Source: Bdellovibrionales bacterium (GTDB lineage Bacteria > Bdellovibrionota > Bdellovibrionia > Bdellovibrionales > JAKFYE01). From it: a stretch of 64,000 bases of DNA. Location of the stretch: positions 1 through 64,000 of the forward strand of contig JAKFYE010000005.1 in assembly GCA_021731045.1 (NCBI GenBank), in the 5' to 3' direction. Shown here one piece after another: positions 1-64,000 of the stretch; within the stretch, counting starts at the first letter, position 1; each line of letters starts with the position of its first letter. The notes below the pieces were generated by a model. The model was not told the origin of the DNA, did not search any database, and was given only the letters and a program-made list of their open reading frames with translations. The position numbers and the translations under genes were made by a program.

Positions 1-32
1 CAGAAATAAAACACCACGCTCGAGACATCCAT
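1..32 (-). CDS. Start of a membrane protein, probably NuoJ (partial)
   Basis: An ATG eight bases after the nuoH stop opens a frame that runs off the window and reads MDVSSVVFYF. The hydrophobic start with an F-Y-F core resembles the first transmembrane helix of NuoJ, the complex I membrane-arm subunit, and nuoJ is a plausible neighbour of nuoH when the peripheral-arm genes lie elsewhere. Only ten codons are visible, so the name is inference. Confidence 0.35.
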   Translation of the reverse strand, partial: MDVSSVVFYF

Positions 33-39
33 ACGTCAC

Positions 40-1182
40 CTATCTTGTAAGATAAAGTACCACGGCTGTTATTACCGTATTTGCAAGAGCCCACGGCAAC
101 ATCGTTTTCCACCCCAAATCCATGAGATGATCGTAACGAAATCGCGGGAGCGTCCATCGTACCCAAATAAAAATCCATAAAAACAATCCAACTTTTAAAC
201 AAAACGACAGTAAAAAAACTAAGCTTGTTAATAGGCTGGCCACAGTTGCTGAGTTGCCGCCACTCAAAAAGTGTTGATACATTTCGGCATCGGTCCAACC
301 TGGAATCGCGTAACCGCCAAAATAAAACACCGCCATCAAAGCGCCGCCAACCATCATGTGGCCGTATTCACCCATAAAGAACAAAAGCATTTTAAATCCG
401 CCGTACTCCGTGTGAAAGCCGGCAACCAATTCACCTTCGGACTCTGGAAGATCAAACGGCAAACGATTACTTTCGGCAAACGTACAAACAAAAAACAAGA
501 GCGCGCCGAGGGGTTGATAGAAAACTCCCCAATTGGGTAAAAACGAAATCGCTTCAGGAATAAAACTGTATTTAAGCGGCCCCGCTTGCGCCGCAATCAT
601 TTCTTTAAAATCAAAAGACCCGTAGGTCATGATAATGCCAACAATTGAAAGTCCTAGTGCAAGTTCGTAGCTAATCATTTGTGCGCTGGCTCTAAGAGCG
701 CCCATCAATGAATATTTATTTCCGGAGCCCCAACCCGCAGCGAGCAAACCGTACGCGCCGAGAGATGAAACGCCTAAAACATAAATAATTCCGACATTAA
801 TATATGCCGATTGCGCATGAAATACGTATGGCCCCCACATGTGTCCCAGCATTTGAAATGGTTCGACATTAATATCTGTCGAAAGCGGAATCGCCGCAAA
901 AGCTAGCGCCGCAGGAATCAACGCCAAAACGGGTGCCGCTAAAAACAAAGCTTTGGTTGCGCGCTCTGGAATAAACTGTTCTTTCGTTATAAACTTAATC
1001 GCGTCGGCCACAAGTTGCAAAAGACCTAAAGGGCCGACGCGATTGGGTCCGAGTCGATTTTGAATAAACGCCGAGCCCCGTCTCTCGAGCCATACCAACA
1101 TGGGAACCATGTTGATCATCATTAAGAATATAATTGCGAGCTTTAGAAAGTTGACCGTGATTTCAAAAATATCTAATCCCAT
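40..1182 (-). CDS. nuoH: NADH-quinone oxidoreductase subunit H
   Basis: NuoH is the complex I membrane subunit that joins the peripheral arm to the membrane arm and lines the quinone chamber. Near the N-terminus the sequence shows WLERRGSAFIQNRLGPNRVG, then a K-x-x-x-K-E stretch. Mid-protein it has the family motif around ESNRLPFDLPESEGELVAGF. It has about eight hydrophobic segments and ends RFRYDHLMDLGWK, and 380 residues is close to the usual length. I place the start at the ATG at 1182, which shares one base with the nuoA stop (TAATG) and sits about 8 nt after a GGAG. A GTG nine bases earlier is also possible. It is translationally coupled to nuoA and followed by a probable nuoJ. Confidence 0.95.
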   Translation of the reverse strand: MGLDIFEITVNFLKLAIIFLMMINMVPMLVWLERRGSAFIQNRLGPNRVGPLGLLQLVADAIKFITKEQFIPERATKALFLAAPVLALIPAALAFAAIPLSTDINVEPFQMLGHMWGPYVFHAQSAYINVGIIYVLGVSSLGAYGLLAAGWGSGNKYSLMGALRASAQMISYELALGLSIVGIIMTYGSFDFKEMIAAQAGPLKYSFIPEAISFLPNWGVFYQPLGALLFFVCTFAESNRLPFDLPESEGELVAGFHTEYGGFKMLLFFMGEYGHMMVGGALMAVFYFGGYAIPGWTDAEMYQHFLSGGNSATVASLLTSLVFLLSFCLKVGLFLWIFIWVRWTLPRFRYDHLMDLGWKTMLPWALANTVITAVVLYLTR

Positions 1183-1553
1183 TAACTCCACTCCAGAGCT
1201 TTAGCTTTATATTCATAAAAAAGACCGAAGATAAGAATGCCCATAAATAAACCCATCGTGATTAATAAATAGCCGCCGTATTCTGCGACTTGTGATGGAT
1301 AAATGAGCGCCCACGGATAGAGAAAAATAACTTCGATATCAAAAAGAATAAAAGAAATTGCCGTCAGATAAAATTTAATCGGAATTCGCGTAGTTTCGGA
1401 TTCGGTACCCGCGACGCCACACTCGTATGGCATTTGCTTGACCGCAGATTTTTCTACTTTCGGTCCTGCGAGTGACGTCAAAAACAAAAGTCCGCCACCA
1501 AAAATAATTACGACTACAAGCAAAATCAGAACTGGCAAAAGCTGATCGAGCAT
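1182..1553 (-). CDS. nuoA: NADH-quinone oxidoreductase subunit A
   Basis: This is the small three-helix complex I membrane subunit (123 residues) that helps form the quinone-site interface with NuoH and NuoJ. The family loop YECG is present, followed by IPIKFYLTAISFILFDIEVI with the conserved F-D-x-E, then a P-W and a C-terminal W. The start ATG follows GAAGGA at good spacing. The stop overlaps the nuoH start, so the two are translationally coupled. It follows a NuoN-like gene by 22 bases and probably shares its transcript. Confidence 0.95.
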   Translation of the reverse strand: MLDQLLPVLILLVVVIIFGGGLLFLTSLAGPKVEKSAVKQMPYECGVAGTESETTRIPIKFYLTAISFILFDIEVIFLYPWALIYPSQVAEYGGYLLITMGLFMGILIFGLFYEYKAKALEWS

Positions 1554-1575
1554 AGATGTCCTTCTGTGTTCGCCA

Positions 1576-3042
1576 TCATGAAGCGTTTTTCACAAACAAG
1601 TTGATAGAATGACTAAGATATTTATACAGAGGCGTTGGATATATTCCAAGTATTAAGACAATCGCCATCAAGGTATAATTCCAAATTTTTGCAGCAAACC
1701 CACGATCATCCCAAACAGAATTTCGCCTTGCATTACCAAAGTAAAGTTCGACGATCCGATTGCAAATAATAATTGTAATAAGTGCTGTAAAAATAAGCGC
1801 TAACAAAGAGGTGACACCTTCTATGTCTAAGATCAGCTTTGCACGTTCGATTAGTTTTTTATTCAAATCATATCCCACGTAAGTCAAAAATGGCGCCGAA
1901 CCCAAAAGCGCAAAAAGGCAGCCTAGTTGAATACTTACGGAAGATTTCTGCAGCGCGTCCCCGAGGTCTTTGAGCGTGGCCTGAGTTGAAATGTTCAGTG
2001 TCGCAAACGTTAAATGTAAAAGAGAACTGCAGAACACAAAAATATAAATTGTACTCTGAGAAATGAGCAACCCTTCTGGCCCAATCAAAGAGGTCGAAAG
2101 AAGTGCTGAAAAAAGTCCAGCTGTTAGTGTGAGTTGTGAAAAGAGCAACACTCGCTCGGTATTGAGTAATGCTAAAATAGTAATCACCGAGACCGCGCAA
2201 GAGAGCACGCCCGAGATATGGGCCGCCGAAAGCGAAAGAATTGATGTAAACGAGCCGGTAATTTCCCACTGAAATCCTGTAATAAAAATCCACTTAGAAA
2301 ATAAAATTACTCCGAGCAATGGCAGAGACATTCTAAAGAATCCAATTAACGACCAAGATTCGCTGTGTTCGTAGCGAGTTAAAAATAAAGCCATTGGTGG
2401 TAACAACATCATCGAAATGCACATCAAAATATGGAGAGACCATCCAATTATAAACTGTGGGCTTTTTTGTGCGACCAACAACGCCTGGCCAATTTCGCCC
2501 AATTCGAGTGTGTCGGCAGCTTGTCCAATAAGCGCAGCTGAAAATGCAAAGAGAAACATCACTATCATTGCGCTCATAACAGCAATCCGAAACCCTTTTC
2601 CTTTGGGGGTTTCCACATTAAAAAGCGGCGCCGCGCCCGCAATTAAAAACGTCATTGGTGCCGCTAGAACATATAATATTAAATTGTTCGCCATAATAAA
2701 TATAATTCCCGACAGAACAAACGCGAGTTGAAGGATGCCTGTTTCGGTTTCAAACTGACAACGATCAAAGCGCAAAGAAATATGATTTAATAGCGAGAAG
2801 ATCAAAAAGCAAAATAACAAATGTGTATTCATGCCGTCCAAACGAAACAACCCCGACGCACTTACGCCCCAATAGTCGCGCCCCAAAATCGCAACCTGAA
2901 ACGTTGTTGCCGTAAGAATAAACAGCACTGTTTTCCATTGAGTATGAAAGATTTTTTCGTTGCCCAGTATGCGGTTTAAAAGCAAGACCACGATACCGAT
3001 CACGGGCGTGATGACGAGAGCAAAACATGGCCAATCGAGCAT
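1576..3042 (-). CDS. Diverged NuoN-like antiporter-type membrane protein
   Basis: A polytopic membrane protein of 488 residues with about 13-14 hydrophobic segments. Its length, its position immediately before nuoA and its ending (LILGIYPTPLYKYL) fit the NuoN/ND2 family. The residues that usually carry protons do not line up. Where NuoN has a glutamate in helix 5 the sequence reads YVLAAPMTFLIAG, and the helix 7 K-x-x-x-x-P-F-H-x-W segment reads ISMMLLPPMALFLTRYEHS. It is therefore either a degenerate complex I antiporter subunit or part of a different NDH-like membrane complex. The start ATG follows AAGGAAG. It lies nine bases after the preceding membrane gene in what looks like one operon. 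Family membership is moderately likely; function as a pump is doubtful. Confidence 0.6.
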   Translation of the reverse strand: MLDWPCFALVITPVIGIVVLLLNRILGNEKIFHTQWKTVLFILTATTFQVAILGRDYWGVSASGLFRLDGMNTHLLFCFLIFSLLNHISLRFDRCQFETETGILQLAFVLSGIIFIMANNLILYVLAAPMTFLIAGAAPLFNVETPKGKGFRIAVMSAMIVMFLFAFSAALIGQAADTLELGEIGQALLVAQKSPQFIIGWSLHILMCISMMLLPPMALFLTRYEHSESWSLIGFFRMSLPLLGVILFSKWIFITGFQWEITGSFTSILSLSAAHISGVLSCAVSVITILALLNTERVLLFSQLTLTAGLFSALLSTSLIGPEGLLISQSTIYIFVFCSSLLHLTFATLNISTQATLKDLGDALQKSSVSIQLGCLFALLGSAPFLTYVGYDLNKKLIERAKLILDIEGVTSLLALIFTALITIIICNRIVELYFGNARRNSVWDDRGFAAKIWNYTLMAIVLILGIYPTPLYKYLSHSINLFVKNAS

Positions 3043-3051
3043 GACTCTTCC

Positions 3052-4164
3052 TTAGGTAATAAAGTTAAATCTCTGATTTAAAAGTAGGCTTATAAAATAT
3101 AAAAATACGGCCCCGTGTACGGCCACTCTGCCGTAAAAATAAAGCTTTGAGTTTTCTTTTAATGTCTTTCCAAACACCTGCTCCCGATCTGCCTGACTCC
3201 ATATCTTAGAAGAGACTAGAATAGTGAATGCGGACCACAAAACAAACTCGTACATCTCAAGTTTGGATTGCATTTTGTAGAGCATCCAAAGAGAGATAAA
3301 AAAACCAGCGCTTCCAAAAGCCCCGAGCTCTAGCGCAGAAAGATCACTGTTTCTTTTTTGGGCGACATAGTTTTTAATCGGAAAGATCGAGCCAAAAGCC
3401 ATTATTCCTATGAGCATATAGATCAACATTATAATTTCGTGTGCTCTAAACAAACTCGCAAATATTATGATTAACGAGTACGCCGTCATCGAGACGTGTG
3501 CCCAGCTTAGACGATTCGGCTTAATGTTTGAAACAAGAAACAACCCAAGCAACACGCCCACCATTGGCTCACGAAATAAATTGGCAATGTTGACGTTTAT
3601 CAAAACCGGTTTCCATTGAAACGCCCAAACGACAAAACCCAAACGCAACACTAACTGTTGAAGCGAAATTAGCGTCCAAACAATTTCAGGTCTAAATGTT
3701 TTCACATACTGAAGAAAGAAGGGAAACAAACTAAAGATTACAGCGGCGGTCGGTACCACATACGCCATTTCGTCATAAGAAAAAACAGGGCGAGACAAAA
3801 CTGCCGGCAAAATTGCAATAACCGTAGCGACACCCACGATTAAAAACCGAACGGCTGCATGTAAAACTAATTGTGACACAACGAAAATTGTACTAACCGA
3901 AAGAAATATGCAGCACGCCCACGACATAAAACTTTGTGGCTCGTCTATATATAATCCGATAGTAAATGTCGTAAGCATCAACACCACGATGTAAGAAATC
4001 CAACGACCTCGCGAGCGATCAAAGCTCAACATCAGGGCAAAAATTCCGAAAAGCGTGAGCCACGCATAGTGCATCTGCGACGAATGACCCGTCGGACTAA
4101 TTGTGCCCAGTATTCCTATTAGCAACGTTGCCAAAGTAGGAACTAAATATTGTAGTAACACCAT
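3052..4164 (-). CDS. Polytopic membrane protein, possibly diverged NuoM-like
   Basis: The product (370 residues) is hydrophobic almost throughout, with about ten or more predicted helices and no recognisable soluble domain. The reading frame is open further upstream, but those codons are charged and overlap the preceding gene. I choose the ATG giving MVLLQYLVPTLATLL, which overlaps the upstream gene by 22 bases. I do not recognise a family directly. The assignment as the M-position member of a complex I-like set comes only from gene order (K-like, this pair, N-like). NuoM is normally about 500 residues, so if this is NuoM it is shortened and lacks the usual lysine-bearing helices. Confidence 0.45.
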   Translation of the reverse strand: MVLLQYLVPTLATLLIGILGTISPTGHSSQMHYAWLTLFGIFALMLSFDRSRGRWISYIVVLMLTTFTIGLYIDEPQSFMSWACCIFLSVSTIFVVSQLVLHAAVRFLIVGVATVIAILPAVLSRPVFSYDEMAYVVPTAAVIFSLFPFFLQYVKTFRPEIVWTLISLQQLVLRLGFVVWAFQWKPVLINVNIANLFREPMVGVLLGLFLVSNIKPNRLSWAHVSMTAYSLIIIFASLFRAHEIIMLIYMLIGIMAFGSIFPIKNYVAQKRNSDLSALELGAFGSAGFFISLWMLYKMQSKLEMYEFVLWSAFTILVSSKIWSQADREQVFGKTLKENSKLYFYGRVAVHGAVFLYFISLLLNQRFNFIT

Positions 4165-5330
4165 AAAACTAGACTCCAGAGAATGATCGCAAATAATCCT
4201 ATGCCAAAATTTCGACTTTCTAAGTTCAATTCCTTTTTGTGTTTTACAACTGAAAACCCGCTGGATATTTCGTGATTGGCCACCCCCAGCACTCGTTCCT
4301 GTGTCTTCAAACATGGCATCAAGCTGAAAACATCCAGCAGGCTCCATCGAAAAGCTTTGTTAAATTTTATTTTATTTAACGGGCTTACAAATCGTTTTAG
4401 AACTTCCATCAATATAGCGGCAACACCAAAAACAAAACCTTCCGGGCGGGGCCAGACTATTTCTTCAATATTGTTTACGAACAATGCAATCAATACGATT
4501 GCTAAAACGGCAATAGCTAAAAAAATGTAATCACGAATCGCCGCCTTATTTTTCATATTTAACTTTGGCCAATCTCGTTCGGCACTCATCCATCCCGCAA
4601 ATAAACCAGCCGCACCAAAGACTCCCATTAAAACTTCTTCTTCTAAGGGGAGTTCCACTGTGCACACCAAATAAAAAACCGCCAACTGAAGGGCTCGCGC
4701 CGACCAGCCTTGACCTAAACATAGGACTGTAATGGCTGGAGAGAAAATACGAAGCTCCGGCTTTATCCAAACTAAGCCGGTAAAAATGAGAAAAAGCGGG
4801 AGATCCTTGTTCGGACCCCAAAATGAAATGAAGCTCAGAGTAAAAAAAGCGTAGCTCACCCACTCTTGGTTAGGAACAAAAATATTTGCGAGCAACAAAG
4901 ACACCGGAATATAAATAAGAATTTTAGAGTTTGTTTCAACCAGATCTTCTTTATGGTTCGATCGCAGTGCGCCCGAAAACGGCCAATCTGTTGTGACAAG
5001 AAAAACAAAAAGTATAAAACATCCAAGGCCAATAAGATCGCCATTCAAACTGCTCGATAAAAAAATAAGTCCGCTAATAGCCCCTAAAATAACTTTTTGG
5101 CTGCGCGATCGAACTTCTTCTTGTTCACCTTGTGCTTGCAGATTCTGCAAGAGCAATGAAAAGGCTCCTAAAATAAGAAGAAGTGCGCCCTCGACACCTT
5201 TTAAGAAGACTGCACCTGCCGAAAAAATACAAAACAAATAGACCCAGGATTTTCTGCGACTTTTAATATATTCAAAAAGCCCGACGCTTGCTAAAACAAA
5301 ATACCAAAGCTGTTGTTCCTGAAGCGTCAT
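4143..5330 (-). CDS. Polytopic membrane protein, possibly diverged NuoL-like
   Basis: An integral membrane protein of 395 residues with about ten hydrophobic segments, interrupted by a charged loop near residues 65-75 (QGEQEEVRSRSQK) and a hydrophilic stretch near the C-terminus. No family motif is recognised. Its ATG overlaps the upstream stop in an ATGA arrangement, so it is translationally coupled within the membrane-gene run. By position between a NuoK-like and a NuoN-like gene it could represent the L member of a diverged complex I membrane arm, but NuoL is normally over 600 residues with a long lateral helix. Function unknown. Confidence 0.45.
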   Translation of the reverse strand: MTLQEQQLWYFVLASVGLFEYIKSRRKSWVYLFCIFSAGAVFLKGVEGALLLILGAFSLLLQNLQAQGEQEEVRSRSQKVILGAISGLIFLSSSLNGDLIGLGCFILFVFLVTTDWPFSGALRSNHKEDLVETNSKILIYIPVSLLLANIFVPNQEWVSYAFFTLSFISFWGPNKDLPLFLIFTGLVWIKPELRIFSPAITVLCLGQGWSARALQLAVFYLVCTVELPLEEEVLMGVFGAAGLFAGWMSAERDWPKLNMKNKAAIRDYIFLAIAVLAIVLIALFVNNIEEIVWPRPEGFVFGVAAILMEVLKRFVSPLNKIKFNKAFRWSLLDVFSLMPCLKTQERVLGVANHEISSGFSVVKHKKELNLESRNFGIGLFAIILWSLVLWCYYNI

Positions 5331-5581
5331 CTCTCCGCTCCATCTTTGGTGCGACTCGACTGAGAAAACAACATGACAAGCGAAAGTCCCGTGCCGATAA
5401 AAATAATCATAAAGCTAAAAAGTCGAATAAGGGGCTGAACGTTACCACCGCCAAACTCAGAAAGGGTGGCAGAAATATAATGCGTAATCAAAACACCGCT
5501 CAAAAGACGACCGTAGAAAGTTTTAGAAAGAAGCAAAACAACTGCGGAACATGTGAGTGCGGTAACGTCTAACCAAATCAT
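5327..5581 (-). CDS. Small three-helix membrane protein, NuoK-like
   Basis: 84 residues with three hydrophobic segments. The frame is open further upstream, but the ATG at 5581 overlaps the preceding stop as ATGA and gives a membrane-type start (MIWLDVTALT). Length, topology and the ending FIGTGLSLVMLF recall NuoK, the smallest antiporter-like subunit. The buried glutamate of NuoK helix 2 is not visible, since the corresponding segment reads GVLITHYISATLSEF. It is coupled to both neighbours. The NuoK assignment is inference from size, topology and order. Confidence 0.45.
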   Translation of the reverse strand: MIWLDVTALTCSAVVLLLSKTFYGRLLSGVLITHYISATLSEFGGGNVQPLIRLFSFMIIFIGTGLSLVMLFSQSSRTKDGAER

Positions 5582-5955
5582 TTTTTTCCTTGCAAATAAA
5601 GCGATGTGAGAGCCGCCACAACAGCGCCAAAAACGCCAAAAAGAATAAGCACAACAGAAAACGGACCTTGAATAAGGAGGCCTGCTTCGGCCCAAGTCGA
5701 TTGCTCAAAATTGTTTTGATGATGCAACATCAAAGGCACGATCGAAAGAAAGACTAGGAGCCCTATCAAAACTTGCCCCTTCGGAAACTTTTCCTGAATA
5801 GGCGGCTCTTTGGATTCAAAATTTAGTGCGGCGAGCGCAATGACCAATTGTGAGAGGGCGATGATCATTGCCAGAAGCTGATCTTGATTTATTGTCAATT
5901 TTGTAATTAACAAAATTTCGGTTATTATTAAAAGTAGCATCGTAATTTTTTTCAA
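5578..5955 (-). CDS. Small membrane protein, NuoJ-like
   Basis: 125 residues with four hydrophobic segments. The C-terminal part, GLLIQGPFSVVLILFGVFG followed by a small-residue-rich helix, resembles the end of NuoJ (usually a G-x-x-L-F segment, then a helix ending G-A-x-x-L-A). The reading frame begins with TTG at 5955, one base after the upstream stop and about 6 nt after a GGGG. An ATG at 5940 is an alternative. The stop overlaps the next gene. NuoJ is normally about 160-200 residues, so this would be a shortened relative. Confidence 0.45.
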   Translation of the reverse strand: MKKITMLLLIITEILLITKLTINQDQLLAMIIALSQLVIALAALNFESKEPPIQEKFPKGQVLIGLLVFLSIVPLMLHHQNNFEQSTWAEAGLLIQGPFSVVLILFGVFGAVVAALTSLYLQGKK

Positions 5956-6771
5956 TCAAAGCCCCATCGCAATGATAATGCTCGCCAGAAATATTAACGG
6001 TATGACCAGGCTCATGACAAAGTTTTCAAAAAACTGAACTTTTGTTTTCGCAAACATCGCTCGACCCACATCTTGCAAAAATAAAATCGCCTGAGCTTTA
6101 ATTATTTGTTCTCCACAAGCAGACGCCGCATGCAGACTTTCGGGGGGCCAAAATATCATCACGAGACCAATGGACCATACCACTTGTGACAATCGCGAAA
6201 CAATCTCGGGAACTTCAGCCGACTTTTCAAATGTTAGAAACGAAACTAGCGAAAGATATAAAAACATAAGGATCAACCACTTTATGATGTACCCGGCGAT
6301 GAGCCAACCTCCAACATCTTGATGCGGTTTAATTCCGTACAAAACTGTAGCAAGTCCCATCGCTCCTACAAGGGCAGCACACGTACGCAATTTAACATTC
6401 GGATGTTTTTCTCCGTCATAAAAGTGCGTTCGCCCCGTAACTAAAATTTGAATAAACAAAAAGACAAGTGGCACGATTAGTTTTTCATCATGCCCCCACT
6501 CCTTTGTAAAAATCGGACCAAGAAATATGCAGCCCAGTAACGATTGTAATCCCAAGACAAGGATCCAAACACTTCTCCAATTAATTTCGCGATTTTTCCA
6601 CAGACTTGCGAGGCCCCACATGGAGTAAATCGTACGAAATTTTTCTGGCGTGCCGTTAATGCCTTTTGCAAGCTCAAGACGAGGAACAAAAAAGGCGGCT
6701 AGGATTTGGCCTGCCAGCAGTAGCGTAACAACGATCAAAACATTCGCGATGAGGAGACTTGCGAGTTCCAT
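5956..6771 (-). CDS. Membrane protein in the NuoH position, diverged
   Basis: A membrane protein of about 271 residues with seven or eight hydrophobic segments. The N-terminal helix followed by a basic loop (VPRLELAKGINGTPEKFR) sits where NuoH/HyfC proteins have their quinone-loop motif. The NuoH signature residues (R-x-G-P-N and the P-F-D-L-P-E loop seen in the canonical nuoH of this window) are absent. I start it at the ATG at 6771, which shares a base with the upstream stop; a GTG three bases earlier is also in frame. Assignment as a NuoH/HycD relative is tentative and leans on gene order. Confidence 0.4.
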   Translation of the reverse strand: MELASLLIANVLIVVTLLLAGQILAAFFVPRLELAKGINGTPEKFRTIYSMWGLASLWKNREINWRSVWILVLGLQSLLGCIFLGPIFTKEWGHDEKLIVPLVFLFIQILVTGRTHFYDGEKHPNVKLRTCAALVGAMGLATVLYGIKPHQDVGGWLIAGYIIKWLILMFLYLSLVSFLTFEKSAEVPEIVSRLSQVVWSIGLVMIFWPPESLHAASACGEQIIKAQAILFLQDVGRAMFAKTKVQFFENFVMSLVIPLIFLASIIIAMGL

Positions 6772-7091
6772 CACGGGTCGCCTCGATCAACAAAAGATTT
6801 CAATAAAAATAGATAAGAAAGAAAACTAATAAGCACAAACCCCGCGCCACTACCGCGCGCGGTCCATGTTGTAAGGTGAGGAGAGGAAAAAAATACGACA
6901 AAGATCAAAACTAGAAAAAAACAAAAAAGAGGTAAAAGTGTTTTCGGGCTAGCGGTTAATTTTCCGGAATAAGATATTTTTGATTTTGCATGACGCAAGA
7001 CATTGGCCGCCGGCTGGATTCTTCTTAAAAAGAAAAATACCAGGGACCAAAGAATAATATTAAATAGCAGCGCAATTCCGAGAGTGAGCAT
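6771..7091 (-). CDS. Small three-helix membrane protein, first gene of the complex I-like run
   Basis: 106 residues with helices at about 4-22, 51-68 and 82-98, and a basic loop between the first two. Three helices with a loop after the first is the topology of NuoA, but the NuoA loop motif (E-C-G) and the F-D-x-E motif are missing. It is the first minus-strand gene of the cluster; 45 bases separate it from the divergent mfd, so the operon promoter must lie there or inside mfd. Its stop overlaps the next start. Confidence 0.45.
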   Translation of the reverse strand: MLTLGIALLFNIILWSLVFFFLRRIQPAANVLRHAKSKISYSGKLTASPKTLLPLFCFFLVLIFVVFFSSPHLTTWTARGSGAGFVLISFLSYLFLLKSFVDRGDP

Positions 7092-7136
7092 GATAAGATT
7101 ACCTGCTAAAGTTCAGAGACTGTCAAGGAAAGCGCA

Positions 7137-10100
7137 TTGAAATTTAATACTGTAAAAACCCGTTTTGAATCACTACTCGAGAGGGGCTTAGAAGCCAATG
7201 CCCACACTCTCACCATTTTTGGAACAACTTCCACAACGGCTGGTGCTTTTTTTGTAAACGAACTTCAATCTTCCGCATTTCATTCTTATGTTCATCTTTT
7301 TATTTGTGCCGATGAGTCCAAAGCTGAGGCTTTAAAAAACGATCTTCTTTTTTTCAATCCGACTCAAGAGTTCCCGCTTCTTTCTGGTTTTGATGTTTCG
7401 CCCTATTCCGGCTTATTCCCAAATGCAAAAACAATTGCGGAGCGATTAGGCTGGTTGGCTCAAGCTTGGCAGGCATCCCCTGGAGACATTTTTGTTTCGT
7501 CGGTCGAAGCCATCTCTCAAAAAACAATGTCTCGTTCTGATTTTGTCTCCTATGTTCATAATTATAAAAAGGGCGGCACTTTAACGCAGCAAGATTTGCA
7601 GTTTTTAAGAAGCATTGGATACCAAGAGAGTCCGCGCGTCGAAGATGTGGGGCAATACTCTTTTCGTGGAGGAATTTTTGACATTTTTCCTCCGACCAGC
7701 GAACTCCCGATACGCGTAGAGCTTTTTGGCGACGTGATGGAGTCGCTTCGAACCTTTGATCCCGAAACTCAACGTTCGGTCACCGCCATTGAGGGTTTTA
7801 CAGTTTGTCCCGTACGCGAAACGCTCTATCGCGACGAGCATCGACAAGAGCTTGTGCGACTTTTTTCTGAATCTCTCAAAGGTCGTCATTTAGATGTGCG
7901 GGATGTCGAAGTTGTCCTTCATGATCTGTCCTTAGGTAAATATTTTCCGGGGATTGAGTTTTTATTGCCTTATTTTTATGAAAAACTGTCGCTGCCAATC
8001 GATTATTTTCAGCGTCCCGTTTTGGTGTGGTTATTAGATTCTATGGAGTCTATGCAATCTTATGATAAATTAATGACGACTCTGCGCGACGAGTTTCGTG
8101 CTCACGATGAAGTGGTCATTCGTACTCCCTACGAGGATCTTTATAAAACCAATGGCCCACCATGGGAGTCCGATCACTCTAAACAACTTCATTTCTATCG
8201 CCTTCGCGTCGACAGCCAAGAAACTGAAACGGCAGGGCCTGAAGTTTTTGATTACCCCACTCAGAAAAACAATGATTTTCGAAATTCAGTAAAGACCAAA
8301 GCAGAATCCGGCGAAGATTTTATAGCCGAGGCCGTGGCTCGCATTCAAAAATATCGGACTCAAGGACAAGCGGTTTTTATTTCAACTCACACGCAAAGTC
8401 AGGCTCAGCGTCTCTCTTTTTTAATGGAAAAACATTCCCTACACGCCATTCTACATAACGATCCAAGTACGGATTGGACTGATCTACGAAACCAACAGCT
8501 TAGCTCTCCGAATCTAATTCATATTATTCCGCGCTTGCTCACTGACAGCGTCCGTTTGGTTGAAGAAGGTTTAGTTTTTTTTAATGAGGATGATTTCTTT
8601 TCTAAAAAAGATCTCCGTCGCGAAAAACGCACGGCTAACACCTCGACCAAAACATCCGAACTTGATTTTGGTGACCTTAAAATTGGCGACTACGTTGTTC
8701 ATATCCAGCACGGCGTAGGAGTTTTTGATGGCCTTAAAGTTATGGCGGTTCAGGGTGTAGACGCAGAGTTTATTCAGCTCACATACAAGGATAAAGATAA
8801 ACTTTATTTGCCGGTTTATCGTATCGGACAAATTCAAAAGTTTTCAGGTGTGCCCGCACTAGACAAGCTCGGTGGTTTGAACTGGCAAAAAACAAAAATT
8901 AAAGTTCGCAGCCACTTGCGTGACCTTGCAAGCGAACTTCTACAGCTTTACGCCAAAAGAAGTCAGATTACACGGAAGCCTTTCCCGCCGATCGACGACA
9001 ATTACAAAAAATTTGAATCTCTATTTCAGTATGATGAAACCGACGATCAGCTAAAGGCGATCGATGCCATTCTGGATGATTTTAATAAAAACACGCCTAT
9101 GGATCGTTTGGTCTGCGGCGATGTCGGATTTGGAAAAACAGAAGTTGCCTTACGTGCCGCGTACAAAGTGGCGCAAGATCACCGACAGGTCATTGTTCTC
9201 GCGCCAACGACCGTTCTCACATTTCAACATCTTGAAACATTTAGAAATCGATTTAAGGGTTTGCCTTTTAACATTGCGGGGTTTAGTCGTTTTACTCCCA
9301 AAGCAGAACTTAAAAAAAATATAGCGGGTTTAAAAACTGGCAAAATTGATATCGCGATTGGCACTCATCGACTGTTAAGCAAAGATATTGAGTTCCAAAA
9401 TTTAGGGCTTCTCATTTTGGACGAAGAACAAAAGTTTGGTGTCGCTCATAAAGAAAAAATTAAAAAAGTTAAAACAACCGTAGATACTCTGGCACTTTCA
9501 GCTACGCCAATTCCTCGAACATTAAACCTCAGCCTTGTTGGAATTCGGGATCTCAGTCTTATTAATACCGCTCCTCGCGATCGACTTCCGATTCGAACAT
9601 TTATTTGCAAGTTTGAACCCGAAACAATTAGAAAAGCCATTTTATCTGAAATGCAACGAGGAGGACAGGTTTTTTATGTCCACAATCGAATCCAAAGTAT
9701 TTATGGTTTGGCTGATGAGTTACGAGCTCTTGTTCCCGAAGCGCGTATTCGCGTTGGACATGGACAAATGAACGCGGATGAGCTCGAAGAAACAATGCTT
9801 GCGTTTTTTAAGCACGAATTTGATGTTTTGCTCAGCACAACGATTATCGAATCAGGAATGGATGTTTCACGAGCTAACACAATGATTGTTGATCGTGCCG
9901 ATACCTTCGGCCTGAGCCAACTCTATCAATTACGAGGACGCATTGGTCGCAGCAAAGAACGCGCATATTGTTATTTATTAATTCCCAAGCGCGGGGCTCT
10001 CGATCCAGAGGCTCAAGAACGATTAAAAATTCTGCAGGAAAACTCCGCGCTCGGAAGTGGATTTAGAATTGCTCATCATGATCTCGAACTTCGTGGTGCC

Positions 10101-10661
10101 GGAAATATTCTTGGCGAAGAACAGTCCGGAAATATAAATGCGGTCGGCTACGAGCTGTATCTTGAACTCCTAGAAGATGCTCTTAAGACCGCAAGAGGCG
10201 AAGAGCCTGAGGACAAGGAGCTTGAACCCGATTTAAATATTCGCATCCCTGCACTTATTCCCGATGCATATATTCCCGATATTCGCATTCGCTTGCAGTT
10301 TTACAAGACTCTTTCAAATATCAAGGGCATCGATGATCTCGATCAAGTCGAATCCGATTTAAAAGATCAATTTGGACCTCCACCGGAACCGGTTTTGAAT
10401 TTGCTTGGCTTTATGCTCATTCGTCGTATGTGCAAAGATCTTGGCGTGCGTGATATTAGTTCGGGGCCCAAGTCTGTTTCGATCGCGTTTACCGAAAAAA
10501 CAAAAATGTCCCCGCAAAAAATTATTGACCTCGCCCTGCGCGAACGCAAGCGCTACACGCTCACACCAGACAGTCGACTCATATTCAAAACCGAGAATGT
10601 CAATTGGCCAGAGATTTACGAAGAGCTTGTTAAACTCAAGAAGCTTGCAGGTATTGATTAG
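7137..10661 (+). CDS. mfd: Transcription-repair coupling factor
   Basis: Mfd releases RNA polymerase stalled at DNA lesions and recruits UvrA. At 1174 residues it has the full family length. The N-terminal third is the UvrB-like region. A CarD-like RNA-polymerase-interaction domain lies around residues 515-570 (IGDYVVHIQHGVGVF). The translocase has Walker A GDVGFGKT near 661, motif II DEEQKFG near 761, motif III SATPIPRT near 787 and the GRIGRSKERAYCY motif. The reading frame begins with TTG (MKFNTVKTRF) preceded by AAGGAA. It is divergent from the complex I-like operon. uvrA lies elsewhere in the same window. Confidence 0.98.
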   Translation: MKFNTVKTRFESLLERGLEANAHTLTIFGTTSTTAGAFFVNELQSSAFHSYVHLFICADESKAEALKNDLLFFNPTQEFPLLSGFDVSPYSGLFPNAKTIAERLGWLAQAWQASPGDIFVSSVEAISQKTMSRSDFVSYVHNYKKGGTLTQQDLQFLRSIGYQESPRVEDVGQYSFRGGIFDIFPPTSELPIRVELFGDVMESLRTFDPETQRSVTAIEGFTVCPVRETLYRDEHRQELVRLFSESLKGRHLDVRDVEVVLHDLSLGKYFPGIEFLLPYFYEKLSLPIDYFQRPVLVWLLDSMESMQSYDKLMTTLRDEFRAHDEVVIRTPYEDLYKTNGPPWESDHSKQLHFYRLRVDSQETETAGPEVFDYPTQKNNDFRNSVKTKAESGEDFIAEAVARIQKYRTQGQAVFISTHTQSQAQRLSFLMEKHSLHAILHNDPSTDWTDLRNQQLSSPNLIHIIPRLLTDSVRLVEEGLVFFNEDDFFSKKDLRREKRTANTSTKTSELDFGDLKIGDYVVHIQHGVGVFDGLKVMAVQGVDAEFIQLTYKDKDKLYLPVYRIGQIQKFSGVPALDKLGGLNWQKTKIKVRSHLRDLASELLQLYAKRSQITRKPFPPIDDNYKKFESLFQYDETDDQLKAIDAILDDFNKNTPMDRLVCGDVGFGKTEVALRAAYKVAQDHRQVIVLAPTTVLTFQHLETFRNRFKGLPFNIAGFSRFTPKAELKKNIAGLKTGKIDIAIGTHRLLSKDIEFQNLGLLILDEEQKFGVAHKEKIKKVKTTVDTLALSATPIPRTLNLSLVGIRDLSLINTAPRDRLPIRTFICKFEPETIRKAILSEMQRGGQVFYVHNRIQSIYGLADELRALVPEARIRVGHGQMNADELEETMLAFFKHEFDVLLSTTIIESGMDVSRANTMIVDRADTFGLSQLYQLRGRIGRSKERAYCYLLIPKRGALDPEAQERLKILQENSALGSGFRIAHHDLELRGAGNILGEEQSGNINAVGYELYLELLEDALKTARGEEPEDKELEPDLNIRIPALIPDAYIPDIRIRLQFYKTLSNIKGIDDLDQVESDLKDQFGPPPEPVLNLLGFMLIRRMCKDLGVRDISSGPKSVSIAFTEKTKMSPQKIIDLALRERKRYTLTPDSRLIFKTENVNWPEIYEELVKLKKLAGID

Positions 10662-10714
10662 GATTATACCGTCACAAATTTCATCGCTATCGGCATAGAC
10701 GGAAATTCAGTACT

Positions 10715-11695
10715 TTAATATTCGAACTTTATTCCGGCGCCGAATTGAGGGTCCGTACCAAAGTTAGGGATATCAGTTGAGGCAACAAATCCTCTCACTT
10801 CTGCATACACAAATGTATTTTCTAATCCCGTATTATCAAATGATGCAATGGCCGCATCTTCATCTAATGAGTTTAATTGAAACAATGCTCCGCCCGCGTA
10901 GTACATGCTAATAGGTGTATTACCCTTGACGACCTGACTCGCTAAGTTTTCTTGATAGAATGTCGAGTACGCACCAATCGTTCCATATGGAACAATATAC
11001 GGTTCAGCAAAAATTGTATCGAACGCTAATGTCGCCCCAGCACGAACAGGCATAACTCTTAGATTGGCATTGTCATCTTCATTTTTACTATTATTAAAAT
11101 AATATCCACCACCCAATTCTACGGCCAGAGAACCCAACGGATTATTCCATTTAAGTCCAAACGTAACATCTACGAGCGGAGTTTCAGTGTAGCCATAATA
11201 ACTATCGTAAGTTTCGTTCACCACGAAGTCGGGCTTATAATTTGTTGGCGTGTACTGTGAATACCCCAGTGCCAAGGTAAAACCAAAATTTGTACGTCGT
11301 TCGCGATAGGGCATCATGTACGTAGCGCCACAATTACAGTCTTTTTTTGTCAGCTCATTCATATATACCGATTTTTCTACTTCTACATCGGGAGCATACA
11401 TTAATTCATCAGAGTTTGTTAGCTTTGCTGGTTCAGAAGCCGGAGTTTCAATCGGGGTTTCAATCGGAGTTTCTTCGACTGAAGATTCTTCGATTGGCAT
11501 TTCGGTCACGTCGTTTATCGTTTCCAAATCACCTTCACTCCCTGAAGAGCTTAATTCGTCTTCGGTAGTTTCGGCGGCGTCCAGGGCGTCTGATTGTGGG
11601 TCTGGCTGTGCGTTTTGCGCATGCACAGACATGCTGACGAACAACATGCAAAAAATAAAAGCTCGACTCACTCTCGGCGCAAGACAAAGGTGCAT
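10715..11695 (-). CDS. Exported beta-barrel-like outer-membrane protein
   Basis: The frame is open upstream, but the ATG at 11695 gives a signal peptide (MHLCLAPRVSRAFIFCMLF, ending SVHAQ) and avoids a larger overlap with the divergent gene. The signal is followed by an acidic, low-complexity region of about 80 residues rich in E, T, P and S, with short direct repeats of the E-T-P-I unit. A C-terminal region of about 200 residues alternates polar and aromatic positions, as in outer-membrane barrels, and ends GAGIKFEY with a terminal aromatic residue. A pair of cysteines (KKDCNCGATYMMPY) precedes the barrel. I do not recognise a named family. The product is probably a small outer-membrane barrel with a periplasmic or surface linker. 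Confidence 0.6.
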   Translation of the reverse strand: MHLCLAPRVSRAFIFCMLFVSMSVHAQNAQPDPQSDALDAAETTEDELSSSGSEGDLETINDVTEMPIEESSVEETPIETPIETPASEPAKLTNSDELMYAPDVEVEKSVYMNELTKKDCNCGATYMMPYRERRTNFGFTLALGYSQYTPTNYKPDFVVNETYDSYYGYTETPLVDVTFGLKWNNPLGSLAVELGGGYYFNNSKNEDDNANLRVMPVRAGATLAFDTIFAEPYIVPYGTIGAYSTFYQENLASQVVKGNTPISMYYAGGALFQLNSLDEDAAIASFDNTGLENTFVYAEVRGFVASTDIPNFGTDPQFGAGIKFEY

Positions 11696-11737
11696 TTCTT
11701 TATCATAGAGCAACAGATTTATTTTTGATGTGCTAAA

Positions 11738-13405
11738 ATGAAGTCTGGACCAAAAAATATGAAACTCTGTTCCTTGGTCATAATTGCATTTTGCATTTTT
11801 TATTTTAATTCCAATACCCTCGCACAACCAATGAACTCGACCAACGTCGACGATATTCTTTCGCGCATGTCTCCTGAAGATAAAATTGGTCAGCTTTTTT
11901 TACTGGGCATTAACGGCTACAATTACAACGAAATTAATTCGCAAAAACTAAGAGTCTTGCGTCCCGGTGGAATTATTTTATTCGGTCGAAATATAAAATC
12001 GGCAGACCAACTGAGCCGTCTGCTTTTTTCTTTTCAAAATGATGCAAAAACGATCGGTCTCCCTCCACTCTTTACTGCCGTAGACCAGGAGGGCGGCAGT
12101 GTCACACGACTCAAACACTGGCCACCAATTCCAAGCGCGGCCGCCGTGGGGCGTGCAGGAGATATCGACCTCGCTTATAAAATGGCGCTCTTTACGGGGC
12201 AGATTTTGAAAACTTTAGGTTTAAATATGAACCTGGCCCCAGTACTTGATTTGTCAGACCCTCTTGAAAAATCTTTTATCGGTTCGCGCTCATATGGTGA
12301 TGATCCTGAACAAGTTGTTCGTTTTGGTGGCGCGATCATTACCGGTTACGAAGCAGCCGGAGTTATTTCGATTTCAAAGCATTTTCCCGGTCATGGCGCC
12401 GCTGTTGCAGATTCACATTTAAGTTTACCCGTTGCTCAGAGTTCTTTGGCCGATTTAAAGGCCAACGATCTTATTCCGTTTCAAAACTTAGCCAACAAGC
12501 AACGCCTACCGGGACTCATGGTGGCCCATATTGCCTTTCCGATGGTGGATGTTTCTGCCGCACCCGTTACGTACTCTCGAAAGTTTTTGAGCACCTATTT
12601 ACGATCAGAATTAAATTATAAAGGGCTCATCATGACAGATGATTTAGAAATGCTCGGCGCTCAAGGAATTAAAGATCCTGGCGAGCGAGCCTTTCATGCG
12701 ATTCAAGCTGGCGCAGATATTATTATGGTGGCCTGGAACCCAGCATCTCAAAAACGTGCTTACGATGGTTTGCTTAACGCTTTAAAAACGGGGCGCCTGT
12801 CGGAAGCGCGCGTAAACCAATCTGTGCGCCGAATCCTCACCGCTAAAAACACCTTTCATATAGAAGACGAACGCCAGCTACCTTCTAAAGAAGAATTACA
12901 GGTTCTCGTTTATCATCGTGAACTTCAAGCCGCTATCGATCGTGTTGTAACAAAAAACTTAGCACTTTCATCGGTAGATGAGTGGACCCATTTTTTGAAC
13001 AAATCGCGAGAGGTCCTTTTAATTTCTACAGATCAAAAGTTTACCGACAGTTTTCAACATGCTTTTTTAAATCCTAGGCTTCGAACGCTAATTCTAAACA
13101 CCGAATCTTCTGTCGAAGATCTACGCTTTCAATTAAGCCAGTATCCTAAACATTATTCTCTGCTGTATTTTGCCGGAAGCTCTCATGGAATACGGCTTTT
13201 ACGTGGGCTCACGCGCGCGGAACGCTCTCGCTTATACTTAATCACAACGGAGCTCCCGTACATGGTGCGTTCCTCTGCTGATTATAAAGGCGTTTTTTAT
13301 AGCTATACAAAACATCCAAATCTCGGCGCACTTTTTTATGATTCCCTGTTGCAAGCACAAGGACGTGCTCCGGCCCAAACATCTCAAGGAATACAGAGCC
13401 AATGA
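11738..13405 (+). CDS. nagZ: Exported glycoside hydrolase family 3, beta-N-acetylhexosaminidase
   Basis: GH3 enzymes of the NagZ type cleave N-acetylglucosamine from muropeptides. The catalytic domain (about residues 35-385) carries VDQEGG, the dyad motif KHFPGHG around 214-220 followed by DSHLSLP, and the nucleophile region TDDLEM near 301. Unlike the cytoplasmic 340-residue NagZ of enterics, this one has a signal peptide (MKLCSLVIIAFCIFYFNS, ending LAQ) and a further C-terminal domain of about 160 residues, recalling the two-domain Gram-positive form. The ATG at 11738 is the longest start; the ATG at 11759 begins directly at the signal peptide and follows a GGA, and may be the true start. 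It is coupled by ATGA to the next gene. Confidence 0.85.
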   Translation: MKSGPKNMKLCSLVIIAFCIFYFNSNTLAQPMNSTNVDDILSRMSPEDKIGQLFLLGINGYNYNEINSQKLRVLRPGGIILFGRNIKSADQLSRLLFSFQNDAKTIGLPPLFTAVDQEGGSVTRLKHWPPIPSAAAVGRAGDIDLAYKMALFTGQILKTLGLNMNLAPVLDLSDPLEKSFIGSRSYGDDPEQVVRFGGAIITGYEAAGVISISKHFPGHGAAVADSHLSLPVAQSSLADLKANDLIPFQNLANKQRLPGLMVAHIAFPMVDVSAAPVTYSRKFLSTYLRSELNYKGLIMTDDLEMLGAQGIKDPGERAFHAIQAGADIIMVAWNPASQKRAYDGLLNALKTGRLSEARVNQSVRRILTAKNTFHIEDERQLPSKEELQVLVYHRELQAAIDRVVTKNLALSSVDEWTHFLNKSREVLLISTDQKFTDSFQHAFLNPRLRTLILNTESSVEDLRFQLSQYPKHYSLLYFAGSSHGIRLLRGLTRAERSRLYLITTELPYMVRSSADYKGVFYSYTKHPNLGALFYDSLLQAQGRAPAQTSQGIQSQ

Positions 13406-13710
13406 GTGTAAAAAAAATTGTTACCGACAATATTTTAGATCAGGAAATCGCTCGCCACCGAAAAATATATGATGACCTAGTAAGAACGAGTCGCGGTTAC
13501 ATGGGTACATTTCAAGATCTTTCTCCTAGAGAACGCGCGCTTCACTTACAACAGTTTCAAAAAACAATTAAGAATCTACAACAGTTCTTAGCCAGTCCAA
13601 AACAAATCGACCTCACGAATGCTGGAACTCGCTTTGCTTTAGACACTTTAAAATCAAATTTTAATAGTTTTCTCGGGCGATGGAATAAGTTTGAAAAGTC
13701 TCTTGGTTAA
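13402..13710 (+). CDS. Small helical protein coupled to nagZ, unknown function
   Basis: 102 residues, charged and predicted mostly helical, with no signal peptide and no motif that I recognise. Its ATG overlaps the nagZ stop (ATGA), so it is translated from the same message. Segments such as LSPRERALHLQQFQKTIKN suggest an amphipathic helical bundle. Function unknown. Confidence 0.7.
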   Translation: MSVKKIVTDNILDQEIARHRKIYDDLVRTSRGYMGTFQDLSPRERALHLQQFQKTIKNLQQFLASPKQIDLTNAGTRFALDTLKSNFNSFLGRWNKFEKSLG

Positions 13711-13741
13711 ATATATCTGTATCTTCTACCCGAGAGGTTTT

Positions 13742-14008
13742 ATGGTTTTTTCTTTTGTTTTTTCATTTTTATTTGCAGTATCGGTATTCGCCACAACGAC
13801 CACCACATTAAGTGGCGCCAAACCACTTAAGTTGCCTGATTTTTCTAATGTTGATCCGAAAAAAAAGTCTACGCCTGCCAATATTCCGGTAAGCTTTAGT
13901 TGTAAAACAGGTGATGGCAATGAAGTGCGAAAAGGGGAGTCCGGCTTCGAAGATTGTTTAATAAAGGCCCAGATGCACAAAGAGCTACAAGAAAAATCCC
14001 AATATTAG
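13742..14008 (+). CDS. Small exported protein, unknown function
   Basis: The ATG at 13742 follows a GAGAGG at good spacing and opens a signal peptide (MVFSFVFSFLFAVSVFA) with cleavage before a threonine run. A TTG at 13691 is in frame but overlaps the upstream gene and would put an odd extension before the signal. The mature part is about 70 residues with two cysteines (SCKTGDG and EDCLIKA), which might form a disulfide in the periplasm. It is the last gene of the nagZ group. No family recognised. Confidence 0.65.
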   Translation: MVFSFVFSFLFAVSVFATTTTTLSGAKPLKLPDFSNVDPKKKSTPANIPVSFSCKTGDGNEVRKGESGFEDCLIKAQMHKELQEKSQY

Positions 14009-14026
14009 CTCAGCAGCACTAAGTTT

Positions 14027-14743
14027 TTACGTTTTATATTTTTGCAAAAGAAGAGTGGCGCGACCGAGACTGCCCAAAAAAGGATAGCCGAGCTCTACAA
14101 CGATTCCTGTTTCCTGATCTAACCATACTTCAAGTTCGGGTGAAAGATATGGTCCCTTTATTTGACTTTTGCTGATCAACTCTACGCCCACACGAATTTG
14201 CGTTCTTTCAGCATCAAAGCCTGCAACAACTTGGCGACGTTTTTCTGACGGAGTGATGCGAACATTTAGAACGCCTGTTCGCACTAAAACATTCATCGTA
14301 AATGATTTTTCTGATTTTAAAAAATTTTTATCACGAATTAAAAAAGCCGCGCTTAAAGGATCTGCTAAGTCGGCGACGCCAATGCCTTCAGGTAAATCAA
14401 TAAAGCCGCGCTCTTCGTCAAACTTCGTATAGCGTGTTTCGATTCCATGGTTTTTTATTTCCATTTGGCGACGAGATTCAGATTTAAAATCGTTATCAAC
14501 ATGTCTTAAAAATTCAAGTTTTTGAGTCTTCGAATTAATCTCAAGACGACTTGTGAGTTCGCTATCGACTAATTTTTTCGGTGGAAACAACAAACTCCCC
14601 AAAACTTGGCATTTGATATCGAGACTTTCATTGGTTTTTTTCGTCGTGACAATAACTGAGCCCTTAGCCCCTATCATTTTAAGGCCGTATTCTAGCCTTT
14701 CATGTGCGGGAAAATATTGTGTCTCCAAGCTCAAAAACTTCAA
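14027..14743 (-). CDS. DUF3108-like protein
   Basis: 238 residues. The pattern of an opening L-E-Y-G strand, repeated beta strands and a closing D-Q-E-T-G followed by a strand resembles DUF3108 periplasmic proteins of unknown function. No signal peptide is visible with the available start, a TTG at 14743 preceded by AAGAGG; an in-frame stop upstream prevents a longer product. DUF3108 proteins are usually exported, so this one may act in the cytoplasm or have lost its signal. It converges with the nagZ group. Confidence 0.55.
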   Translation of the reverse strand: MKFLSLETQYFPAHERLEYGLKMIGAKGSVIVTTKKTNESLDIKCQVLGSLLFPPKKLVDSELTSRLEINSKTQKLEFLRHVDNDFKSESRRQMEIKNHGIETRYTKFDEERGFIDLPEGIGVADLADPLSAAFLIRDKNFLKSEKSFTMNVLVRTGVLNVRITPSEKRRQVVAGFDAERTQIRVGVELISKSQIKGPYLSPELEVWLDQETGIVVELGYPFLGSLGRATLLLQKYKT

Positions 14744-15004
14744 AACATGACCTCTTTTGATCTGTCCATTAAGCTACTGATCTAATATGGCTTTGGTTTT
14801 TGAGCGTGACCAGCATTATCCACGAAAAAAATTCTCTACTTTTTTGCTAACTTGTCTTTTTGTATGCCGGGCGTTATCTGTCTGTACTTCCTAGTTATTA
14901 TTTAAACAGAGTTAAATATGGCTCAAATATAACTGAGATCAATGGAGCGACGGTTTATCAAACCATTGAAAATAGAGACTAATTTTAAATATCACGAGGC
15001 TCCC
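14744..15004. other. Intergenic region between divergent genes
   Basis: This region separates the DUF3108-like gene from the lipoprotein gene and must hold promoters for both. It contains one near-match to a DnaA box (TTATCCACG, around 14816) but no cluster. I see no terminator, tRNA or repeat. Confidence 0.4.
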
Positions 15005-16072
15005 ATGAAAACGCTCTTGTTCAAACCCGCTGCGCTCCTCTTAGTAACCCTGTTTTTGACTTCATGTGGAACTGTCGACAACGTCGATAAAATGGAAAAA
15101 ACCACTGGCGAATTAAAAAACACAACTGAGGATATGAACACGAAAACGGACCGCTTATCTCAAAAGGCCGATTCGGTTTCTGAGTCTGCCAATGCTGTTT
15201 TAACCACCGCTCGCAGTGTTTACAGAGATGCCCGTCAGGGAGGAGCTGCTATTGGCAGAATGACGGCTCTTAATAACCTGACAAATACAGATCTCTCTTT
15301 CGAATTAAAGTTTAAAGATGCCGCTGCCTATTTTCAGGCGTTTGAGTTTCAACTTTGGGAAAATATTTTTACAGATGACGAAGCGAAGAGACAATCTTTG
15401 CTTGCCTCTGCTGCGGAAGAATTTATGGCGACTTTTCGTGGCGTTATTAACGGAAAGCGTGAGTCGCCAAACCCACTTTCTAAAGATAAAGACATGCAAA
15501 ATGTCTTAGCTTTGGCTGCGATGGCCGATCAAATAAATGACCTTCAAATTGAGTCGGCTCTACAGAACAAATTTGCCCCGACGTCTATACTTGAATTGAT
15601 TGTGAATTCTTTAAAACTTTTAAAACAAGCCGATGATGGTCGCGAAATTCCAAAATATGCACAAAAGATTTTAGTTTTTGAGGATGAAGCGCGCTATTTA
15701 TTAGAGGCACGTTACACAGTTTATGCAGCAATGATTCTCGACAAGCTCTTTAATGCCACACAACTTGGACTATTAGATAAGCTGACTCTTCTTTTGAAAA
15801 GCGAATTAGTTGTGGATTTTGCAAGTTTAAATTCTGTTGAAATTAATGAGCTCACAAATAAATACATTGGCAGCGCTATTTACGCTCGTACCGTTATGAG
15901 CACTTTGGGAACGCCGATTTATATGAATAAAGTGATTCTCGGTATTCTTAAAAAAGCGACATTCAAAAATGACCTTTATGCAGGTAATGCAAAAATTGCC
16001 GCTATCGAGCGTTTCAAAAAAGCCTATTCTATTTTTATTTGCGGTACGGTTTGCGACGGAAAGCTTCCGTAA
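15005..16072 (+). CDS. Lipoprotein with N-terminal coiled coil, unknown function
   Basis: The frame is open from 14942, but the ATG at 15005 follows GAGG and begins a lipoprotein signal (MKTLLFKPAALLLVTLFLTS then C) with lipobox L-T-S-C and glycine after it, so outer-membrane sorting is possible. Residues about 35-85 are rich in K, E, T and S with heptad character (MEKTTGELKNTTEDMNTKTD), a likely coiled coil. The remaining 260 residues are predicted helical with no recognised domain. It stands alone, converging with atpC 11 bases away, with a 260-base upstream region for its own promoter. Confidence 0.7.
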   Translation: MKTLLFKPAALLLVTLFLTSCGTVDNVDKMEKTTGELKNTTEDMNTKTDRLSQKADSVSESANAVLTTARSVYRDARQGGAAIGRMTALNNLTNTDLSFELKFKDAAAYFQAFEFQLWENIFTDDEAKRQSLLASAAEEFMATFRGVINGKRESPNPLSKDKDMQNVLALAAMADQINDLQIESALQNKFAPTSILELIVNSLKLLKQADDGREIPKYAQKILVFEDEARYLLEARYTVYAAMILDKLFNATQLGLLDKLTLLLKSELVVDFASLNSVEINELTNKYIGSAIYARTVMSTLGTPIYMNKVILGILKKATFKNDLYAGNAKIAAIERFKKAYSIFICGTVCDGKLP

Positions 16073-16083
16073 TTACAAATTCG

Positions 16084-16497
16084 CTATTGGTTTTGTGTAT
16101 CTGCGATAGAAACGCGTGTGTAGGCTCTTTCTAACTTACGTGAAAACTTATCTAAATCGTACGTACTATCAGAGAACGCCATCAGTTTTTTCTGCGCTAT
16201 TTCAAGGGCCGCCTTGGCTCGCTCTAGATCAATTTCTCCTGGCAACTCTGCCGTTTCTGCAAGGACACTTACTTGATCATTATATACTTCAAGATAGCCC
16301 CAGCTAATCGCAGCCGTTTTGTATACTGTTTGACCAGCTTCGCGATACTTTAAAACTCCGGTTTTAAGCGTTGTCACGAGTGGGGCGTGGCCAGGAAGAA
16401 TGTCGAGCTCACCACGAGCTCCAGGCACAACGACTTCTTCAACAGGCAAATCTGTCGTGAACTTTCTGGTCGGCGTGACAAGCGTGAGCTTTAACAT
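16084..16497 (-). CDS. atpC: ATP synthase F1 epsilon subunit
   Basis: Epsilon is the F1 rotor-stalk subunit that couples to the c-ring and inhibits ATP hydrolysis. Its 137 residues match the family. The N-terminal beta sandwich is clear (KLTLVTPTRKFTTDLPVEEV, then GARGELDILPGHAPLVT), followed by the helical C-terminal pair containing ERAKAALEIAQKKL. It is the last gene of the F1 operon, 14 bases after atpD. Confidence 0.97.
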   Translation of the reverse strand: MLKLTLVTPTRKFTTDLPVEEVVVPGARGELDILPGHAPLVTTLKTGVLKYREAGQTVYKTAAISWGYLEVYNDQVSVLAETAELPGEIDLERAKAALEIAQKKLMAFSDSTYDLDKFSRKLERAYTRVSIADTQNQ

Positions 16498-16511
16498 TCT
16501 GAACTCCTAAA

Positions 16512-17939
<1,428 letters not shown>

Positions 17940-17963
17940 TTAAAATCTTTCTCTAAGTTATGC

Positions 17964-18839
17964 CTAGTTTTGTAAAGCTTCGGCACCGCTAGTAATTTCA
18001 ATTAATTCCGTCGTAATCGCAGCCTGACGGATTTTATTGTACGTCAAAGTTAAACTACGAATCATTTCGCCTGCGTTGCTTGTCGCGTTTTCCATCGCGT
18101 TCATTCGCGCTCCGTGTTCAGAAGCAATGCTTTCTTGCATGCAACGATACACTTGAACGGTAAAATGTTTTTTTAATAACTCATCAATGATTTCTTCGGC
18201 GGCTGGTTCAAATGTAAAATCATTTGATAAGCTATTCGTTATGTCTTCTTTTGTTTCGACGTCTAAAGGTAAAAGTTTTTCGTCGATAACGTTTTGGCTA
18301 ATCGCCGATTTAAATTCGTTATAAATCAGACGAATTTCTGTGTACTCGCCATTCACATAGGCCTCTAAGAGCTCTTCCGAAACCTTGGCCGCCATGTCGT
18401 AATTAATCTCTTTAGATAAATTTAAAATTGTTTTCTTACCTTCGATTTGCAGCTGCTTTCTAAAGAAATCTGCTGCTTTTCTCCCGATAAAAATGAGATC
18501 CATTTCACGTCCTGCCGCTTTTTTCTCGGCATAAAATGCGCGCGCATATTTAATTATATTGGAGTTGAATCCGCCGCAAAGACCACGATCTGAAGTCAAA
18601 ATTACGAGCAAAATTTTGCCGTCGACTGTTGGTTTTTCTAAAAGTGGGTGTTCCACTTTTTGGCTGATCGCAATTTTGCGAATCACCGAAGCAATTCGCT
18701 GCGCATAAGGACGGGCATTCACAATGGCGTTTTGAGCTTTACGAAGTTTGGCCGCCGACACGACTTTCATAGCCTTTGTCGTCTGCTGTGTTTTAATCGT
18801 AGTGCTAATCTTAGCTCTAATATCCTTTGTGTTCGCCAT
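17964..18839 (-). CDS. atpG: ATP synthase F1 gamma subunit
   Basis: The central rotor shaft, 291 residues. The N-terminal helix (IRAKISTTIKTQQTTKAMK VVSAAK) and the C-terminal helix containing RMNAMENATSNAGEMI are the two conserved coiled-coil arms, and SDRGLCGGFN is the family motif. It starts three bases after the atpA stop. Confidence 0.98.
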   Translation of the reverse strand: MANTKDIRAKISTTIKTQQTTKAMKVVSAAKLRKAQNAIVNARPYAQRIASVIRKIAISQKVEHPLLEKPTVDGKILLVILTSDRGLCGGFNSNIIKYARAFYAEKKAAGREMDLIFIGRKAADFFRKQLQIEGKKTILNLSKEINYDMAAKVSEELLEAYVNGEYTEIRLIYNEFKSAISQNVIDEKLLPLDVETKEDITNSLSNDFTFEPAAEEIIDELLKKHFTVQVYRCMQESIASEHGARMNAMENATSNAGEMIRSLTLTYNKIRQAAITTELIEITSGAEALQN

Positions 18840-18842
18840 TAA

Positions 18843-20354
18843 TTACTTTACCTCAAACACGGATTGGAATTCTTCAAGAGCCGCGATTAATGGTTTTTTT
18901 GTATCGTCTTTAAGCGTTTGCTTTTCGCGAAGATCTTTTAAAACATTTGGATATTTTTGTTTTAAGAATTGCATAAGTTCAGTTTCATATCTTCGCACTT
19001 GCTTAACCGGAACTGGATCAAGGAATCCTGTCGTTGCAGCAAAAATAATTGCCACTTGGTCTTCTACAGCAGCCGGTGAGTATTGGTCTTGTTTTAAGAT
19101 TTCTACTAAACGTTCTCCGCGAGCCAGTTGGGCTTGCGTTGCTTTATCAAGATCTGATCCGAAGGCCGCAAAGGCTTCGAGTTCTCGATACTGTGCTAGC
19201 TCAAGTTTAATTGTACCGGCGATTTGCTTCATCGCTTTAATTTGGGCAGCTCCCCCCACACGAGAAACCGAAATACCGACATTCACCGCAGGACGAATCC
19301 CTTTGTAAAATAAATCGGATTCCAAAAAGATTTGTCCATCAGTAATAGAAATTACGTTTGTTGGAATGTACGCCGAAACGTCTCCTGCTTGAGTCTCGAT
19401 AATTGGTAGAGCTGTGAGAGATCCGCCACCCTCTTTATCAGAAAGTTTTGCCGCACGTTCAAGTAGTCGCGAGTGTAGATAAAAAACGTCTCCCGGATAT
19501 GCTTCTCGACCTGGGGGTCGACGAAGAAGGAGCGACACTTGACGATACGCTTGTGCTTGTTTTGTTAAATCATCATATATGATAAGCGCGTGTTTTCCGT
19601 TATCACGGAAGTATTCTGCAATTGTGCAACCTGTGTAGGCTGATAAATATTGTAGCGGAGCCGGAGCGCTGGCGGTTGCAGAAACAACTGTTGTGTACTC
19701 AAGCGCACCGTTTTCGCGCAATTTTTCTACGAGCTGGGCGACCGTGGATTGCTTTTGTCCAATCGCTACGTAGACGCAAAAAACGTTTCGTCCTTTTTGG
19801 TTGATGATCGTGTCAATCGCGACAGCGGTTTTGCCTGTCTGACGATCTCCGATAATCAACTCTCTCTGACCGCGACCAATTGGAATCATTGCATCGATTG
19901 CTTTGATACCAGTTTGCATCGGCTCGCTTACAGGCTGTCTTTTTAAAATGCCCGGGGCTTTAATTTCCACTTGTGAGCGTTTTGAACTTTTGATTGGGCC
20001 TTTTCCGTCAATTGGCATTCCGAGAGCGTCCACCACGCGGCCACACATCTCTTCGCCAACAGGAACTTCCACGATACGTTTTGTTCTTTTAACCGTATCG
20101 CCTTCTTTAATTTTAGAGTCGTCACCAAAGATCACGGCACCTACGCACGACTGCTCTAGGTTAAGAGCCATCCCGTAAATTTCCCCCGGAAATTCCACGA
20201 GCTCTCCCGCCATCACGTCATCAAGTCCGTAAATTCGGGCAACCCCGTCACCTACAGAAAGAACGGAGCCGGTTTCGCTGACTTCCAGTTTTTTATTATA
20301 GCTTTTAATCTGCTCTTTTAAGACTCTTGTAATTTCATCTGCACGGATTTCCAT
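18843..20354 (-). CDS. atpA: ATP synthase F1 alpha subunit
   Basis: The non-catalytic nucleotide-binding subunit, 503 residues. Walker A is GDRQTGKT at 169-176. The motif [20 protein letters not shown] and the signature around [17 protein letters not shown] are present. The N-terminal helix that binds delta ([16 protein letters not shown]) is intact. It starts two bases after atpH. Confidence 0.99.
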
Positions 20355-20356
20355 GA

Positions 20357-20908
20357 TTAGTGCGATCTCCTCTTAAATTCCTCGTTCATCAAACGCAATT
20401 GAGTTTCTAAACTATCGTCAAAGGTTAAGCTTCCGACTTCGGCAACTAAGCCACCGAGAAGGGTTTTATCTTCTTTATATTCAAGAATAACTTTTTTTCC
20501 GGTCACTTGGGCCACGCGCGCTTCGATCGCCTGACGTTGCTCGGGCGTTACGGGCGTTGCTGAGCGAACAATTCCACGAACAACATTATGAGATTCATCC
20601 GTGCGAGCCTGATACGCTTGCACGATCGAAGACCATTCTGAGAGCCGACCGTTTGAAGCAAGGGTCGCCGCTAAGTTTTTAACTTCCGTGGTGGATCCAC
20701 TGGAGCTAAACGCCTGAAGTAATGCATTGGCTTTGTCATCTCCCGCAATGAGCGGCGATTCTACAAATTTACGGATATCTTCGTTTGCGTTTATTATTTT
20801 TTCAACCACACGCAACTCTTCCAAAATAAGTGCATTTTTTGTTTTATCCGAAGTGGCTTCGAATAAAGCAGAGGCGTATCTTTTTGCAGCTTCAGAAACA
20901 AAAATCAT
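20357..20908 (-). CDS. atpH: ATP synthase F1 delta subunit
   Basis: Delta links F1 to the peripheral stalk. Its 183 residues include the N-terminal [11 protein letters not shown] motif and the C-terminal [20 protein letters not shown] region, which ends the domain that binds b/b'. Its ATG overlaps the atpF stop (ATGA). Confidence 0.96.
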
Positions 20909-21468
20909 CTGACCACCTGAATTTTATCCACGAACTCGTTTTGCAAACGTTTTTGTTCGGGTTCTTTAACCGAAGTTTTTAAATGTTCGCGCGCCTGAGT
21001 CATCGCGAGCGAAAGAACTTCGTCTTGAAGCTCGTGTTTTGCTCGTTCTATTTCACGATTGGTTGTTGTCGACGCATCTTCTCGAAGTTGTTTTGCTAAC
21101 GCCTTCGCTTCGTTTTCAATTTTCACGCGCATGTCTTCGGCTTCTTTGCGAGCGCGCGCAATTGAAGCCGCCGCGCTAGACTCTAAAGCCTCAAGACGAG
21201 CGATCATTTCTCGTTTTTGATTTTCAGCGTCTTGCTTTGCTTGTTTAGCCAAAATCGCAAGCTTTTCAAAAGTTTCAACTCTTGCGGTATAGTAATCACG
21301 AATTTTTGAGCGCAAAAGATAAACCAAAAGCCCCAAGACCAACAAAAAATTAAACGATTGTTTTTGAATAAGCACCCACGGAACGCCGCCTTCGTGATGA
21401 GCGGTTTCAGAAGCAAAGCCCTCAACCGAAAGAAACAGACTGGTTATTATAGAGAAAATTCTCAACAT
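20905..21468 (-). CDS. atpF: ATP synthase F0 subunit b
   Basis: A peripheral-stalk subunit of 187 residues. It begins with a signal-like segment (MLRIFSIITSLFLSVEGFA), then a second hydrophobic helix (about residues 38-53), then a long charged coiled coil rich in A, K, E and R. The extra N-terminal segment is seen in b subunits of several proteobacteria that carry a separate b'. The ATG is coupled to the b' stop (TGATG). Confidence 0.9.
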   Translation of the reverse strand: MLRIFSIITSLFLSVEGFASETAHHEGGVPWVLIQKQSFNFLLVLGLLVYLLRSKIRDYYTARVETFEKLAILAKQAKQDAENQKREMIARLEALESSAAASIARARKEAEDMRVKIENEAKALAKQLREDASTTTNREIERAKHELQDEVLSLAMTQAREHLKTSVKEPEQKRLQNEFVDKIQVVR

Positions 21469-21914
21469 CAGTGAACTTCCTTGCCTAAAAGTCGATTTGA
21501 AATCGCCTGACTGAGTTCTGGCGCTTGTTTTTTCAGTTCTTCGCGAATTTTTGAGACACTCTGCTGAATATCGTCGCGAGATTTTTTCATAATTTGTTCG
21601 GCGTCATCACGTGCAGACTGAACAAGTTCTTCTTGGCGATTTGTGGCCTCTTTACGAGCGCCATCAAATAGCGCCTTAATTTGCGAATTGATTTCGCGAG
21701 CTTTTGTTTCGTATTTGGCCTGAATATTGTGCGTTTCGAGAATCAATTGATCTGCGATTTCTTTTCCACCAACGGTCGCGTCTTTGCGCATATCAAACGC
21801 CTTCATGTAAGGCTTAAAAACAAGTTGGGACAACACAATATAGGCTGTAAGGAAAATAAAAAATTGAGGTAAAATCGTCAGGTCAAGTTTGAGGACTTGA
21901 AGCAAGTTTTCCAT
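21468..21914 (-). CDS. ATP synthase F0 subunit b'
   Basis: The second, shorter b-type subunit (148 residues): one N-terminal transmembrane helix (about 12-30) followed by YMKAFDMRKDAT and a long coiled coil. It pairs with b to make a heterodimeric stator. It is the first gene of the atp operon, 74 bases after the bactofilin gene, so it may be transcribed with the par genes as well as from its own promoter. Confidence 0.9.
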   Translation of the reverse strand: MENLLQVLKLDLTILPQFFIFLTAYIVLSQLVFKPYMKAFDMRKDATVGGKEIADQLILETHNIQAKYETKAREINSQIKALFDGARKEATNRQEELVQSARDDAEQIMKKSRDDIQQSVSKIREELKKQAPELSQAISNRLLGKEVH

Positions 21915-21945
21915 GATGTGTTTCCTAAAAAATTATTTGGAATCG

Positions 21946-21974
21946 AGGTAACACCGGCCGCTCTCGACGGTCAA
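21946..21974 (-). promoter_or_regulatory. Candidate promoter for the F1 operon
   Basis: On the minus strand a TTGACC (21974-21969) is followed after 17 bases by TTACCT (21951-21946), upstream of the b' gene. The -35 match is good and the -10 match is poor, so this is only a candidate. Confidence 0.25.
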
Positions 21975-21988
21975 GCTTTAACGAGGGA

Positions 21989-22360
21989 TTAACCCTTCGC
22001 CATATAGGATGCACCTTCGAAAACAACGCCTTCGTCGATTCTTAGACTAGGAGTTGTCACGGTGCCTTTTAATGTGGCAGGTGGGTGCATGATCACACGA
22101 CGTCTTGCAAAAACATTTCCTTTTACGACGCCACTAATAATAACGGTGTCGGCTTCTATTTGTGCTTCAACCTCTGCGCCGGGATCAATCACCAATGTGT
22201 CTTTAGTAAAGATCTCGCCCTTAAAGCGTCCGCCAATGCGCACGGTTCCCTCAAAAGTGAGTTGTCCCTCGAATGAAGCGCCTTGATCAAGAAGCGCGGT
22301 CACTCGAAGCGTACTGTCGAGCTCGTCTTCAGGATGATCATTAGATATCAGTTTTTCCAC
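21989..22360 (-). CDS. Bactofilin-type polymer-forming cytoskeletal protein
   Basis: 123 residues forming a right-handed beta-helix repeat of the bactofilin family (DUF583). Spaced hydrophobic-glycine repeats run from GASFEGQLTFEGTVRIGGRF through IEADTVIISGVVKGNVFARR to the end, flanked by short disordered tails. Bactofilins make filaments that scaffold cell-wall enzymes or position ParABS elements. Its start overlaps the end of parB by 13 bases, so it is co-translated with the segregation genes, which suggests a link to origin or pole organisation. Confidence 0.93.
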   Translation of the reverse strand: MEKLISNDHPEDELDSTLRVTALLDQGASFEGQLTFEGTVRIGGRFKGEIFTKDTLVIDPGAEVEAQIEADTVIISGVVKGNVFARRRVIMHPPATLKGTVTTPSLRIDEGVVFEGASYMAKG

Positions 22361-23295
22361 GATTTACGGAGCCTTTCGACAATTTGGGTTAACTCATCGT
22401 CGGAGTAAAAATGCACAGAGATCTTGCCCTTTTGATTAGAGTAGTCGATTTGAACTTTCGTCCCAAGAATTTTCTGCAACTCTTCCGAAAGACTTTTCAC
22501 AAGGCTTTTAGAAACATCCATCCCAAGACGGGGCGCGTTGTCTTGTTTCGATAGGGCTTCCGTTTTTATTAAAGTCTCCGCTGCCCTTACGGATAATCTC
22601 AAATTCACAATTTTTTTCGCGATTTCGAGTTGTTTCGCAGGATCAGAAATAGCGACGAGAATTTTTGCGTGTCCTGTCGAGATTGTTCCGTTACGAAGCA
22701 TATCTTTAACTTGAGGTCCGAGGCCCAAGAGACGCATCGAATTGGTGACGGTCGAACGGTCTTTACCAACTTTCTGTGCGATTTGTTCTTGAGTTTGCCC
22801 AAACCGCTCAGCTAGTTGCTGATAGGCCTCGGCCTCATCAATAGGATTCAAATCATGTCTTTGTATATTTTCAATTAACGCTAATTCTAAACTATCGGCA
22901 TCATCTGCTTTTCGTAAAATAACCGGTATCTCTTGTAGGCCGGCTTGTTGGGCCGCTCTCCATCGACGCTCGCCCGCAATAATTTCAAAACCTTTTGTCG
23001 TCTTGCGAACAATTATTGGCTGAAGGATTCCTTTTTCTTTTATCGAGGCCGCAAGCTCTTTTAATTTTTCAGGATCAAACTCTTTTCTCGGTTGACGAGA
23101 ATTTGGAATAATTTTTTCTGTTCCTAAAAGCCAAATTCGCGCTTCATCCGGAATGACTTGCGCTACAGCAGCTCGAGGGGAATTCGTCACGGGCAAAGGC
23201 TTTGCGGGCTCTTCTTGCGAATCGACTCCGCCGAGCAAGCTGCCAAGACCACGACCTAAACCTTTTTTAGGAGCTACGCTTTCATAGTTGGACAT
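22348..23295 (-). CDS. parB: Chromosome-partitioning protein ParB
   Basis: ParB binds parS and, as a CTP-dependent clamp, spreads around the origin. The N-terminal ParA-activating motif is KKGLGRGLGSLLGG (11-24). The CTP-binding arginine motif GERRWRAAQ begins at residue 108. A helix-turn-helix follows (KVGKDRSTVTNSMRLLGL), then a C-terminal dimerisation domain. I start it at the ATG at 23295, which sits 6-7 bases after GAGGAG and overlaps parA by 14 bases. Two perfect parS sites lie within 1.6 kb. Confidence 0.97.
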   Translation of the reverse strand: MSNYESVAPKKGLGRGLGSLLGGVDSQEEPAKPLPVTNSPRAAVAQVIPDEARIWLLGTEKIIPNSRQPRKEFDPEKLKELAASIKEKGILQPIIVRKTTKGFEIIAGERRWRAAQQAGLQEIPVILRKADDADSLELALIENIQRHDLNPIDEAEAYQQLAERFGQTQEQIAQKVGKDRSTVTNSMRLLGLGPQVKDMLRNGTISTGHAKILVAISDPAKQLEIAKKIVNLRLSVRAAETLIKTEALSKQDNAPRLGMDVSKSLVKSLSEELQKILGTKVQIDYSNQKGKISVHFYSDDELTQIVERLRKSWKN

Positions 23296-24124
23296 TATTA
23301 ATCTCCTCATCAAATTGATCTGGCAAATTTACTGAGGATGTTGTGACTTGATGTGCGGGGTAAACTCTTTCATCGAGCTCCTGGGCAAGCTCTCTATACT
23401 TTGTCGCACCAACAGATTTTTCGTCGTACTCAAAAATACTTTTTCCGTGTGATGGCGCTTCGCTCAGGCGTACATTTCTTGGGATAATCGATTTAAAAAC
23501 TTTATCTTCGAAATGCGTTTGAATTTCAGAGACAACTTGGTGGCTAAGATTATTGCGTGTATCGAACATTGTAAGGACAATGCCTTCAATCTTTAATTCC
23601 GGGTTTAGTTTTTTCTTGATAAGTCCGGCGGTATTTAACAACTGACTCAAGCCCTCGAGTGCGTAGTATTCACATTGAAGCGGTACCAAAAAAGAATCTG
23701 CGGCGGAAAGAGCATTTAAAGTAAGAAGTCCTAATGAGGGCGGGCAGTCTATTAATATATAGTGATATTTGTTTCGAACCGTTTGTAGGGCGTCTTTTAA
23801 CTTAAATTCACGACGCTGTGCGTCGACAAGCTCTATCTCTGCCCCGACTAAGTCGGGATTTGCGACTGAAATATCTAAATTTGGGACTTTTGTTTCAAAA
23901 ATAACTTCTTCAGCGCGCTTTTCACCAATCAGCATATGATACATATTCGCGCTTTGATGCTCATGTCGCTTCATTCCGATCCCACTACTCGCATTTCCTT
24001 GCGGATCCATGTCTAATAATAGGACGCGCCTGCCTCTTGAAGCCAATGCTGCTGCCAAATTCACGGACGTAGTCGTTTTGCCTACTCCACCCTTTTGATT
24101 AGCCACACAAATCACTCTAGCCAC
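23282..24124 (-). CDS. parA: Chromosome-partitioning ATPase ParA
   Basis: A small ParA/Soj ATPase of 280 residues. The deviant Walker A is KGGVGKTT (11-18), the second motif is DMDPQGNAS and Walker B is ILIDCPPSLG. I start it at the GTG at 24124 (MARVICVANQ), four bases after GGAGG, although the frame is open further upstream. A perfect parS lies 37 bases upstream, which would let ParB influence its promoter. Confidence 0.97.
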   Translation of the reverse strand: MARVICVANQKGGVGKTTTSVNLAAALASRGRRVLLLDMDPQGNASSGIGMKRHEHQSANMYHMLIGEKRAEEVIFETKVPNLDISVANPDLVGAEIELVDAQRREFKLKDALQTVRNKYHYILIDCPPSLGLLTLNALSAADSFLVPLQCEYYALEGLSQLLNTAGLIKKKLNPELKIEGIVLTMFDTRNNLSHQVVSEIQTHFEDKVFKSIIPRNVRLSEAPSHGKSIFEYDEKSVGATKYRELAQELDERVYPAHQVTTSSVNLPDQFDEEINNVQL

Positions 24125-24160
24125 ATTCCCTCCTGACCGAGTATTCAAAATTAAGAACAT

Positions 24161-24176
24161 TGTTCCACGTGGAACA
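24161..24176. promoter_or_regulatory. parS centromere site 1
   Basis: TGTTCCACGTGGAACA is a perfect 16-base palindrome identical to the classical bacterial parS consensus. It lies between the divergent parA and lipoprotein genes, so ParB binding here could both nucleate the partition complex and affect the parA promoter. Confidence 0.95.
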
Positions 24177-24204
24177 TTTAGTTTCCAGAAAAATCTACCG
24201 ATAG

Positions 24205-24738
24205 ATGCGGTGTATGAAACTATTTTTTCAGACTTTCATAATTCTTAGTTTAATTGGCTGCCACAAGCCGCTTACAACTCCGGAAGAATTAGATCCAATT
24301 TATAAGGAGTGGTTAGCTGATTATGAAAATACCGAAAAAAAAATCGAAGAGCAAAAGAAGATAATTGAGGAATTTCCAGAAAAATTTGAACATATTGTCC
24401 CACAAACAGGTCAAACCAGAAAAATTTATAAGGAATATTATCAAGCAAAGAATCAATTGGATGCTTTAAAACAAAAGGCTCTCTATTACGAACTTGCCGC
24501 AAAATCTCGTAAGTATGAAGCACGAAAACTCTATCTTGAGGCTTTCGAAGCTGAGAAAGAGTGGCCAGATCCGAAGGAGTACGAGGAATTCAAATTAAAT
24601 AAGCAAGTTCAATCCGTAAATTTAAGTTGGCGCCAAAGATATCCAGCCGAAGTGAATAGACACAAGAAAAAGACTAAGCGTGAAGAGCTGCGAGAGAAGG
24701 AAAAGAAGAAAGCCGAAGCCAGCAGCGAACACCATTAA
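24205..24738 (+). CDS. Highly charged lipoprotein, unknown function
   Basis: Up to 177 residues; the second ATG (24214) gives a cleaner lipoprotein signal, MKLFFQTFIILSLIGC. After the lipobox cysteine the protein is almost entirely charged and predicted helical, with K/E-rich segments (ENTEKKIEEQKKIIEEFPEK) and a basic tail (KKKTKREELREKEKKKAEA). A long coiled coil anchored to a membrane is likely. It is divergent from parA and shares the parS-containing intergenic region. No family recognised. Confidence 0.7.
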   Translation: MRCMKLFFQTFIILSLIGCHKPLTTPEELDPIYKEWLADYENTEKKIEEQKKIIEEFPEKFEHIVPQTGQTRKIYKEYYQAKNQLDALKQKALYYELAAKSRKYEARKLYLEAFEAEKEWPDPKEYEEFKLNKQVQSVNLSWRQRYPAEVNRHKKKTKREELREKEKKKAEASSEHH

Positions 24739-24760
24739 TTAGACTCATCAAAATGAATAG

Positions 24761-25402
24761 CTATTTAGTTTTTATTGATTTGAGTATAGACCTTTTCGTT
24801 CCATTCATTGGTAGTTCATATTCATGCAACAGGCGAGTGTTCCACGTGGAACATATTTGCGGAGTTAAAGTAGCGACCTCCTGTGTCCATTCGTGAGTTT
24901 TCATGTTTAGATAAATTCCGCCAACTTTAAAAACCTGCACCCCTAAATCTAAGCTTCTTGAGAGGGGGGCAAACGCTCTAGAAATACCCACCTGAATCTC
25001 GTCTTTTTTCATATCTTCAAGTCGCCTGCAGAGAGTTCTAACATTTTTCAAACCTAATTTAGCCGCGACGAACTTAGTGAATTCTTGCTTCTTGAGATCG
25101 CTATCAACTAAAACAAACTCTGTCTCTCGATTCAATATGCCAAGAACAAGACCTGGAAAACCATTTCCACTTCCGATGTCGTGAACTATAAGTTTTTGTA
25201 ATTCCTCTTTAATGAGACCTGAAACTTGAATGGAATCTGCAAAATGAAGAAGGTCGGCTTCAAATGCAGTTTTTGGAGAAATAAGATTAATACTCTCGTT
25301 AAATCTTAAAAGTTCCCCGTGATAAACCTTTAAATCTCGCAAGAGCTCTTCAGAAAGACGGGGAAACCACTGTCCAACCCTCCATTGCGGCGCGCTATTC
25401 AT
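24761..25402 (-). CDS. rsmG: 16S rRNA (guanine-527 N7) methyltransferase
   Basis: RsmG (GidB) methylates 16S rRNA. Its 213 residues include the SAM-binding motif VHDIGSGNGFPG near residues 73-84 and the upstream FNESINLISPKT segment typical of the family. Its start overlaps the mnmG stop by four bases. The codons near its C-terminus contain a perfect parS site, so this coding sequence is also part of the centromere. Confidence 0.96.
   Translation of the reverse strand: MNSAPQWRVGQWFPRLSEELLRDLKVYHGELLRFNESINLISPKTAFEADLLHFADSIQVSGLIKEELQKLIVHDIGSGNGFPGLVLGILNRETEFVLVDSDLKKQEFTKFVAAKLGLKNVRTLCRRLEDMKKDEIQVGISRAFAPLSRSLDLGVQVFKVGGIYLNMKTHEWTQEVATLTPQICSTWNTRLLHEYELPMNGTKRSILKSIKTK
24838..24853. 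promoter_or_regulatory. parS centromere site 2, inside rsmG
   Basis: A second perfect TGTTCCACGTGGAACA lies within the C-terminal codons of rsmG, 677 bases from site 1. Exact identity over 16 bases inside a coding region is unlikely by chance, and parS sites in this gene neighbourhood are known in other bacteria. Confidence 0.95.
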
Positions 25403-27288
25403 TTCTGCGGGCTCGGCGCAGCGTGTCGTTTATGCGCCTTTAGGTAAATTAAAATGGATTGAATCGCTGAAGGATTGATTCCGCTAATTCTTTGGGCCTG
25501 ACCTAATGTTCGAGGTCTAACAGATTTCAATTTTTCTCGCTCCTCGACAGATAACCCTTTGATGGTTTCAAAGTTTAAAGTGTCCGGCAGAACAAAAGAT
25601 TCAAGCTTCGTGGTTTGCTCGATTAAAACTTGCTGCCTAAAAACATATCCCGAATACTTCACATCAATTTCTACAGCCTCGGCGATTAATGGGTCCGTAA
25701 TATCAAGGTCTGGTAGAAAGGTTTTTATCTTAAACAAATCCATTTCGGGACGCCGCAGCAACTCCTCAACACTAGAAGGCTTTTGCAAAACTGGTGTGTT
25801 TAAACCGCTTAATTTTTCTTGTGTTTCTGGTGTCGGAAACAGCCGATATTCGCGAAGTTTCTGCTTCATTTCTGTCCGTTTGGCTAAAATTACAGACGCC
25901 TTCTCCCATGATTCAGGTTTTAACAAACCAACTTTATGGCCAATACCCGCTAACCTATCGATAGTGTTGTCTTCTCTTAAAACTAGTCGATGTTCTGCTC
26001 GAGACGTAAACATACGATACGGCTCTTTCGTTCCCTTGGTTACGAGATCATCGATCAATACACCCATGTAGGCTTCATGACGATTCAATACGAACTCTGG
26101 CTCTTCTTTAATCTTTCTTGCGGCATTCACTCCTGCCACTAGACCTTGGGCGGCCGCCTCTTCATACCCACTTGTTCCATTAATTTGCCCCGCTAAAAAT
26201 AATCCCGGGATTCGACGCGTTTCAAGTGAATGCAAAATTTGGGTGGGCTCGATATAGTCGTACTCAATCGCGTAACCATAGCGAACGACTTTTACATTTT
26301 CTAGACCCGGAATTGTTTTAAGAAATTGATCCTGAACATCCGTCGGCATACTCGTTGATATACCCTGAAGATAAATCAAATCTGTATTCAGACCTTCGGG
26401 CTCCAAAAATGTTTGATGGCGAGCGCGTTCTTCAAATCTACAAATTTTATCTTCAATACTTGGACAATACCGTGGCCCAACGCCTTCAATAATTCCGCCA
26501 TAAATAGGCGAGCGATAAAGATTCGTGCGCAAAATATCGTGGGTCTGCTGATTGGTGTACGTGAGATAACATGCGACTTGCGGGTGCTTTAATTTTCCGT
26601 CATTTCGAAAGCTAAAGGCAAAAAAGTTTTCGTCTCCATATTGCGGCTCTGTTTTAGCCCAATCAATACTGTCTTTGTGCAATCGTGGAGGCGTGCCGGT
26701 TTTTAATCGACGAACCACAAAGCCAAAATCTCGCAATTGATCGCTTAATCCTATCGTCGCTTTATCGCCCACGCGTCCGCCCGAAACTTGCGAGTTCCCG
26801 ACATGCATAACCCCATTCATAAACGTGCCCGTAGTAATAATGACGGATTTAGCTCGAATCTCTGAGCCATCGCTTAAAACGACACCCTGACAAATTCCAC
26901 TTTCTAAAATCAACGCTTTAACTTCGTCTTCTTTTAACGAAAGATTTGGCTGATTCTTTAATTTTTGAATCATGTACTCAGAATAAAGATCTTTATCACA
27001 CTGGGCGCGTGATCCACGAACCGCGGGACCGCGATTTGAATTCAGTCTTTTATATTGAATACACGTCGCATCTGTCGCTAAGCCCATTTCGCCACCAAGG
27101 GCGTCGATTTCGCGAACCATGTGGCCTTTTGCAAGCCCACCAATCGCCGGGTTGCAACTCATATATCCAATGCGATCCAAACGAGTCGTCACGCACAGTG
27201 TTTTGACATCAAGGCGTGCAGAAGCCAGCGCAGCTTCTATTCCTGCATGTCCTGCTCCGACGACAATAATGTCAAAATCTGTTTTCAT
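25399..27288 (-). CDS. mnmG: tRNA uridine-34 carboxymethylaminomethyl enzyme MnmG
   Basis: MnmG (GidA) with MnmE modifies the wobble uridine of several tRNAs, using FAD and a folate-derived methylene group. 629 residues. The FAD-binding GAGHAG is at 11-16. Family motifs include CNPAIGGLAKG, GPRYCPSIEDKICRF and GQINGTSGYEEAAAQG. It lies two bases after mnmE, as is common near origins. Confidence 0.98.
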   Translation of the reverse strand: MKTDFDIIVVGAGHAGIEAALASARLDVKTLCVTTRLDRIGYMSCNPAIGGLAKGHMVREIDALGGEMGLATDATCIQYKRLNSNRGPAVRGSRAQCDKDLYSEYMIQKLKNQPNLSLKEDEVKALILESGICQGVVLSDGSEIRAKSVIITTGTFMNGVMHVGNSQVSGGRVGDKATIGLSDQLRDFGFVVRRLKTGTPPRLHKDSIDWAKTEPQYGDENFFAFSFRNDGKLKHPQVACYLTYTNQQTHDILRTNLYRSPIYGGIIEGVGPRYCPSIEDKICRFEERARHQTFLEPEGLNTDLIYLQGISTSMPTDVQDQFLKTIPGLENVKVVRYGYAIEYDYIEPTQILHSLETRRIPGLFLAGQINGTSGYEEAAAQGLVAGVNAARKIKEEPEFVLNRHEAYMGVLIDDLVTKGTKEPYRMFTSRAEHRLVLREDNTIDRLAGIGHKVGLLKPESWEKASVILAKRTEMKQKLREYRLFPTPETQEKLSGLNTPVLQKPSSVEELLRRPEMDLFKIKTFLPDLDITDPLIAEAVEIDVKYSGYVFRQQVLIEQTTKLESFVLPDTLNFETIKGLSVEEREKLKSVRPRTLGQAQRISGINPSAIQSILIYLKAHKRHAAPSPQK

Positions 27289-27289
27289 T

Positions 27290-28687
27290 CTACTTTCCTA
27301 TACAAAATTCTTTAAACACGCGATCCATGACTTGATCGTCATATCTTTTTCCGAGCAACTCGTGCACATGCGAGAGAGACTCTTGTAGTTCTAGTGCAAC
27401 AAACTCAAGGCTTGCGTTCTCTTTTAATAATTTAAACGCTTCTGTGGTTTTTTGAGCCGTTAAAGAAAGCAGCTCGTAATGACGTTTTTGAATAAGAACT
27501 GCACTATCATCAATAAAAGTGCTTTGAAGTGTTTGATTAAAAATATTTTTTAGTTTCTCTATTCCCGCTCGCTCTTTGGCGCTCGTGACCAATGCATGCA
27601 ACGGCTTCGAAATTAACGGCTCAACGCTATTAATGAGCACCGTTGTAGACTTCGCTTCGCCCATACAATCTGATTTCGTTCCTATAAGAATAAGCCTTTG
27701 AGCATCTAAATTTTTAATATACTCATAATCCTCGGCAACCAATCCTTGTTGAGAATCAAATAAATATCCAACTAAGTCCGCCGAATTCGCAGCATTTTTT
27801 GCGGCTCTAATGCCAATTCCTTCTACGACCTCTATTGTCTCACGCAGGCCCGCCGTATCTACTAAAGTAACAATTCCATTTTCTAGTTTTAAAATACCTT
27901 CGATGAGATCTCTGGTAGTGCCTGGTATGTCAGTTACAATTGCACGCTCGTGTTCTAGAAGCGCGTTCAGTAAGCTCGACTTTCCGGCGTTTGGTCGTCC
28001 AACCAAAACAACTCTTAATCCTTCCACTATTGGGCGTGTATTTTGATACGTGCGCACGAGGTTAGCCACAGAGTTCACAACTTTCTCCACACGCGTATTC
28101 ATTTCTCTATAAGAAATCACGTCGATGTCTTCGGTCGTAAAGTCTATGCCCGCTTCAATATTTGCGAGCGTCCATGTAATGTGATCTTCGATAATTTGAA
28201 TTTCTTTTGAAAGCTCACCCTGAAGTTGTCGTATAGCAAGACGTGATGCGGCTTCAGATTGACTGTGAACTAACGACAAGACGCTTTCGGCCTGAACCAA
28301 ATCAATTCTTCCATTTGAAAAAGCACGAAACGTAAACTCACCCCTTTCCGCAGCGATACAGCCATATTCACCCAAGAGATTCAAAATTTGATTCATGATT
28401 GAAAGGCTGCCGTGACACGAAATCTCGATCGTCTCTTCTCCCGTAAAAGATTTGTTTTCGGCAAAGTAGGAGACCAAAACTTCGTCGATCGTGATGCTTG
28501 TTTTGGGGTGCTTAAAAAATCCATAGTAAACACGGTGGCTTTCTATGTTGGCTGGAAGAAACTCGCACATTTTTCGTGTCGTCGCGACGGCCTGTGGTCC
28601 GCTGACCCTGATAACACCAACGCCCGCAACAGCGGGCGCAGTGATCGGAGCGTAAATTGTTTCGGCCTCACGGCTGAGCAAGTCCAT
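27290..28687 (-). CDS. mnmE: tRNA modification GTPase MnmE
   Basis: The GTPase partner of MnmG, 465 residues. An N-terminal folate-binding domain is followed by a G domain with G1 GRPNAGKS at 230-237, the TTRDL switch and DTAGLRE. The G4 element reads GTKSD instead of NKxD. The C-terminus ends FCIGK, carrying the family's essential cysteine. It is two bases after the jag gene. Confidence 0.98.
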   Translation of the reverse strand: MDLLSREAETIYAPITAPAVAGVGVIRVSGPQAVATTRKMCEFLPANIESHRVYYGFFKHPKTSITIDEVLVSYFAENKSFTGEETIEISCHGSLSIMNQILNLLGEYGCIAAERGEFTFRAFSNGRIDLVQAESVLSLVHSQSEAASRLAIRQLQGELSKEIQIIEDHITWTLANIEAGIDFTTEDIDVISYREMNTRVEKVVNSVANLVRTYQNTRPIVEGLRVVLVGRPNAGKSSLLNALLEHERAIVTDIPGTTRDLIEGILKLENGIVTLVDTAGLRETIEVVEGIGIRAAKNAANSADLVGYLFDSQQGLVAEDYEYIKNLDAQRLILIGTKSDCMGEAKSTTVLINSVEPLISKPLHALVTSAKERAGIEKLKNIFNQTLQSTFIDDSAVLIQKRHYELLSLTAQKTTEAFKLLKENASLEFVALELQESLSHVHELLGKRYDDQVMDRVFKEFCIGK

Positions 28688-28689
28688 TT

Positions 28690-29259
28690 CTATTCTGCTT
28701 TGTGGTGTTCTCCGCGTGGCTGTCTGTTGTCGTTTCTTTTGCGGTTATCTCCCGACGCAGGGAATATTTTAATTTTTTTATAAAGACCTTCGCCAATTGA
28801 TTTACTTTTAACGCGCTCATCACTCGCCAAATATTGATGTACGATCTTGCGATCTTTTGGCGGAAGAGCTCTAAAATAAACCGATTTGTTTTTCTCAATC
28901 ACAATCGATTTTAATCTCTCCGCAAGCTCAACAAGAGCTTGGTTGGACTCTTCTCTAAATCCATTTGAATCAAAAATAACTTCTGTCTTGTCCTCAGGAA
29001 ACTGATGTTGAACCACACGTTTCATAAGAAACTGAATCGCATCTATAAGTTGGCCTTCTTTTTCTTTAAGAAGTTCTGCGTCTTCACCCGAAAGTTCAAC
29101 AATGACCCCTTCTTCTGTATCATTAAGATCAAAAGAAAGATCCAATCCCGCCTTCTCGAGAACACCTTCTAAAGTTGTGCCGACAAGCTCGATGAGCTTC
29201 TCTGGGCTATTCCCCTTCTTTTTTCCCCCGCCGAAAATTCGGCTAAAAAAACCTGCCAT
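28690..29259 (-). CDS. khpB: Jag/KhpB-type RNA-binding protein
   Basis: 189 residues with a KH-like region (about 20-90) and an R3H domain (about 118-170, with LPPKDRKIVHQYLA), ending in a disordered basic tail. The position between yidC and mnmE is the classical one for jag. The KH loop, normally I-G-K-R-G, reads KEKEG here, so the GxxG RNA-contact motif looks lost while the following L-x-D-A-x-Q-F-L helix is retained. It may still bind RNA through R3H. Confidence 0.88.
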   Translation of the reverse strand: MAGFFSRIFGGGKKKGNSPEKLIELVGTTLEGVLEKAGLDLSFDLNDTEEGVIVELSGEDAELLKEKEGQLIDAIQFLMKRVVQHQFPEDKTEVIFDSNGFREESNQALVELAERLKSIVIEKNKSVYFRALPPKDRKIVHQYLASDERVKSKSIGEGLYKKIKIFPASGDNRKRNDNRQPRGEHHKAE

Positions 29260-29268
29260 TCTTTCCTC

Positions 29269-30897
29269 CTAGGCTTTTACATCTATCAGTTTGTTCGATC
29301 GATCTTTTAAAAATACAAGTTGTTGGGCTATGCCAAATAGCGTGCTGACCAAAATATAGAGGGTCAGTCCGCTAGGTAAAGAGAGCATCATAAAGCTGAA
29401 TAAAATCGGCATAAACATCAAAACTTTTTGTTGAGCCGGATCTGCCGTCGTCATCGGAGTAATTTTTTGTTGCAAGAACATAGCAATACCCATCAGGACA
29501 GGAACTACATAATACGGATCTTTTACACTTAAATCATGAATCCAAAAAATAAACGGTGCTTGATATAGCTCTATGCTTTGAGACAACACGCGATAGAGCG
29601 CAATGAATATCGGAAACTGCAAAAGCATCGGCAGGCAGCCTCCTAATGGATTCACTTTGTTCTCTTTAAATAACTTCATAACTTCGGCGTTCATAACCTG
29701 AGGGTTATCTTTATGTTTTTCGCGAATCGTTTTCATGTGCGGCTGAATTCGTTGCATTGCTTTTGTTGATTTAAACGAAGCCATGTAAAGAGGAAGTACG
29801 AGTGTTCGCACGATCAGCGTCAGCAAGATAATCGCCACGCCCCAATTGCCAAACACCGCGTGTAGCCACTTCATTAGATTTAGCATGGGCTTCGCAATTA
29901 CAGACAGCACCCAGTAATCCACTATACCCTCAAGCTTTGGATCAATTGATTTTAGCAAGTTCAAGTCCTTGGGACCTGCAAACGTTTTCATATTTAAAAC
30001 AAGGCTCGAAGTCCCGGTCGGGAACAAGTAGTTTACTTTTGTTCTGGCCAGGACGCCCTCAGGGTTTTTTAAATATTCAGCGTCCACTTGTGGTTGAACG
30101 TCTGAGTTGTCGACAATGGCCTTCGCAAAATAAAGTGCTCCCAAAGAGGCTACCGAAACATTTGAGTAGGTTTCGCCAATTTTACCTTCTCCTGTATGAG
30201 ACAGGTTTTCATGTTTGGAAGTTGTGCCATGCGCAATGTAAATAGAGTCATGATCTGTCGCTGGCACAAGAAAACCACCAGATTCTGGTTCTGCTACACG
30301 ATCAACTAAATTAAAGCTGACTCCTTGTACTCCAGGACCAATGCCTTCGATAGAAACTCTAGTTATCAAATCATACTGTGCCGAATTTACGATAAATTCT
30401 TTTTGAATTTTCATTGTGCCGATGGTGGCGATACCGGTTATTTTATTTCCATCAGCTTTAAGATCAAAATAGAGCGGTTCGTTTGAACCAATTAATGTCG
30501 TTTCAAAATCACCCTCTGGAACCTCATTGGCTAAAACAATAAGTTTTCCTGTGCGATCTGTGTATTTTTTTAAGTGAATGTTTTTTAATGCCATGCCTTT
30601 TGCTGAGACATAAAAAGACCATGTTTCATCTTCGTAATTTATAACCTTATCTTCTTGAATAGTGGGCAATTTTTCTTTTGTGGTCGGAGATGTTGTCGCT
30701 TTTGTTGGAGATGGTGCGGTGGTTGTCGGTGGTGAAGTCGGTGGCATTTGGGCTAGAACCGGCGTCTCTTCGCTATTTGTCTTAGATTGATCTGGATATT
30801 TTTTTGCTAAATGCATCTGCCATCCCAACCAAATGACTGCAACCAAAACAATGGCCATAATCGTACGACTATCTAAAAAGTTTTTGTCTTCGTTCAT
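29269..30897 (-). CDS. yidC: Membrane protein insertase YidC
   Basis: 542 residues of the Gram-negative form: an N-terminal helix (about 12-29), a T/P/S-rich linker, a large periplasmic domain (about 80-330) and the conserved five-helix core. The core includes NWGVAIILLTLIVRTLVLPL with the groove arginine, the cytoplasmic coiled hairpin and NPLGGCLPMLLQFPIFIALY. Its ATG overlaps the yidD stop by four bases. Confidence 0.98.
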   Translation of the reverse strand: MNEDKNFLDSRTIMAIVLVAVIWLGWQMHLAKKYPDQSKTNSEETPVLAQMPPTSPPTTTAPSPTKATTSPTTKEKLPTIQEDKVINYEDETWSFYVSAKGMALKNIHLKKYTDRTGKLIVLANEVPEGDFETTLIGSNEPLYFDLKADGNKITGIATIGTMKIQKEFIVNSAQYDLITRVSIEGIGPGVQGVSFNLVDRVAEPESGGFLVPATDHDSIYIAHGTTSKHENLSHTGEGKIGETYSNVSVASLGALYFAKAIVDNSDVQPQVDAEYLKNPEGVLARTKVNYLFPTGTSSLVLNMKTFAGPKDLNLLKSIDPKLEGIVDYWVLSVIAKPMLNLMKWLHAVFGNWGVAIILLTLIVRTLVLPLYMASFKSTKAMQRIQPHMKTIREKHKDNPQVMNAEVMKLFKENKVNPLGGCLPMLLQFPIFIALYRVLSQSIELYQAPFIFWIHDLSVKDPYYVVPVLMGIAMFLQQKITPMTTADPAQQKVLMFMPILFSFMMLSLPSGLTLYILVSTLFGIAQQLVFLKDRSNKLIDVKA

Positions 30898-31205
30898 TTT
30901 TGAACATCCTCACTCGTTGGAACTGGATCAAAACCAAATGACCCAAATGGATGGCATTTGGAGAGTCGAATCGCCGTCAGTTTAGTCGCGGTAATAAAAT
31001 TATGAGTTTCAAAAGCCTCGAATGCATATAGAGAACACGAAGGTTCGAATCGACACGCGCCCCCCACGTGTGGAGATAAAACTGCGCGATAAAACGATAG
31101 GCTCGTTTTCGCTACCGTTTTAAGCACGGGCGCGCAAAGACGTAAGGCCTCGCTCCAAGGAGTTTTTGAAATCTTGAAATTGTATTCGTCTAAAAAACTC
31201 TGCAT
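30894..31205 (-). CDS. yidD: Membrane protein insertion efficiency factor YidD
   Basis: YidD is a small membrane-associated helper of YidC. It shows the family motif CRFEPSCSLYAFEA and then RLSKCHPFG. The ATG at 31205 would overlap rnpA by 86 bases and give 103 residues. A GTG at 31127 would give 77 residues, overlap by only 8 bases and match the family's usual length (about 70-90), so it may be the real start, though no strong ribosome site precedes it. Confidence 0.88.
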   Translation of the reverse strand: MQSFLDEYNFKISKTPWSEALRLCAPVLKTVAKTSLSFYRAVLSPHVGGACRFEPSCSLYAFEAFETHNFITATKLTAIRLSKCHPFGSFGFDPVPTSEDVQK

Positions 31206-31482
31206 CGACTGGCCTTACAAAAACGTTGATGTCCACTGACTGAAGTTCTGGGTGGTGTGCGGATTCGCGAACGATCTCTCGACACCATCTCTTAAGACGA
31301 TTCCGTATAACGGCTTTCCCAACTTGTTTTGGTATGGTCCAACCGCAGCGGATTTGATTGAGGTCATTTTTTCTATAATTAATGACCAGCCATCGTTCGG
31401 CTGTGATCCGCTTGCCTTTTTTAGCAAGATCTAGAAAATCAGCACGACGTCTTAAGACTCCGAGTCTCTTCTTATTTCCCAC
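31120..31482 (-). CDS. rnpA: Ribonuclease P protein component
   Basis: The protein subunit of RNase P, which matures tRNA 5' ends. 120 residues with the RNR motif ([15 protein letters not shown]) and the N-terminal RRRADF region. The frame starts with GTG at 31482 inside the end of rpmH, overlapping by 11 bases in another frame. Confidence 0.95.
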
Positions 31483-31621
31483 CGGTAGAGACCGTCAGGC
31501 GCTTGCGGCCTTTTGCACGACGGCTCGAGAGAACTTTCTGACCTGATGCAGAGGCCATTCTTTTGCGGAAACCATGAGTTTTTTTGCGTTTACGACGACT
31601 TGGTTGATACGTACGCTTCAT
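31472..31621 (-). CDS. rpmH: 50S ribosomal protein L34
   Basis: A 49-residue basic protein starting [18 protein letters not shown], which is the L34 signature. AAGGAG precedes the ATG. It is the first gene of the rpmH-rnpA-yidD-yidC-jag-mnmE-mnmG-rsmG run and is divergent from dnaA. Confidence 0.97.
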
Positions 31622-31887
31622 AAGCGGACAACTCCTTTTTTACGGCAATAGAAACTACGTCCGTGAGGACTCATTTCGAAATTTGGACGAATAAAACATG
31701 ACGCGGGATAGCCTGTCAAGATATTGAATCTTCGGTCCTTTTTTGCTACGAACTTCTCTCTGATTAGATTTCCATCGTGAATGTTTCAACATAGGGGTTT
31801 CAGCGTTTTCGTGGGGAAAAACGGATTTCTTAATCAACGAATGCGTTTATGGGTCTGTTGACATCTTTTTTTTAGGGTGGGGATACA
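31622..31887. other. Divergent rpmH-dnaA intergenic region
   Basis: The region holds the ribosome site of rpmH (AAGGAG) and that of dnaA (GGGTGGGG), and must contain both promoters. I see no convincing DnaA box here, in contrast to the dnaA-dnaN gap, so I do not place oriC in it. Confidence 0.5.
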
Positions 31888-33285
31888 TTGGAAGAAAATA
31901 TTTGGAATCAAATTAAGGCCCGTTTAAAAGAGAAAAACCCTGATAATCCTCTTGTTTCGACATGGCTAGACCCTATTAAATTAATCGGAAGTGAAGAGCA
32001 AGATGGCGTACGTCGTTTCACTTTAAGCGTCCCTACGGATTTTCATAAAAATTGGATCGTGACAAACTTTCTCGATACGATTTGCTCTGAGTTTGCCTCT
32101 CTATATGATGGAGGTTTTCAGGTCGATGTGGCCGTAAATGAAATTACGGAGCCAGGCTCCGCTAGTTATTCCTCTCTAGAAAGTGCTGTGGAAACTCCGA
32201 AAGCTTTGACCTATTCCACATCTCCCACAGCGATTTCCACAAATTCAGCTCGAAGAGATTATTTAAATCAAGAATATACGTTTTCAACCTTTGTCGTGGG
32301 TCGCATGAATGAATTTGCTCATGCCGCTTGCTACCGAGTCGCCGAAAATCCTGGGGGTGGCTATAACCCACTATTTATCTGTGGACCAACTGGTATGGGT
32401 AAAACTCACCTCTTAAACGCCGTTGGAAACTACATTCAAACTAATTATCCGCACTTACAAATTCGCTACGTATCCGCTGAGAAATTTTTAAACGAATGTA
32501 TTTCTGGTATACGTCGAGGCGAAATGGATCGATTCCGTCTTCGATATCGGGAGCAGTGTGATATTTTACTTATGGATGATATCCAGGTTTTAAATCGCGG
32601 TGAGTCTGTTCAAGAAGAGTTCTTCTATACTTTAAATGCATTTTTTGAAACAGGGCGTCAGGTTGTAGTTGCGAGTGATCGTATGCCTAAAGACATAAAT
32701 GGTTTAGCTGACCGAATTCGAACTCGTTTGGAGTGGGGTTTAATTGCGGATATCCAAATGGCGGATATGGAAACTCGAGTGGCCATATTAAGATACAAAT
32801 CCGAAATGAAGCGTATTCAAATTCCAGAAGATGTTATCCACTTTATTGCCAAGATATCCAAAAAATCCGTGAGAGAGCTTGAGGGTAATTTGAATAAGGT
32901 GAAGATGTTTACGGAGCTCCAAGGCCTCAGTATTACTTTGGACGTAGCTAAAAAGATTTTGGCTAGTCATGATTATGAAATTACACCTTTGACCATGGAT
33001 GAGATCCTTCGTTTATCAGCCGAACACTATAAAATTAAGATTACTGACCTTAAGTCTACGAACCGAGCTAAGCCAATTGTTACGGCACGCCAGGTCGCAA
33101 TGTTTCTAGCCAAAAAATATTTGAATAAATCACTGATGGATATTGGAAGGGCTTTTGGTGGCAAAGATCACTCTACCGTGATTAACGCGATCAAACGTGT
33201 CGAGAGTCAACAACTGAAAGATTCTGATTTAAAGAGTGATCTCGACGAGTTACAGAGCAAAATCGACAATATCTCAGGGCTGTGA
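31888..33285 (+). CDS. dnaA: Chromosomal replication initiator DnaA
   Basis: 465 residues in four domains: N-terminal DnaB-interacting domain (1-80), a variable linker rich in S and T (about 85-125), the AAA+ domain with Walker A GPTGMGKT at 166-173 and Walker B ILLMDDIQVL, and the DNA-binding domain with the signature FGGKDHSTVINAIKR. The frame starts with TTG preceded by GGGTGGGG. The gene sits directly before the probable origin. Confidence 0.99.
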   Translation: MEENIWNQIKARLKEKNPDNPLVSTWLDPIKLIGSEEQDGVRRFTLSVPTDFHKNWIVTNFLDTICSEFASLYDGGFQVDVAVNEITEPGSASYSSLESAVETPKALTYSTSPTAISTNSARRDYLNQEYTFSTFVVGRMNEFAHAACYRVAENPGGGYNPLFICGPTGMGKTHLLNAVGNYIQTNYPHLQIRYVSAEKFLNECISGIRRGEMDRFRLRYREQCDILLMDDIQVLNRGESVQEEFFYTLNAFFETGRQVVVASDRMPKDINGLADRIRTRLEWGLIADIQMADMETRVAILRYKSEMKRIQIPEDVIHFIAKISKKSVRELEGNLNKVKMFTELQGLSITLDVAKKILASHDYEITPLTMDEILRLSAEHYKIKITDLKSTNRAKPIVTARQVAMFLAKKYLNKSLMDIGRAFGGKDHSTVINAIKRVESQQLKDSDLKSDLDELQSKIDNISGL

Positions 33286-33448
33286 ATGTGGATCGTGTAT
33301 AGAGCTGCGGAGAAAGCTGGTGATTCATTTGTGGACAGTTTTTATACACAAAAAGAAGGCTTAAATAGGGAAGTTGTGTATTAATGCTTCCACATATGAA
33401 TATGAGTGGTTTCAGTAAGTTAAATTGATTTTAGTGATATCAACGCCC

Positions 33449-33463
33449 CTACTACTACTACTA
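33449..33463 (-). promoter_or_regulatory. DnaA-trio element of oriC
   Basis: Five perfect CTA units on the plus strand read 3'-GAT repeats on the other strand, the motif through which DnaA filaments grip and melt origin DNA. They lie immediately after a CCCC patch and before an AT-rich tract, in the expected order. Confidence 0.7.
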
Positions 33464-33491
33464 GTTCTTTATATATAGAGAAGTAGTAATA
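33456..33491. repeat. Near-perfect palindrome centred on TATATATA
   Basis: Centred between 33473 and 33474, bases pair outward to about 33459 and 33488 with only two mismatches, and two further pairs lie outside a third mismatch. The left arm includes the end of the CTA repeats and the right arm contains AGTAGTA. It may extrude, bind a dimeric protein, or form a hairpin in the dnaN leader. Confidence 0.6.
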
Positions 33492-33509
33492 CAGGAACAC
33501 GAGGAGAGC

Positions 33510-34631
33510 ATGGAATTTAAGATTGAAAAATCAGATCTTGTTTCAGTGTTAGTTAAAACTCAAAGCATCGTAGAAAAAAGAAATGCAATGCCGATTTTAG
33601 TAAATATACTAATGCAGGCAGAAAATAATAAGCTGACCGTTTTCGCAACAGACTTGGAAGTAAGCTTGATGGATGAATGTTCCATCAGTTTAGCAAAAGC
33701 TGGTAAAGTTGCGGTTGATGCTAAACACTTGTTTAATATCGTCAAAGAACTCAACGACGGACTTATTCAACTTAAAAAGAAAGAAAACAACTGGCTTGAA
33801 ATTAAACAAAGTAAATCAATTTTTAATATCGTGGGAATCGCGCCGGAAGAGTTTCCTATCTTTCCAACTTACAACACGAAAGAATTTGTGAAACTAAATG
33901 CCGAAGTATTTTCTGATATGATTGAAAAAACAATCTACAGCGTCTCTAACGACGAAACTCGTTACCACATGAACGGTGTATTTTTCGAACAGATGAAATC
34001 AGAAAAAGGCGTTCGTTACCGAATGGTGGCGACAGACGGACATCGTTTAAGCGTAGTAGATCGACAAATTGATCAAGCAAAAGAATTCACGGCTCCTGCG
34101 GGAGTGATTATTCCTCGCAAAGGACTTTACGAAATAAAAAAAGTTTTAGAATCGCTTAATAGCGATACGATTGAAATTGCGATAGAAGGGCCGCAACTCA
34201 TTTTTAAAACTCAAAAAACTGTTTTGATGGTGCGTTTGATCGAAGGACGCTATCCAAACTACCAACAGTTCATACCAAATAAATTAAAAAACAAAGCTCA
34301 AGCATCACGTGAAAATTTGATTTCATCACTCAAACGAGTGTCTCTTTTGTCGAATCAAAAATCTAAGGGTGTGACAATGGCCCTCTCAAAGGGAAATTTA
34401 AAAATCACTTCGAATAATCCAGAATTGGGTGACGCTAAAGAAGAAATGGAAATCGATTACGACGGAGACGATTTTAAAATTGGATTTAACGCAAAATATA
34501 TTTTGGATATTCTTCATAGTTTTATGGATGATGAAGTGAATATCGAACTCAACGATCAGCTCTCGCCAGGAATTATCCGCCCACAAAACGATATGGATTA
34601 TACCTGCGTTGTGATGCCGATGAGAATTTGA
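33510..34631 (+). CDS. dnaN: DNA polymerase III beta sliding clamp
   Basis: 373 residues, full length for the three-domain processivity clamp. Family features include MPILVNILMQ near the start, RYHMNGVFFE mid-protein, RMVATDGHRLS and the C-terminal VVMPMRI that closes the third domain. AGGAG lies three bases before the ATG. Confidence 0.98.
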   Translation: MEFKIEKSDLVSVLVKTQSIVEKRNAMPILVNILMQAENNKLTVFATDLEVSLMDECSISLAKAGKVAVDAKHLFNIVKELNDGLIQLKKKENNWLEIKQSKSIFNIVGIAPEEFPIFPTYNTKEFVKLNAEVFSDMIEKTIYSVSNDETRYHMNGVFFEQMKSEKGVRYRMVATDGHRLSVVDRQIDQAKEFTAPAGVIIPRKGLYEIKKVLESLNSDTIEIAIEGPQLIFKTQKTVLMVRLIEGRYPNYQQFIPNKLKNKAQASRENLISSLKRVSLLSNQKSKGVTMALSKGNLKITSNNPELGDAKEEMEIDYDGDDFKIGFNAKYILDILHSFMDDEVNIELNDQLSPGIIRPQNDMDYTCVVMPMRI

Positions 34632-34642
34632 TAAAGGTTTGA

Positions 34643-35773
34643 TTGGAATTCACACGGCTTCGTCTTCGAAATTTTCGAAATATTTTAGATGAAACCGTAG
34701 AGTTTGTTCCGCAAATAAATGTTTTTGTTGGCGACAATGGCCAAGGAAAAACAAATCTTCTTGAAAGTATTTATATAAGCTCGCGCGGCAAATCATTTCG
34801 CACTTCTAAATTCGAACACATACTAAATAATCAAAATCCAAATACTCTTATAGAAACGATATTTCGTGACGAAGGACTTGATAGCAAAATTGAACTTCGC
34901 TTTTCTGATACTGAAAAGAGTTTGCTCTTTAACGGAAAAAAAATTTCGACCACCCTACTTGCACAAAAAGTTCCTACCGTTTTATTTAGTCCCGAAAGTT
35001 TACAGGCCATCAAAGAGGGGCCTGAAGAAAGACGACGTTTGGTAGATGAACTTATTGTTTCTGTAGATCCGCAAAATGGAAAAGTTTTATCGGAATTTGA
35101 AAAAGTATTAAAAACAAAAAATAGAGTGCTCAGAGATTTTGCATCCGGTGAACTGGAGAGACCCCATGCGCAAGATCTTCTAGAAAGTCTTATTCCTGCG
35201 TATGTTGAACGTGCCACCGAATTGACCTATGCCCGTATCACGGCGCTAAAAAACCTCTCTAGCGGGCTAGAAAAAATATTTAGAGCTATAATTAATAGCT
35301 CTGATGTGGATATCTCTGTGGATTATGTGATCTCGGGTGACGCAGCCCAGTCATGGGAACACGAAAAAATACGTAACGCAATTAATCAAAGACAGCGCGA
35401 ACTCGCTCTCCGTGAACTTGAATCCGGGGTTTGTTTAGTCGGGCCGCATAAACACGAAATTCGATTCTTATATAACGGAAATGACTCGCGTTTTTTTTGT
35501 TCTCAGGGTCAACAAAGAGCGATAATATTATCATTCAAAATTAGCCAGGTGATGTATCACAATTTTGTGCATAAAACGTCGCCCGTTTTACTACTTGATG
35601 ATGTGCTATCTGAACTTGATTCAGAACGACGGGACTTCTTGGTGAAATTTTTGAAAGAAAGTGCAGCGCAGACAATTGTCACAACGACAGATCTCGCGTT
35701 TTGCAATGAACTTCGCACAGAAAAATTAGCGGAGTTCAGAGTAAAACAAGGCCGCGTTGAAAGAACAAACTGA
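34643..35773 (+). CDS. recF: Recombination and gap-repair protein RecF
   Basis: An SMC-like ATPase that loads RecA at gaps. 376 residues; Walker A GDNGQGKT at 30-37, the ABC signature as SQGQQRAIILSFK and Walker B PVLLLDDVLSELD. The start codon is TTG (MEFTRLRLRNFRN) after AAAGG, 11 bases after dnaN. Confidence 0.97.
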   Translation: MEFTRLRLRNFRNILDETVEFVPQINVFVGDNGQGKTNLLESIYISSRGKSFRTSKFEHILNNQNPNTLIETIFRDEGLDSKIELRFSDTEKSLLFNGKKISTTLLAQKVPTVLFSPESLQAIKEGPEERRRLVDELIVSVDPQNGKVLSEFEKVLKTKNRVLRDFASGELERPHAQDLLESLIPAYVERATELTYARITALKNLSSGLEKIFRAIINSSDVDISVDYVISGDAAQSWEHEKIRNAINQRQRELALRELESGVCLVGPHKHEIRFLYNGNDSRFFCSQGQQRAIILSFKISQVMYHNFVHKTSPVLLLDDVLSELDSERRDFLVKFLKESAAQTIVTTTDLAFCNELRTEKLAEFRVKQGRVERTN

Positions 35774-35785
35774 CGCACGAAATGA

Positions 35786-38245
<2,460 letters not shown>

Positions 38246-38258
38246 GTTGGTGCTATAA

Positions 38259-40742
38259 ATGGAAGAAACTCAAAAACCCAGCAATATCGTTTCGGTTGAT
38301 ATCAACAAAGAAATGCGGGACGCCTATTTACAATACTCAATGAGTGTCATCGTGGGACGTGCGCTTCCTGATGCTCGAGATGGGTTGAAGCCTGTGCATC
38401 GTCGCGTTTTATTTGCGATGAATGAAATGAGTAACACTCACGATAAACCGTATAAAAAATCTGCGCGTGTTGTTGGGGATGTTATCGGTAAATATCATCC
38501 TCATGGCGATACAGCGGTTTACGACACCATGGTGCGAATGGCGCAAGAGTTTTCTCTAAGATTCCCACTCATTGATGGTCAGGGAAATTTTGGTAGCATT
38601 GACGGCGATTCGCCAGCAGCTATGCGGTACACCGAAGTGCGCATGACCTTGCTCGCTGAAAAACTACTAGAAGACATTGAAAAAGAAACAGTTGATTACT
38701 CCCCTAACTATGATGACTCACTTTTAATTCCAGATGTTTTGCCAGCAAAATTTCCTAATTTACTAGTTAACGGAAGTTCGGGCATTGCCGTTGGGATGGC
38801 GACAAACATTCCCCCACACAATTTGGGCGAAGTGATCGATGGATGTTTAGAAGTCATAACAAATCCCGATGTTACCCTTGATAAACTAATTAAACTAATT
38901 CCGGGCCCGGACTTTCCAACAGCTGGAATTATTTCGGGACGTCAAGGAATCGTGTCGGCGTATAAAACGGGGCGCGGAATTGTAAACTTAAAAGCGGTGG
39001 CCGAAATTGAAACTCTCAAGGGTGATAGAGAGCGTATTGTTGTAACGGAACTGCCGTTTCAAGTGAACAAGGCAAAATTAATCGAGAGCATTGCTGACTT
39101 AGTTCGAGATAAAAAAATTGAAGGCATCTCAGATATTCGCGATGAGTCTTCACGCGAAGGTATGCGCATGGTGATTGACGTGAAGAAGGGCGAAAACGCC
39201 GGAGTTGTTCTCAACCGTCTTTACAAATTTACGCAATTACAAACAAGTTTTGGTGTTAACATGTTGGCTCTCGATGCCGGCAACCAGCCACAAGTTTTCG
39301 ATTTAAAACGATTGCTCACGGCATTTTTGGATCATCGCCAAGAGGTTGTCACTCGTCGTTGCGTTTTCGATTTAAAGAAAGCCGAAGCGCGAATTCATAT
39401 TTTAGAGGGATTAAAGCTTGCGTTGGACCGTATCGACGAAGTCATCGCGACGATAAAAGCAAGCAAGGAAGCCAATTCGGCACGCGAAGCCCTCATTGCA
39501 AAGTTTGGTTTAACCGAAATTCAAGCCCAAGCGATTCTTGAAATGCGGCTTCAACGCCTTACCGGTCTTGAGCGCGATAAGATCATGAGTGAAATCAAAG
39601 AACTTCAAGATACGATCGCCTGGCTTAAAAAAGTGCTCGCCGATGTCACTGAAATTTACAAAATCATCGCGGATGAGTTGCGAGAGATTAAAGCCAAATA
39701 CAGCAACCCTCGTCGCACAAAAATTGAAGGCGACTCAGAAGAAGTTGTTGAAGAAGATCTGATTACGAAAGAAGAAGTGGTCATTACCATCACGCATTCG
39801 GGATACATTAAGCGTATTCCAATCGATACGTATCGCACTCAACGACGCGGCGGAAAAGGTTTAAATGGCATGGATACGCGTGATGAAGATTTCGTTTCTG
39901 AGATGTTCGTCGCAGACACCCACACGACCCTTTTGGTGTTCACAGATAAAGGGAAAGTCTATTGGCAAAAAGTTTATAAACTTCCAGAGGGGACGCGAAC
40001 ATCGAAAGGTAAAGCGATTGCAAACGTCGTAAATCTTTCAAATAATGAAAAGGTTCAGGCCATTTTACCGGTTAAAGAATTTAGAGACGATACGTTTGTC
40101 GTCATGCTAACAAAGAATGGCATTATTAAAAAAACAGAACTGAGCGCATTCTCGAACCCAAGACCTTCAGGGATCATCGCACTGACAACTGATCTAGACG
40201 ACAGCATGATTGACGCAAAAATTTCTTCAGGCAAAGACGATATTTTTATTGCGACCGAAGAAGGTATGTCTATTCGCTTCGACGAAAATAATGTGCGTGC
40301 TATGGGCCGAACGGCTCGCGGAGTAAAAGGGATCACGCTTTCTAAAGGCGATTTTGTTGCGGGTATGGAAATTTTAGGTCAGTCTGATCTTAAAAAGACC
40401 ATCTTAATGGTTTCTGAGTTTGGTTACGGAAAACGAACTGAAACCGAGGAGTACCGCAAACAATCTCGTGGAGGTGTTGGAATTATCACACAGAAAACTA
40501 CGGATAAAGTTGGCCGAGTGGTTGCGACAAAACTTGTAGATGATTCTAACGATGTGATGTTGATTACGGATAAAGGCACTTTGATTCGTTTGCCGTGTAA
40601 ACAAGTGTCAGTATTAGGACGCAACACACAAGGGGTTCGATTAATTAATGTTTACGAAGGTGAAAAAGTTTCAAGTATGGCCCTAGTTGCCGAAAGCGAT
40701 GTGGTCTCTAATGAAATTGCAGATCCTTCTACTCTTAATTAG
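38259..40742 (+). CDS. gyrA: DNA gyrase subunit A
   Basis: 827 residues. The catalytic tyrosine is Y124 in AAMRYTEVR. The quinolone-determining region reads GKYHPHGDTAVYDTMVR, with Thr85 and Asp89 at the positions of E. coli Ser83 and Asp87. The C-terminal wrapping domain carries the gyrase-specific GyrA box QRRGGKG, which separates it from topoisomerase IV. It lies 13 bases after gyrB. Confidence 0.99.
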   Translation: MEETQKPSNIVSVDINKEMRDAYLQYSMSVIVGRALPDARDGLKPVHRRVLFAMNEMSNTHDKPYKKSARVVGDVIGKYHPHGDTAVYDTMVRMAQEFSLRFPLIDGQGNFGSIDGDSPAAMRYTEVRMTLLAEKLLEDIEKETVDYSPNYDDSLLIPDVLPAKFPNLLVNGSSGIAVGMATNIPPHNLGEVIDGCLEVITNPDVTLDKLIKLIPGPDFPTAGIISGRQGIVSAYKTGRGIVNLKAVAEIETLKGDRERIVVTELPFQVNKAKLIESIADLVRDKKIEGISDIRDESSREGMRMVIDVKKGENAGVVLNRLYKFTQLQTSFGVNMLALDAGNQPQVFDLKRLLTAFLDHRQEVVTRRCVFDLKKAEARIHILEGLKLALDRIDEVIATIKASKEANSAREALIAKFGLTEIQAQAILEMRLQRLTGLERDKIMSEIKELQDTIAWLKKVLADVTEIYKIIADELREIKAKYSNPRRTKIEGDSEEVVEEDLITKEEVVITITHSGYIKRIPIDTYRTQRRGGKGLNGMDTRDEDFVSEMFVADTHTTLLVFTDKGKVYWQKVYKLPEGTRTSKGKAIANVVNLSNNEKVQAILPVKEFRDDTFVVMLTKNGIIKKTELSAFSNPRPSGIIALTTDLDDSMIDAKISSGKDDIFIATEEGMSIRFDENNVRAMGRTARGVKGITLSKGDFVAGMEILGQSDLKKTILMVSEFGYGKRTETEEYRKQSRGGVGIITQKTTDKVGRVVATKLVDDSNDVMLITDKGTLIRLPCKQVSVLGRNTQGVRLINVYEGEKVSSMALVAESDVVSNEIADPSTLN

Positions 40743-41520
40743 TTTATCAACGAGTTTGTTCGCGTGCACGTGGACGCCAGAAGATAAATACTTAAAAACG
40801 GCTCATGAAGCAGCAAAAGCCCAGAAATGGAATGAGGCGATTGAGTCATTTGAAAAAGTAGTCAAAGTTTCACCGGAATCGCCCGAAGCATTAGCGTCTT
40901 CTCAAGAAGGCGCTAAAATTGCTCTTGTTTACACGAAAGATCCCGTTCGTTTGGTCACTTTTCTTAAACATATTATTTTGTACTCTAAATCAGAAGATGA
41001 GCGTGTGACGTCTCAGCGCCTACTTGCCGAAACTTATTTTGAAAAAATAAACGATTATAAAAATGCCGCGATTGAATTGAATAAGGCTTTAGAGTTTTTT
41101 AAGTCTGGAAAAGAAAATGGGCAGCTGCGCTTGATGCTCGCCAAGGCCTACTTTTTTCAAAATCAGTTCTTCCAAGCCCGAACCGAGGTCGACACGGCGC
41201 TAAAAGAGGATATGGATCAAGAATTTGTATTTAAAGCCCTACTACTGAAGGCAAACATTTACTTTAATGAAAAACGTTTGGATGATGCGATTAATATGTA
41301 TCAAAAATTGGCGGTCGAGTTTCCGCAAAAATCAAAAACTGAGCAAGTTGCGTTGAACCTTGCGGTTTGTTACGAAGAAAAAGAAGATCTCAAAAAAGCG
41401 ATCGAAACTTTAGAAAAAATGCGCGTAGGATATTCAATGCCCGAGATGATTGATCTAAAAATCACGCGATTGAGGTCACGCTTAGAACAAGCGCCGGGCG
41501 CAAAAGGACTTAAAAAATGA
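40711..41520 (+). CDS. TPR-repeat lipoprotein
   Basis: The frame is open from 40687, but the ATG at 40711 starts a lipoprotein signal (MKLQILLLLISLSTSLFAC), overlapping gyrA by 32 bases. After the cysteine come about five to six tetratricopeptide-like helix pairs (AQKWNEAIESFEKVVKVSPE, then NYKNAAIELNKAL-type and DDAINMYQKLAVEFP units). This architecture resembles BamD/YfiO or NlpI-type scaffolds, but I cannot assign one. It overlaps the next gene by four bases, which ties it to the F0 operon. Confidence 0.8.
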   Translation: MKLQILLLLISLSTSLFACTWTPEDKYLKTAHEAAKAQKWNEAIESFEKVVKVSPESPEALASSQEGAKIALVYTKDPVRLVTFLKHIILYSKSEDERVTSQRLLAETYFEKINDYKNAAIELNKALEFFKSGKENGQLRLMLAKAYFFQNQFFQARTEVDTALKEDMDQEFVFKALLLKANIYFNEKRLDDAINMYQKLAVEFPQKSKTEQVALNLAVCYEEKEDLKKAIETLEKMRVGYSMPEMIDLKITRLRSRLEQAPGAKGLKK

Positions 41521-41738
41521 ATTCATGGACAAAAGCACTTGGACTTGGCGTTGAGCTCGTTGTGATTGTGGGGATCATGCTTTATGCAGGGCAATATCTT
41601 GATGAGAAATATGAATGGCCCGGATACGGTATAACTTGTGGTGGATTGTTAGGGCTTATTGTTTGGTTGGCCCACGTAGTCATTGTCACGAAACAGTTCG
41701 ATAAAGAAGAAAACACACAGACAAACTCCAAGCCGTGA
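41517..41738 (+). CDS. AtpZ/AtpI-type small membrane protein
   Basis: 73 residues with two transmembrane helices. The G-x-x-L-D-E-K segment (GQYLDEKYEWPGYG) is typical of AtpZ/AtpI-like proteins encoded before F0 genes, which are thought to help c-ring assembly or cation supply. It is coupled on both sides by 4-base overlaps. Confidence 0.8.
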   Translation: MNSWTKALGLGVELVVIVGIMLYAGQYLDEKYEWPGYGITCGGLLGLIVWLAHVVIVTKQFDKEENTQTNSKP

Positions 41739-42064
41739 ACTCGTTTTACTATGCGCAGTTACTCATCGGTTTACTAGGGACACTTTTGTTAGGCGTCTTG
41801 GTCAGTTACGAGTCGGCAGAAGCTTTTTTTGTAGGCGTTTCGTTGGCTTCACTAAATGTGGTTTTCGTACAATATGTTTGGTCTCGCATATTAGGGAAAA
41901 AATCTGTTGCCTGGACACTTTTCGTCATTGTATTTAAGTACACACTTTTAGGAACAACACTGTATTTAGTTGCAGCGATGGGCTGGCTTCCAATCGGATG
42001 GTTCAGTTTAGGGCTCGGAACAATACTGTTATCAATATTTAGGGTTAAACTTGGATCACTTTAA
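41735..42064 (+). CDS. atpI: ATP synthase subunit I-like membrane protein
   Basis: 109 residues with four hydrophobic segments, starting at GTG within the previous stop (GTGA). It has the size and position of AtpI, the F0 assembly factor. Sequence motifs are weak, so the call rests on topology and the neighbouring atpB. Confidence 0.7.
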   Translation: MNSFYYAQLLIGLLGTLLLGVLVSYESAEAFFVGVSLASLNVVFVQYVWSRILGKKSVAWTLFVIVFKYTLLGTTLYLVAAMGWLPIGWFSLGLGTILLSIFRVKLGSL

Positions 42065-42767
42065 TTGGACACAACTTATTCCCGGCGTTGGACACGAGTA
42101 TATTCATATCGCTACAGCGGCGGTGGTAACCCTTCTCCTTATTTTTCTAGCCGTTATTGCTAGGCTGTCACTTGGGAGCGGAGAAAAAGCTGTACGTCCT
42201 GCTGGTAAACTTTCCGTGCGTGGTTTTTTTGAAGTCGTTTTAGAGTTTATGATTGGTGTTGTCGACATGGTGATTGGTCACGATGGTCGCAAGTTTGTGC
42301 CGATGTTCGCAGCTATTTTTATTTTTGTATTATTTAATAATCTTTTAGGTTTGTTTCCGGGAATGTCAGCCGCTACGGACAATCTGAATACAACTCTTGC
42401 GATAGGAATCTTTTCTTTTGTCGCGTTTAATTATTACGGGTTTAAAGAAAACGGCCTTGGATATATTAAACATTTTATGGGCCCATTTGGTCTAATTTCA
42501 CCGTTCTTTCTTCTTACAATTTTAATTTTTGCCATTGAAATCGTATCCACATGCGTACGTCCTTTAAGTTTGGGTTTGCGTTTAATGGGAAATATGACGG
42601 GTGACCACACGGTTCTCGGAATATTTTTAGGAATGGCGCCCTCATGGTGGGTTCCGCTCCCGCTCCCATTTTATTTATTAGGTATATTTGTCTGTTGCTT
42701 ACAGGCTTTTGTTTTTACGCTTTTGTCCATGGTCTACGTTTCTATGGCGATTGCTCACGATCATTAA
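42051..42767 (+). CDS. atpB: ATP synthase F0 subunit a
   Basis: The stator half-channel subunit, 238 residues, with six or so membrane segments. The essential arginine lies in RPLSLGLRLMGNMTGDH, matching the family's R-x-x-S-L-x-x-R-L-x-x-N motif. The start codon is TTG (MDHFNWTQLI), overlapping atpI by 14 bases. b, b' and F1 genes are about 20 kb away on the other side of the origin. Confidence 0.96.
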   Translation: MDHFNWTQLIPGVGHEYIHIATAAVVTLLLIFLAVIARLSLGSGEKAVRPAGKLSVRGFFEVVLEFMIGVVDMVIGHDGRKFVPMFAAIFIFVLFNNLLGLFPGMSAATDNLNTTLAIGIFSFVAFNYYGFKENGLGYIKHFMGPFGLISPFFLLTILIFAIEIVSTCVRPLSLGLRLMGNMTGDHTVLGIFLGMAPSWWVPLPLPFYLLGIFVCCLQAFVFTLLSMVYVSMAIAHDH

Positions 42768-42793
42768 AAATAGAGAAACTTAAGGAGAGAAAG

Positions 42794-43120
42794 ATGAAAA
42801 AGACAACGCTTACAACATTGATACTCACAGTTATTGCTTCGGTTCCCGCTTTTGCACAAGAAGCCACACACGTAGCATCAGGAGATTCTTCACGAGGACT
42901 TATCGGTCTTGGCGCAGCTATCGCGATTGGACTAGCAGCTTTAGGCGGAGCTCTTGGACAAGGAAAAGCTGCAGCGGCGGCTCTAGATGGCATTGCTCGC
43001 AACCCAGCAGCTCAGCCAAAAGTATTCACACCAATGATCATCGGCATGGCGCTGATTGAATCACTTGTGATCTTTGCACTACTTATTGCGTTTAACTTAG
43101 CTGGTATCGCAGGTAAATAA
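42794..43120 (+). CDS. atpE: ATP synthase F0 subunit c with signal-like leader
   Basis: 108 residues beginning at an ATG after AGGAGAG. The first 22 residues (MKKTTLTTLILTVIASVPAF) look like a cleavable signal, as in some deltaproteobacterial c subunits. The helical hairpin has GGALGQGKAAAAALDGIARN and the ion-binding carboxylate in GMALIESLVIFALL. A Gln in GQG and a Ser after the Glu are part of the known Na+-binding set, but the following Thr and Tyr are replaced by Leu and Phe, so the coupling ion cannot be settled. Confidence 0.95.
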   Translation: MKKTTLTTLILTVIASVPAFAQEATHVASGDSSRGLIGLGAAIAIGLAALGGALGQGKAAAAALDGIARNPAAQPKVFTPMIIGMALIESLVIFALLIAFNLAGIAGK

Positions 43121-43147
43121 TTTCAAAATTAGTCTGAACGAAAGTCT

Positions 43148-43175
43148 AGGGAAGGCAAAAACCTTCCCTTTTCTT
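43148..43175 (+). terminator. Rho-independent terminator after atpE
   Basis: AGGGAAGG (43148-43155) pairs with CCTTCCCT (43162-43169) around a CAAAAA loop and runs into TTTTCTTTG. This ends the gyrA-distal F0 operon. Confidence 0.9.
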
Positions 43176-43340
43176 TGTCTAAATTTTTCGTTTAATTAGA
43201 ATTTGAATTTCTTAGAGAGAAGTTTTGTTTAAAAGTCGAAATCAGTCGAGTCTAGTTTCATATTAAAAACCTCTTAGATCCCTAAAATGACTTAAAAAAA
43301 TCCGATATGAAGAGTGGTTTATTGAGAAGGGATTTCTGTT

Positions 43341-44804
43341 TTGAAAAATGAAAAACCGGGCCAGCGCTATAAACGGGAGATTGAGCAAATTTCATTGCTC
43401 ATTGTTGCCAACCGTACCAAATCTTTTGAAACGGCTGCGACGTTTTTAATTCGCCGTGGACATCCATGTACATTGGAATCTAATCCTCAAGAAGCGATAA
43501 AATTTATAGCACAAAAAAGACCTCAAGTTGTTTTGCTCAGTTGGAATTTAACAAATTCGAATATTACAAAACTATATAACTTTATAACGAATACTTTAAA
43601 ATGCTTTGTGATTGTTTTTGCCGAGAGTACCGACACCAAAACGGCAGCCGAACTTTTATCTTCAGCGTTTCCCGAAATTATGCACGCTCCGGTGAGTGGA
43701 CTCGGCATTTACATGAGAATTCAGCGAGTTGCTGAAACCTACGAAGAGGTTGTTGCGAGTCGACAAAAATCTTTAGGCGTTAATCAAAGTATTCCGGTTA
43801 GAGGCGCCCAAATTGCTAATAATGGAGAATGGGTTTTGAAGGGCGCCGACCCAACAATTGGCAAAAATATTTGGGAGTTCAAAACGACATACCTACAAAC
43901 ATATCAAGGTCGTTCCAGTCTTTTCTTTTTTAAAGGCGAAAATCCACCTACAAAAAGTAAGGTCGGTGGTGGATGGGAAACGAGCGAGATCGACGGCTCC
44001 TTTGATGCGCGCATACTCACGGAAGAAGAAGAAAACGAATTGCTCGAAAAAGAAGTTCGAGAGCTTGTTAATAAAGGCTTAGGCGAACCGACTCCCAGCC
44101 AAGAAGTACAAGATCTCGAGGCTTATATTATAAGCGGTGGGCAGAAGACACGAACAGAAGAGCCAATTTTAGTAAATGCAAAAATTAATACAATTGATAT
44201 TTCGAGGCGATTAAAAACGAAAGGGAGTGAAAGATTGGCTGTTATGCTGATCAATAGTACTTTGGTAAAAGGATATTTATTTGCGAAAACAGAGTCGCCA
44301 GAAAATATGGATGAAGCCGAGCTGGCAGAATTAAAAATCCGTGCAATTCATTATTTAGAAGAGAGCGGAGAAGTTTTAGATAAGTCAGACTTATTTAATC
44401 TTTCTGTAGAACAAATAAATTTTAAAGCATGGAACGAAAAATTTGCAGAAATGCTCGCGCTGGCGCCGAACTTTAGCGAAAGATGGGGGCTCGCTTTTTT
44501 TCCATTTGATGGTATCCAACCAAACATAGAAAAAAAGCATGAGGGCATGGTCGCGGTAGATATGGAGGAAGTATTTCCGGACATGAAGTTGAGCTTTGAC
44601 CTCTTCGTGCACTTTCCCATGAACAATCGCTACTTTCTATATTGCAAAACGGGTCAGTATATTTCAGAAGAACAAAAAAACAGAATGTCGCGCTTAAAAA
44701 CAAAACACTTCTTTATCAAAGAAGCTGAAATTCCACAGTTCAAAGAGTTTTGTGCGATCAATCGAATTCAAGCAAAAATATTAAACTACGCGCCTGCGGC
44801 TTAA
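43341..44804 (+). CDS. Protein with degenerate receiver domain, unknown function
   Basis: 487 residues, starting with TTG eight bases after AAGGGA. Residues about 14-130 have the length and strand-helix pattern of a response-regulator receiver. The phospho-acceptor strand reads PQVVLLSWNL, with serine in place of aspartate, and the conserved lysine region reads HAPVSGLG. It should therefore not be phosphorylated in the usual way. The remaining 350 residues include a beta-rich segment with GGGWETSEIDGSF, a charged stretch with EEEENELLEKEVRELVNK and an unrecognised C-terminal region. It stands alone after the atpE terminator. Confidence 0.6.
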   Translation: MKNEKPGQRYKREIEQISLLIVANRTKSFETAATFLIRRGHPCTLESNPQEAIKFIAQKRPQVVLLSWNLTNSNITKLYNFITNTLKCFVIVFAESTDTKTAAELLSSAFPEIMHAPVSGLGIYMRIQRVAETYEEVVASRQKSLGVNQSIPVRGAQIANNGEWVLKGADPTIGKNIWEFKTTYLQTYQGRSSLFFFKGENPPTKSKVGGGWETSEIDGSFDARILTEEEENELLEKEVRELVNKGLGEPTPSQEVQDLEAYIISGGQKTRTEEPILVNAKINTIDISRRLKTKGSERLAVMLINSTLVKGYLFAKTESPENMDEAELAELKIRAIHYLEESGEVLDKSDLFNLSVEQINFKAWNEKFAEMLALAPNFSERWGLAFFPFDGIQPNIEKKHEGMVAVDMEEVFPDMKLSFDLFVHFPMNNRYFLYCKTGQYISEEQKNRMSRLKTKHFFIKEAEIPQFKEFCAINRIQAKILNYAPAA

Positions 44805-47350
44805 AGAAATCGAGCGGTGAGACTGACTTTTGATTTTTTTATCTCAGAGAGAGTGCCACTCGCGACGATTTGGCCGCCACCCTCGCCACCTTCTGGACCC
44901 AAATCGACAATATAATCGCTACTGCGAATAATATCGAGATTGTGTTCTATCACAACCACCGTGTTACCTTGATCGACCAGTGTGTGTAAAAGTTCGAGGA
45001 GTTTGTGGACATCTTCGAAATGCAATCCTGTTGTAGGTTCATCTAGAATGTACAAAGTTTTTCCGGTGGAACGTTTTGAGAGTTCTTTTGAAAGCTTCAC
45101 TCGTTGGGCTTCTCCGCCCGAGAGGGTTATCGAGCTTTGGCCCAAGGTTATATAGTCTAATCCAACTTGATTCAGCGTGTGTAATTTGGTGTAAATGCGC
45201 TTATGATTCTCAAAAAATGGCGCGGCTTCGGCAACGCTCATGGAAAGAACATCTGCAATAGATTTATCTTTAAATTTTACATTTAAGGTTTCGCGATTGT
45301 AGCGCTTTCCGCCGCAAACATCGCACTGTACAAAAACTTCTGCGAGAAAATGCATTTCCATACGAATTTGTCCCGCTCCTTGGCAGGCTTCGCAACGACC
45401 ACCCTTGACATTAAAACTAAAGCGGCCAGGCGCATAGCCTCGTAATCGAGATTCTGGTAAATGTGCATAAAGATCGCGAATCATCGAGAAGAGTCCAACA
45501 TACGTCGCTGGGTTGGAACGTGGCGTGCGCCCAATGGGTTTTTGATTAATATCAACGACGCTATCAAGATTTTCTATGCCCTCGATTTTTTTAAATTGTG
45601 GCAGGCGAAGAGAGGATTTATTAAATTTATTAGAGAGAATACGAAAGAGCGTATCGAGGATCAGCGTGCTTTTACCACTACCAGAAACTCCGGTGACCGA
45701 AGTCAATCGCCCGAGAGGAAGTCTTAAATCGACAGATTTCAAATTATTTCCACTTGCGCCAGAAAGACTAATCCAACGGTCGGGCTTATCTGTTCGCGCA
45801 CGAGATATCGAAGCCTTTTTTTTTCCTGACAAATACTGGCCTGTTAAACTTTTGGGATTGTCACAAATTTCTTTAAGCGTGCCTTCGGCTTGAATAATTC
45901 CACCTAAAATACCCGCGCGAGGGCCGAGATCGATCACTTTATCGGCGACACGAATTGTTTCTTCATCATGCTCAACTAAAATAATAGTATTTCCTCGATC
46001 TCGCAAAAATGAAAGTGCCGTCAAAAGATTGTTTTGGTCGCGAGCATGTAAGCCGATACTAGGCTCATCAAGAACATATAAAACACCGACAAGCGCTGAG
46101 CCTAATTGCGTCGCCAGACGAATCCTTTGTGATTCGCCTCCAGATAGAGTGCGAGTCGCCCGACTTAAACTCAAGTAGCCTACGCCTAGTTCCGAAAGGA
46201 TGTCGAGCCGAGACTGGAGTTGCTTTAAAAGCTTAGAAAGTATCTGTTGCTCGCGCGGGTTCCATTTTTTGTTTCGGATATATTCGGTTAATTTTTTTAT
46301 TGGAAGCTCTGAGAGCTGACCGATATGTTGACCTTCGATTAAAATAGCGAGAGCTTCCTTTTTTAAACGATATCCATCACAGTCGGGACACGCACGTAAC
46401 GCGAGCTCGTCAACCTCGCGTTCTTCTTCATCATCAGATTGCGAAGTTTCAAGCGTAACTTCGTCTTGAAAATCAAGGCTACCAAGGCCATTACACGCAG
46501 GGCAGGCGCCCTTAGGATTGTTAAAACTCAAAAGCCTTGGCTCAATTTCAGGAAAGTTAAAATCACATTTTGGACACGCAAGATTTTTTGAATAAACTCT
46601 TTGCTCGCCCGATTCTATATTTTCAATAATTAGATACCCGCCAGATAACGAAAAGGCCGCCTCAATACTTTCTTTTAATCGTGCATGTATGTCGGGTTTA
46701 ATCACCAGACGATCAATAAGAAGTTCGATGTCGTGAGTTTTCGTTTTGACAAGTTTGCCGGCGGATTCAAGTTCAACGTATTTGCCATCTACCCGCGCGC
46801 GTATGTAACCCGACTTCAGCCACTTTTGAAACTCCGCAAAAAACTCACCCTTCTTTGCTCGGGCAACGGGCGATAAAACATGAATTTTAGTATTTTTTGT
46901 CATGGCCAAAACATCAGCGATAATATGCTCAACGTCTTGTCCTGTGAGAGGAATATGATGATCAGGACAAGTCGGCGTTCCAGCCTTTACATACAGCAAT
47001 CGCAGGTAATCATAAATTTCAGTTACGGTTCCGACGGTTGAGCGTGGATTAGTCGAAGTTGTTTTTTGTTCTATAGCAATCGCAGGCGAAAGACCGGTGA
47101 TAGAATCGACCTCAGGCTTTTTTAGCTGTTCTAAAAAATTTCGAGCGTACACCGAAAGACTTTCAATATATCGCCGCTGGCCCTCAGCATAAATTGTATC
47201 AAAGGCGAGCGTCGATTTACCGCTCCCACTCAACCCAGTAATCACCGTTATTTTGTTTCGTGGAATAAAAACATCAATATTTCTAAGGTTGTGCTCACGC
47301 GCACCCTTAACAAATATTCCGTTTTTATTTTCGTTATCACGAACGCTCAT
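44801..47350 (-). CDS. uvrA: Excinuclease ABC subunit A, short form
   Basis: The damage-recognition ATPase of nucleotide excision repair. 849 residues instead of about 940. The first Walker A is GLSGSGKS (39-46), the second is GVSGSGKS, and both ABC signatures are present ([12 protein letters not shown] and [12 protein letters not shown]). The UvrB-binding region after the CPDH segment is present. The stretch between the two zinc-binding cysteine pairs CPACNGLG and CPDCDGYR, about 110 residues in E. coli (the insertion domain), is reduced to about 30 acidic residues ([13 protein letters not shown]). The C-terminal zinc finger (CEACQGAG and CDVCGGKR) is intact. AAGG precedes the ATG. Confidence 0.95.
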
Positions 47351-47361
47351 GACGGCCTTAA

Positions 47362-48729
47362 CTACAAAAGTGGTTTAATTAAAGACTCTATTTCTGTTTG
47401 AATGCGACGAAGGCCCTCGGACGTCACCGATTCAAAACGTAAAACCAAAACAGGCTGAGTATTAGATGCACGTGCCAAAGCCCAGCCATCTATGTAGCTG
47501 ATGCGAATGCCGTCTATAAAATTAACTTTATATTCTGGAGTGTCTTTAGAATATTTTCGTTTTAAAGCCTCCACGATACTGACCTTCTTTTCCTCGGTTG
47601 TATCTACACGTAATTCCGGAGTGTTATATGCCATCGGAAAACCCTCAAGCAGCTGGTTAATGGTTTTTCCGGTTCTCGACATAATTTCTATTAAGCGAAG
47701 AGCAGCATACAAAGAGTCATCGTAGCCAAAGTTGCGATCGGCAAAGAAAATATGACCACTCAACTCTCCACCAAACGGAGACTTCTCATCTTTAATTTTC
47801 TGTTTAATTAAACTGTGACCGGTTTTCCACATAATTGGTTGCCCACCGTGCTTGGCAATGTCTGCGTATAAACGATCCGAACATTTGACGTCGCCAATAA
47901 TTTTCAGGCCCTTTTCTCTGCTTAAAAGATCGCGACTGACAATCGCCATAAACTCGTCGCCAAGAACCATTTTTCCGGTATCATCAATAATTCCAATTCT
48001 GTCCGCATCACCATCAAAACCAATTCCCACCTTCGCGCCGGTTTCACGAACTTTTTTTATTAATGCGGACATATTTTCTTCAACGGTTGGGTCTGGGTGA
48101 TGATTTGGAAATCTTCCGTCTGGCTCTTCAAATAAAATTGTGGGCTTAAGTCCGGCGCCTTCAAAAAGTTTTCGTACGATACATCCGGCAGCGCCATTTC
48201 CGCAGTCAAGAACCACCGGAAAATTTTTAAGATCTTTAAACTCAGATTTATATTTCTCTAAATAGCTTGGAAAAATATCAAATTTTTTCGAAAGGCCACT
48301 GCCAGTCGCATATTTTTGCGATTCAATAATTTTTTGAAGTTCTTTAATTTTTTCTCCGTAAATTGTAGAATTACCAACCGAAATTTTAAAGCCATTGTAT
48401 TCGGGGGGATTGTGACTTCCCGTAATCATAATTCCACCGTTTGCACCGGGAACGGTAAACGTAGAAAAATAAGAAATCGGAGTCGTAATAAGGCCTAATT
48501 CAAGTACATCCGCACCGGCAGACGTCATTCCCTGCACGATAGATTTTGCTAGCGACGGACTTGAAAGACGCGCATCGTACCCTACGGTAAGAATCAGTTT
48601 ATCTTTACCCGTGATCTTGCGTACGTATGTTGCATGAGCACGCCCAAGCTCTATTGCAAAGTCTTCGTCAAACTGTTCTTTGTAAACGCCCCGAATATCA
48701 TATTCACGAAAAATAACTGGTTTAAACAT
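47362..48729 (-). CDS. Phosphomannomutase/phosphoglucomutase
   Basis: A bifunctional alpha-D-phosphohexomutase, 455 residues, supplying mannose-1-P or glucose-1-P for envelope sugars. The phosphoserine is Ser105 in [10 protein letters not shown], the metal loop is GFDGDADR (237-244), the sugar-specificity loop is GELSGH and the phosphate-binding loop is [14 protein letters not shown] precedes the ATG. It lies between pdxA and uvrA with 10-11 base gaps, so one operon. Confidence 0.95.
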
Positions 48730-48739
48730 GCAGTCTCCT

Positions 48740-49726
48740 TTAGGGGTTTATTGCCAGATTGGATTGAGTTCGGCAAAGCTCTATCGCGAGCTCGAGGGCC
48801 TTTAACATTGAGCTTGCGTCGGCTTTGTCTTTACCAAAAATATTTTTTGCGGTTCCATGATCAACACTCGTACGTATGAACGGCAAACCAAGAGTAATAT
48901 GGACGTTCGCATCGTTTTTATGAAGAGATTTAAACGGTATTAACCCTTGGTCGTGATAGCACGCGACAAGAACAGAATATTTACGAAGAGTCTCTTCAAA
49001 AAAAGTTGTGTCGGGAACTAAAGGCCCCTCGACGGACAACTTTTTCTTTTTGAACAAATCGATAAGGGGCAAGTGTAACTGCTGCTCCTCGCTGCCAATA
49101 ATAGATTTTTCTCCCGCATGTGGATTGAGTCCCAACAGCCCCACCGGCTTAGACGCCAATTTTTTTGGAAGTAAAGAGCGTAGCTTAAGTGCGGCTAAAA
49201 CAGCCTTTTCAAGCTTTGATGAAGTCAGAGTTGTAGAAACTTGGCTAATAGGAATGTGCCCTGTTGCGAGGACAACGTTGAGCTTTGATCCGATAAATCC
49301 CATAAAAACTTCTTTTGTTCCTGAAACGCGTTGTAAAATATCAGTGTGCCCGATGTCGCTCATGCCAGAGTCTTGTATAATAGTTTTAGAAACTGGAGCG
49401 GTTGCGATGCCATCAATATGACCGTGCGAAGCCGCCTGTGCAGCGGTTTCAATCCATGTTGCAGGAGACAGCGAGGAATTAATATCTAGAATTTCTTTGT
49501 AATCCTTAGGTGTACGAGTAAGCGCCTCATGCCAAGAAGAGACGGTAATTCTTTTGAACCTTGAGTCGAGACGAGACAAATCCTTTTTTGAGCACTTTGG
49601 TGAGCGAAAAAGAATAAACTGAAAATCTTTTTTAGGCCCAAGTTTATTTAGAGCTTTACATGAAATCTCCAAGCCGATGCCGTCGGTATCTCCAGTTGTA
49701 ATGGCAATGCGATAAGGTCGCTTCAC
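48740..49726 (-). CDS. pdxA: 4-hydroxythreonine-4-phosphate dehydrogenase
   Basis: An enzyme of pyridoxal phosphate synthesis. 328 residues, GTG start. Family motifs are ATAPVSK, GHTDIL, LNPHAGE, YHDQGLIPFK and GLPFIRTSVDHGTA. The N-terminal loop reads TGDTDGIGLE where PGDPAGIGPE is usual, which is a notable deviation. It follows a SurA-like gene, echoing the surA-pdxA pair of enterobacteria. Confidence 0.95.
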   Translation of the reverse strand: MKRPYRIAITTGDTDGIGLEISCKALNKLGPKKDFQFILFRSPKCSKKDLSRLDSRFKRITVSSWHEALTRTPKDYKEILDINSSLSPATWIETAAQAASHGHIDGIATAPVSKTIIQDSGMSDIGHTDILQRVSGTKEVFMGFIGSKLNVVLATGHIPISQVSTTLTSSKLEKAVLAALKLRSLLPKKLASKPVGLLGLNPHAGEKSIIGSEEQQLHLPLIDLFKKKKLSVEGPLVPDTTFFEETLRKYSVLVACYHDQGLIPFKSLHKNDANVHITLGLPFIRTSVDHGTAKNIFGKDKADASSMLKALELAIELCRTQSNLAINP

Positions 49727-49770
49727 GAGTGTCTTGTCCAGCCTTTCAGTCTTTGATTTTACGAGACTTT

Positions 49771-50712
49771 TTAGTTAATCCGGATAAAAGACTCTTGTCT
49801 CTTTTGCGCTAACCAAAAAGAAAATTGTTTTTTAAAAGCCAGCTCGCCTAAGTAGTCCGCAATTTTCTTTTTATTCTGTTCAAAGTCCGGTGATGGAATC
49901 AACGTTTTTTCTAAAACTTTGACGACATGAAAACCAATTCGGGTTTTTATGATATCGGTGGTTCCATTAACCGGAGTTGCTTGAGCGGCCTTCTCGATTT
50001 CAAGAAGCGTTTCACCAGACTTAAAAGTTCCCAAAAGGCCACCAGAAGAAAAATTAGGATCTTCGCTATATTGAGAAGCTAATGTTTCAAACGACTTTCC
50101 GCTGCGCAACTTTTCAAGAACTGATTGGGCGCGGATTTTTGCGGCATCGACATCTCCACCTTTGGGAACAAAAAGAATATGCGCGAGCTTGTATTGAAAG
50201 GTTTCTTGTCCTGCTTGAGAACCTTTTTGTGAAATGTAATAAGCAGCGATGTCCTCATCACTAATTTTAATTTTAGATGTAATTGCTTTTTCAATTAACG
50301 AATGCCGCTCAATTCTTTTTTTAATAAAATTTTGATATTCGGAAAAATCAACGCCCTGTTCTTTTAGCGCTTGCTTCAACTGACTACGTGTAATTTTATT
50401 ACTTGCTGCGAGGCCTTTTATTTCAGACTCGACACGTTCAACGGTGACACTTAAACCTTGTTTTTGAACTTCAGAATCAATGATTTTTTCATTAATCATA
50501 ACGTCGATCAACTTTGCCCTATCAGCAATGACCTCTTTTCTATCAGTTACGATAAGATCATCAACCATACCACCATGAGTGATTTGACGTTTGTAGTTTT
50601 CAATATCAGAAAGCGTGATGACTTGGTCATTGACGATCGCGACGGTTTTTTCTATGAGCTCTGCGTGTGCAAAGGAAAACATAAATATAATAAGGAAGAC
50701 AAGCCGACTCAC
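49771..50712 (-). CDS. surA: SurA-like periplasmic chaperone/peptidyl-prolyl isomerase
   Basis: 313 residues with a signal peptide (MSRLVFLIIFMFSFAHA), a SurA-N domain (about 18-165, VAIVNDQVITLSDI) and one parvulin domain (about 168-275, with AHILFVPK and SEDPNFSSGGLLG). The E. coli protein has two parvulin domains; this has one. The GTG start overlaps the upstream stop as GTGA. It probably helps outer-membrane protein folding. Confidence 0.88.
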   Translation of the reverse strand: MSRLVFLIIFMFSFAHAELIEKTVAIVNDQVITLSDIENYKRQITHGGMVDDLIVTDRKEVIADRAKLIDVMINEKIIDSEVQKQGLSVTVERVESEIKGLAASNKITRSQLKQALKEQGVDFSEYQNFIKKRIERHSLIEKAITSKIKISDEDIAAYYISQKGSQAGQETFQYKLAHILFVPKGGDVDAAKIRAQSVLEKLRSGKSFETLASQYSEDPNFSSGGLLGTFKSGETLLEIEKAAQATPVNGTTDIIKTRIGFHVVKVLEKTLIPSPDFEQNKKKIADYLGELAFKKQFSFWLAQKRQESFIRIN

Positions 50713-51674
50713 TGTTCACCTCGAGTAATAACCGTAATTGAATTAATTAATTCGTCATTACGAGAAACATGCGCTTGTTTTATTTGATCTTCTAACCAAG
50801 CGGAATAAGCCGCCTGCTCTCGATCTGCGCGCATAAGCTTAGAAATACTAGCGCGGGCGTCCTGGAAATTCAATTGTGACTCAGACTTTTTACCCAGCAC
50901 CTCAAAGATATGGTAACCATACGGGCTTTTTAACACAGGGCTCCTTTTGCCAATTGGCCAAGAGAACGCTTTGTCAAAAATCTCCAGTGTGCCTTTGGCA
51001 ATCCAACCGGTATCTCCGCCGTTTGTAGCTTCAGGGGCAATCGAAAATTTTTTGGCGAGTTCAGCAAAATCAGATTTTTTGTTAAGCTGATCATACAGCC
51101 GCAGAGCAGGATCTTCGGTCGAAAAGACAATTTGCCTCACCCGAATCATCGCTTTTTGTATGAAAAGCTCTTGATTGTTTTCATAGTAAGACTTCATTTC
51201 GCCCTCAGTAGGCTCAGCCACTTTTGACTTCAAGGATTCAAAAACTTTCTTTTCGAGCAAAAGTTTTTCGATTCCACTCCGCCATTTCTCGTAAGGAACA
51301 CCCGCATCGCTTAAAGCTTGTTTCATTGCGAGGTCATCGGGATACTGCTTGCGGTATGAGTCCACGGCACCATTGAGTTCGCCTGTAGAAATGCTGACAT
51401 TATTTTTTTTTGCCCATTGATTCACAAGGGCATTGTGTAGAAACTCTTCTAAAATGGATTCCTTTGCTAAATGAAGATTCTGCGGGCTCTTGGCGCCAAT
51501 GGCATCGTAAGCCTTCATTTTTTGCGCGAGCGCATCCGCAAAGTCAGAGGTAGTTAATTCGGAATCATTAACGGTAATAACCGGCATACTTTTTTGCCGA
51601 TTGAAAAACGAACAGCTAGATAAAAAAATACCAGTCGCCAAAATAAGAGCGAGTGGTGTTTTTTTTGATTTCAT
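50709..51674 (-). CDS. Parvulin-type lipoprotein foldase
   Basis: 321 residues. Lipoprotein signal MKSKKTPLALILATGIFLSS then C, a SurA-N-like region, then a rotamase domain (about 175-275) with IRVRQIVFST, NGGDTGWIAKG and SPYGYHIFEV. It resembles PrsA/PpiC foldases but would be anchored to a membrane. Second of three tandem parvulins and coupled to the SurA-like gene. Confidence 0.88.
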   Translation of the reverse strand: MKSKKTPLALILATGIFLSSCSFFNRQKSMPVITVNDSELTTSDFADALAQKMKAYDAIGAKSPQNLHLAKESILEEFLHNALVNQWAKKNNVSISTGELNGAVDSYRKQYPDDLAMKQALSDAGVPYEKWRSGIEKLLLEKKVFESLKSKVAEPTEGEMKSYYENNQELFIQKAMIRVRQIVFSTEDPALRLYDQLNKKSDFAELAKKFSIAPEATNGGDTGWIAKGTLEIFDKAFSWPIGKRSPVLKSPYGYHIFEVLGKKSESQLNFQDARASISKLMRADREQAAYSAWLEDQIKQAHVSRNDELINSITVITRGEQ

Positions 51675-51678
51675 AAGC

Positions 51679-52500
51679 TTACTTTAAGAGTTCTTGGTTA
51701 ATTTTAACGGGATACTTCTTTTTTAAACCTTCAAACATTTGATCAAAAAGTTTGTTACGCTTTTCATCAAAAACCGTTACGCGAATTTGTCGCTTATTGG
51801 CTTGTTCGTAAGAATTTCGTCCAGTCAATTTCACGATATGAATGCCAAATTGAGTTTCAACCAACCCTTTGACCTGGCCAACCTTCATTCCTGAAGCGGC
51901 CTCAAAGTATTCTTTTGCTATAGTTGAACGCGTTTGCCAGCCGACATCTCCGCCCGTTTTTTTAGTTGCGAGATCGTCCGTGTAAAGATTTACAAGCTCT
52001 TCAAACGGACGTTTACTTTTTTTGACTTCTGCCAAAATTTCTTCAGCACGTTTTCTTGCTGTTGCCCGCTGTTCTTTGGTCGCATCCGCTTTAACTTCGA
52101 TCAAAATGTGACTGGTACGAAGCTCAGGACTATTTTCGTAAGCTTTCTTTAAATCGCCCTCGGTGATCTTTATTTCATCAATTTTTTTTGCTAATTCGAA
52201 TTCAATCAGCGCTTTGTAAAGCTCCTGGTGAATACGGTCTTTCACAATAGGATCTTCGCGCAAATTGCGTTTTTCGGCCTCTTGAACTCCAATTTCAAAT
52301 CGAATGAGGTCTTCTAAAAAAAGATTTTTAGGTGGAGGCGTCATTGTTTGTTTTTTTACTTGTTCATACCGATCGTTGAATTCTTTAACGGTAATGGTCT
52401 TGGATCCGGCTGTGGCGAGTACCTGAGCTCGCACCGTGAGGGGAACAAAAAGCAAAGAACAAAGACCCAATGTGGTTATGGATTTCCTAAGTGATTTCAA
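51679..52500 (-). CDS. Parvulin-type periplasmic peptidyl-prolyl isomerase
   Basis: 273 residues when started at the TTG at 52500, which follows GGGAGAG at 6 bases and opens a signal peptide (MKSLRKSITTLGLCSLLF, ending VRAQ). The frame is open further upstream into the acyltransferase gene but without a signal. A SurA-N-like helical region precedes the rotamase domain (RTSHILIEVK, KKTGGDVGW and TQFGIHIVKL). First of the three tandem foldase genes. Confidence 0.85.
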   Translation of the reverse strand: MKSLRKSITTLGLCSLLFVPLTVRAQVLATAGSKTITVKEFNDRYEQVKKQTMTPPPKNLFLEDLIRFEIGVQEAEKRNLREDPIVKDRIHQELYKALIEFELAKKIDEIKITEGDLKKAYENSPELRTSHILIEVKADATKEQRATARKRAEEILAEVKKSKRPFEELVNLYTDDLATKKTGGDVGWQTRSTIAKEYFEAASGMKVGQVKGLVETQFGIHIVKLTGRNSYEQANKRQIRVTVFDEKRNKLFDQMFEGLKKKYPVKINQELLK

Positions 52501-52555
52501 GGTGTTCTCTCCCGCGCAAAGAATTTGAAAATCATATAAAAAGCGTACACCCAGG

Positions 52556-53209
52556 CTAGCTCTTTGCAAAGAGTTTCGCAGCTGCACGGCTCGCAGCATC
52601 AAGGCGGTTTTCAAGTTCACGCGCGAGGGCTTCGTCGCGAGGGTCGGCATCGTCTGAAATGATCATCGCCTCCCCCCAAACTAAACAGACTCGAGCAAAA
52701 GGAAGGGGAATAAAGGCTTTGTTCCATGAACGCTCAAAAACTTTTTTTCTCGAGCACGCAACTCCCATAGGAATAATGGGAAGATGACAAATTTTTGCTA
52801 CTTCAAAAATTCCGGGCTTGGCTTTATGATAAGGTCCTTTGGGTCCATCAACTGAAACTAAAGGCGAGTAGCCTTCACGTGTTAGCCGAATTAATCCTTT
52901 TAGCGCCGCCGAGCCACCGCGGGTCGAAGAACCTCGTGATGTTTTCATTCCTAAGCGGGTTAAAACACCGTTCATTAAATCGCCATCTTTGCTCGTTGAA
53001 ATCATCGTTGCAGATTTATAAAAACGACAAAAGGTGGCGGTGGCGAGTTCGTCTCCGTGCCACATAGCCATAACCCAAGGCTTTTTTTCTGCCGATAGTT
53101 TTTTTACGGCTTCGGAATCATAAATTTCGATTTTCCAAGTCGTAAACCAAAGACGATAGAGAATCGAAACAATCGAAGGAAAAATTCGATCGCGAAAAAA
53201 CGAGGACAT
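52556..53209 (-). CDS. DUF374 lysophospholipid acyltransferase-family protein
   Basis: 217 residues with an N-terminal membrane-associated segment. Family motifs are MAMWHGDEL (the H-x-x-x-D/E acyltransferase motif), TSKDGDLM, RGSSTRGG and VDGPKGPYHKAKPG. DUF374 proteins are thought to act in lipid A or phospholipid acylation. The stop of etfA overlaps its start by one base, so they are co-transcribed. Confidence 0.85.
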   Translation of the reverse strand: MSSFFRDRIFPSIVSILYRLWFTTWKIEIYDSEAVKKLSAEKKPWVMAMWHGDELATATFCRFYKSATMISTSKDGDLMNGVLTRLGMKTSRGSSTRGGSAALKGLIRLTREGYSPLVSVDGPKGPYHKAKPGIFEVAKICHLPIIPMGVACSRKKVFERSWNKAFIPLPFARVCLVWGEAMIISDDADPRDEALARELENRLDAASRAAAKLFAKS

Positions 53210-54174
53210 TACTGCAAAATCTTTTTAAATTCTTGAGTTAAGAGCGGTAAAATTTCAAAGGCATCGCCCACGATTCCGTAAGTCGCCTTTTTAAAAATAG
53301 GCGCCTCGGGATCTTTGTTAATTGCCACGATCACTTTGCTCGAACTCATTCCGGCCAAATGTTGAATGGCCCCAGAAATTCCGCACGCTATGTACAGAGA
53401 TGGCGCTACCGTTTTGCCCGTTTGTCCCACTTGCATCGCATGCGGGACCCAGCCGGCGTCAACAACGGCTCGACTTGCGCCAACGGTCGCTCCGAGAACG
53501 TCCGCAAGATCCTGCAAAAGCTTAAAATGTTCGGCGCCTTTCATGCCGCGACCGCCAGACACGATCACGTTGGCCTCGGTAAGATCCAATTTAGTTGAGG
53601 CGCCCTTAACGACTTGCTTAACAATAGTTTTAAGATCGGCTGCTGGTGCAGACTCCTCAACAATCTCTGTTATTAAAGAGGCGTCTGGGGAGCCAATCGG
53701 TAACTGATTCGCGCGCATCAAAACAATTTGAGTATCGCAATTTTGAAAATCCACATTAGCCGTACACTTTCCCGAATATAAAGGGCGTTGAACCGATACG
53801 GAACCCCCAGAAAGCTTAAGTCCGGTGCAATCTCCGATCATACCTGCGTTAAGTTTTGTGGCCACTCGTGGAAATAAATCGCGAGCCAGCATAGTACCTG
53901 AGGCTAAAACGATCGTGCTACCAGATTTTTTTATGAGACCGCTCACCAGATTGCCAAAAACCTCAGAGTTGTAATCTTTTAAAGTTTCGTTTTCGCAAAC
54001 GAAAACCTTTTTAGCTCCGTAAGTGCCTAAATCTTTTGCGATGGCTTTAGCGCCGGGCCCGACGGCAATAGCCGAAATTTCGGCTCCAGCAGCTTTAGCC
54101 GCGGTTAAAAGCTCAAGCGTTCCTGATTTGATTTTTCCATTTGTAAATTCCGCAAAAACAGTAATTTTAGACAT
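53209..54174 (-). CDS. etfA: Electron transfer flavoprotein alpha subunit
   Basis: 321 residues. The C-terminal FAD-binding domain shows [38 protein letters not shown] and the [14 protein letters not shown] signature. With EtfB it passes electrons from acyl-CoA and related dehydrogenases to the quinone pool. Confidence 0.97.
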
Positions 54175-54186
54175 GAACGATCTCCC

Positions 54187-54957
54187 CTATATAATTCGCG
54201 CTTCTTCGCGAAGAAGTTTTACGAGTTGTGCGGCTTGAGCACCGGCATCGCCCGAAATAATTTTTACTTGCGGTCGCTCGGCAGGCAATTGATAGCCGGA
54301 GTATTTTAATTTTGTGTCTGCGCTCGTAACACCAACGGACTCTAGCGAGAGTTCTTTAATTGTTTTCTTTTTGGCTTTCATAATGCCAGGCAAACTTGCG
54401 TAGCGAGGAGTATTTAAACCTTTATTTGCTCCGACAACGGCAGGCAATTTTAATTCGATCACTTCTCTTGAGCCGCCCTCGATTTCTCGCTCTACCGTAA
54501 CAGCAGAGTCAGAGTATTCCGCTTTTGACGCTCCCGTTGCGTGAGGAAAGCCTAAGTACTCGGCCAACATTTGTGTCACCGCCGAAGCATTGTCATCGAT
54601 CGCAAGTTTTCCCGTATAAACAATTGTTGTTGCGCCAAGGGTTTTAATAGCTCCGGCTAAACCTTTTGCGGCGGTATTGTTGTCGGTAAACTCGGGAGCA
54701 TCGATCACGATTGCTTCGTCCGCACCCATTGCCAGAGCCGTTCGCAGAGATTCTGATACGCGGGCTTTTGGTCCAAGACTCATAACAGTTACAATCGCGG
54801 CGGGTTTTGCTGCTTTAAATTTAAGTGCTTCTTCAACGGCAATTTCGTCGTACGGATTCATAATCCATTTTATTCCTTGGGGATTAAGCGTATCTCCGCT
54901 GAGTTGAATTTTGGTTTCGGTATCTGGAACTTGTTTTATGCACACGACGACATTCAT
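54187..54957 (-). CDS. etfB: Electron transfer flavoprotein beta subunit
   Basis: 256 residues. The adenine-nucleotide-binding fold starts MNVVVCIKQVPDTETKI; NPYDEIAVEEAL and the signature region around VEREIEGGSREVIELKLPAV are typical. It is the first gene of the long minus-strand operon and its upstream region contains the DnaA-box cluster. Confidence 0.97.
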   Translation of the reverse strand: MNVVVCIKQVPDTETKIQLSGDTLNPQGIKWIMNPYDEIAVEEALKFKAAKPAAIVTVMSLGPKARVSESLRTALAMGADEAIVIDAPEFTDNNTAAKGLAGAIKTLGATTIVYTGKLAIDDNASAVTQMLAEYLGFPHATGASKAEYSDSAVTVEREIEGGSREVIELKLPAVVGANKGLNTPRYASLPGIMKAKKKTIKELSLESVGVTSADTKLKYSGYQLPAERPQVKIISGDAGAQAAQLVKLLREEARII

Positions 54958-55053
54958 AAAAGCCTCATAATAAAATCTGTTTGTGAGAAAGAATTTTGGT
55001 CTGAAAACAGTGTTCGGAGCAAGACAAAGAGATAGTTTGCGCGCCGCCGCAAG

Positions 55054-55095
55054 TTATCCACAGTATGCACGAAGTTATCCACATTTTGTGGTTAA
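55054..55095. promoter_or_regulatory. Cluster of three DnaA boxes outside oriC
   Basis: TTATCCACA, the strict DnaA-box consensus, occurs at 55054-55062 and 55075-55083 with start-to-start spacing of 21 bases (two helical turns), each preceded by AAG. A third, inverted box (TTAACCACA on the minus strand) lies at 55087-55095. I found no other exact consensus box in the window. Confidence 0.8.
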
Positions 55096-55143
55096 CCAAC
55101 GACCAAGACCACTGTATATAGTGTTATATAAGAATAAAACTTC

Positions 55144-55174
55144 AGACTAACCCTAGACAGGTCTAGCGGAGTCT
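55144..55174. repeat. Two-part inverted repeat in leader of small gene
   Basis: CTAGAC and GTCTAG (55153-55166) form a perfect 6-base stem with a 2-base loop, enclosed by AGACT and AGTCT. On the plus strand it would be an RNA hairpin in the leader of the 55278 gene; as DNA it could be an operator. No T-run follows. Confidence 0.5.
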
Positions 55175-55277
55175 TCAGTGAAGCAGGACGAGACGTTTTC
55201 AGCGTGAGTTCTCCCACAATATAACCAGACGATAGAAAAAACATAATGTCTCCGACAAGAAATTGAAGGGGAATACT

Positions 55278-55502
55278 ATGCCAATAGCCAAAGAAACAAA
55301 GCTTCAGTCTGTAGGCGAAATTCTTTCAGAAATGGGTTTTGAAAAAGGAGCAAAGCAAAGCACAAAAGCTGCGTTCATTAAATATTTATTTAAACAAGCT
55401 TATGGTGTCGATGTTGAACCTCCAACGATTTATCAAACAAGCGAATCCAAGCCAGAACAGCTCGCGTTTAATTTCGACGAAAATAAACCTAAGGTTGGTT
55501 GA
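55278..55502 (+). CDS. Small protein with possible sliding-clamp-binding tail
   Basis: 74 residues from an ATG six bases after AAGGGG; an in-frame TTG 15 bases earlier overlaps that ribosome site and is unlikely. The N-terminal half is a predicted helical segment (KLQSVGEILSEMGFEKGAKQ, then a second helix), followed by a P-rich turn. The tail contains QLAFNF, close to the hexapeptide clamp-binding consensus Q-L-x-L-x-F/L used by Hda and polymerases. Function unknown; the neighbouring DnaA boxes suggest replication control. Confidence 0.7.
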   Translation: MPIAKETKLQSVGEILSEMGFEKGAKQSTKAAFIKYLFKQAYGVDVEPPTIYQTSESKPEQLAFNFDENKPKVG

Positions 55503-55524
55503 AAAAAATCGGATATTTATGAGC

Positions 55525-56430
55525 TTAGTAGCCAACTTTTTCTAAAAACTTTTTAATTCGTAAGTTTACAAAATCGGGAAGATCTAGTTGGGCACAGTGA
55601 CTGCCGTAGGGAACAACGGTGAGTTCGCTACCCTTTATCTTTTTGTGAAGCGTTTCTTGAAAACTTGTCGGCGTTACTGAATCTTTGGCTCCAGCAATAA
55701 TAAGTGTCGGCGCCGCGATACGCTCGACCACATTCAAGCCATTGTAGTTTAACATTTGTTCAAAAAGTTTTAAAAAAACATCGAGTTCGATCGACGCGAC
55801 ACCTTTGGCATAAATTTCAATATCTTTCCATGAGGTGAGGTTTAAATTAAATCCTCCAGAGAGCGCCGTCAGTTGCAGAGACAAGGGGTTGGTTGCTAAA
55901 AACTTCCAAACGTACGAAAGCGTTTCTGGCAGCTGTTCATAGCCATCTTTAAAAAATTTAAAAAAAGTGGCGCCGATTTCACCGCCTAAATTTCCACTTA
56001 AGGGGTTAATAGCAAACCCATTAATAAAAACAAAATTTTTAAAAATTTCTGGATACATATCAAAGGCGCGAATAATGACCGGTACTCCGAAGCTGTGACC
56101 CACAAACGTCGCGCTTTGAATATTCAAATGATCAACCAAACCCTTTAAATCTTGTGCAAGCGCATCAATGGAAAGATGGTCGCGATCTTTAGGCGCCGGG
56201 GTTTTATGATGGCCGCGAAAATCCATAAAAATAGTTTGATACTCGTTAGAAAAAAATTTTAGTTGGTGTCGCCAGTGGTTTGCACTACAAGCAATGCCGT
56301 ACACAAAAATTAAAGGTTTTCCGTGGCCCCGCACTTCATAGTAAACAGGTGTTCCATCAAAACCTTCAAAGGTGCCCACCTGTTTATCTATTTGAGTATC
56401 TGAATGCGAAACTTTCTTTTCTTTGCCCAT
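55525..56430 (-). CDS. Alpha/beta hydrolase
   Basis: About 301 residues from the ATG at 56430; a start at 56475 would overlap the FHA gene. The nucleophile elbow is GHSFG, preceded by the oxyanion region FVYGIACSANHW. The acid is likely in AGAKDSVTP and the histidine in VPYGSHCAQL. No signal peptide, so cytoplasmic. Substrate unknown. It lies 10 bases after the FHA gene, same strand. Confidence 0.85.
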   Translation of the reverse strand: MGKEKKVSHSDTQIDKQVGTFEGFDGTPVYYEVRGHGKPLIFVYGIACSANHWRHQLKFFSNEYQTIFMDFRGHHKTPAPKDRDHLSIDALAQDLKGLVDHLNIQSATFVGHSFGVPVIIRAFDMYPEIFKNFVFINGFAINPLSGNLGGEIGATFFKFFKDGYEQLPETLSYVWKFLATNPLSLQLTALSGGFNLNLTSWKDIEIYAKGVASIELDVFLKLFEQMLNYNGLNVVERIAAPTLIIAGAKDSVTPTSFQETLHKKIKGSELTVVPYGSHCAQLDLPDFVNLRIKKFLEKVGY

Positions 56431-56440
56431 GTTTATTTGT

Positions 56441-57190
56441 TCACTTATGCGCGATACGGATTTCGTTGTCGCCAAAGGTGATAATATCTCCGTCTCTTAG
56501 TATTTCGGACTCTACGGACTTGTCGTTAAGTCGAACGCGGTCTGGATATTCAGTTTTAAAGACGATTCCTTGTTTATCGGGCCATAATTCAAAACAGACG
56601 TCTAGTGCGGTAGGATCATCAATCGGAAGATCTGTTGAGGCCGCACCGATTTTTCGCGGGCCATACCCCAAATAACATCTTTCGCCAGCCTGAGGGCCCC
56701 GGGTAAATGTAAGTTCAAGAGCGGGATCAAAAACGCTAGCTTGAGTTTTTGGATGGGAGGTGGGACGACTCGCGAGCAAGTTCAGATAAGTCCAAACCTT
56801 ACCTTGCCACGTATCTCTTTGGCCTTCTTCTAAGGCCATTTCGAAATCATCTACAACCTGAAGCACAGTATTGCCAATTCGGATGAGGAGACCAGCCGCA
56901 AGCACGATTTTTTCTTGTTTGATACCATTTGCCCATATGCCATTAGCCGAATTATTGTCTATAAGAACAAGCCCGCCATTGTGATCGAGCTCGATACGCG
57001 CATGATGGCTAGAAACCTTTGCGTCTCTAAGGGCAATATTCGTCTTGCTGCGCCCCACCGTAATCCCGGCTGACAAACGAAAACGATCCCCTTTTCGCTC
57101 GCCTTCTGTCACAACAAAATTTAGACCCAAAAAGCCTCCGATGTACCGGGTTCCACTTGACCTATTTCTATCTCGTGTTAATCCTACCAC
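56441..57190 (-). CDS. Protein with two FHA domains, the second degenerate
   Basis: 249 residues from a GTG. The first forkhead-associated domain (about 25-115) has the phosphothreonine-binding set: VGRSKTN, SSHHARIE and NNSANGIWANG. The second (about 160-248) keeps the fold pattern (GERCYLGYGPRKIG to LRDGDIITFGDNEIRI) but lacks the G-R and S-x-x-H residues. It may dimerise or bind a non-phosphorylated partner. Coupled to a hydrolase gene; likely a signalling adaptor. Confidence 0.85.
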   Translation of the reverse strand: MVGLTRDRNRSSGTRYIGGFLGLNFVVTEGERKGDRFRLSAGITVGRSKTNIALRDAKVSSHHARIELDHNGGLVLIDNNSANGIWANGIKQEKIVLAAGLLIRIGNTVLQVVDDFEMALEEGQRDTWQGKVWTYLNLLASRPTSHPKTQASVFDPALELTFTRGPQAGERCYLGYGPRKIGAASTDLPIDDPTALDVCFELWPDKQGIVFKTEYPDRVRLNDKSVESEILRDGDIITFGDNEIRIAHK

Positions 57191-57276
57191 GATTCAAAAA
57201 TCAATGGGCCTTTTGAAGGCCTAGTTTATTAATTCCTTGCTCCGCAATAAGACGGGGCATAACCGAAAGGAACACA

Positions 57277-57702
57277 ATGTCCTCTACGATCACTCGCCAA
57301 TATGAAGCCGTTATCCTTGTTCACCCCGATGCTTCGGTCGAAGAACAAAAAGCCGTTTTCAAAAAGAATAATGAAATTATCAAATCTTACAAAGGTCGCG
57401 TTAACCATGTCGACACTTGGGGTAAACGCACTTTTGGAAATCCAATTGAAAAAGCGTTTAAAGGATTTTACTTCCACACAACTTTTGAAGCCGATTCTCA
57501 AGCGGTTGCCGAGTTAGAGCGGGTGATGCGTATCAATGAAAAAGTTCTTCGATTTCAACACACGCGTTTAAAAGAAAACACGGATTTAAAAAAATACGTG
57601 GAATCATTTAAAGAAGCATTAGCCGCAAATGCTGCAAAAGAACGCGAGAGAGAAGCTAAGTTCCAAGCGAAAAAAGCCGCTCGTCAAGCGGAGAGAATGT
57701 AA
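57277..57702 (+). CDS. rpsF: 30S ribosomal protein S6
   Basis: 141 residues; the ATG follows AAGGA. The S6 core (RQYEAVILVHPDASVEEQ, then GKRTFGNPIEKAFKGFY) is complete, with a K/A/E-rich C-terminal extension. S6 normally pairs with S18 on the small subunit, but rpsR does not follow it here. Confidence 0.96.
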   Translation: MSSTITRQYEAVILVHPDASVEEQKAVFKKNNEIIKSYKGRVNHVDTWGKRTFGNPIEKAFKGFYFHTTFEADSQAVAELERVMRINEKVLRFQHTRLKENTDLKKYVESFKEALAANAAKEREREAKFQAKKAARQAERM

Positions 57703-57723
57703 AACAAAAAACTGGGAGTTTGC

Positions 57724-58599
57724 GTGCTTAACCTCATCGCGAGGGTCACGATTTTGACCGCCATGTCAGTTGTTTTTTGTGGGATGACCGCCGTTTTAGG
57801 TGCCGCTCCACTCTTTGTATTAAGAAATACTGAAGGCCGAGCTGCATTTTTATCTGGTGTAGCGATTGCGATTGGCGCCATGTTGGCATTTAAGGCGTTT
57901 CCACTATTAATTCCGTTTGTAGCCATGACGTTATTGGTTTTCGCATTTTCGGAAGCTGTGGAGCTTGGCGGAGGACTGTTAAAGTCCAGCGTTATGGCGC
58001 TAACACTTTGCTGTGGAGTTGGGTTAATTTTTTTAGGATTATGGTCTAAAATTGAACAGGTTGTCATCGGCGATTTTATTCATGAAAAAATGATGGATCT
58101 TCTTGAGCAAGTTCCTCAGCTTAAAGCGACCCTTTTGCCTGAATTAGAGAGTTTAATTGTACAAACGCCTTCTGCGGCTGTGATTCTTCTTTCTGTGGCA
58201 CTTTGGTTTGGAATTTTATTTGGAAAGCGTTTTTCGGTACAAAAAGTGGATTCAGAATTTCAGATTTTGAAACTCAGGGAATTCACGTTTCCTGATACAA
58301 TGGTCTGGGGGCTTATTGCGACACTTCCGGGAACATTTTTGCCACAAGATTTGAGCTTGTGGCATGTGGTTTCAGTTAATGTTTTTAACTTTTTAATGTT
58401 TTTATATTTTCTTAAAGGGCTAGCGTTGGTAGCAAATTATTTTCGTGTTTACCGGGTCGGTATTGCATGGCAAGCCATCACGTATGTTCTTTTAGTTTCA
58501 CAATTATTTATTTTGGTCGCCGCATTTGGCTTAGCCGATATTTGGATGGATTTTAAAGGTAAATTAGTAAAAAAAGCAGCAGAACCGATTGAGAGGTAA
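57724..58599 (+). CDS. DUF2232 (YybS-like) membrane protein
   Basis: 291 residues from a GTG, with seven or eight hydrophobic segments. Position between rpsF and rplI and topology fit the YybS/DUF2232 family, whose function is unknown. Its stop lies two bases before rplI. Confidence 0.7.
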
Positions 58600-58601
58600 A
58601 A

Positions 58602-59045
58602 ATGAAAGTAATTTTAACGACAGACGTGAAGAACGTTGGAAAAGTCGGAGATTTGGTAAGAGTGGCCGCAGGGTACGCGCGTAACTTTTTGTTCCCTCGA
58701 AAACTTGCTATCGAAGCGACCGAAACACGCGAAAAAGAAATGGCCCATTTGCAAGCCATGGCTGAAAGAAAGAAACTTAAAGCCGTAGCTGCACGCAAAG
58801 AGGTTATCGCAAAACTAGAAAGCGTCACGGTTTCATTTCAACTTACTGCGGGCGAAAATGACAAACTCTTTGGTTCTGTTACAACGCTTGATATCGCACA
58901 AAAGCTGGAGTCACTTGGGTTTCCGGTCGATAAGCGAGATATTATTTTAGAAGAACCAATTCGCCATCTTGGTCAATTTCAGGCTAAGGTAAAATTGGGC
59001 GAGGGTCTCGAAACAGAAATTAAAGTATCTGTTACAAAAAAGTAA
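58602..59045 (+). CDS. rplI: 50S ribosomal protein L9
   Basis: 147 residues. The N-terminal L9 signature ([21 protein letters not shown]) and connecting helix are followed by the C-terminal RNA-binding domain ([16 protein letters not shown]). In the same direction as rpsF and dnaB, the usual S6-L9-DnaB group. Confidence 0.97.
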
Positions 59046-59130
59046 AAAGTTTTAAAGAAAAAACGTTTGTGATAGCGTTTATTCGCTTTAACCTTTTCGT
59101 CGGTACTTTGTTATTTATGGTGGGGAATAA

Positions 59131-60537
59131 ATGACGCCTCGTTTGCCGCCTCAAAACATAGAAGCTGAGCAGTCCGTTCTGGGCGGGCTGATGCTTGATC
59201 CTGAAGCTTCCGATATCGTTATGGACGAAATCGGCGCCAAAGATTTCTATAAATCGTCACATCAGAAAATTTTCTCAGCGATTGAAGAGCTCAATCGTCG
59301 TAGTCAACCCATAGATATTTTAACGGTTTCTAATCTTTTGCGAGATCGCGATGAATTAGAATCTATCGGCGGCCCCTCTTATCTGGCAGAAATTATTGAG
59401 CAAACACCGACAGCTGCAAATATTAAAACGTATTCGCAGATTGTAAAAGAAAAGTCCATTTTACGTAAATGTATTGTGGTTGGCACAGAGATTATCGAAA
59501 AATCTTACGAACCAGATTTTGACGATATCAATACGTTCATCAACCAAGTCGAAGCTAAAGTTTTTGCCGTTGCGGATGATAAAAAGGCAGATGGCCTGAC
59601 TTCAGCAGGCGATGTGGTTCGCAATAGTTTAGAACGAATTGAATTTTTATATAATGCTAAAGCCAGCGTCACCGGTGTTCCATCTGGATTTACAGATTTA
59701 GATCGTATGACAGCGGGGTTTCAGCCAGGCGAACTAATTATTCTAGCGGCACGGCCGTCTATGGGTAAGACAGCGATCAGTTTGAATATCGCCACACATG
59801 CCGCCATTCGACAGAAAAAGACCGTTGCGTACTTTTCGGTGGAGATGGCTAAAGAGCAAATGATGACGCGTATTTTAGCGTCTGAAGCCCAAGTGAATAT
59901 GTCGGATGTTCGTATCGGCCGTATTGCCGATGCCGCTTGGCCAAAGTTAATCAACACGGCCTCGGTGATTTCAGAGGCGCCACTTTATATCGACGACACC
60001 TCGGGCATTAGCCCATTTGAAATTAGATCCAAATGCCGCCGCCTTAAAGCCCAAAAGGGCCTCGATATGATCATGGTGGATTATCTTCAGATTATGGATT
60101 TAAAACAAAAAGTAGAAAGCCGCGAACGTGCAGTAGCCGAAATATCGAAAACGCTAAAAGAAATTGCCAAAGAATTCCGTGTTCCAGTTTTAGCGCTAGC
60201 GCAGCTGAATCGGGGCGTAGAAGGCCGTGCCGACCGACGCCCAATGCTTTCAGATCTTCGAGAGTCCGGATCGATTGAGCAAGATGCAGACGTAATTATG
60301 ATGCTCTATCGTGAAGACTATTATGAAAAAGATAATTCTGAGAATAAAGGCTTAGCTGAAGTTATTATTGGCAAACAAAGAAACGGTCCCACAGGAACAG
60401 TTAAGCTGGCATGGTTAGCCCAGTACGGTACCTTTTCAAATTTGGCCCCTGAAAGCATGATGCCTCCTCCAAGTTTTAGTCAGAAGTCGACTCAACGAAA
60501 TACAGGAGACATTCCGAATTTTGCTCCAAAGGGTTAA
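59131..60537 (+). CDS. dnaB: Replicative DNA helicase DnaB
   Basis: 468 residues. The N-terminal primase-interacting domain begins LPPQNIEAEQSVLGGLMLDP. The RecA-like motor has Walker A ARPSMGKT near 207-214, Walker B MIMVDYLQIM and LRESGSIEQDADVIMML. No intein is present. It lies 85 bases after rplI with its own ribosome site (GGTGGGG). Confidence 0.98.
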   Translation: MTPRLPPQNIEAEQSVLGGLMLDPEASDIVMDEIGAKDFYKSSHQKIFSAIEELNRRSQPIDILTVSNLLRDRDELESIGGPSYLAEIIEQTPTAANIKTYSQIVKEKSILRKCIVVGTEIIEKSYEPDFDDINTFINQVEAKVFAVADDKKADGLTSAGDVVRNSLERIEFLYNAKASVTGVPSGFTDLDRMTAGFQPGELIILAARPSMGKTAISLNIATHAAIRQKKTVAYFSVEMAKEQMMTRILASEAQVNMSDVRIGRIADAAWPKLINTASVISEAPLYIDDTSGISPFEIRSKCRRLKAQKGLDMIMVDYLQIMDLKQKVESRERAVAEISKTLKEIAKEFRVPVLALAQLNRGVEGRADRRPMLSDLRESGSIEQDADVIMMLYREDYYEKDNSENKGLAEVIIGKQRNGPTGTVKLAWLAQYGTFSNLAPESMMPPPSFSQKSTQRNTGDIPNFAPKG

Positions 60538-60588
60538 TGACCTGCACCGTCCTTAGCGTCAAAACCAATTATTAAAATAATGTCTAAT

Positions 60589-60615
60589 CTTGGCCAGACC
60601 AAGGTCGCTTTTTTT
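60589..60615 (+). terminator. Weak candidate terminator after dnaB
   Basis: CTTGG (60589-60593) pairs with CCAAG (60599-60603), and a run of seven T follows at 60609-60615 after a five-base gap. The stem is short, so the call is tentative. Confidence 0.35.
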
Positions 60616-60687
60616 CGATATTTAAAAAATCAGATCCACTCGACTCACCTAACTTGACCATAATCAAGTCATAGCTTTGAGGAGAGG

Positions 60688-60891
60688 ATGATGGGCAAAA
60701 ACCTACTTGAGACGGTTGTTGAACAAACAAATTTGCCAAAAGAATTATTAGAAAAAGAGCTTCATCTGCTTCTTAAAGATGCTCAAATACCAATCGAAGA
60801 TTTAAATATCGAAGCCTTAAGAAAAATAATGGTTAATTATCTACAAGACGTGTTCACCGAAGTAAAAAAAGAAATCACTATAGAAAAATAA
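60688..60891 (+). CDS. Small helical protein, unknown function
   Basis: 67 residues from an ATG after GAGGAGAGG; a second ATG follows immediately. Charged, leucine-rich and predicted fully helical (TNLPKELLEKELHLLLKD, then a second helix). No motif recognised. The strong ribosome site supports translation. Confidence 0.65.
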   Translation: MMGKNLLETVVEQTNLPKELLEKELHLLLKDAQIPIEDLNIEALRKIMVNYLQDVFTEVKKEITIEK

Positions 60892-60896
60892 TAAAA

Positions 60897-60934
60897 AGCG
60901 GGCCCCGTCATGATGCAAATCGAGATGACCCGCT
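60897..60934 (-). terminator. Terminator of the queE-Fis operon
   Basis: AGCGGG pairs with CCCGCT and the inner TCAT with ATGA. On the minus strand the hairpin is followed by TTTTTATTATTTTTC, so it terminates transcription from the Fis-type gene. Confidence 0.75.
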
Positions 60935-60955
60935 GATGTTGATTTGTGCTGTACC

Positions 60956-61324
60956 TTAATTTCTTAATCGAATCTTATAATTGTCAATCTTCTTTTTCAA
61001 AGTATTGCGATTGATGCCTAAGAGATTGGCGGTCTTAACTTGATTGCCACGATAGTTAGCGAGAGCAATCTCGATTAAGGCTTTTTCTACTTGTTCCATC
61101 ACTACGTCGTAAAGCCCACAAAGTTCAACCTGAGCTTCTTTTTGTTGTTCAAAAAGAACTTCAAGTTTGCTTCGTACGAGTTTTTCTAAACTGATAGAGC
61201 GAAGATTTGCAACCAACAGGTGGTTTGCAGAAGCGGCATCAGTTTTAATAAGTGGATTAACATTTGTGAAAACTTGGGTTTGTTCTTGTGGCGTGTTCGT
61301 GCTGACGTTCATATTCAGATTCAT
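60956..61324 (-). CDS. Fis-family DNA-binding protein
   Basis: 122 residues from the ATG that overlaps the queE stop as ATGA. The C-terminal 45 residues are the Fis/NtrC helix-turn-helix (NYRGNQVKTANLLGINRNTL KKKI), preceded by a helical dimerisation region and an N/T/Q-rich tail of about 35 residues. Without AAA+ or receiver domains it is more like Fis than NtrC. It could bend DNA near this origin-proximal region or regulate transcription. Confidence 0.85.
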   Translation of the reverse strand: MNLNMNVSTNTPQEQTQVFTNVNPLIKTDAASANHLLVANLRSISLEKLVRSKLEVLFEQQKEAQVELCGLYDVVMEQVEKALIEIALANYRGNQVKTANLLGINRNTLKKKIDNYKIRLRN

Positions 61325-61959
61325 ACTCCCCGCGATTCTGGCGGCCAAATGTATTTATGAAGTTGTAGTTGCAGTCGAGCAGGAGATTTCTCCAAAAGGA
61401 TTTTTTTTGCAAGCCAATTTTCTTCAACCGCCTTAAATGATGGACTGTATAAAATTAGATTGGTATTTTTGCTAAGATTTCTTTTGACAAAATCCTCTGC
61501 CCAAAAAAAGTCGTCCTCAGAGCAGATAACAAATTTAAACTCATCTAGCGCGGTTGCGTACAAAAGGTTTTCCATTAAAAATGAATCGAGCTCTCCACTG
61601 CCCGGCGTTTTTATATCAATAATTTTCTTGACTCTTTTGTCTACCGTTTTGCAGCTGATAGAGCCGCTAGTTTCTAACGAAACAAAATATCCTAAATCAC
61701 AAAGAGAGGTCATTAACTGTAAGCTTTGTGGTTGTAAAAGAGGTTCGCCGCCAGTTAAACAAACATATTTGGCGCTATAAGATTTAATTTCATTGCAGAT
61801 AGCATCCAGAGATAATTTCTCACCATCATAATAGGCGTAGGTCGTGTCGCAATAAGTACATCGTAAGTTGCAACCAGACGTTCGTACAAACACGGTGGGC
61901 CAACCTGCGTAAGAAGACTCACCTTGAATGCTATAAAAGATTTCATTAATTTTAAGCAT
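61321..61959 (-). CDS. queE: 7-carboxy-7-deazaguanine synthase
   Basis: The radical SAM enzyme of queuosine precursor synthesis. 212 residues; the cluster cysteines are C30, C34 and C37 in SGCNLRCTYCDT. The N-terminal IFYSIQGESSYAGWP and the TGGEPLLQP motif are family signatures. First gene of a two-gene operon with the Fis-type gene. Confidence 0.95.
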   Translation of the reverse strand: MLKINEIFYSIQGESSYAGWPTVFVRTSGCNLRCTYCDTTYAYYDGEKLSLDAICNEIKSYSAKYVCLTGGEPLLQPQSLQLMTSLCDLGYFVSLETSGSISCKTVDKRVKKIIDIKTPGSGELDSFLMENLLYATALDEFKFVICSEDDFFWAEDFVKRNLSKNTNLILYSPSFKAVEENWLAKKILLEKSPARLQLQLHKYIWPPESRGV

Positions 61960-62090
61960 AATATTTGAACGAGACTCCTGCCTAGTGATTGTCTAGTTAG
62001 TTTACCCGAAGCCCGAAATTCAAATGACCGGGAATCAGCTAGTACGAACCAATTCTTCCAATGTCAACAGGAGTCGCGTACACTTTCTTT

Positions 62091-64000
62091 ATGGCTTCTT
62101 TTTTGTCTAAATTTCGTAAAGATATAGCAGGCGTCGGATGGTTGTCGGGTGCAATATTTTTAAGTTTGGCGCTAGGCAGTTTTAGAACTTCAGATCCGTC
62201 ATTTAATTCTTCTGGCACTGGGCATTTAGTGCATAACTATTGTGGTTATTTTGGAAGTTTTTTATCAGACATTCTTTTGCAGACATTTGGGCTTTCTGTT
62301 TGGCTCTTTGTTTTAAGCGCATTGCGTATGGCGCAGTTGAGCTTTCGCAATGGTGTAATGAAACCGAATAAAGCCAGCGTTTTAACCGCGGCTGTCCTTA
62401 TCATTAACACATCGAGCCTTCTTTCTTTGCACCTATTAGATCAAGTTAAATTGTACTCAGGCGAAATTGCGATTGGTGGGTTGCTTGGAACCGTAATTTC
62501 ACAAGCGTTAGTGGCGGTTTTTAATAAAGTTGGCGCAGGAATTCTTCTTTGGACAGCGACGACGATTTTTATTATTTATTACTCACAAAAACCGCTAAAA
62601 GACGTTCTCGCGCATCCAATTGAAAGCATAAAAAATATTTTAACTGCTCTTGGCTCCGCCTGCGCAGCGCCATTTGTAAAATACTATACAAATATTGGGG
62701 TAAAAAAAATCAGCGAAGAGCCAGAGAGGTTTTTGCCTATCATTGACGGCCCAAAAACGTCTGATGCGCAAACAAATAAAGGTATCGCAGAAGCCGAGAG
62801 CTTAAGAAAACTTCAAGAAAAAGATGAGAGTTTAGACGTGCCAACAAAAAACGTTTTAACTCGCGCGTTTGAACAATCGCAACTGCTATTGCGTAAAGAT
62901 GCTAGTGAAAAACGAGAATTATTAAAAAAAGTTTCACGTCGAGTTGAAAATTGGGAGCTACCTAAATTATCAATGCTGGAGTTGCCGGCAACAAATGGCT
63001 TTAAGGTTGACCAAAAACTCATTTCGCGAAATACGCAGCTTTTAGAAGACAAATTGGCGCAATTTAATATTAAAGGTCAAGTGGTGGCCGTGCGACCAGG
63101 GCCTGCCGTTACGATGTTTGAATATAAACCAAATGTAGACGTAAAAATAAGTCGTATTTCTGATTTTGCAGATGATATTTCTCTCGCGTTGAGTAGTGAA
63201 TCAGTAAGAATTATTGCGCCTTTGCCTGGTCGAGATGTTGTGGGAATTGAAACTTCAAATCCTAAGCGTGAAATGGTTTATTTGCGGGAAACATTAGAAG
63301 ACACCGTGTTTTGGGATGAAAAAATGAAGCTACCGCTCGCCTTAGGCAAACAAGCTAACGGCGAAACAAAGATTGTGGATCTTCGCAAGATGCCACATTT
63401 AATGGTTGCCGGAACAACGGGGTCAGGAAAATCGGTTTTTGTGGTCTCTGCATTGACAGGTCTCTTGTTCAAACATTCACCGAAAACCCTCCGCCTTATT
63501 TTAATTGATCCTAAGCAAGTAGATCTAGCGGCTTTTCACGAAGTTCCGCACCTGCTTATGCCACCAATTCGCGAAACTAAAAAAGCGGTGAGCGCTTTAA
63601 AATGGGCCATTCGCGAAATGGAAAAGCGCTACCGATCAATGTCCAAATTTGGTGCGCGCGGTATTGAAGGTTTTAATGAGACGGTCGAAAACTTAGCGCG
63701 TGCGGATTTTGAAAAACATGAAAGTGCAGTTAAAACTTTAGAGGAAACAGCTCCCCACGAAGCGTACTATTATCAACCGCTTCCTTATATTGTTATTGTC
63801 ATCGAAGAGTTCGGTGACCTTATGGCAGTAGATAAAAATAACGTTGAACATACGGTGGTGCGCTTAGCTCAAATGGCACGTGCATGCGGAATTCATTTAA
63901 TTTTAGCGATGCAATCCCCACGTAAAGACGTGGTCACGGGATTAATAAAAACCAACATTCCAGGCCGGATTAGTTTTAAAGTTTCAAGTAAAATGGACTC
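62091..64000 (+). CDS. ftsK: DNA translocase FtsK (partial, 3' end outside window)
   Basis: The frame is open to the window end, giving about 637 residues. Four to five N-terminal membrane helices (about 13-30, 62-80, 97-112 and 127-163) are followed by a short linker and the motor. Walker A is GTTGSGKS near residue 441 and Walker B is IVIVIEEFGDLM, with glutamate where aspartate is usual. The C-terminal motor end and the gamma domain lie beyond the window. An in-frame ATG at 62061 is an alternative start; neither has an ideally spaced ribosome site (a GGAG lies 17 bases before 62091). Confidence 0.93.
   Translation, partial: MASFLSKFRKDIAGVGWLSGAIFLSLALGSFRTSDPSFNSSGTGHLVHNYCGYFGSFLSDILLQTFGLSVWLFVLSALRMAQLSFRNGVMKPNKASVLTAAVLIINTSSLLSLHLLDQVKLYSGEIAIGGLLGTVISQALVAVFNKVGAGILLWTATTIFIIYYSQKPLKDVLAHPIESIKNILTALGSACAAPFVKYYTNIGVKKISEEPERFLPIIDGPKTSDAQTNKGIAEAESLRKLQEKDESLDVPTKNVLTRAFEQSQLLLRKDASEKRELLKKVSRRVENWELPKLSMLELPATNGFKVDQKLISRNTQLLEDKLAQFNIKGQVVAVRPGPAVTMFEYKPNVDVKISRISDFADDISLALSSESVRIIAPLPGRDVVGIETSNPKREMVYLRETLEDTVFWDEKMKLPLALGKQANGETKIVDLRKMPHLMVAGTTGSGKSVFVVSALTGLLFKHSPKTLRLILIDPKQVDLAAFHEVPHLLMPPIRETKKAVSALKWAIREMEKRYRSMSKFGARGIEGFNETVENLARADFEKHESAVKTLEETAPHEAYYYQPLPYIVIVIEEFGDLMAVDKNNVEHTVVRLAQMARACGIHLILAMQSPRKDVVTGLIKTNIPGRISFKVSSKMD

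Follow-up and report, generated by a model that had tools for sequence, protein, structure and literature searches.

A fast-diverging seven-gene membrane block between mfd and nuoA of Bdellovibrionia is probably the membrane arm of a second complex I without an NADH module

The window, the whole 64,000-nucleotide stretch that was analysed, carries a block of seven membrane genes between mfd and nuoA. Primed names denote the subunits assigned to this second set.

7137..10661, (+) strand: mfd, divergent upstream neighbour and synteny anchor, present in 141/141 genomes of the order
6771..7091, (-) strand: candidate A' (NuoA-like, 106 aa, 3 TM), position 1 of the block; weak profile matches, suggestive
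5956..6774, (-) strand: H' (NuoH-like, 272 aa); Pfam NADHdh in relative L140 and a profile match to the H' of family f17
5578..5955, (-) strand: candidate J' (NuoJ position, 125 aa); order, size and a weak match to the J' of f17
5327..5581, (-) strand: candidate K' (NuoK-like, 84 aa, 3 TM); Oxidored_q2 matches below the cut-off
4143..5330, (-) strand: L' position (395 aa); placed by order, size rank and its many TM helices alone
3052..4164, (-) strand: M' position (370 aa); order, topology and a weak antiporter-type match
1576..3042, (-) strand: N' (NuoN-like, 488 aa); phmmer match to the L139 copy, family profile match to NuoN, alignment
1182..1553, (-) strand: canonical nuoA; Pfam Oxidored_q4, E=3e-28
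40..1191, (-) strand: canonical nuoH; Pfam NADHdh, E=3e-106

From 7091 to 1576 on the minus strand, neighbouring ORFs of the block overlap by at most 22 nt or are spaced by at most 9 nt, and the end of the block lies 22 nt from nuoA. The name mfd was read off the protein of 7137..10661 and is presumably correct; it fits the conservation of the gene. The initial annotation had described seven coupled membrane genes ahead of nuoA, and this arrangement is borne out by the seven minus-strand ORFs, whose order is repeated in relatives. The sizes it gave also hold (106, 272, 125, 84, 395, 370 and 488 aa), gene 2 encoding 272 rather than 271 residues, and the genes that it took for true nuoA and nuoH are confirmed by their Pfam matches. 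The nuoJ that it placed next is absent from the window, which starts together with its contig (C5) and has only 39 bases beyond nuoH. In this genome, which is 83.5% complete, nuoL (partial), nuoM and nuoN are found on contig C3. The size ranking of the seven ORFs agrees with that of A-H-J-K-L-M-N (Spearman rho 0.893), and 31/5040 permutations do equally well or better (p ~0.006).

The seven ORFs are real genes: their order and similar sizes are repeated between mfd and nuoA in relatives. In the order, the canonical membrane operon runs nuoA-H-J-K-L-M-N with mfd adjoining nuoA, and the two anchors share a contig in about 118 of the 141 genomes (an approximate count). Five of these ~118 genomes, the window's included, have an insert of 5.1-5.7 kb between mfd and nuoA, and all five inserts contain the same seven ORFs. 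The other gaps measure about 0.1-0.7 kb by coordinates, except for a wider one in G064, which was rejected as a block as it contains soluble ORFs. In family f11, a sister order that supplied all three of the analysed genomes of the class from outside the order, the block is present in 3/3 genomes, one contig of which (L139) begins at the last gene and continues into nuoA; apart from this contig and the window, the seven-gene block stands between mfd and nuoA in six genomes of the class. All seven frames are open in each of seven genomes. A nuoA search of contigs had the block-bearing UBA6502 ('Bdellovibrionaceae bacterium') among the matches listed, which is the same contig as that of G009. 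Between genomes, block proteins are only 10-35% identical, compared with about 60-75% for the adjoining canonical nuoA/nuoH. In pairwise comparison, NuoA and NuoH reach about 64-75% in the closer genome pairs, and block proteins about 15-35%; multiple alignment gives 10-31% for the block. The copies of f11 are less diverged than those of the window's order. Across the block, the conserved membrane residues are confined to a few helix breakers and the C-terminal end of N'.

Because of this very fast divergence, the block proteins of the window have no significant family match. None of them had a significant complex I family in Pfam or NCBIfam, and 28 block proteins from the four further genomes of the order that carry the block had none above chance. 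Single-sequence searches found nothing in 99 relatives or in the PDB. An initial 7x7 profile comparison of five diverged copies recognised only N, and relatives from f11 and f17 later resolved others. Gene 2 of L140 passes the Pfam NADHdh cut-off (31.4 bits vs 27, E=1.7e-7), a second f11 copy matches at E=9e-5, and the f11 profile matches the f17 H' with P=92%. Gene 7 profiles match NuoN with a profile-profile (hhalign) probability of 95-98% over 412-442 columns, with scores of 68-101 against at most 24 for all reversed-profile controls. The window N' is linked to the L139 copy by phmmer (E=2e-11); alone, it has no NuoN match in Pfam, NCBIfam or phmmer against the PDB, so that the NuoN-likeness first proposed for gene 7 holds through its relatives but not for the window protein by itself. 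An AlphaFold2 model of N' from two sequences had a pLDDT of 35. At the level of sequence profiles, the homology of genes 2 and 7 to NuoH and NuoN is established.

For genes 4, 1 and 3, the matches are suggestive of K, A and J. K' has Oxidored_q2 as its highest, or its sole relevant, Pfam match in the window (0.037), L138 (0.006) and L140 (0.003), all below the cut-off, and profile-profile comparison (hhalign) did not confirm K' as NuoK. The f11 profile of A' has its best match in the row to f17 A' (score 25.7; reversed A' 21.3), and the profile of all copies is best against canonical NuoA (22.7; reversed controls at most 14.3). The best match of J' is a weak one to f17 J' (23.4), and a weak MnhB match of the window gene 3 (0.027) was not repeated by the other copies. 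Since profile comparisons gave no significant match for genes 5 and 6, L and M were assigned from order, size and topology, with a weak antiporter-type match for M' (28.9 vs 18.2 for controls); the window M' is linked to the L039 copy by phmmer (E=0.01). The proposed second A-H-J-K-L-M-N membrane arm is thereby upheld for H and N, suggested for K, A and J, and placed by position for L and M.

Family f17 was reached by searching the phylum with the profile of gene 7; there, a whole operon, A'-B'-C'-D'-H'-I'-J'-K'-L'-M'-N', lies directly ahead of a canonical nuoA-B-C-D-E-F-G-H... operon. The block H profile scores 54.5 against f17 H' and 21.1 against the canonical subunit, and the block N profile scores 112.8 and 68.4, respectively. 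Family f14 also has a second membrane arm, which is full-length with well-preserved residues. In the NuoH tree this arm groups with the second complex I of other phyla while the long f17 and block branches fall outside; the assignment of f14 to the line of the block is therefore unsure.

The relatives also carry peripheral-arm genes of the second set. A second NuoD' is encoded in all 7/7 block-bearing genomes with a readable genome (G008, G009, G001, G015, G141, G142 and G143), and block-type NuoD' occurs almost nowhere else. This co-occurrence is strong by Fisher's test (7/7 vs about 1/110, p near 2e-10), which ignores shared ancestry and uses an approximate denominator. In the six unbroken loci, a run B'-(C')-D'-I' directly follows canonical nuoB-CD-E-F-G-I; 5/6 have a small C' ORF and 5/6 a further gene, X, neither being recognised as an ORF in G008. 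In G015, D'-I'-X lies on a separate short contig. Pfam supports B' (4e-21) and D' (7e-32) in L174, and the shrunken C' (83-100 aa) was assigned by position alone. The run is absent from the block-less G013 and G014. G003 (family f4) is the sole genome with the peripheral run but without a block at mfd-nuoA, and a module search elsewhere in that genome found none. The initial annotation had described a membrane-arm set without peripheral-arm genes, which is refuted for the relatives, both by the run behind the canonical peripheral operon and by f17, where these genes stand between A', H' and J'. The peripheral genes of the window genome are not visible because neither NuoB nor NuoD was found in its assembly. 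Of the NADH module, none of E, F and G was found in the f17 second operon, the block or the B'-C'-D'-I' run; the single E-F-G set lies in the canonical operon. In the NuoD trees, block-type D' forms one clade apart from canonical NuoD, on long branches that leave its exact attachment unsure, and the best matches of the D' profile outside the class are the f17 D' proteins.

Gene X (292-337 aa) matches PDB cysteine desulfurases with its N-terminal and C-terminal parts (profile E about 1e-6), while its middle part has no such match. By profile, X is a relative of cysteine desulfurases. The PLP lysine of these enzymes presumably falls in the unmatched middle, and catalysis by X seems unlikely.

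The iron-sulfur ligands of the second set are strictly retained. All 4/4 N2 cysteines of B' are invariant, with only 15/124 ungapped columns invariant overall, as are 8/8 cysteines of I', with only 10/126. These 12 residues are the ligands of clusters N6a, N6b and N2, and they are also retained in L185. Two residues that bind the quinone head group in complex I, the GYLHR His and the DRLNYC Tyr, are both replaced in the D' of Bdellovibrionia, as judged from a low-identity alignment; f17 retains the His and f14 retains both. Alignments of similarly low identity indicate that H' has lost the acidic quinone loop and that every block copy of N' has lost the TM5 Glu and the TM7, TM8 and TM12 Lys. 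Of these four pump residues, f17 retains only the TM12 Lys (with Arg in TM8) and f14 retains all. The suggestion that the module is decayed thus fits the quinone site and the pump residues but not the iron-sulfur ligands.

From B'-C'-D'-I' in the relatives and the whole f17 operon, we conclude that the block is the membrane arm A'-H'-J'-K'-L'-M'-N' of a second, NADH-module-less (11-subunit-type) complex I, which probably serves as a redox module or partner subcomplex that does not pump (probability about 0.8). Its Q-module genes B'-C'-D'-I', usually with X, would be encoded elsewhere, behind canonical nuoB-CD-E-F-G-I as in the readable relatives of the class, and in the window species they are expected outside the assembled sequence. 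Electrons from a donor would still run through I' and B', canonical quinone reduction and proton pumping would no longer take place, and the membrane arm may be retained mainly as a scaffold. Only the gene neighbourhood suggests that the second complex may dock beside the real complex I.

Other explanations account for parts of these data. It is very improbable that gene 7 alone is complex I-related and that the six others are unrelated membrane proteins, a case which the initial annotation had itself raised. The lack of significant complex I families for the window block and for the 28 proteins of four relatives would fit, but H' of L140 lies above the NADHdh cut-off and contradicts that case for H, K' matches Oxidored_q2 in three genomes, A' and J' are best against their own counterparts, and the f17 operon, whose subunits can be recognised, is arranged alike. 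The mirrored order is read most simply as a tandem duplication of the bacteria's own canonical nuoA-H-J-K-L-M-N operon with later divergence, which would explain why the implied gene order is the same and the canonical operon adjoins the block. The H and N profiles, however, score higher against the second complex I of f17 than against the canonical one, and block-type D', with its separate clade and f17 best matches outside the class, points the same way, whereas the mirrored order can arise from equal splitting of both complexes. Long branches leave some room for this origin, which we regard as unlikely; the canonical membrane-arm operon is probably not what the block was copied from, and the block stands closer to a second 11-subunit-type complex I.

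The remaining alternatives concern function. A plain relict, in which a second complex I slowly decays without present function, could account for the very fast divergence, the shortened subunits, the lost catalytic positions and the repeated absence of the block in related families; it is nevertheless quite unlikely, given tightly coupled genes whose seven frames stay open in all seven genomes, Fe-S cysteines that stay invariant amid fast change, and the co-occurrence of two distant loci. The same open frames and retained iron-sulfur ligands would suit a functional complex that translocates ions along a re-invented path for quinone or ions, as in other complex I relatives of altered chemistry; charged residues elsewhere could then serve. 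This is a tentative possibility at best, since the four canonical Lys/Glu positions are lost and no membrane residues are conserved besides the N' C-terminus and a few helix-breaking ones. For the fuller picture that goes with the second, non-pumping complex I, namely a complete 'pseudo-complex I' throughout a bacterial class that has kept its Fe-S wire and discarded the quinone site and pump residues, with a hypervariable membrane arm, a degenerate cysteine-desulfurase partner and a role as a non-pumping redox or partner complex, the odds seem to us about even.

Few biological machines have been studied as well as complex I, whose pump and quinone residues are, to our knowledge, close to universal. 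A paralogue with an intact electron wire and graded loss, in which f14 keeps these residues, f17 keeps part of them and the block keeps none, would amount to a natural dissection of complex I and opens to experiment the question of which parts assembly, electron transfer and coupling each require. The case further illustrates that whole complexes can escape annotation, as 0/7 window proteins had a significant family match.

Among known systems, the Mbh, Ech and Hyf hydrogenases and the Mrp antiporters share antiporter-type and NuoH-type membrane subunits; the second set differs in that no NiFe CxxC pairs were found in the D' alignment and that it has the subunits of Nuo in the order of Nuo. 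With the canonical 14-subunit complex I of the same genomes, it shares the order A-H-J-K-L-M-N, the adjoining position and homologous H and N, but it has no E, F and G of its own and its block is far less identical between genomes. Gene X resembles cysteine desulfurases (IscS/NifS) in its termini but is shorter. The 11-subunit complex I of Desulfitobacterium hafniense has the same set A-D, H-N without an NADH module and keeps the Fe-S ligands of B and I (PMC11238625). The f17 second complex is likewise one operon in that order, whereas the Bdellovibrionia set is split over two loci, with a hypervariable, shortened membrane arm and a shrunken C'. The quinone His/Tyr and the NuoN Lys/Glu are described as conserved in the known 11-subunit enzyme (PMC11238625) and are lost in the Bdellovibrionia set. 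Bdellovibrio is absent from the main text of a genome-wide survey that mined for complex I (PMC12361115), and our search of open-licence papers found no description of this second set, which is a relative of the known 11-subunit complex I. Seven other genomes of the order contain a separate, well-conserved 11-subunit complex I, which was rejected as a form of the block on account of its strong canonical-type profile matches.

The peripheral run B'-C'-D'-I'-X is present at locus L185 (contig C64) of genome G003, a member of family f4, with all of its Fe-S cysteines kept; despite this run, the mfd-nuoA interval of G003 does not contain the membrane-arm block. The block is also absent from seven genomes within the order Bdellovibrionales (G005, G071, G094, G100, G058, G088 and G079) that carry an undivided 11-subunit complex I operon. 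This separate operon (L186-L192) is well conserved and has the order A-B-C-D-H-I-J-K-L-M-N.

Two further genes follow I' in the second peripheral operons:

L173-L176, L178, L179 and L185, 3' of I': gene X, 292-337 aa
L183:8524-10431 (genome G146, family f14), 3' of I' in this family's second peripheral operon: a protein of 635 aa whose iron-sulfur match is weak

Gene X, which most carriers of the second complex I have, is a degenerate relative of cysteine desulfurase, and the 635-aa protein is a possible electron-input protein.

We also noticed a small, unusual cluster in G071 (L193, contig C62), encoding a NuoB-like protein (248 aa), a NuoD-like protein (504 aa) and an antiporter-type protein (482 aa), which is perhaps a Hyf- or formate-hydrogenlyase-like complex. 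In the canonical NuoA, family f2 (L048, L049 and L056) has YESG, with a serine replacing the loop cysteine, while the window and family f9 have YECG. Two Methylomirabilota loci (L066 and L092) contain extra nuo-type membrane genes 5' of nuoA, arranged L-M-N-first.
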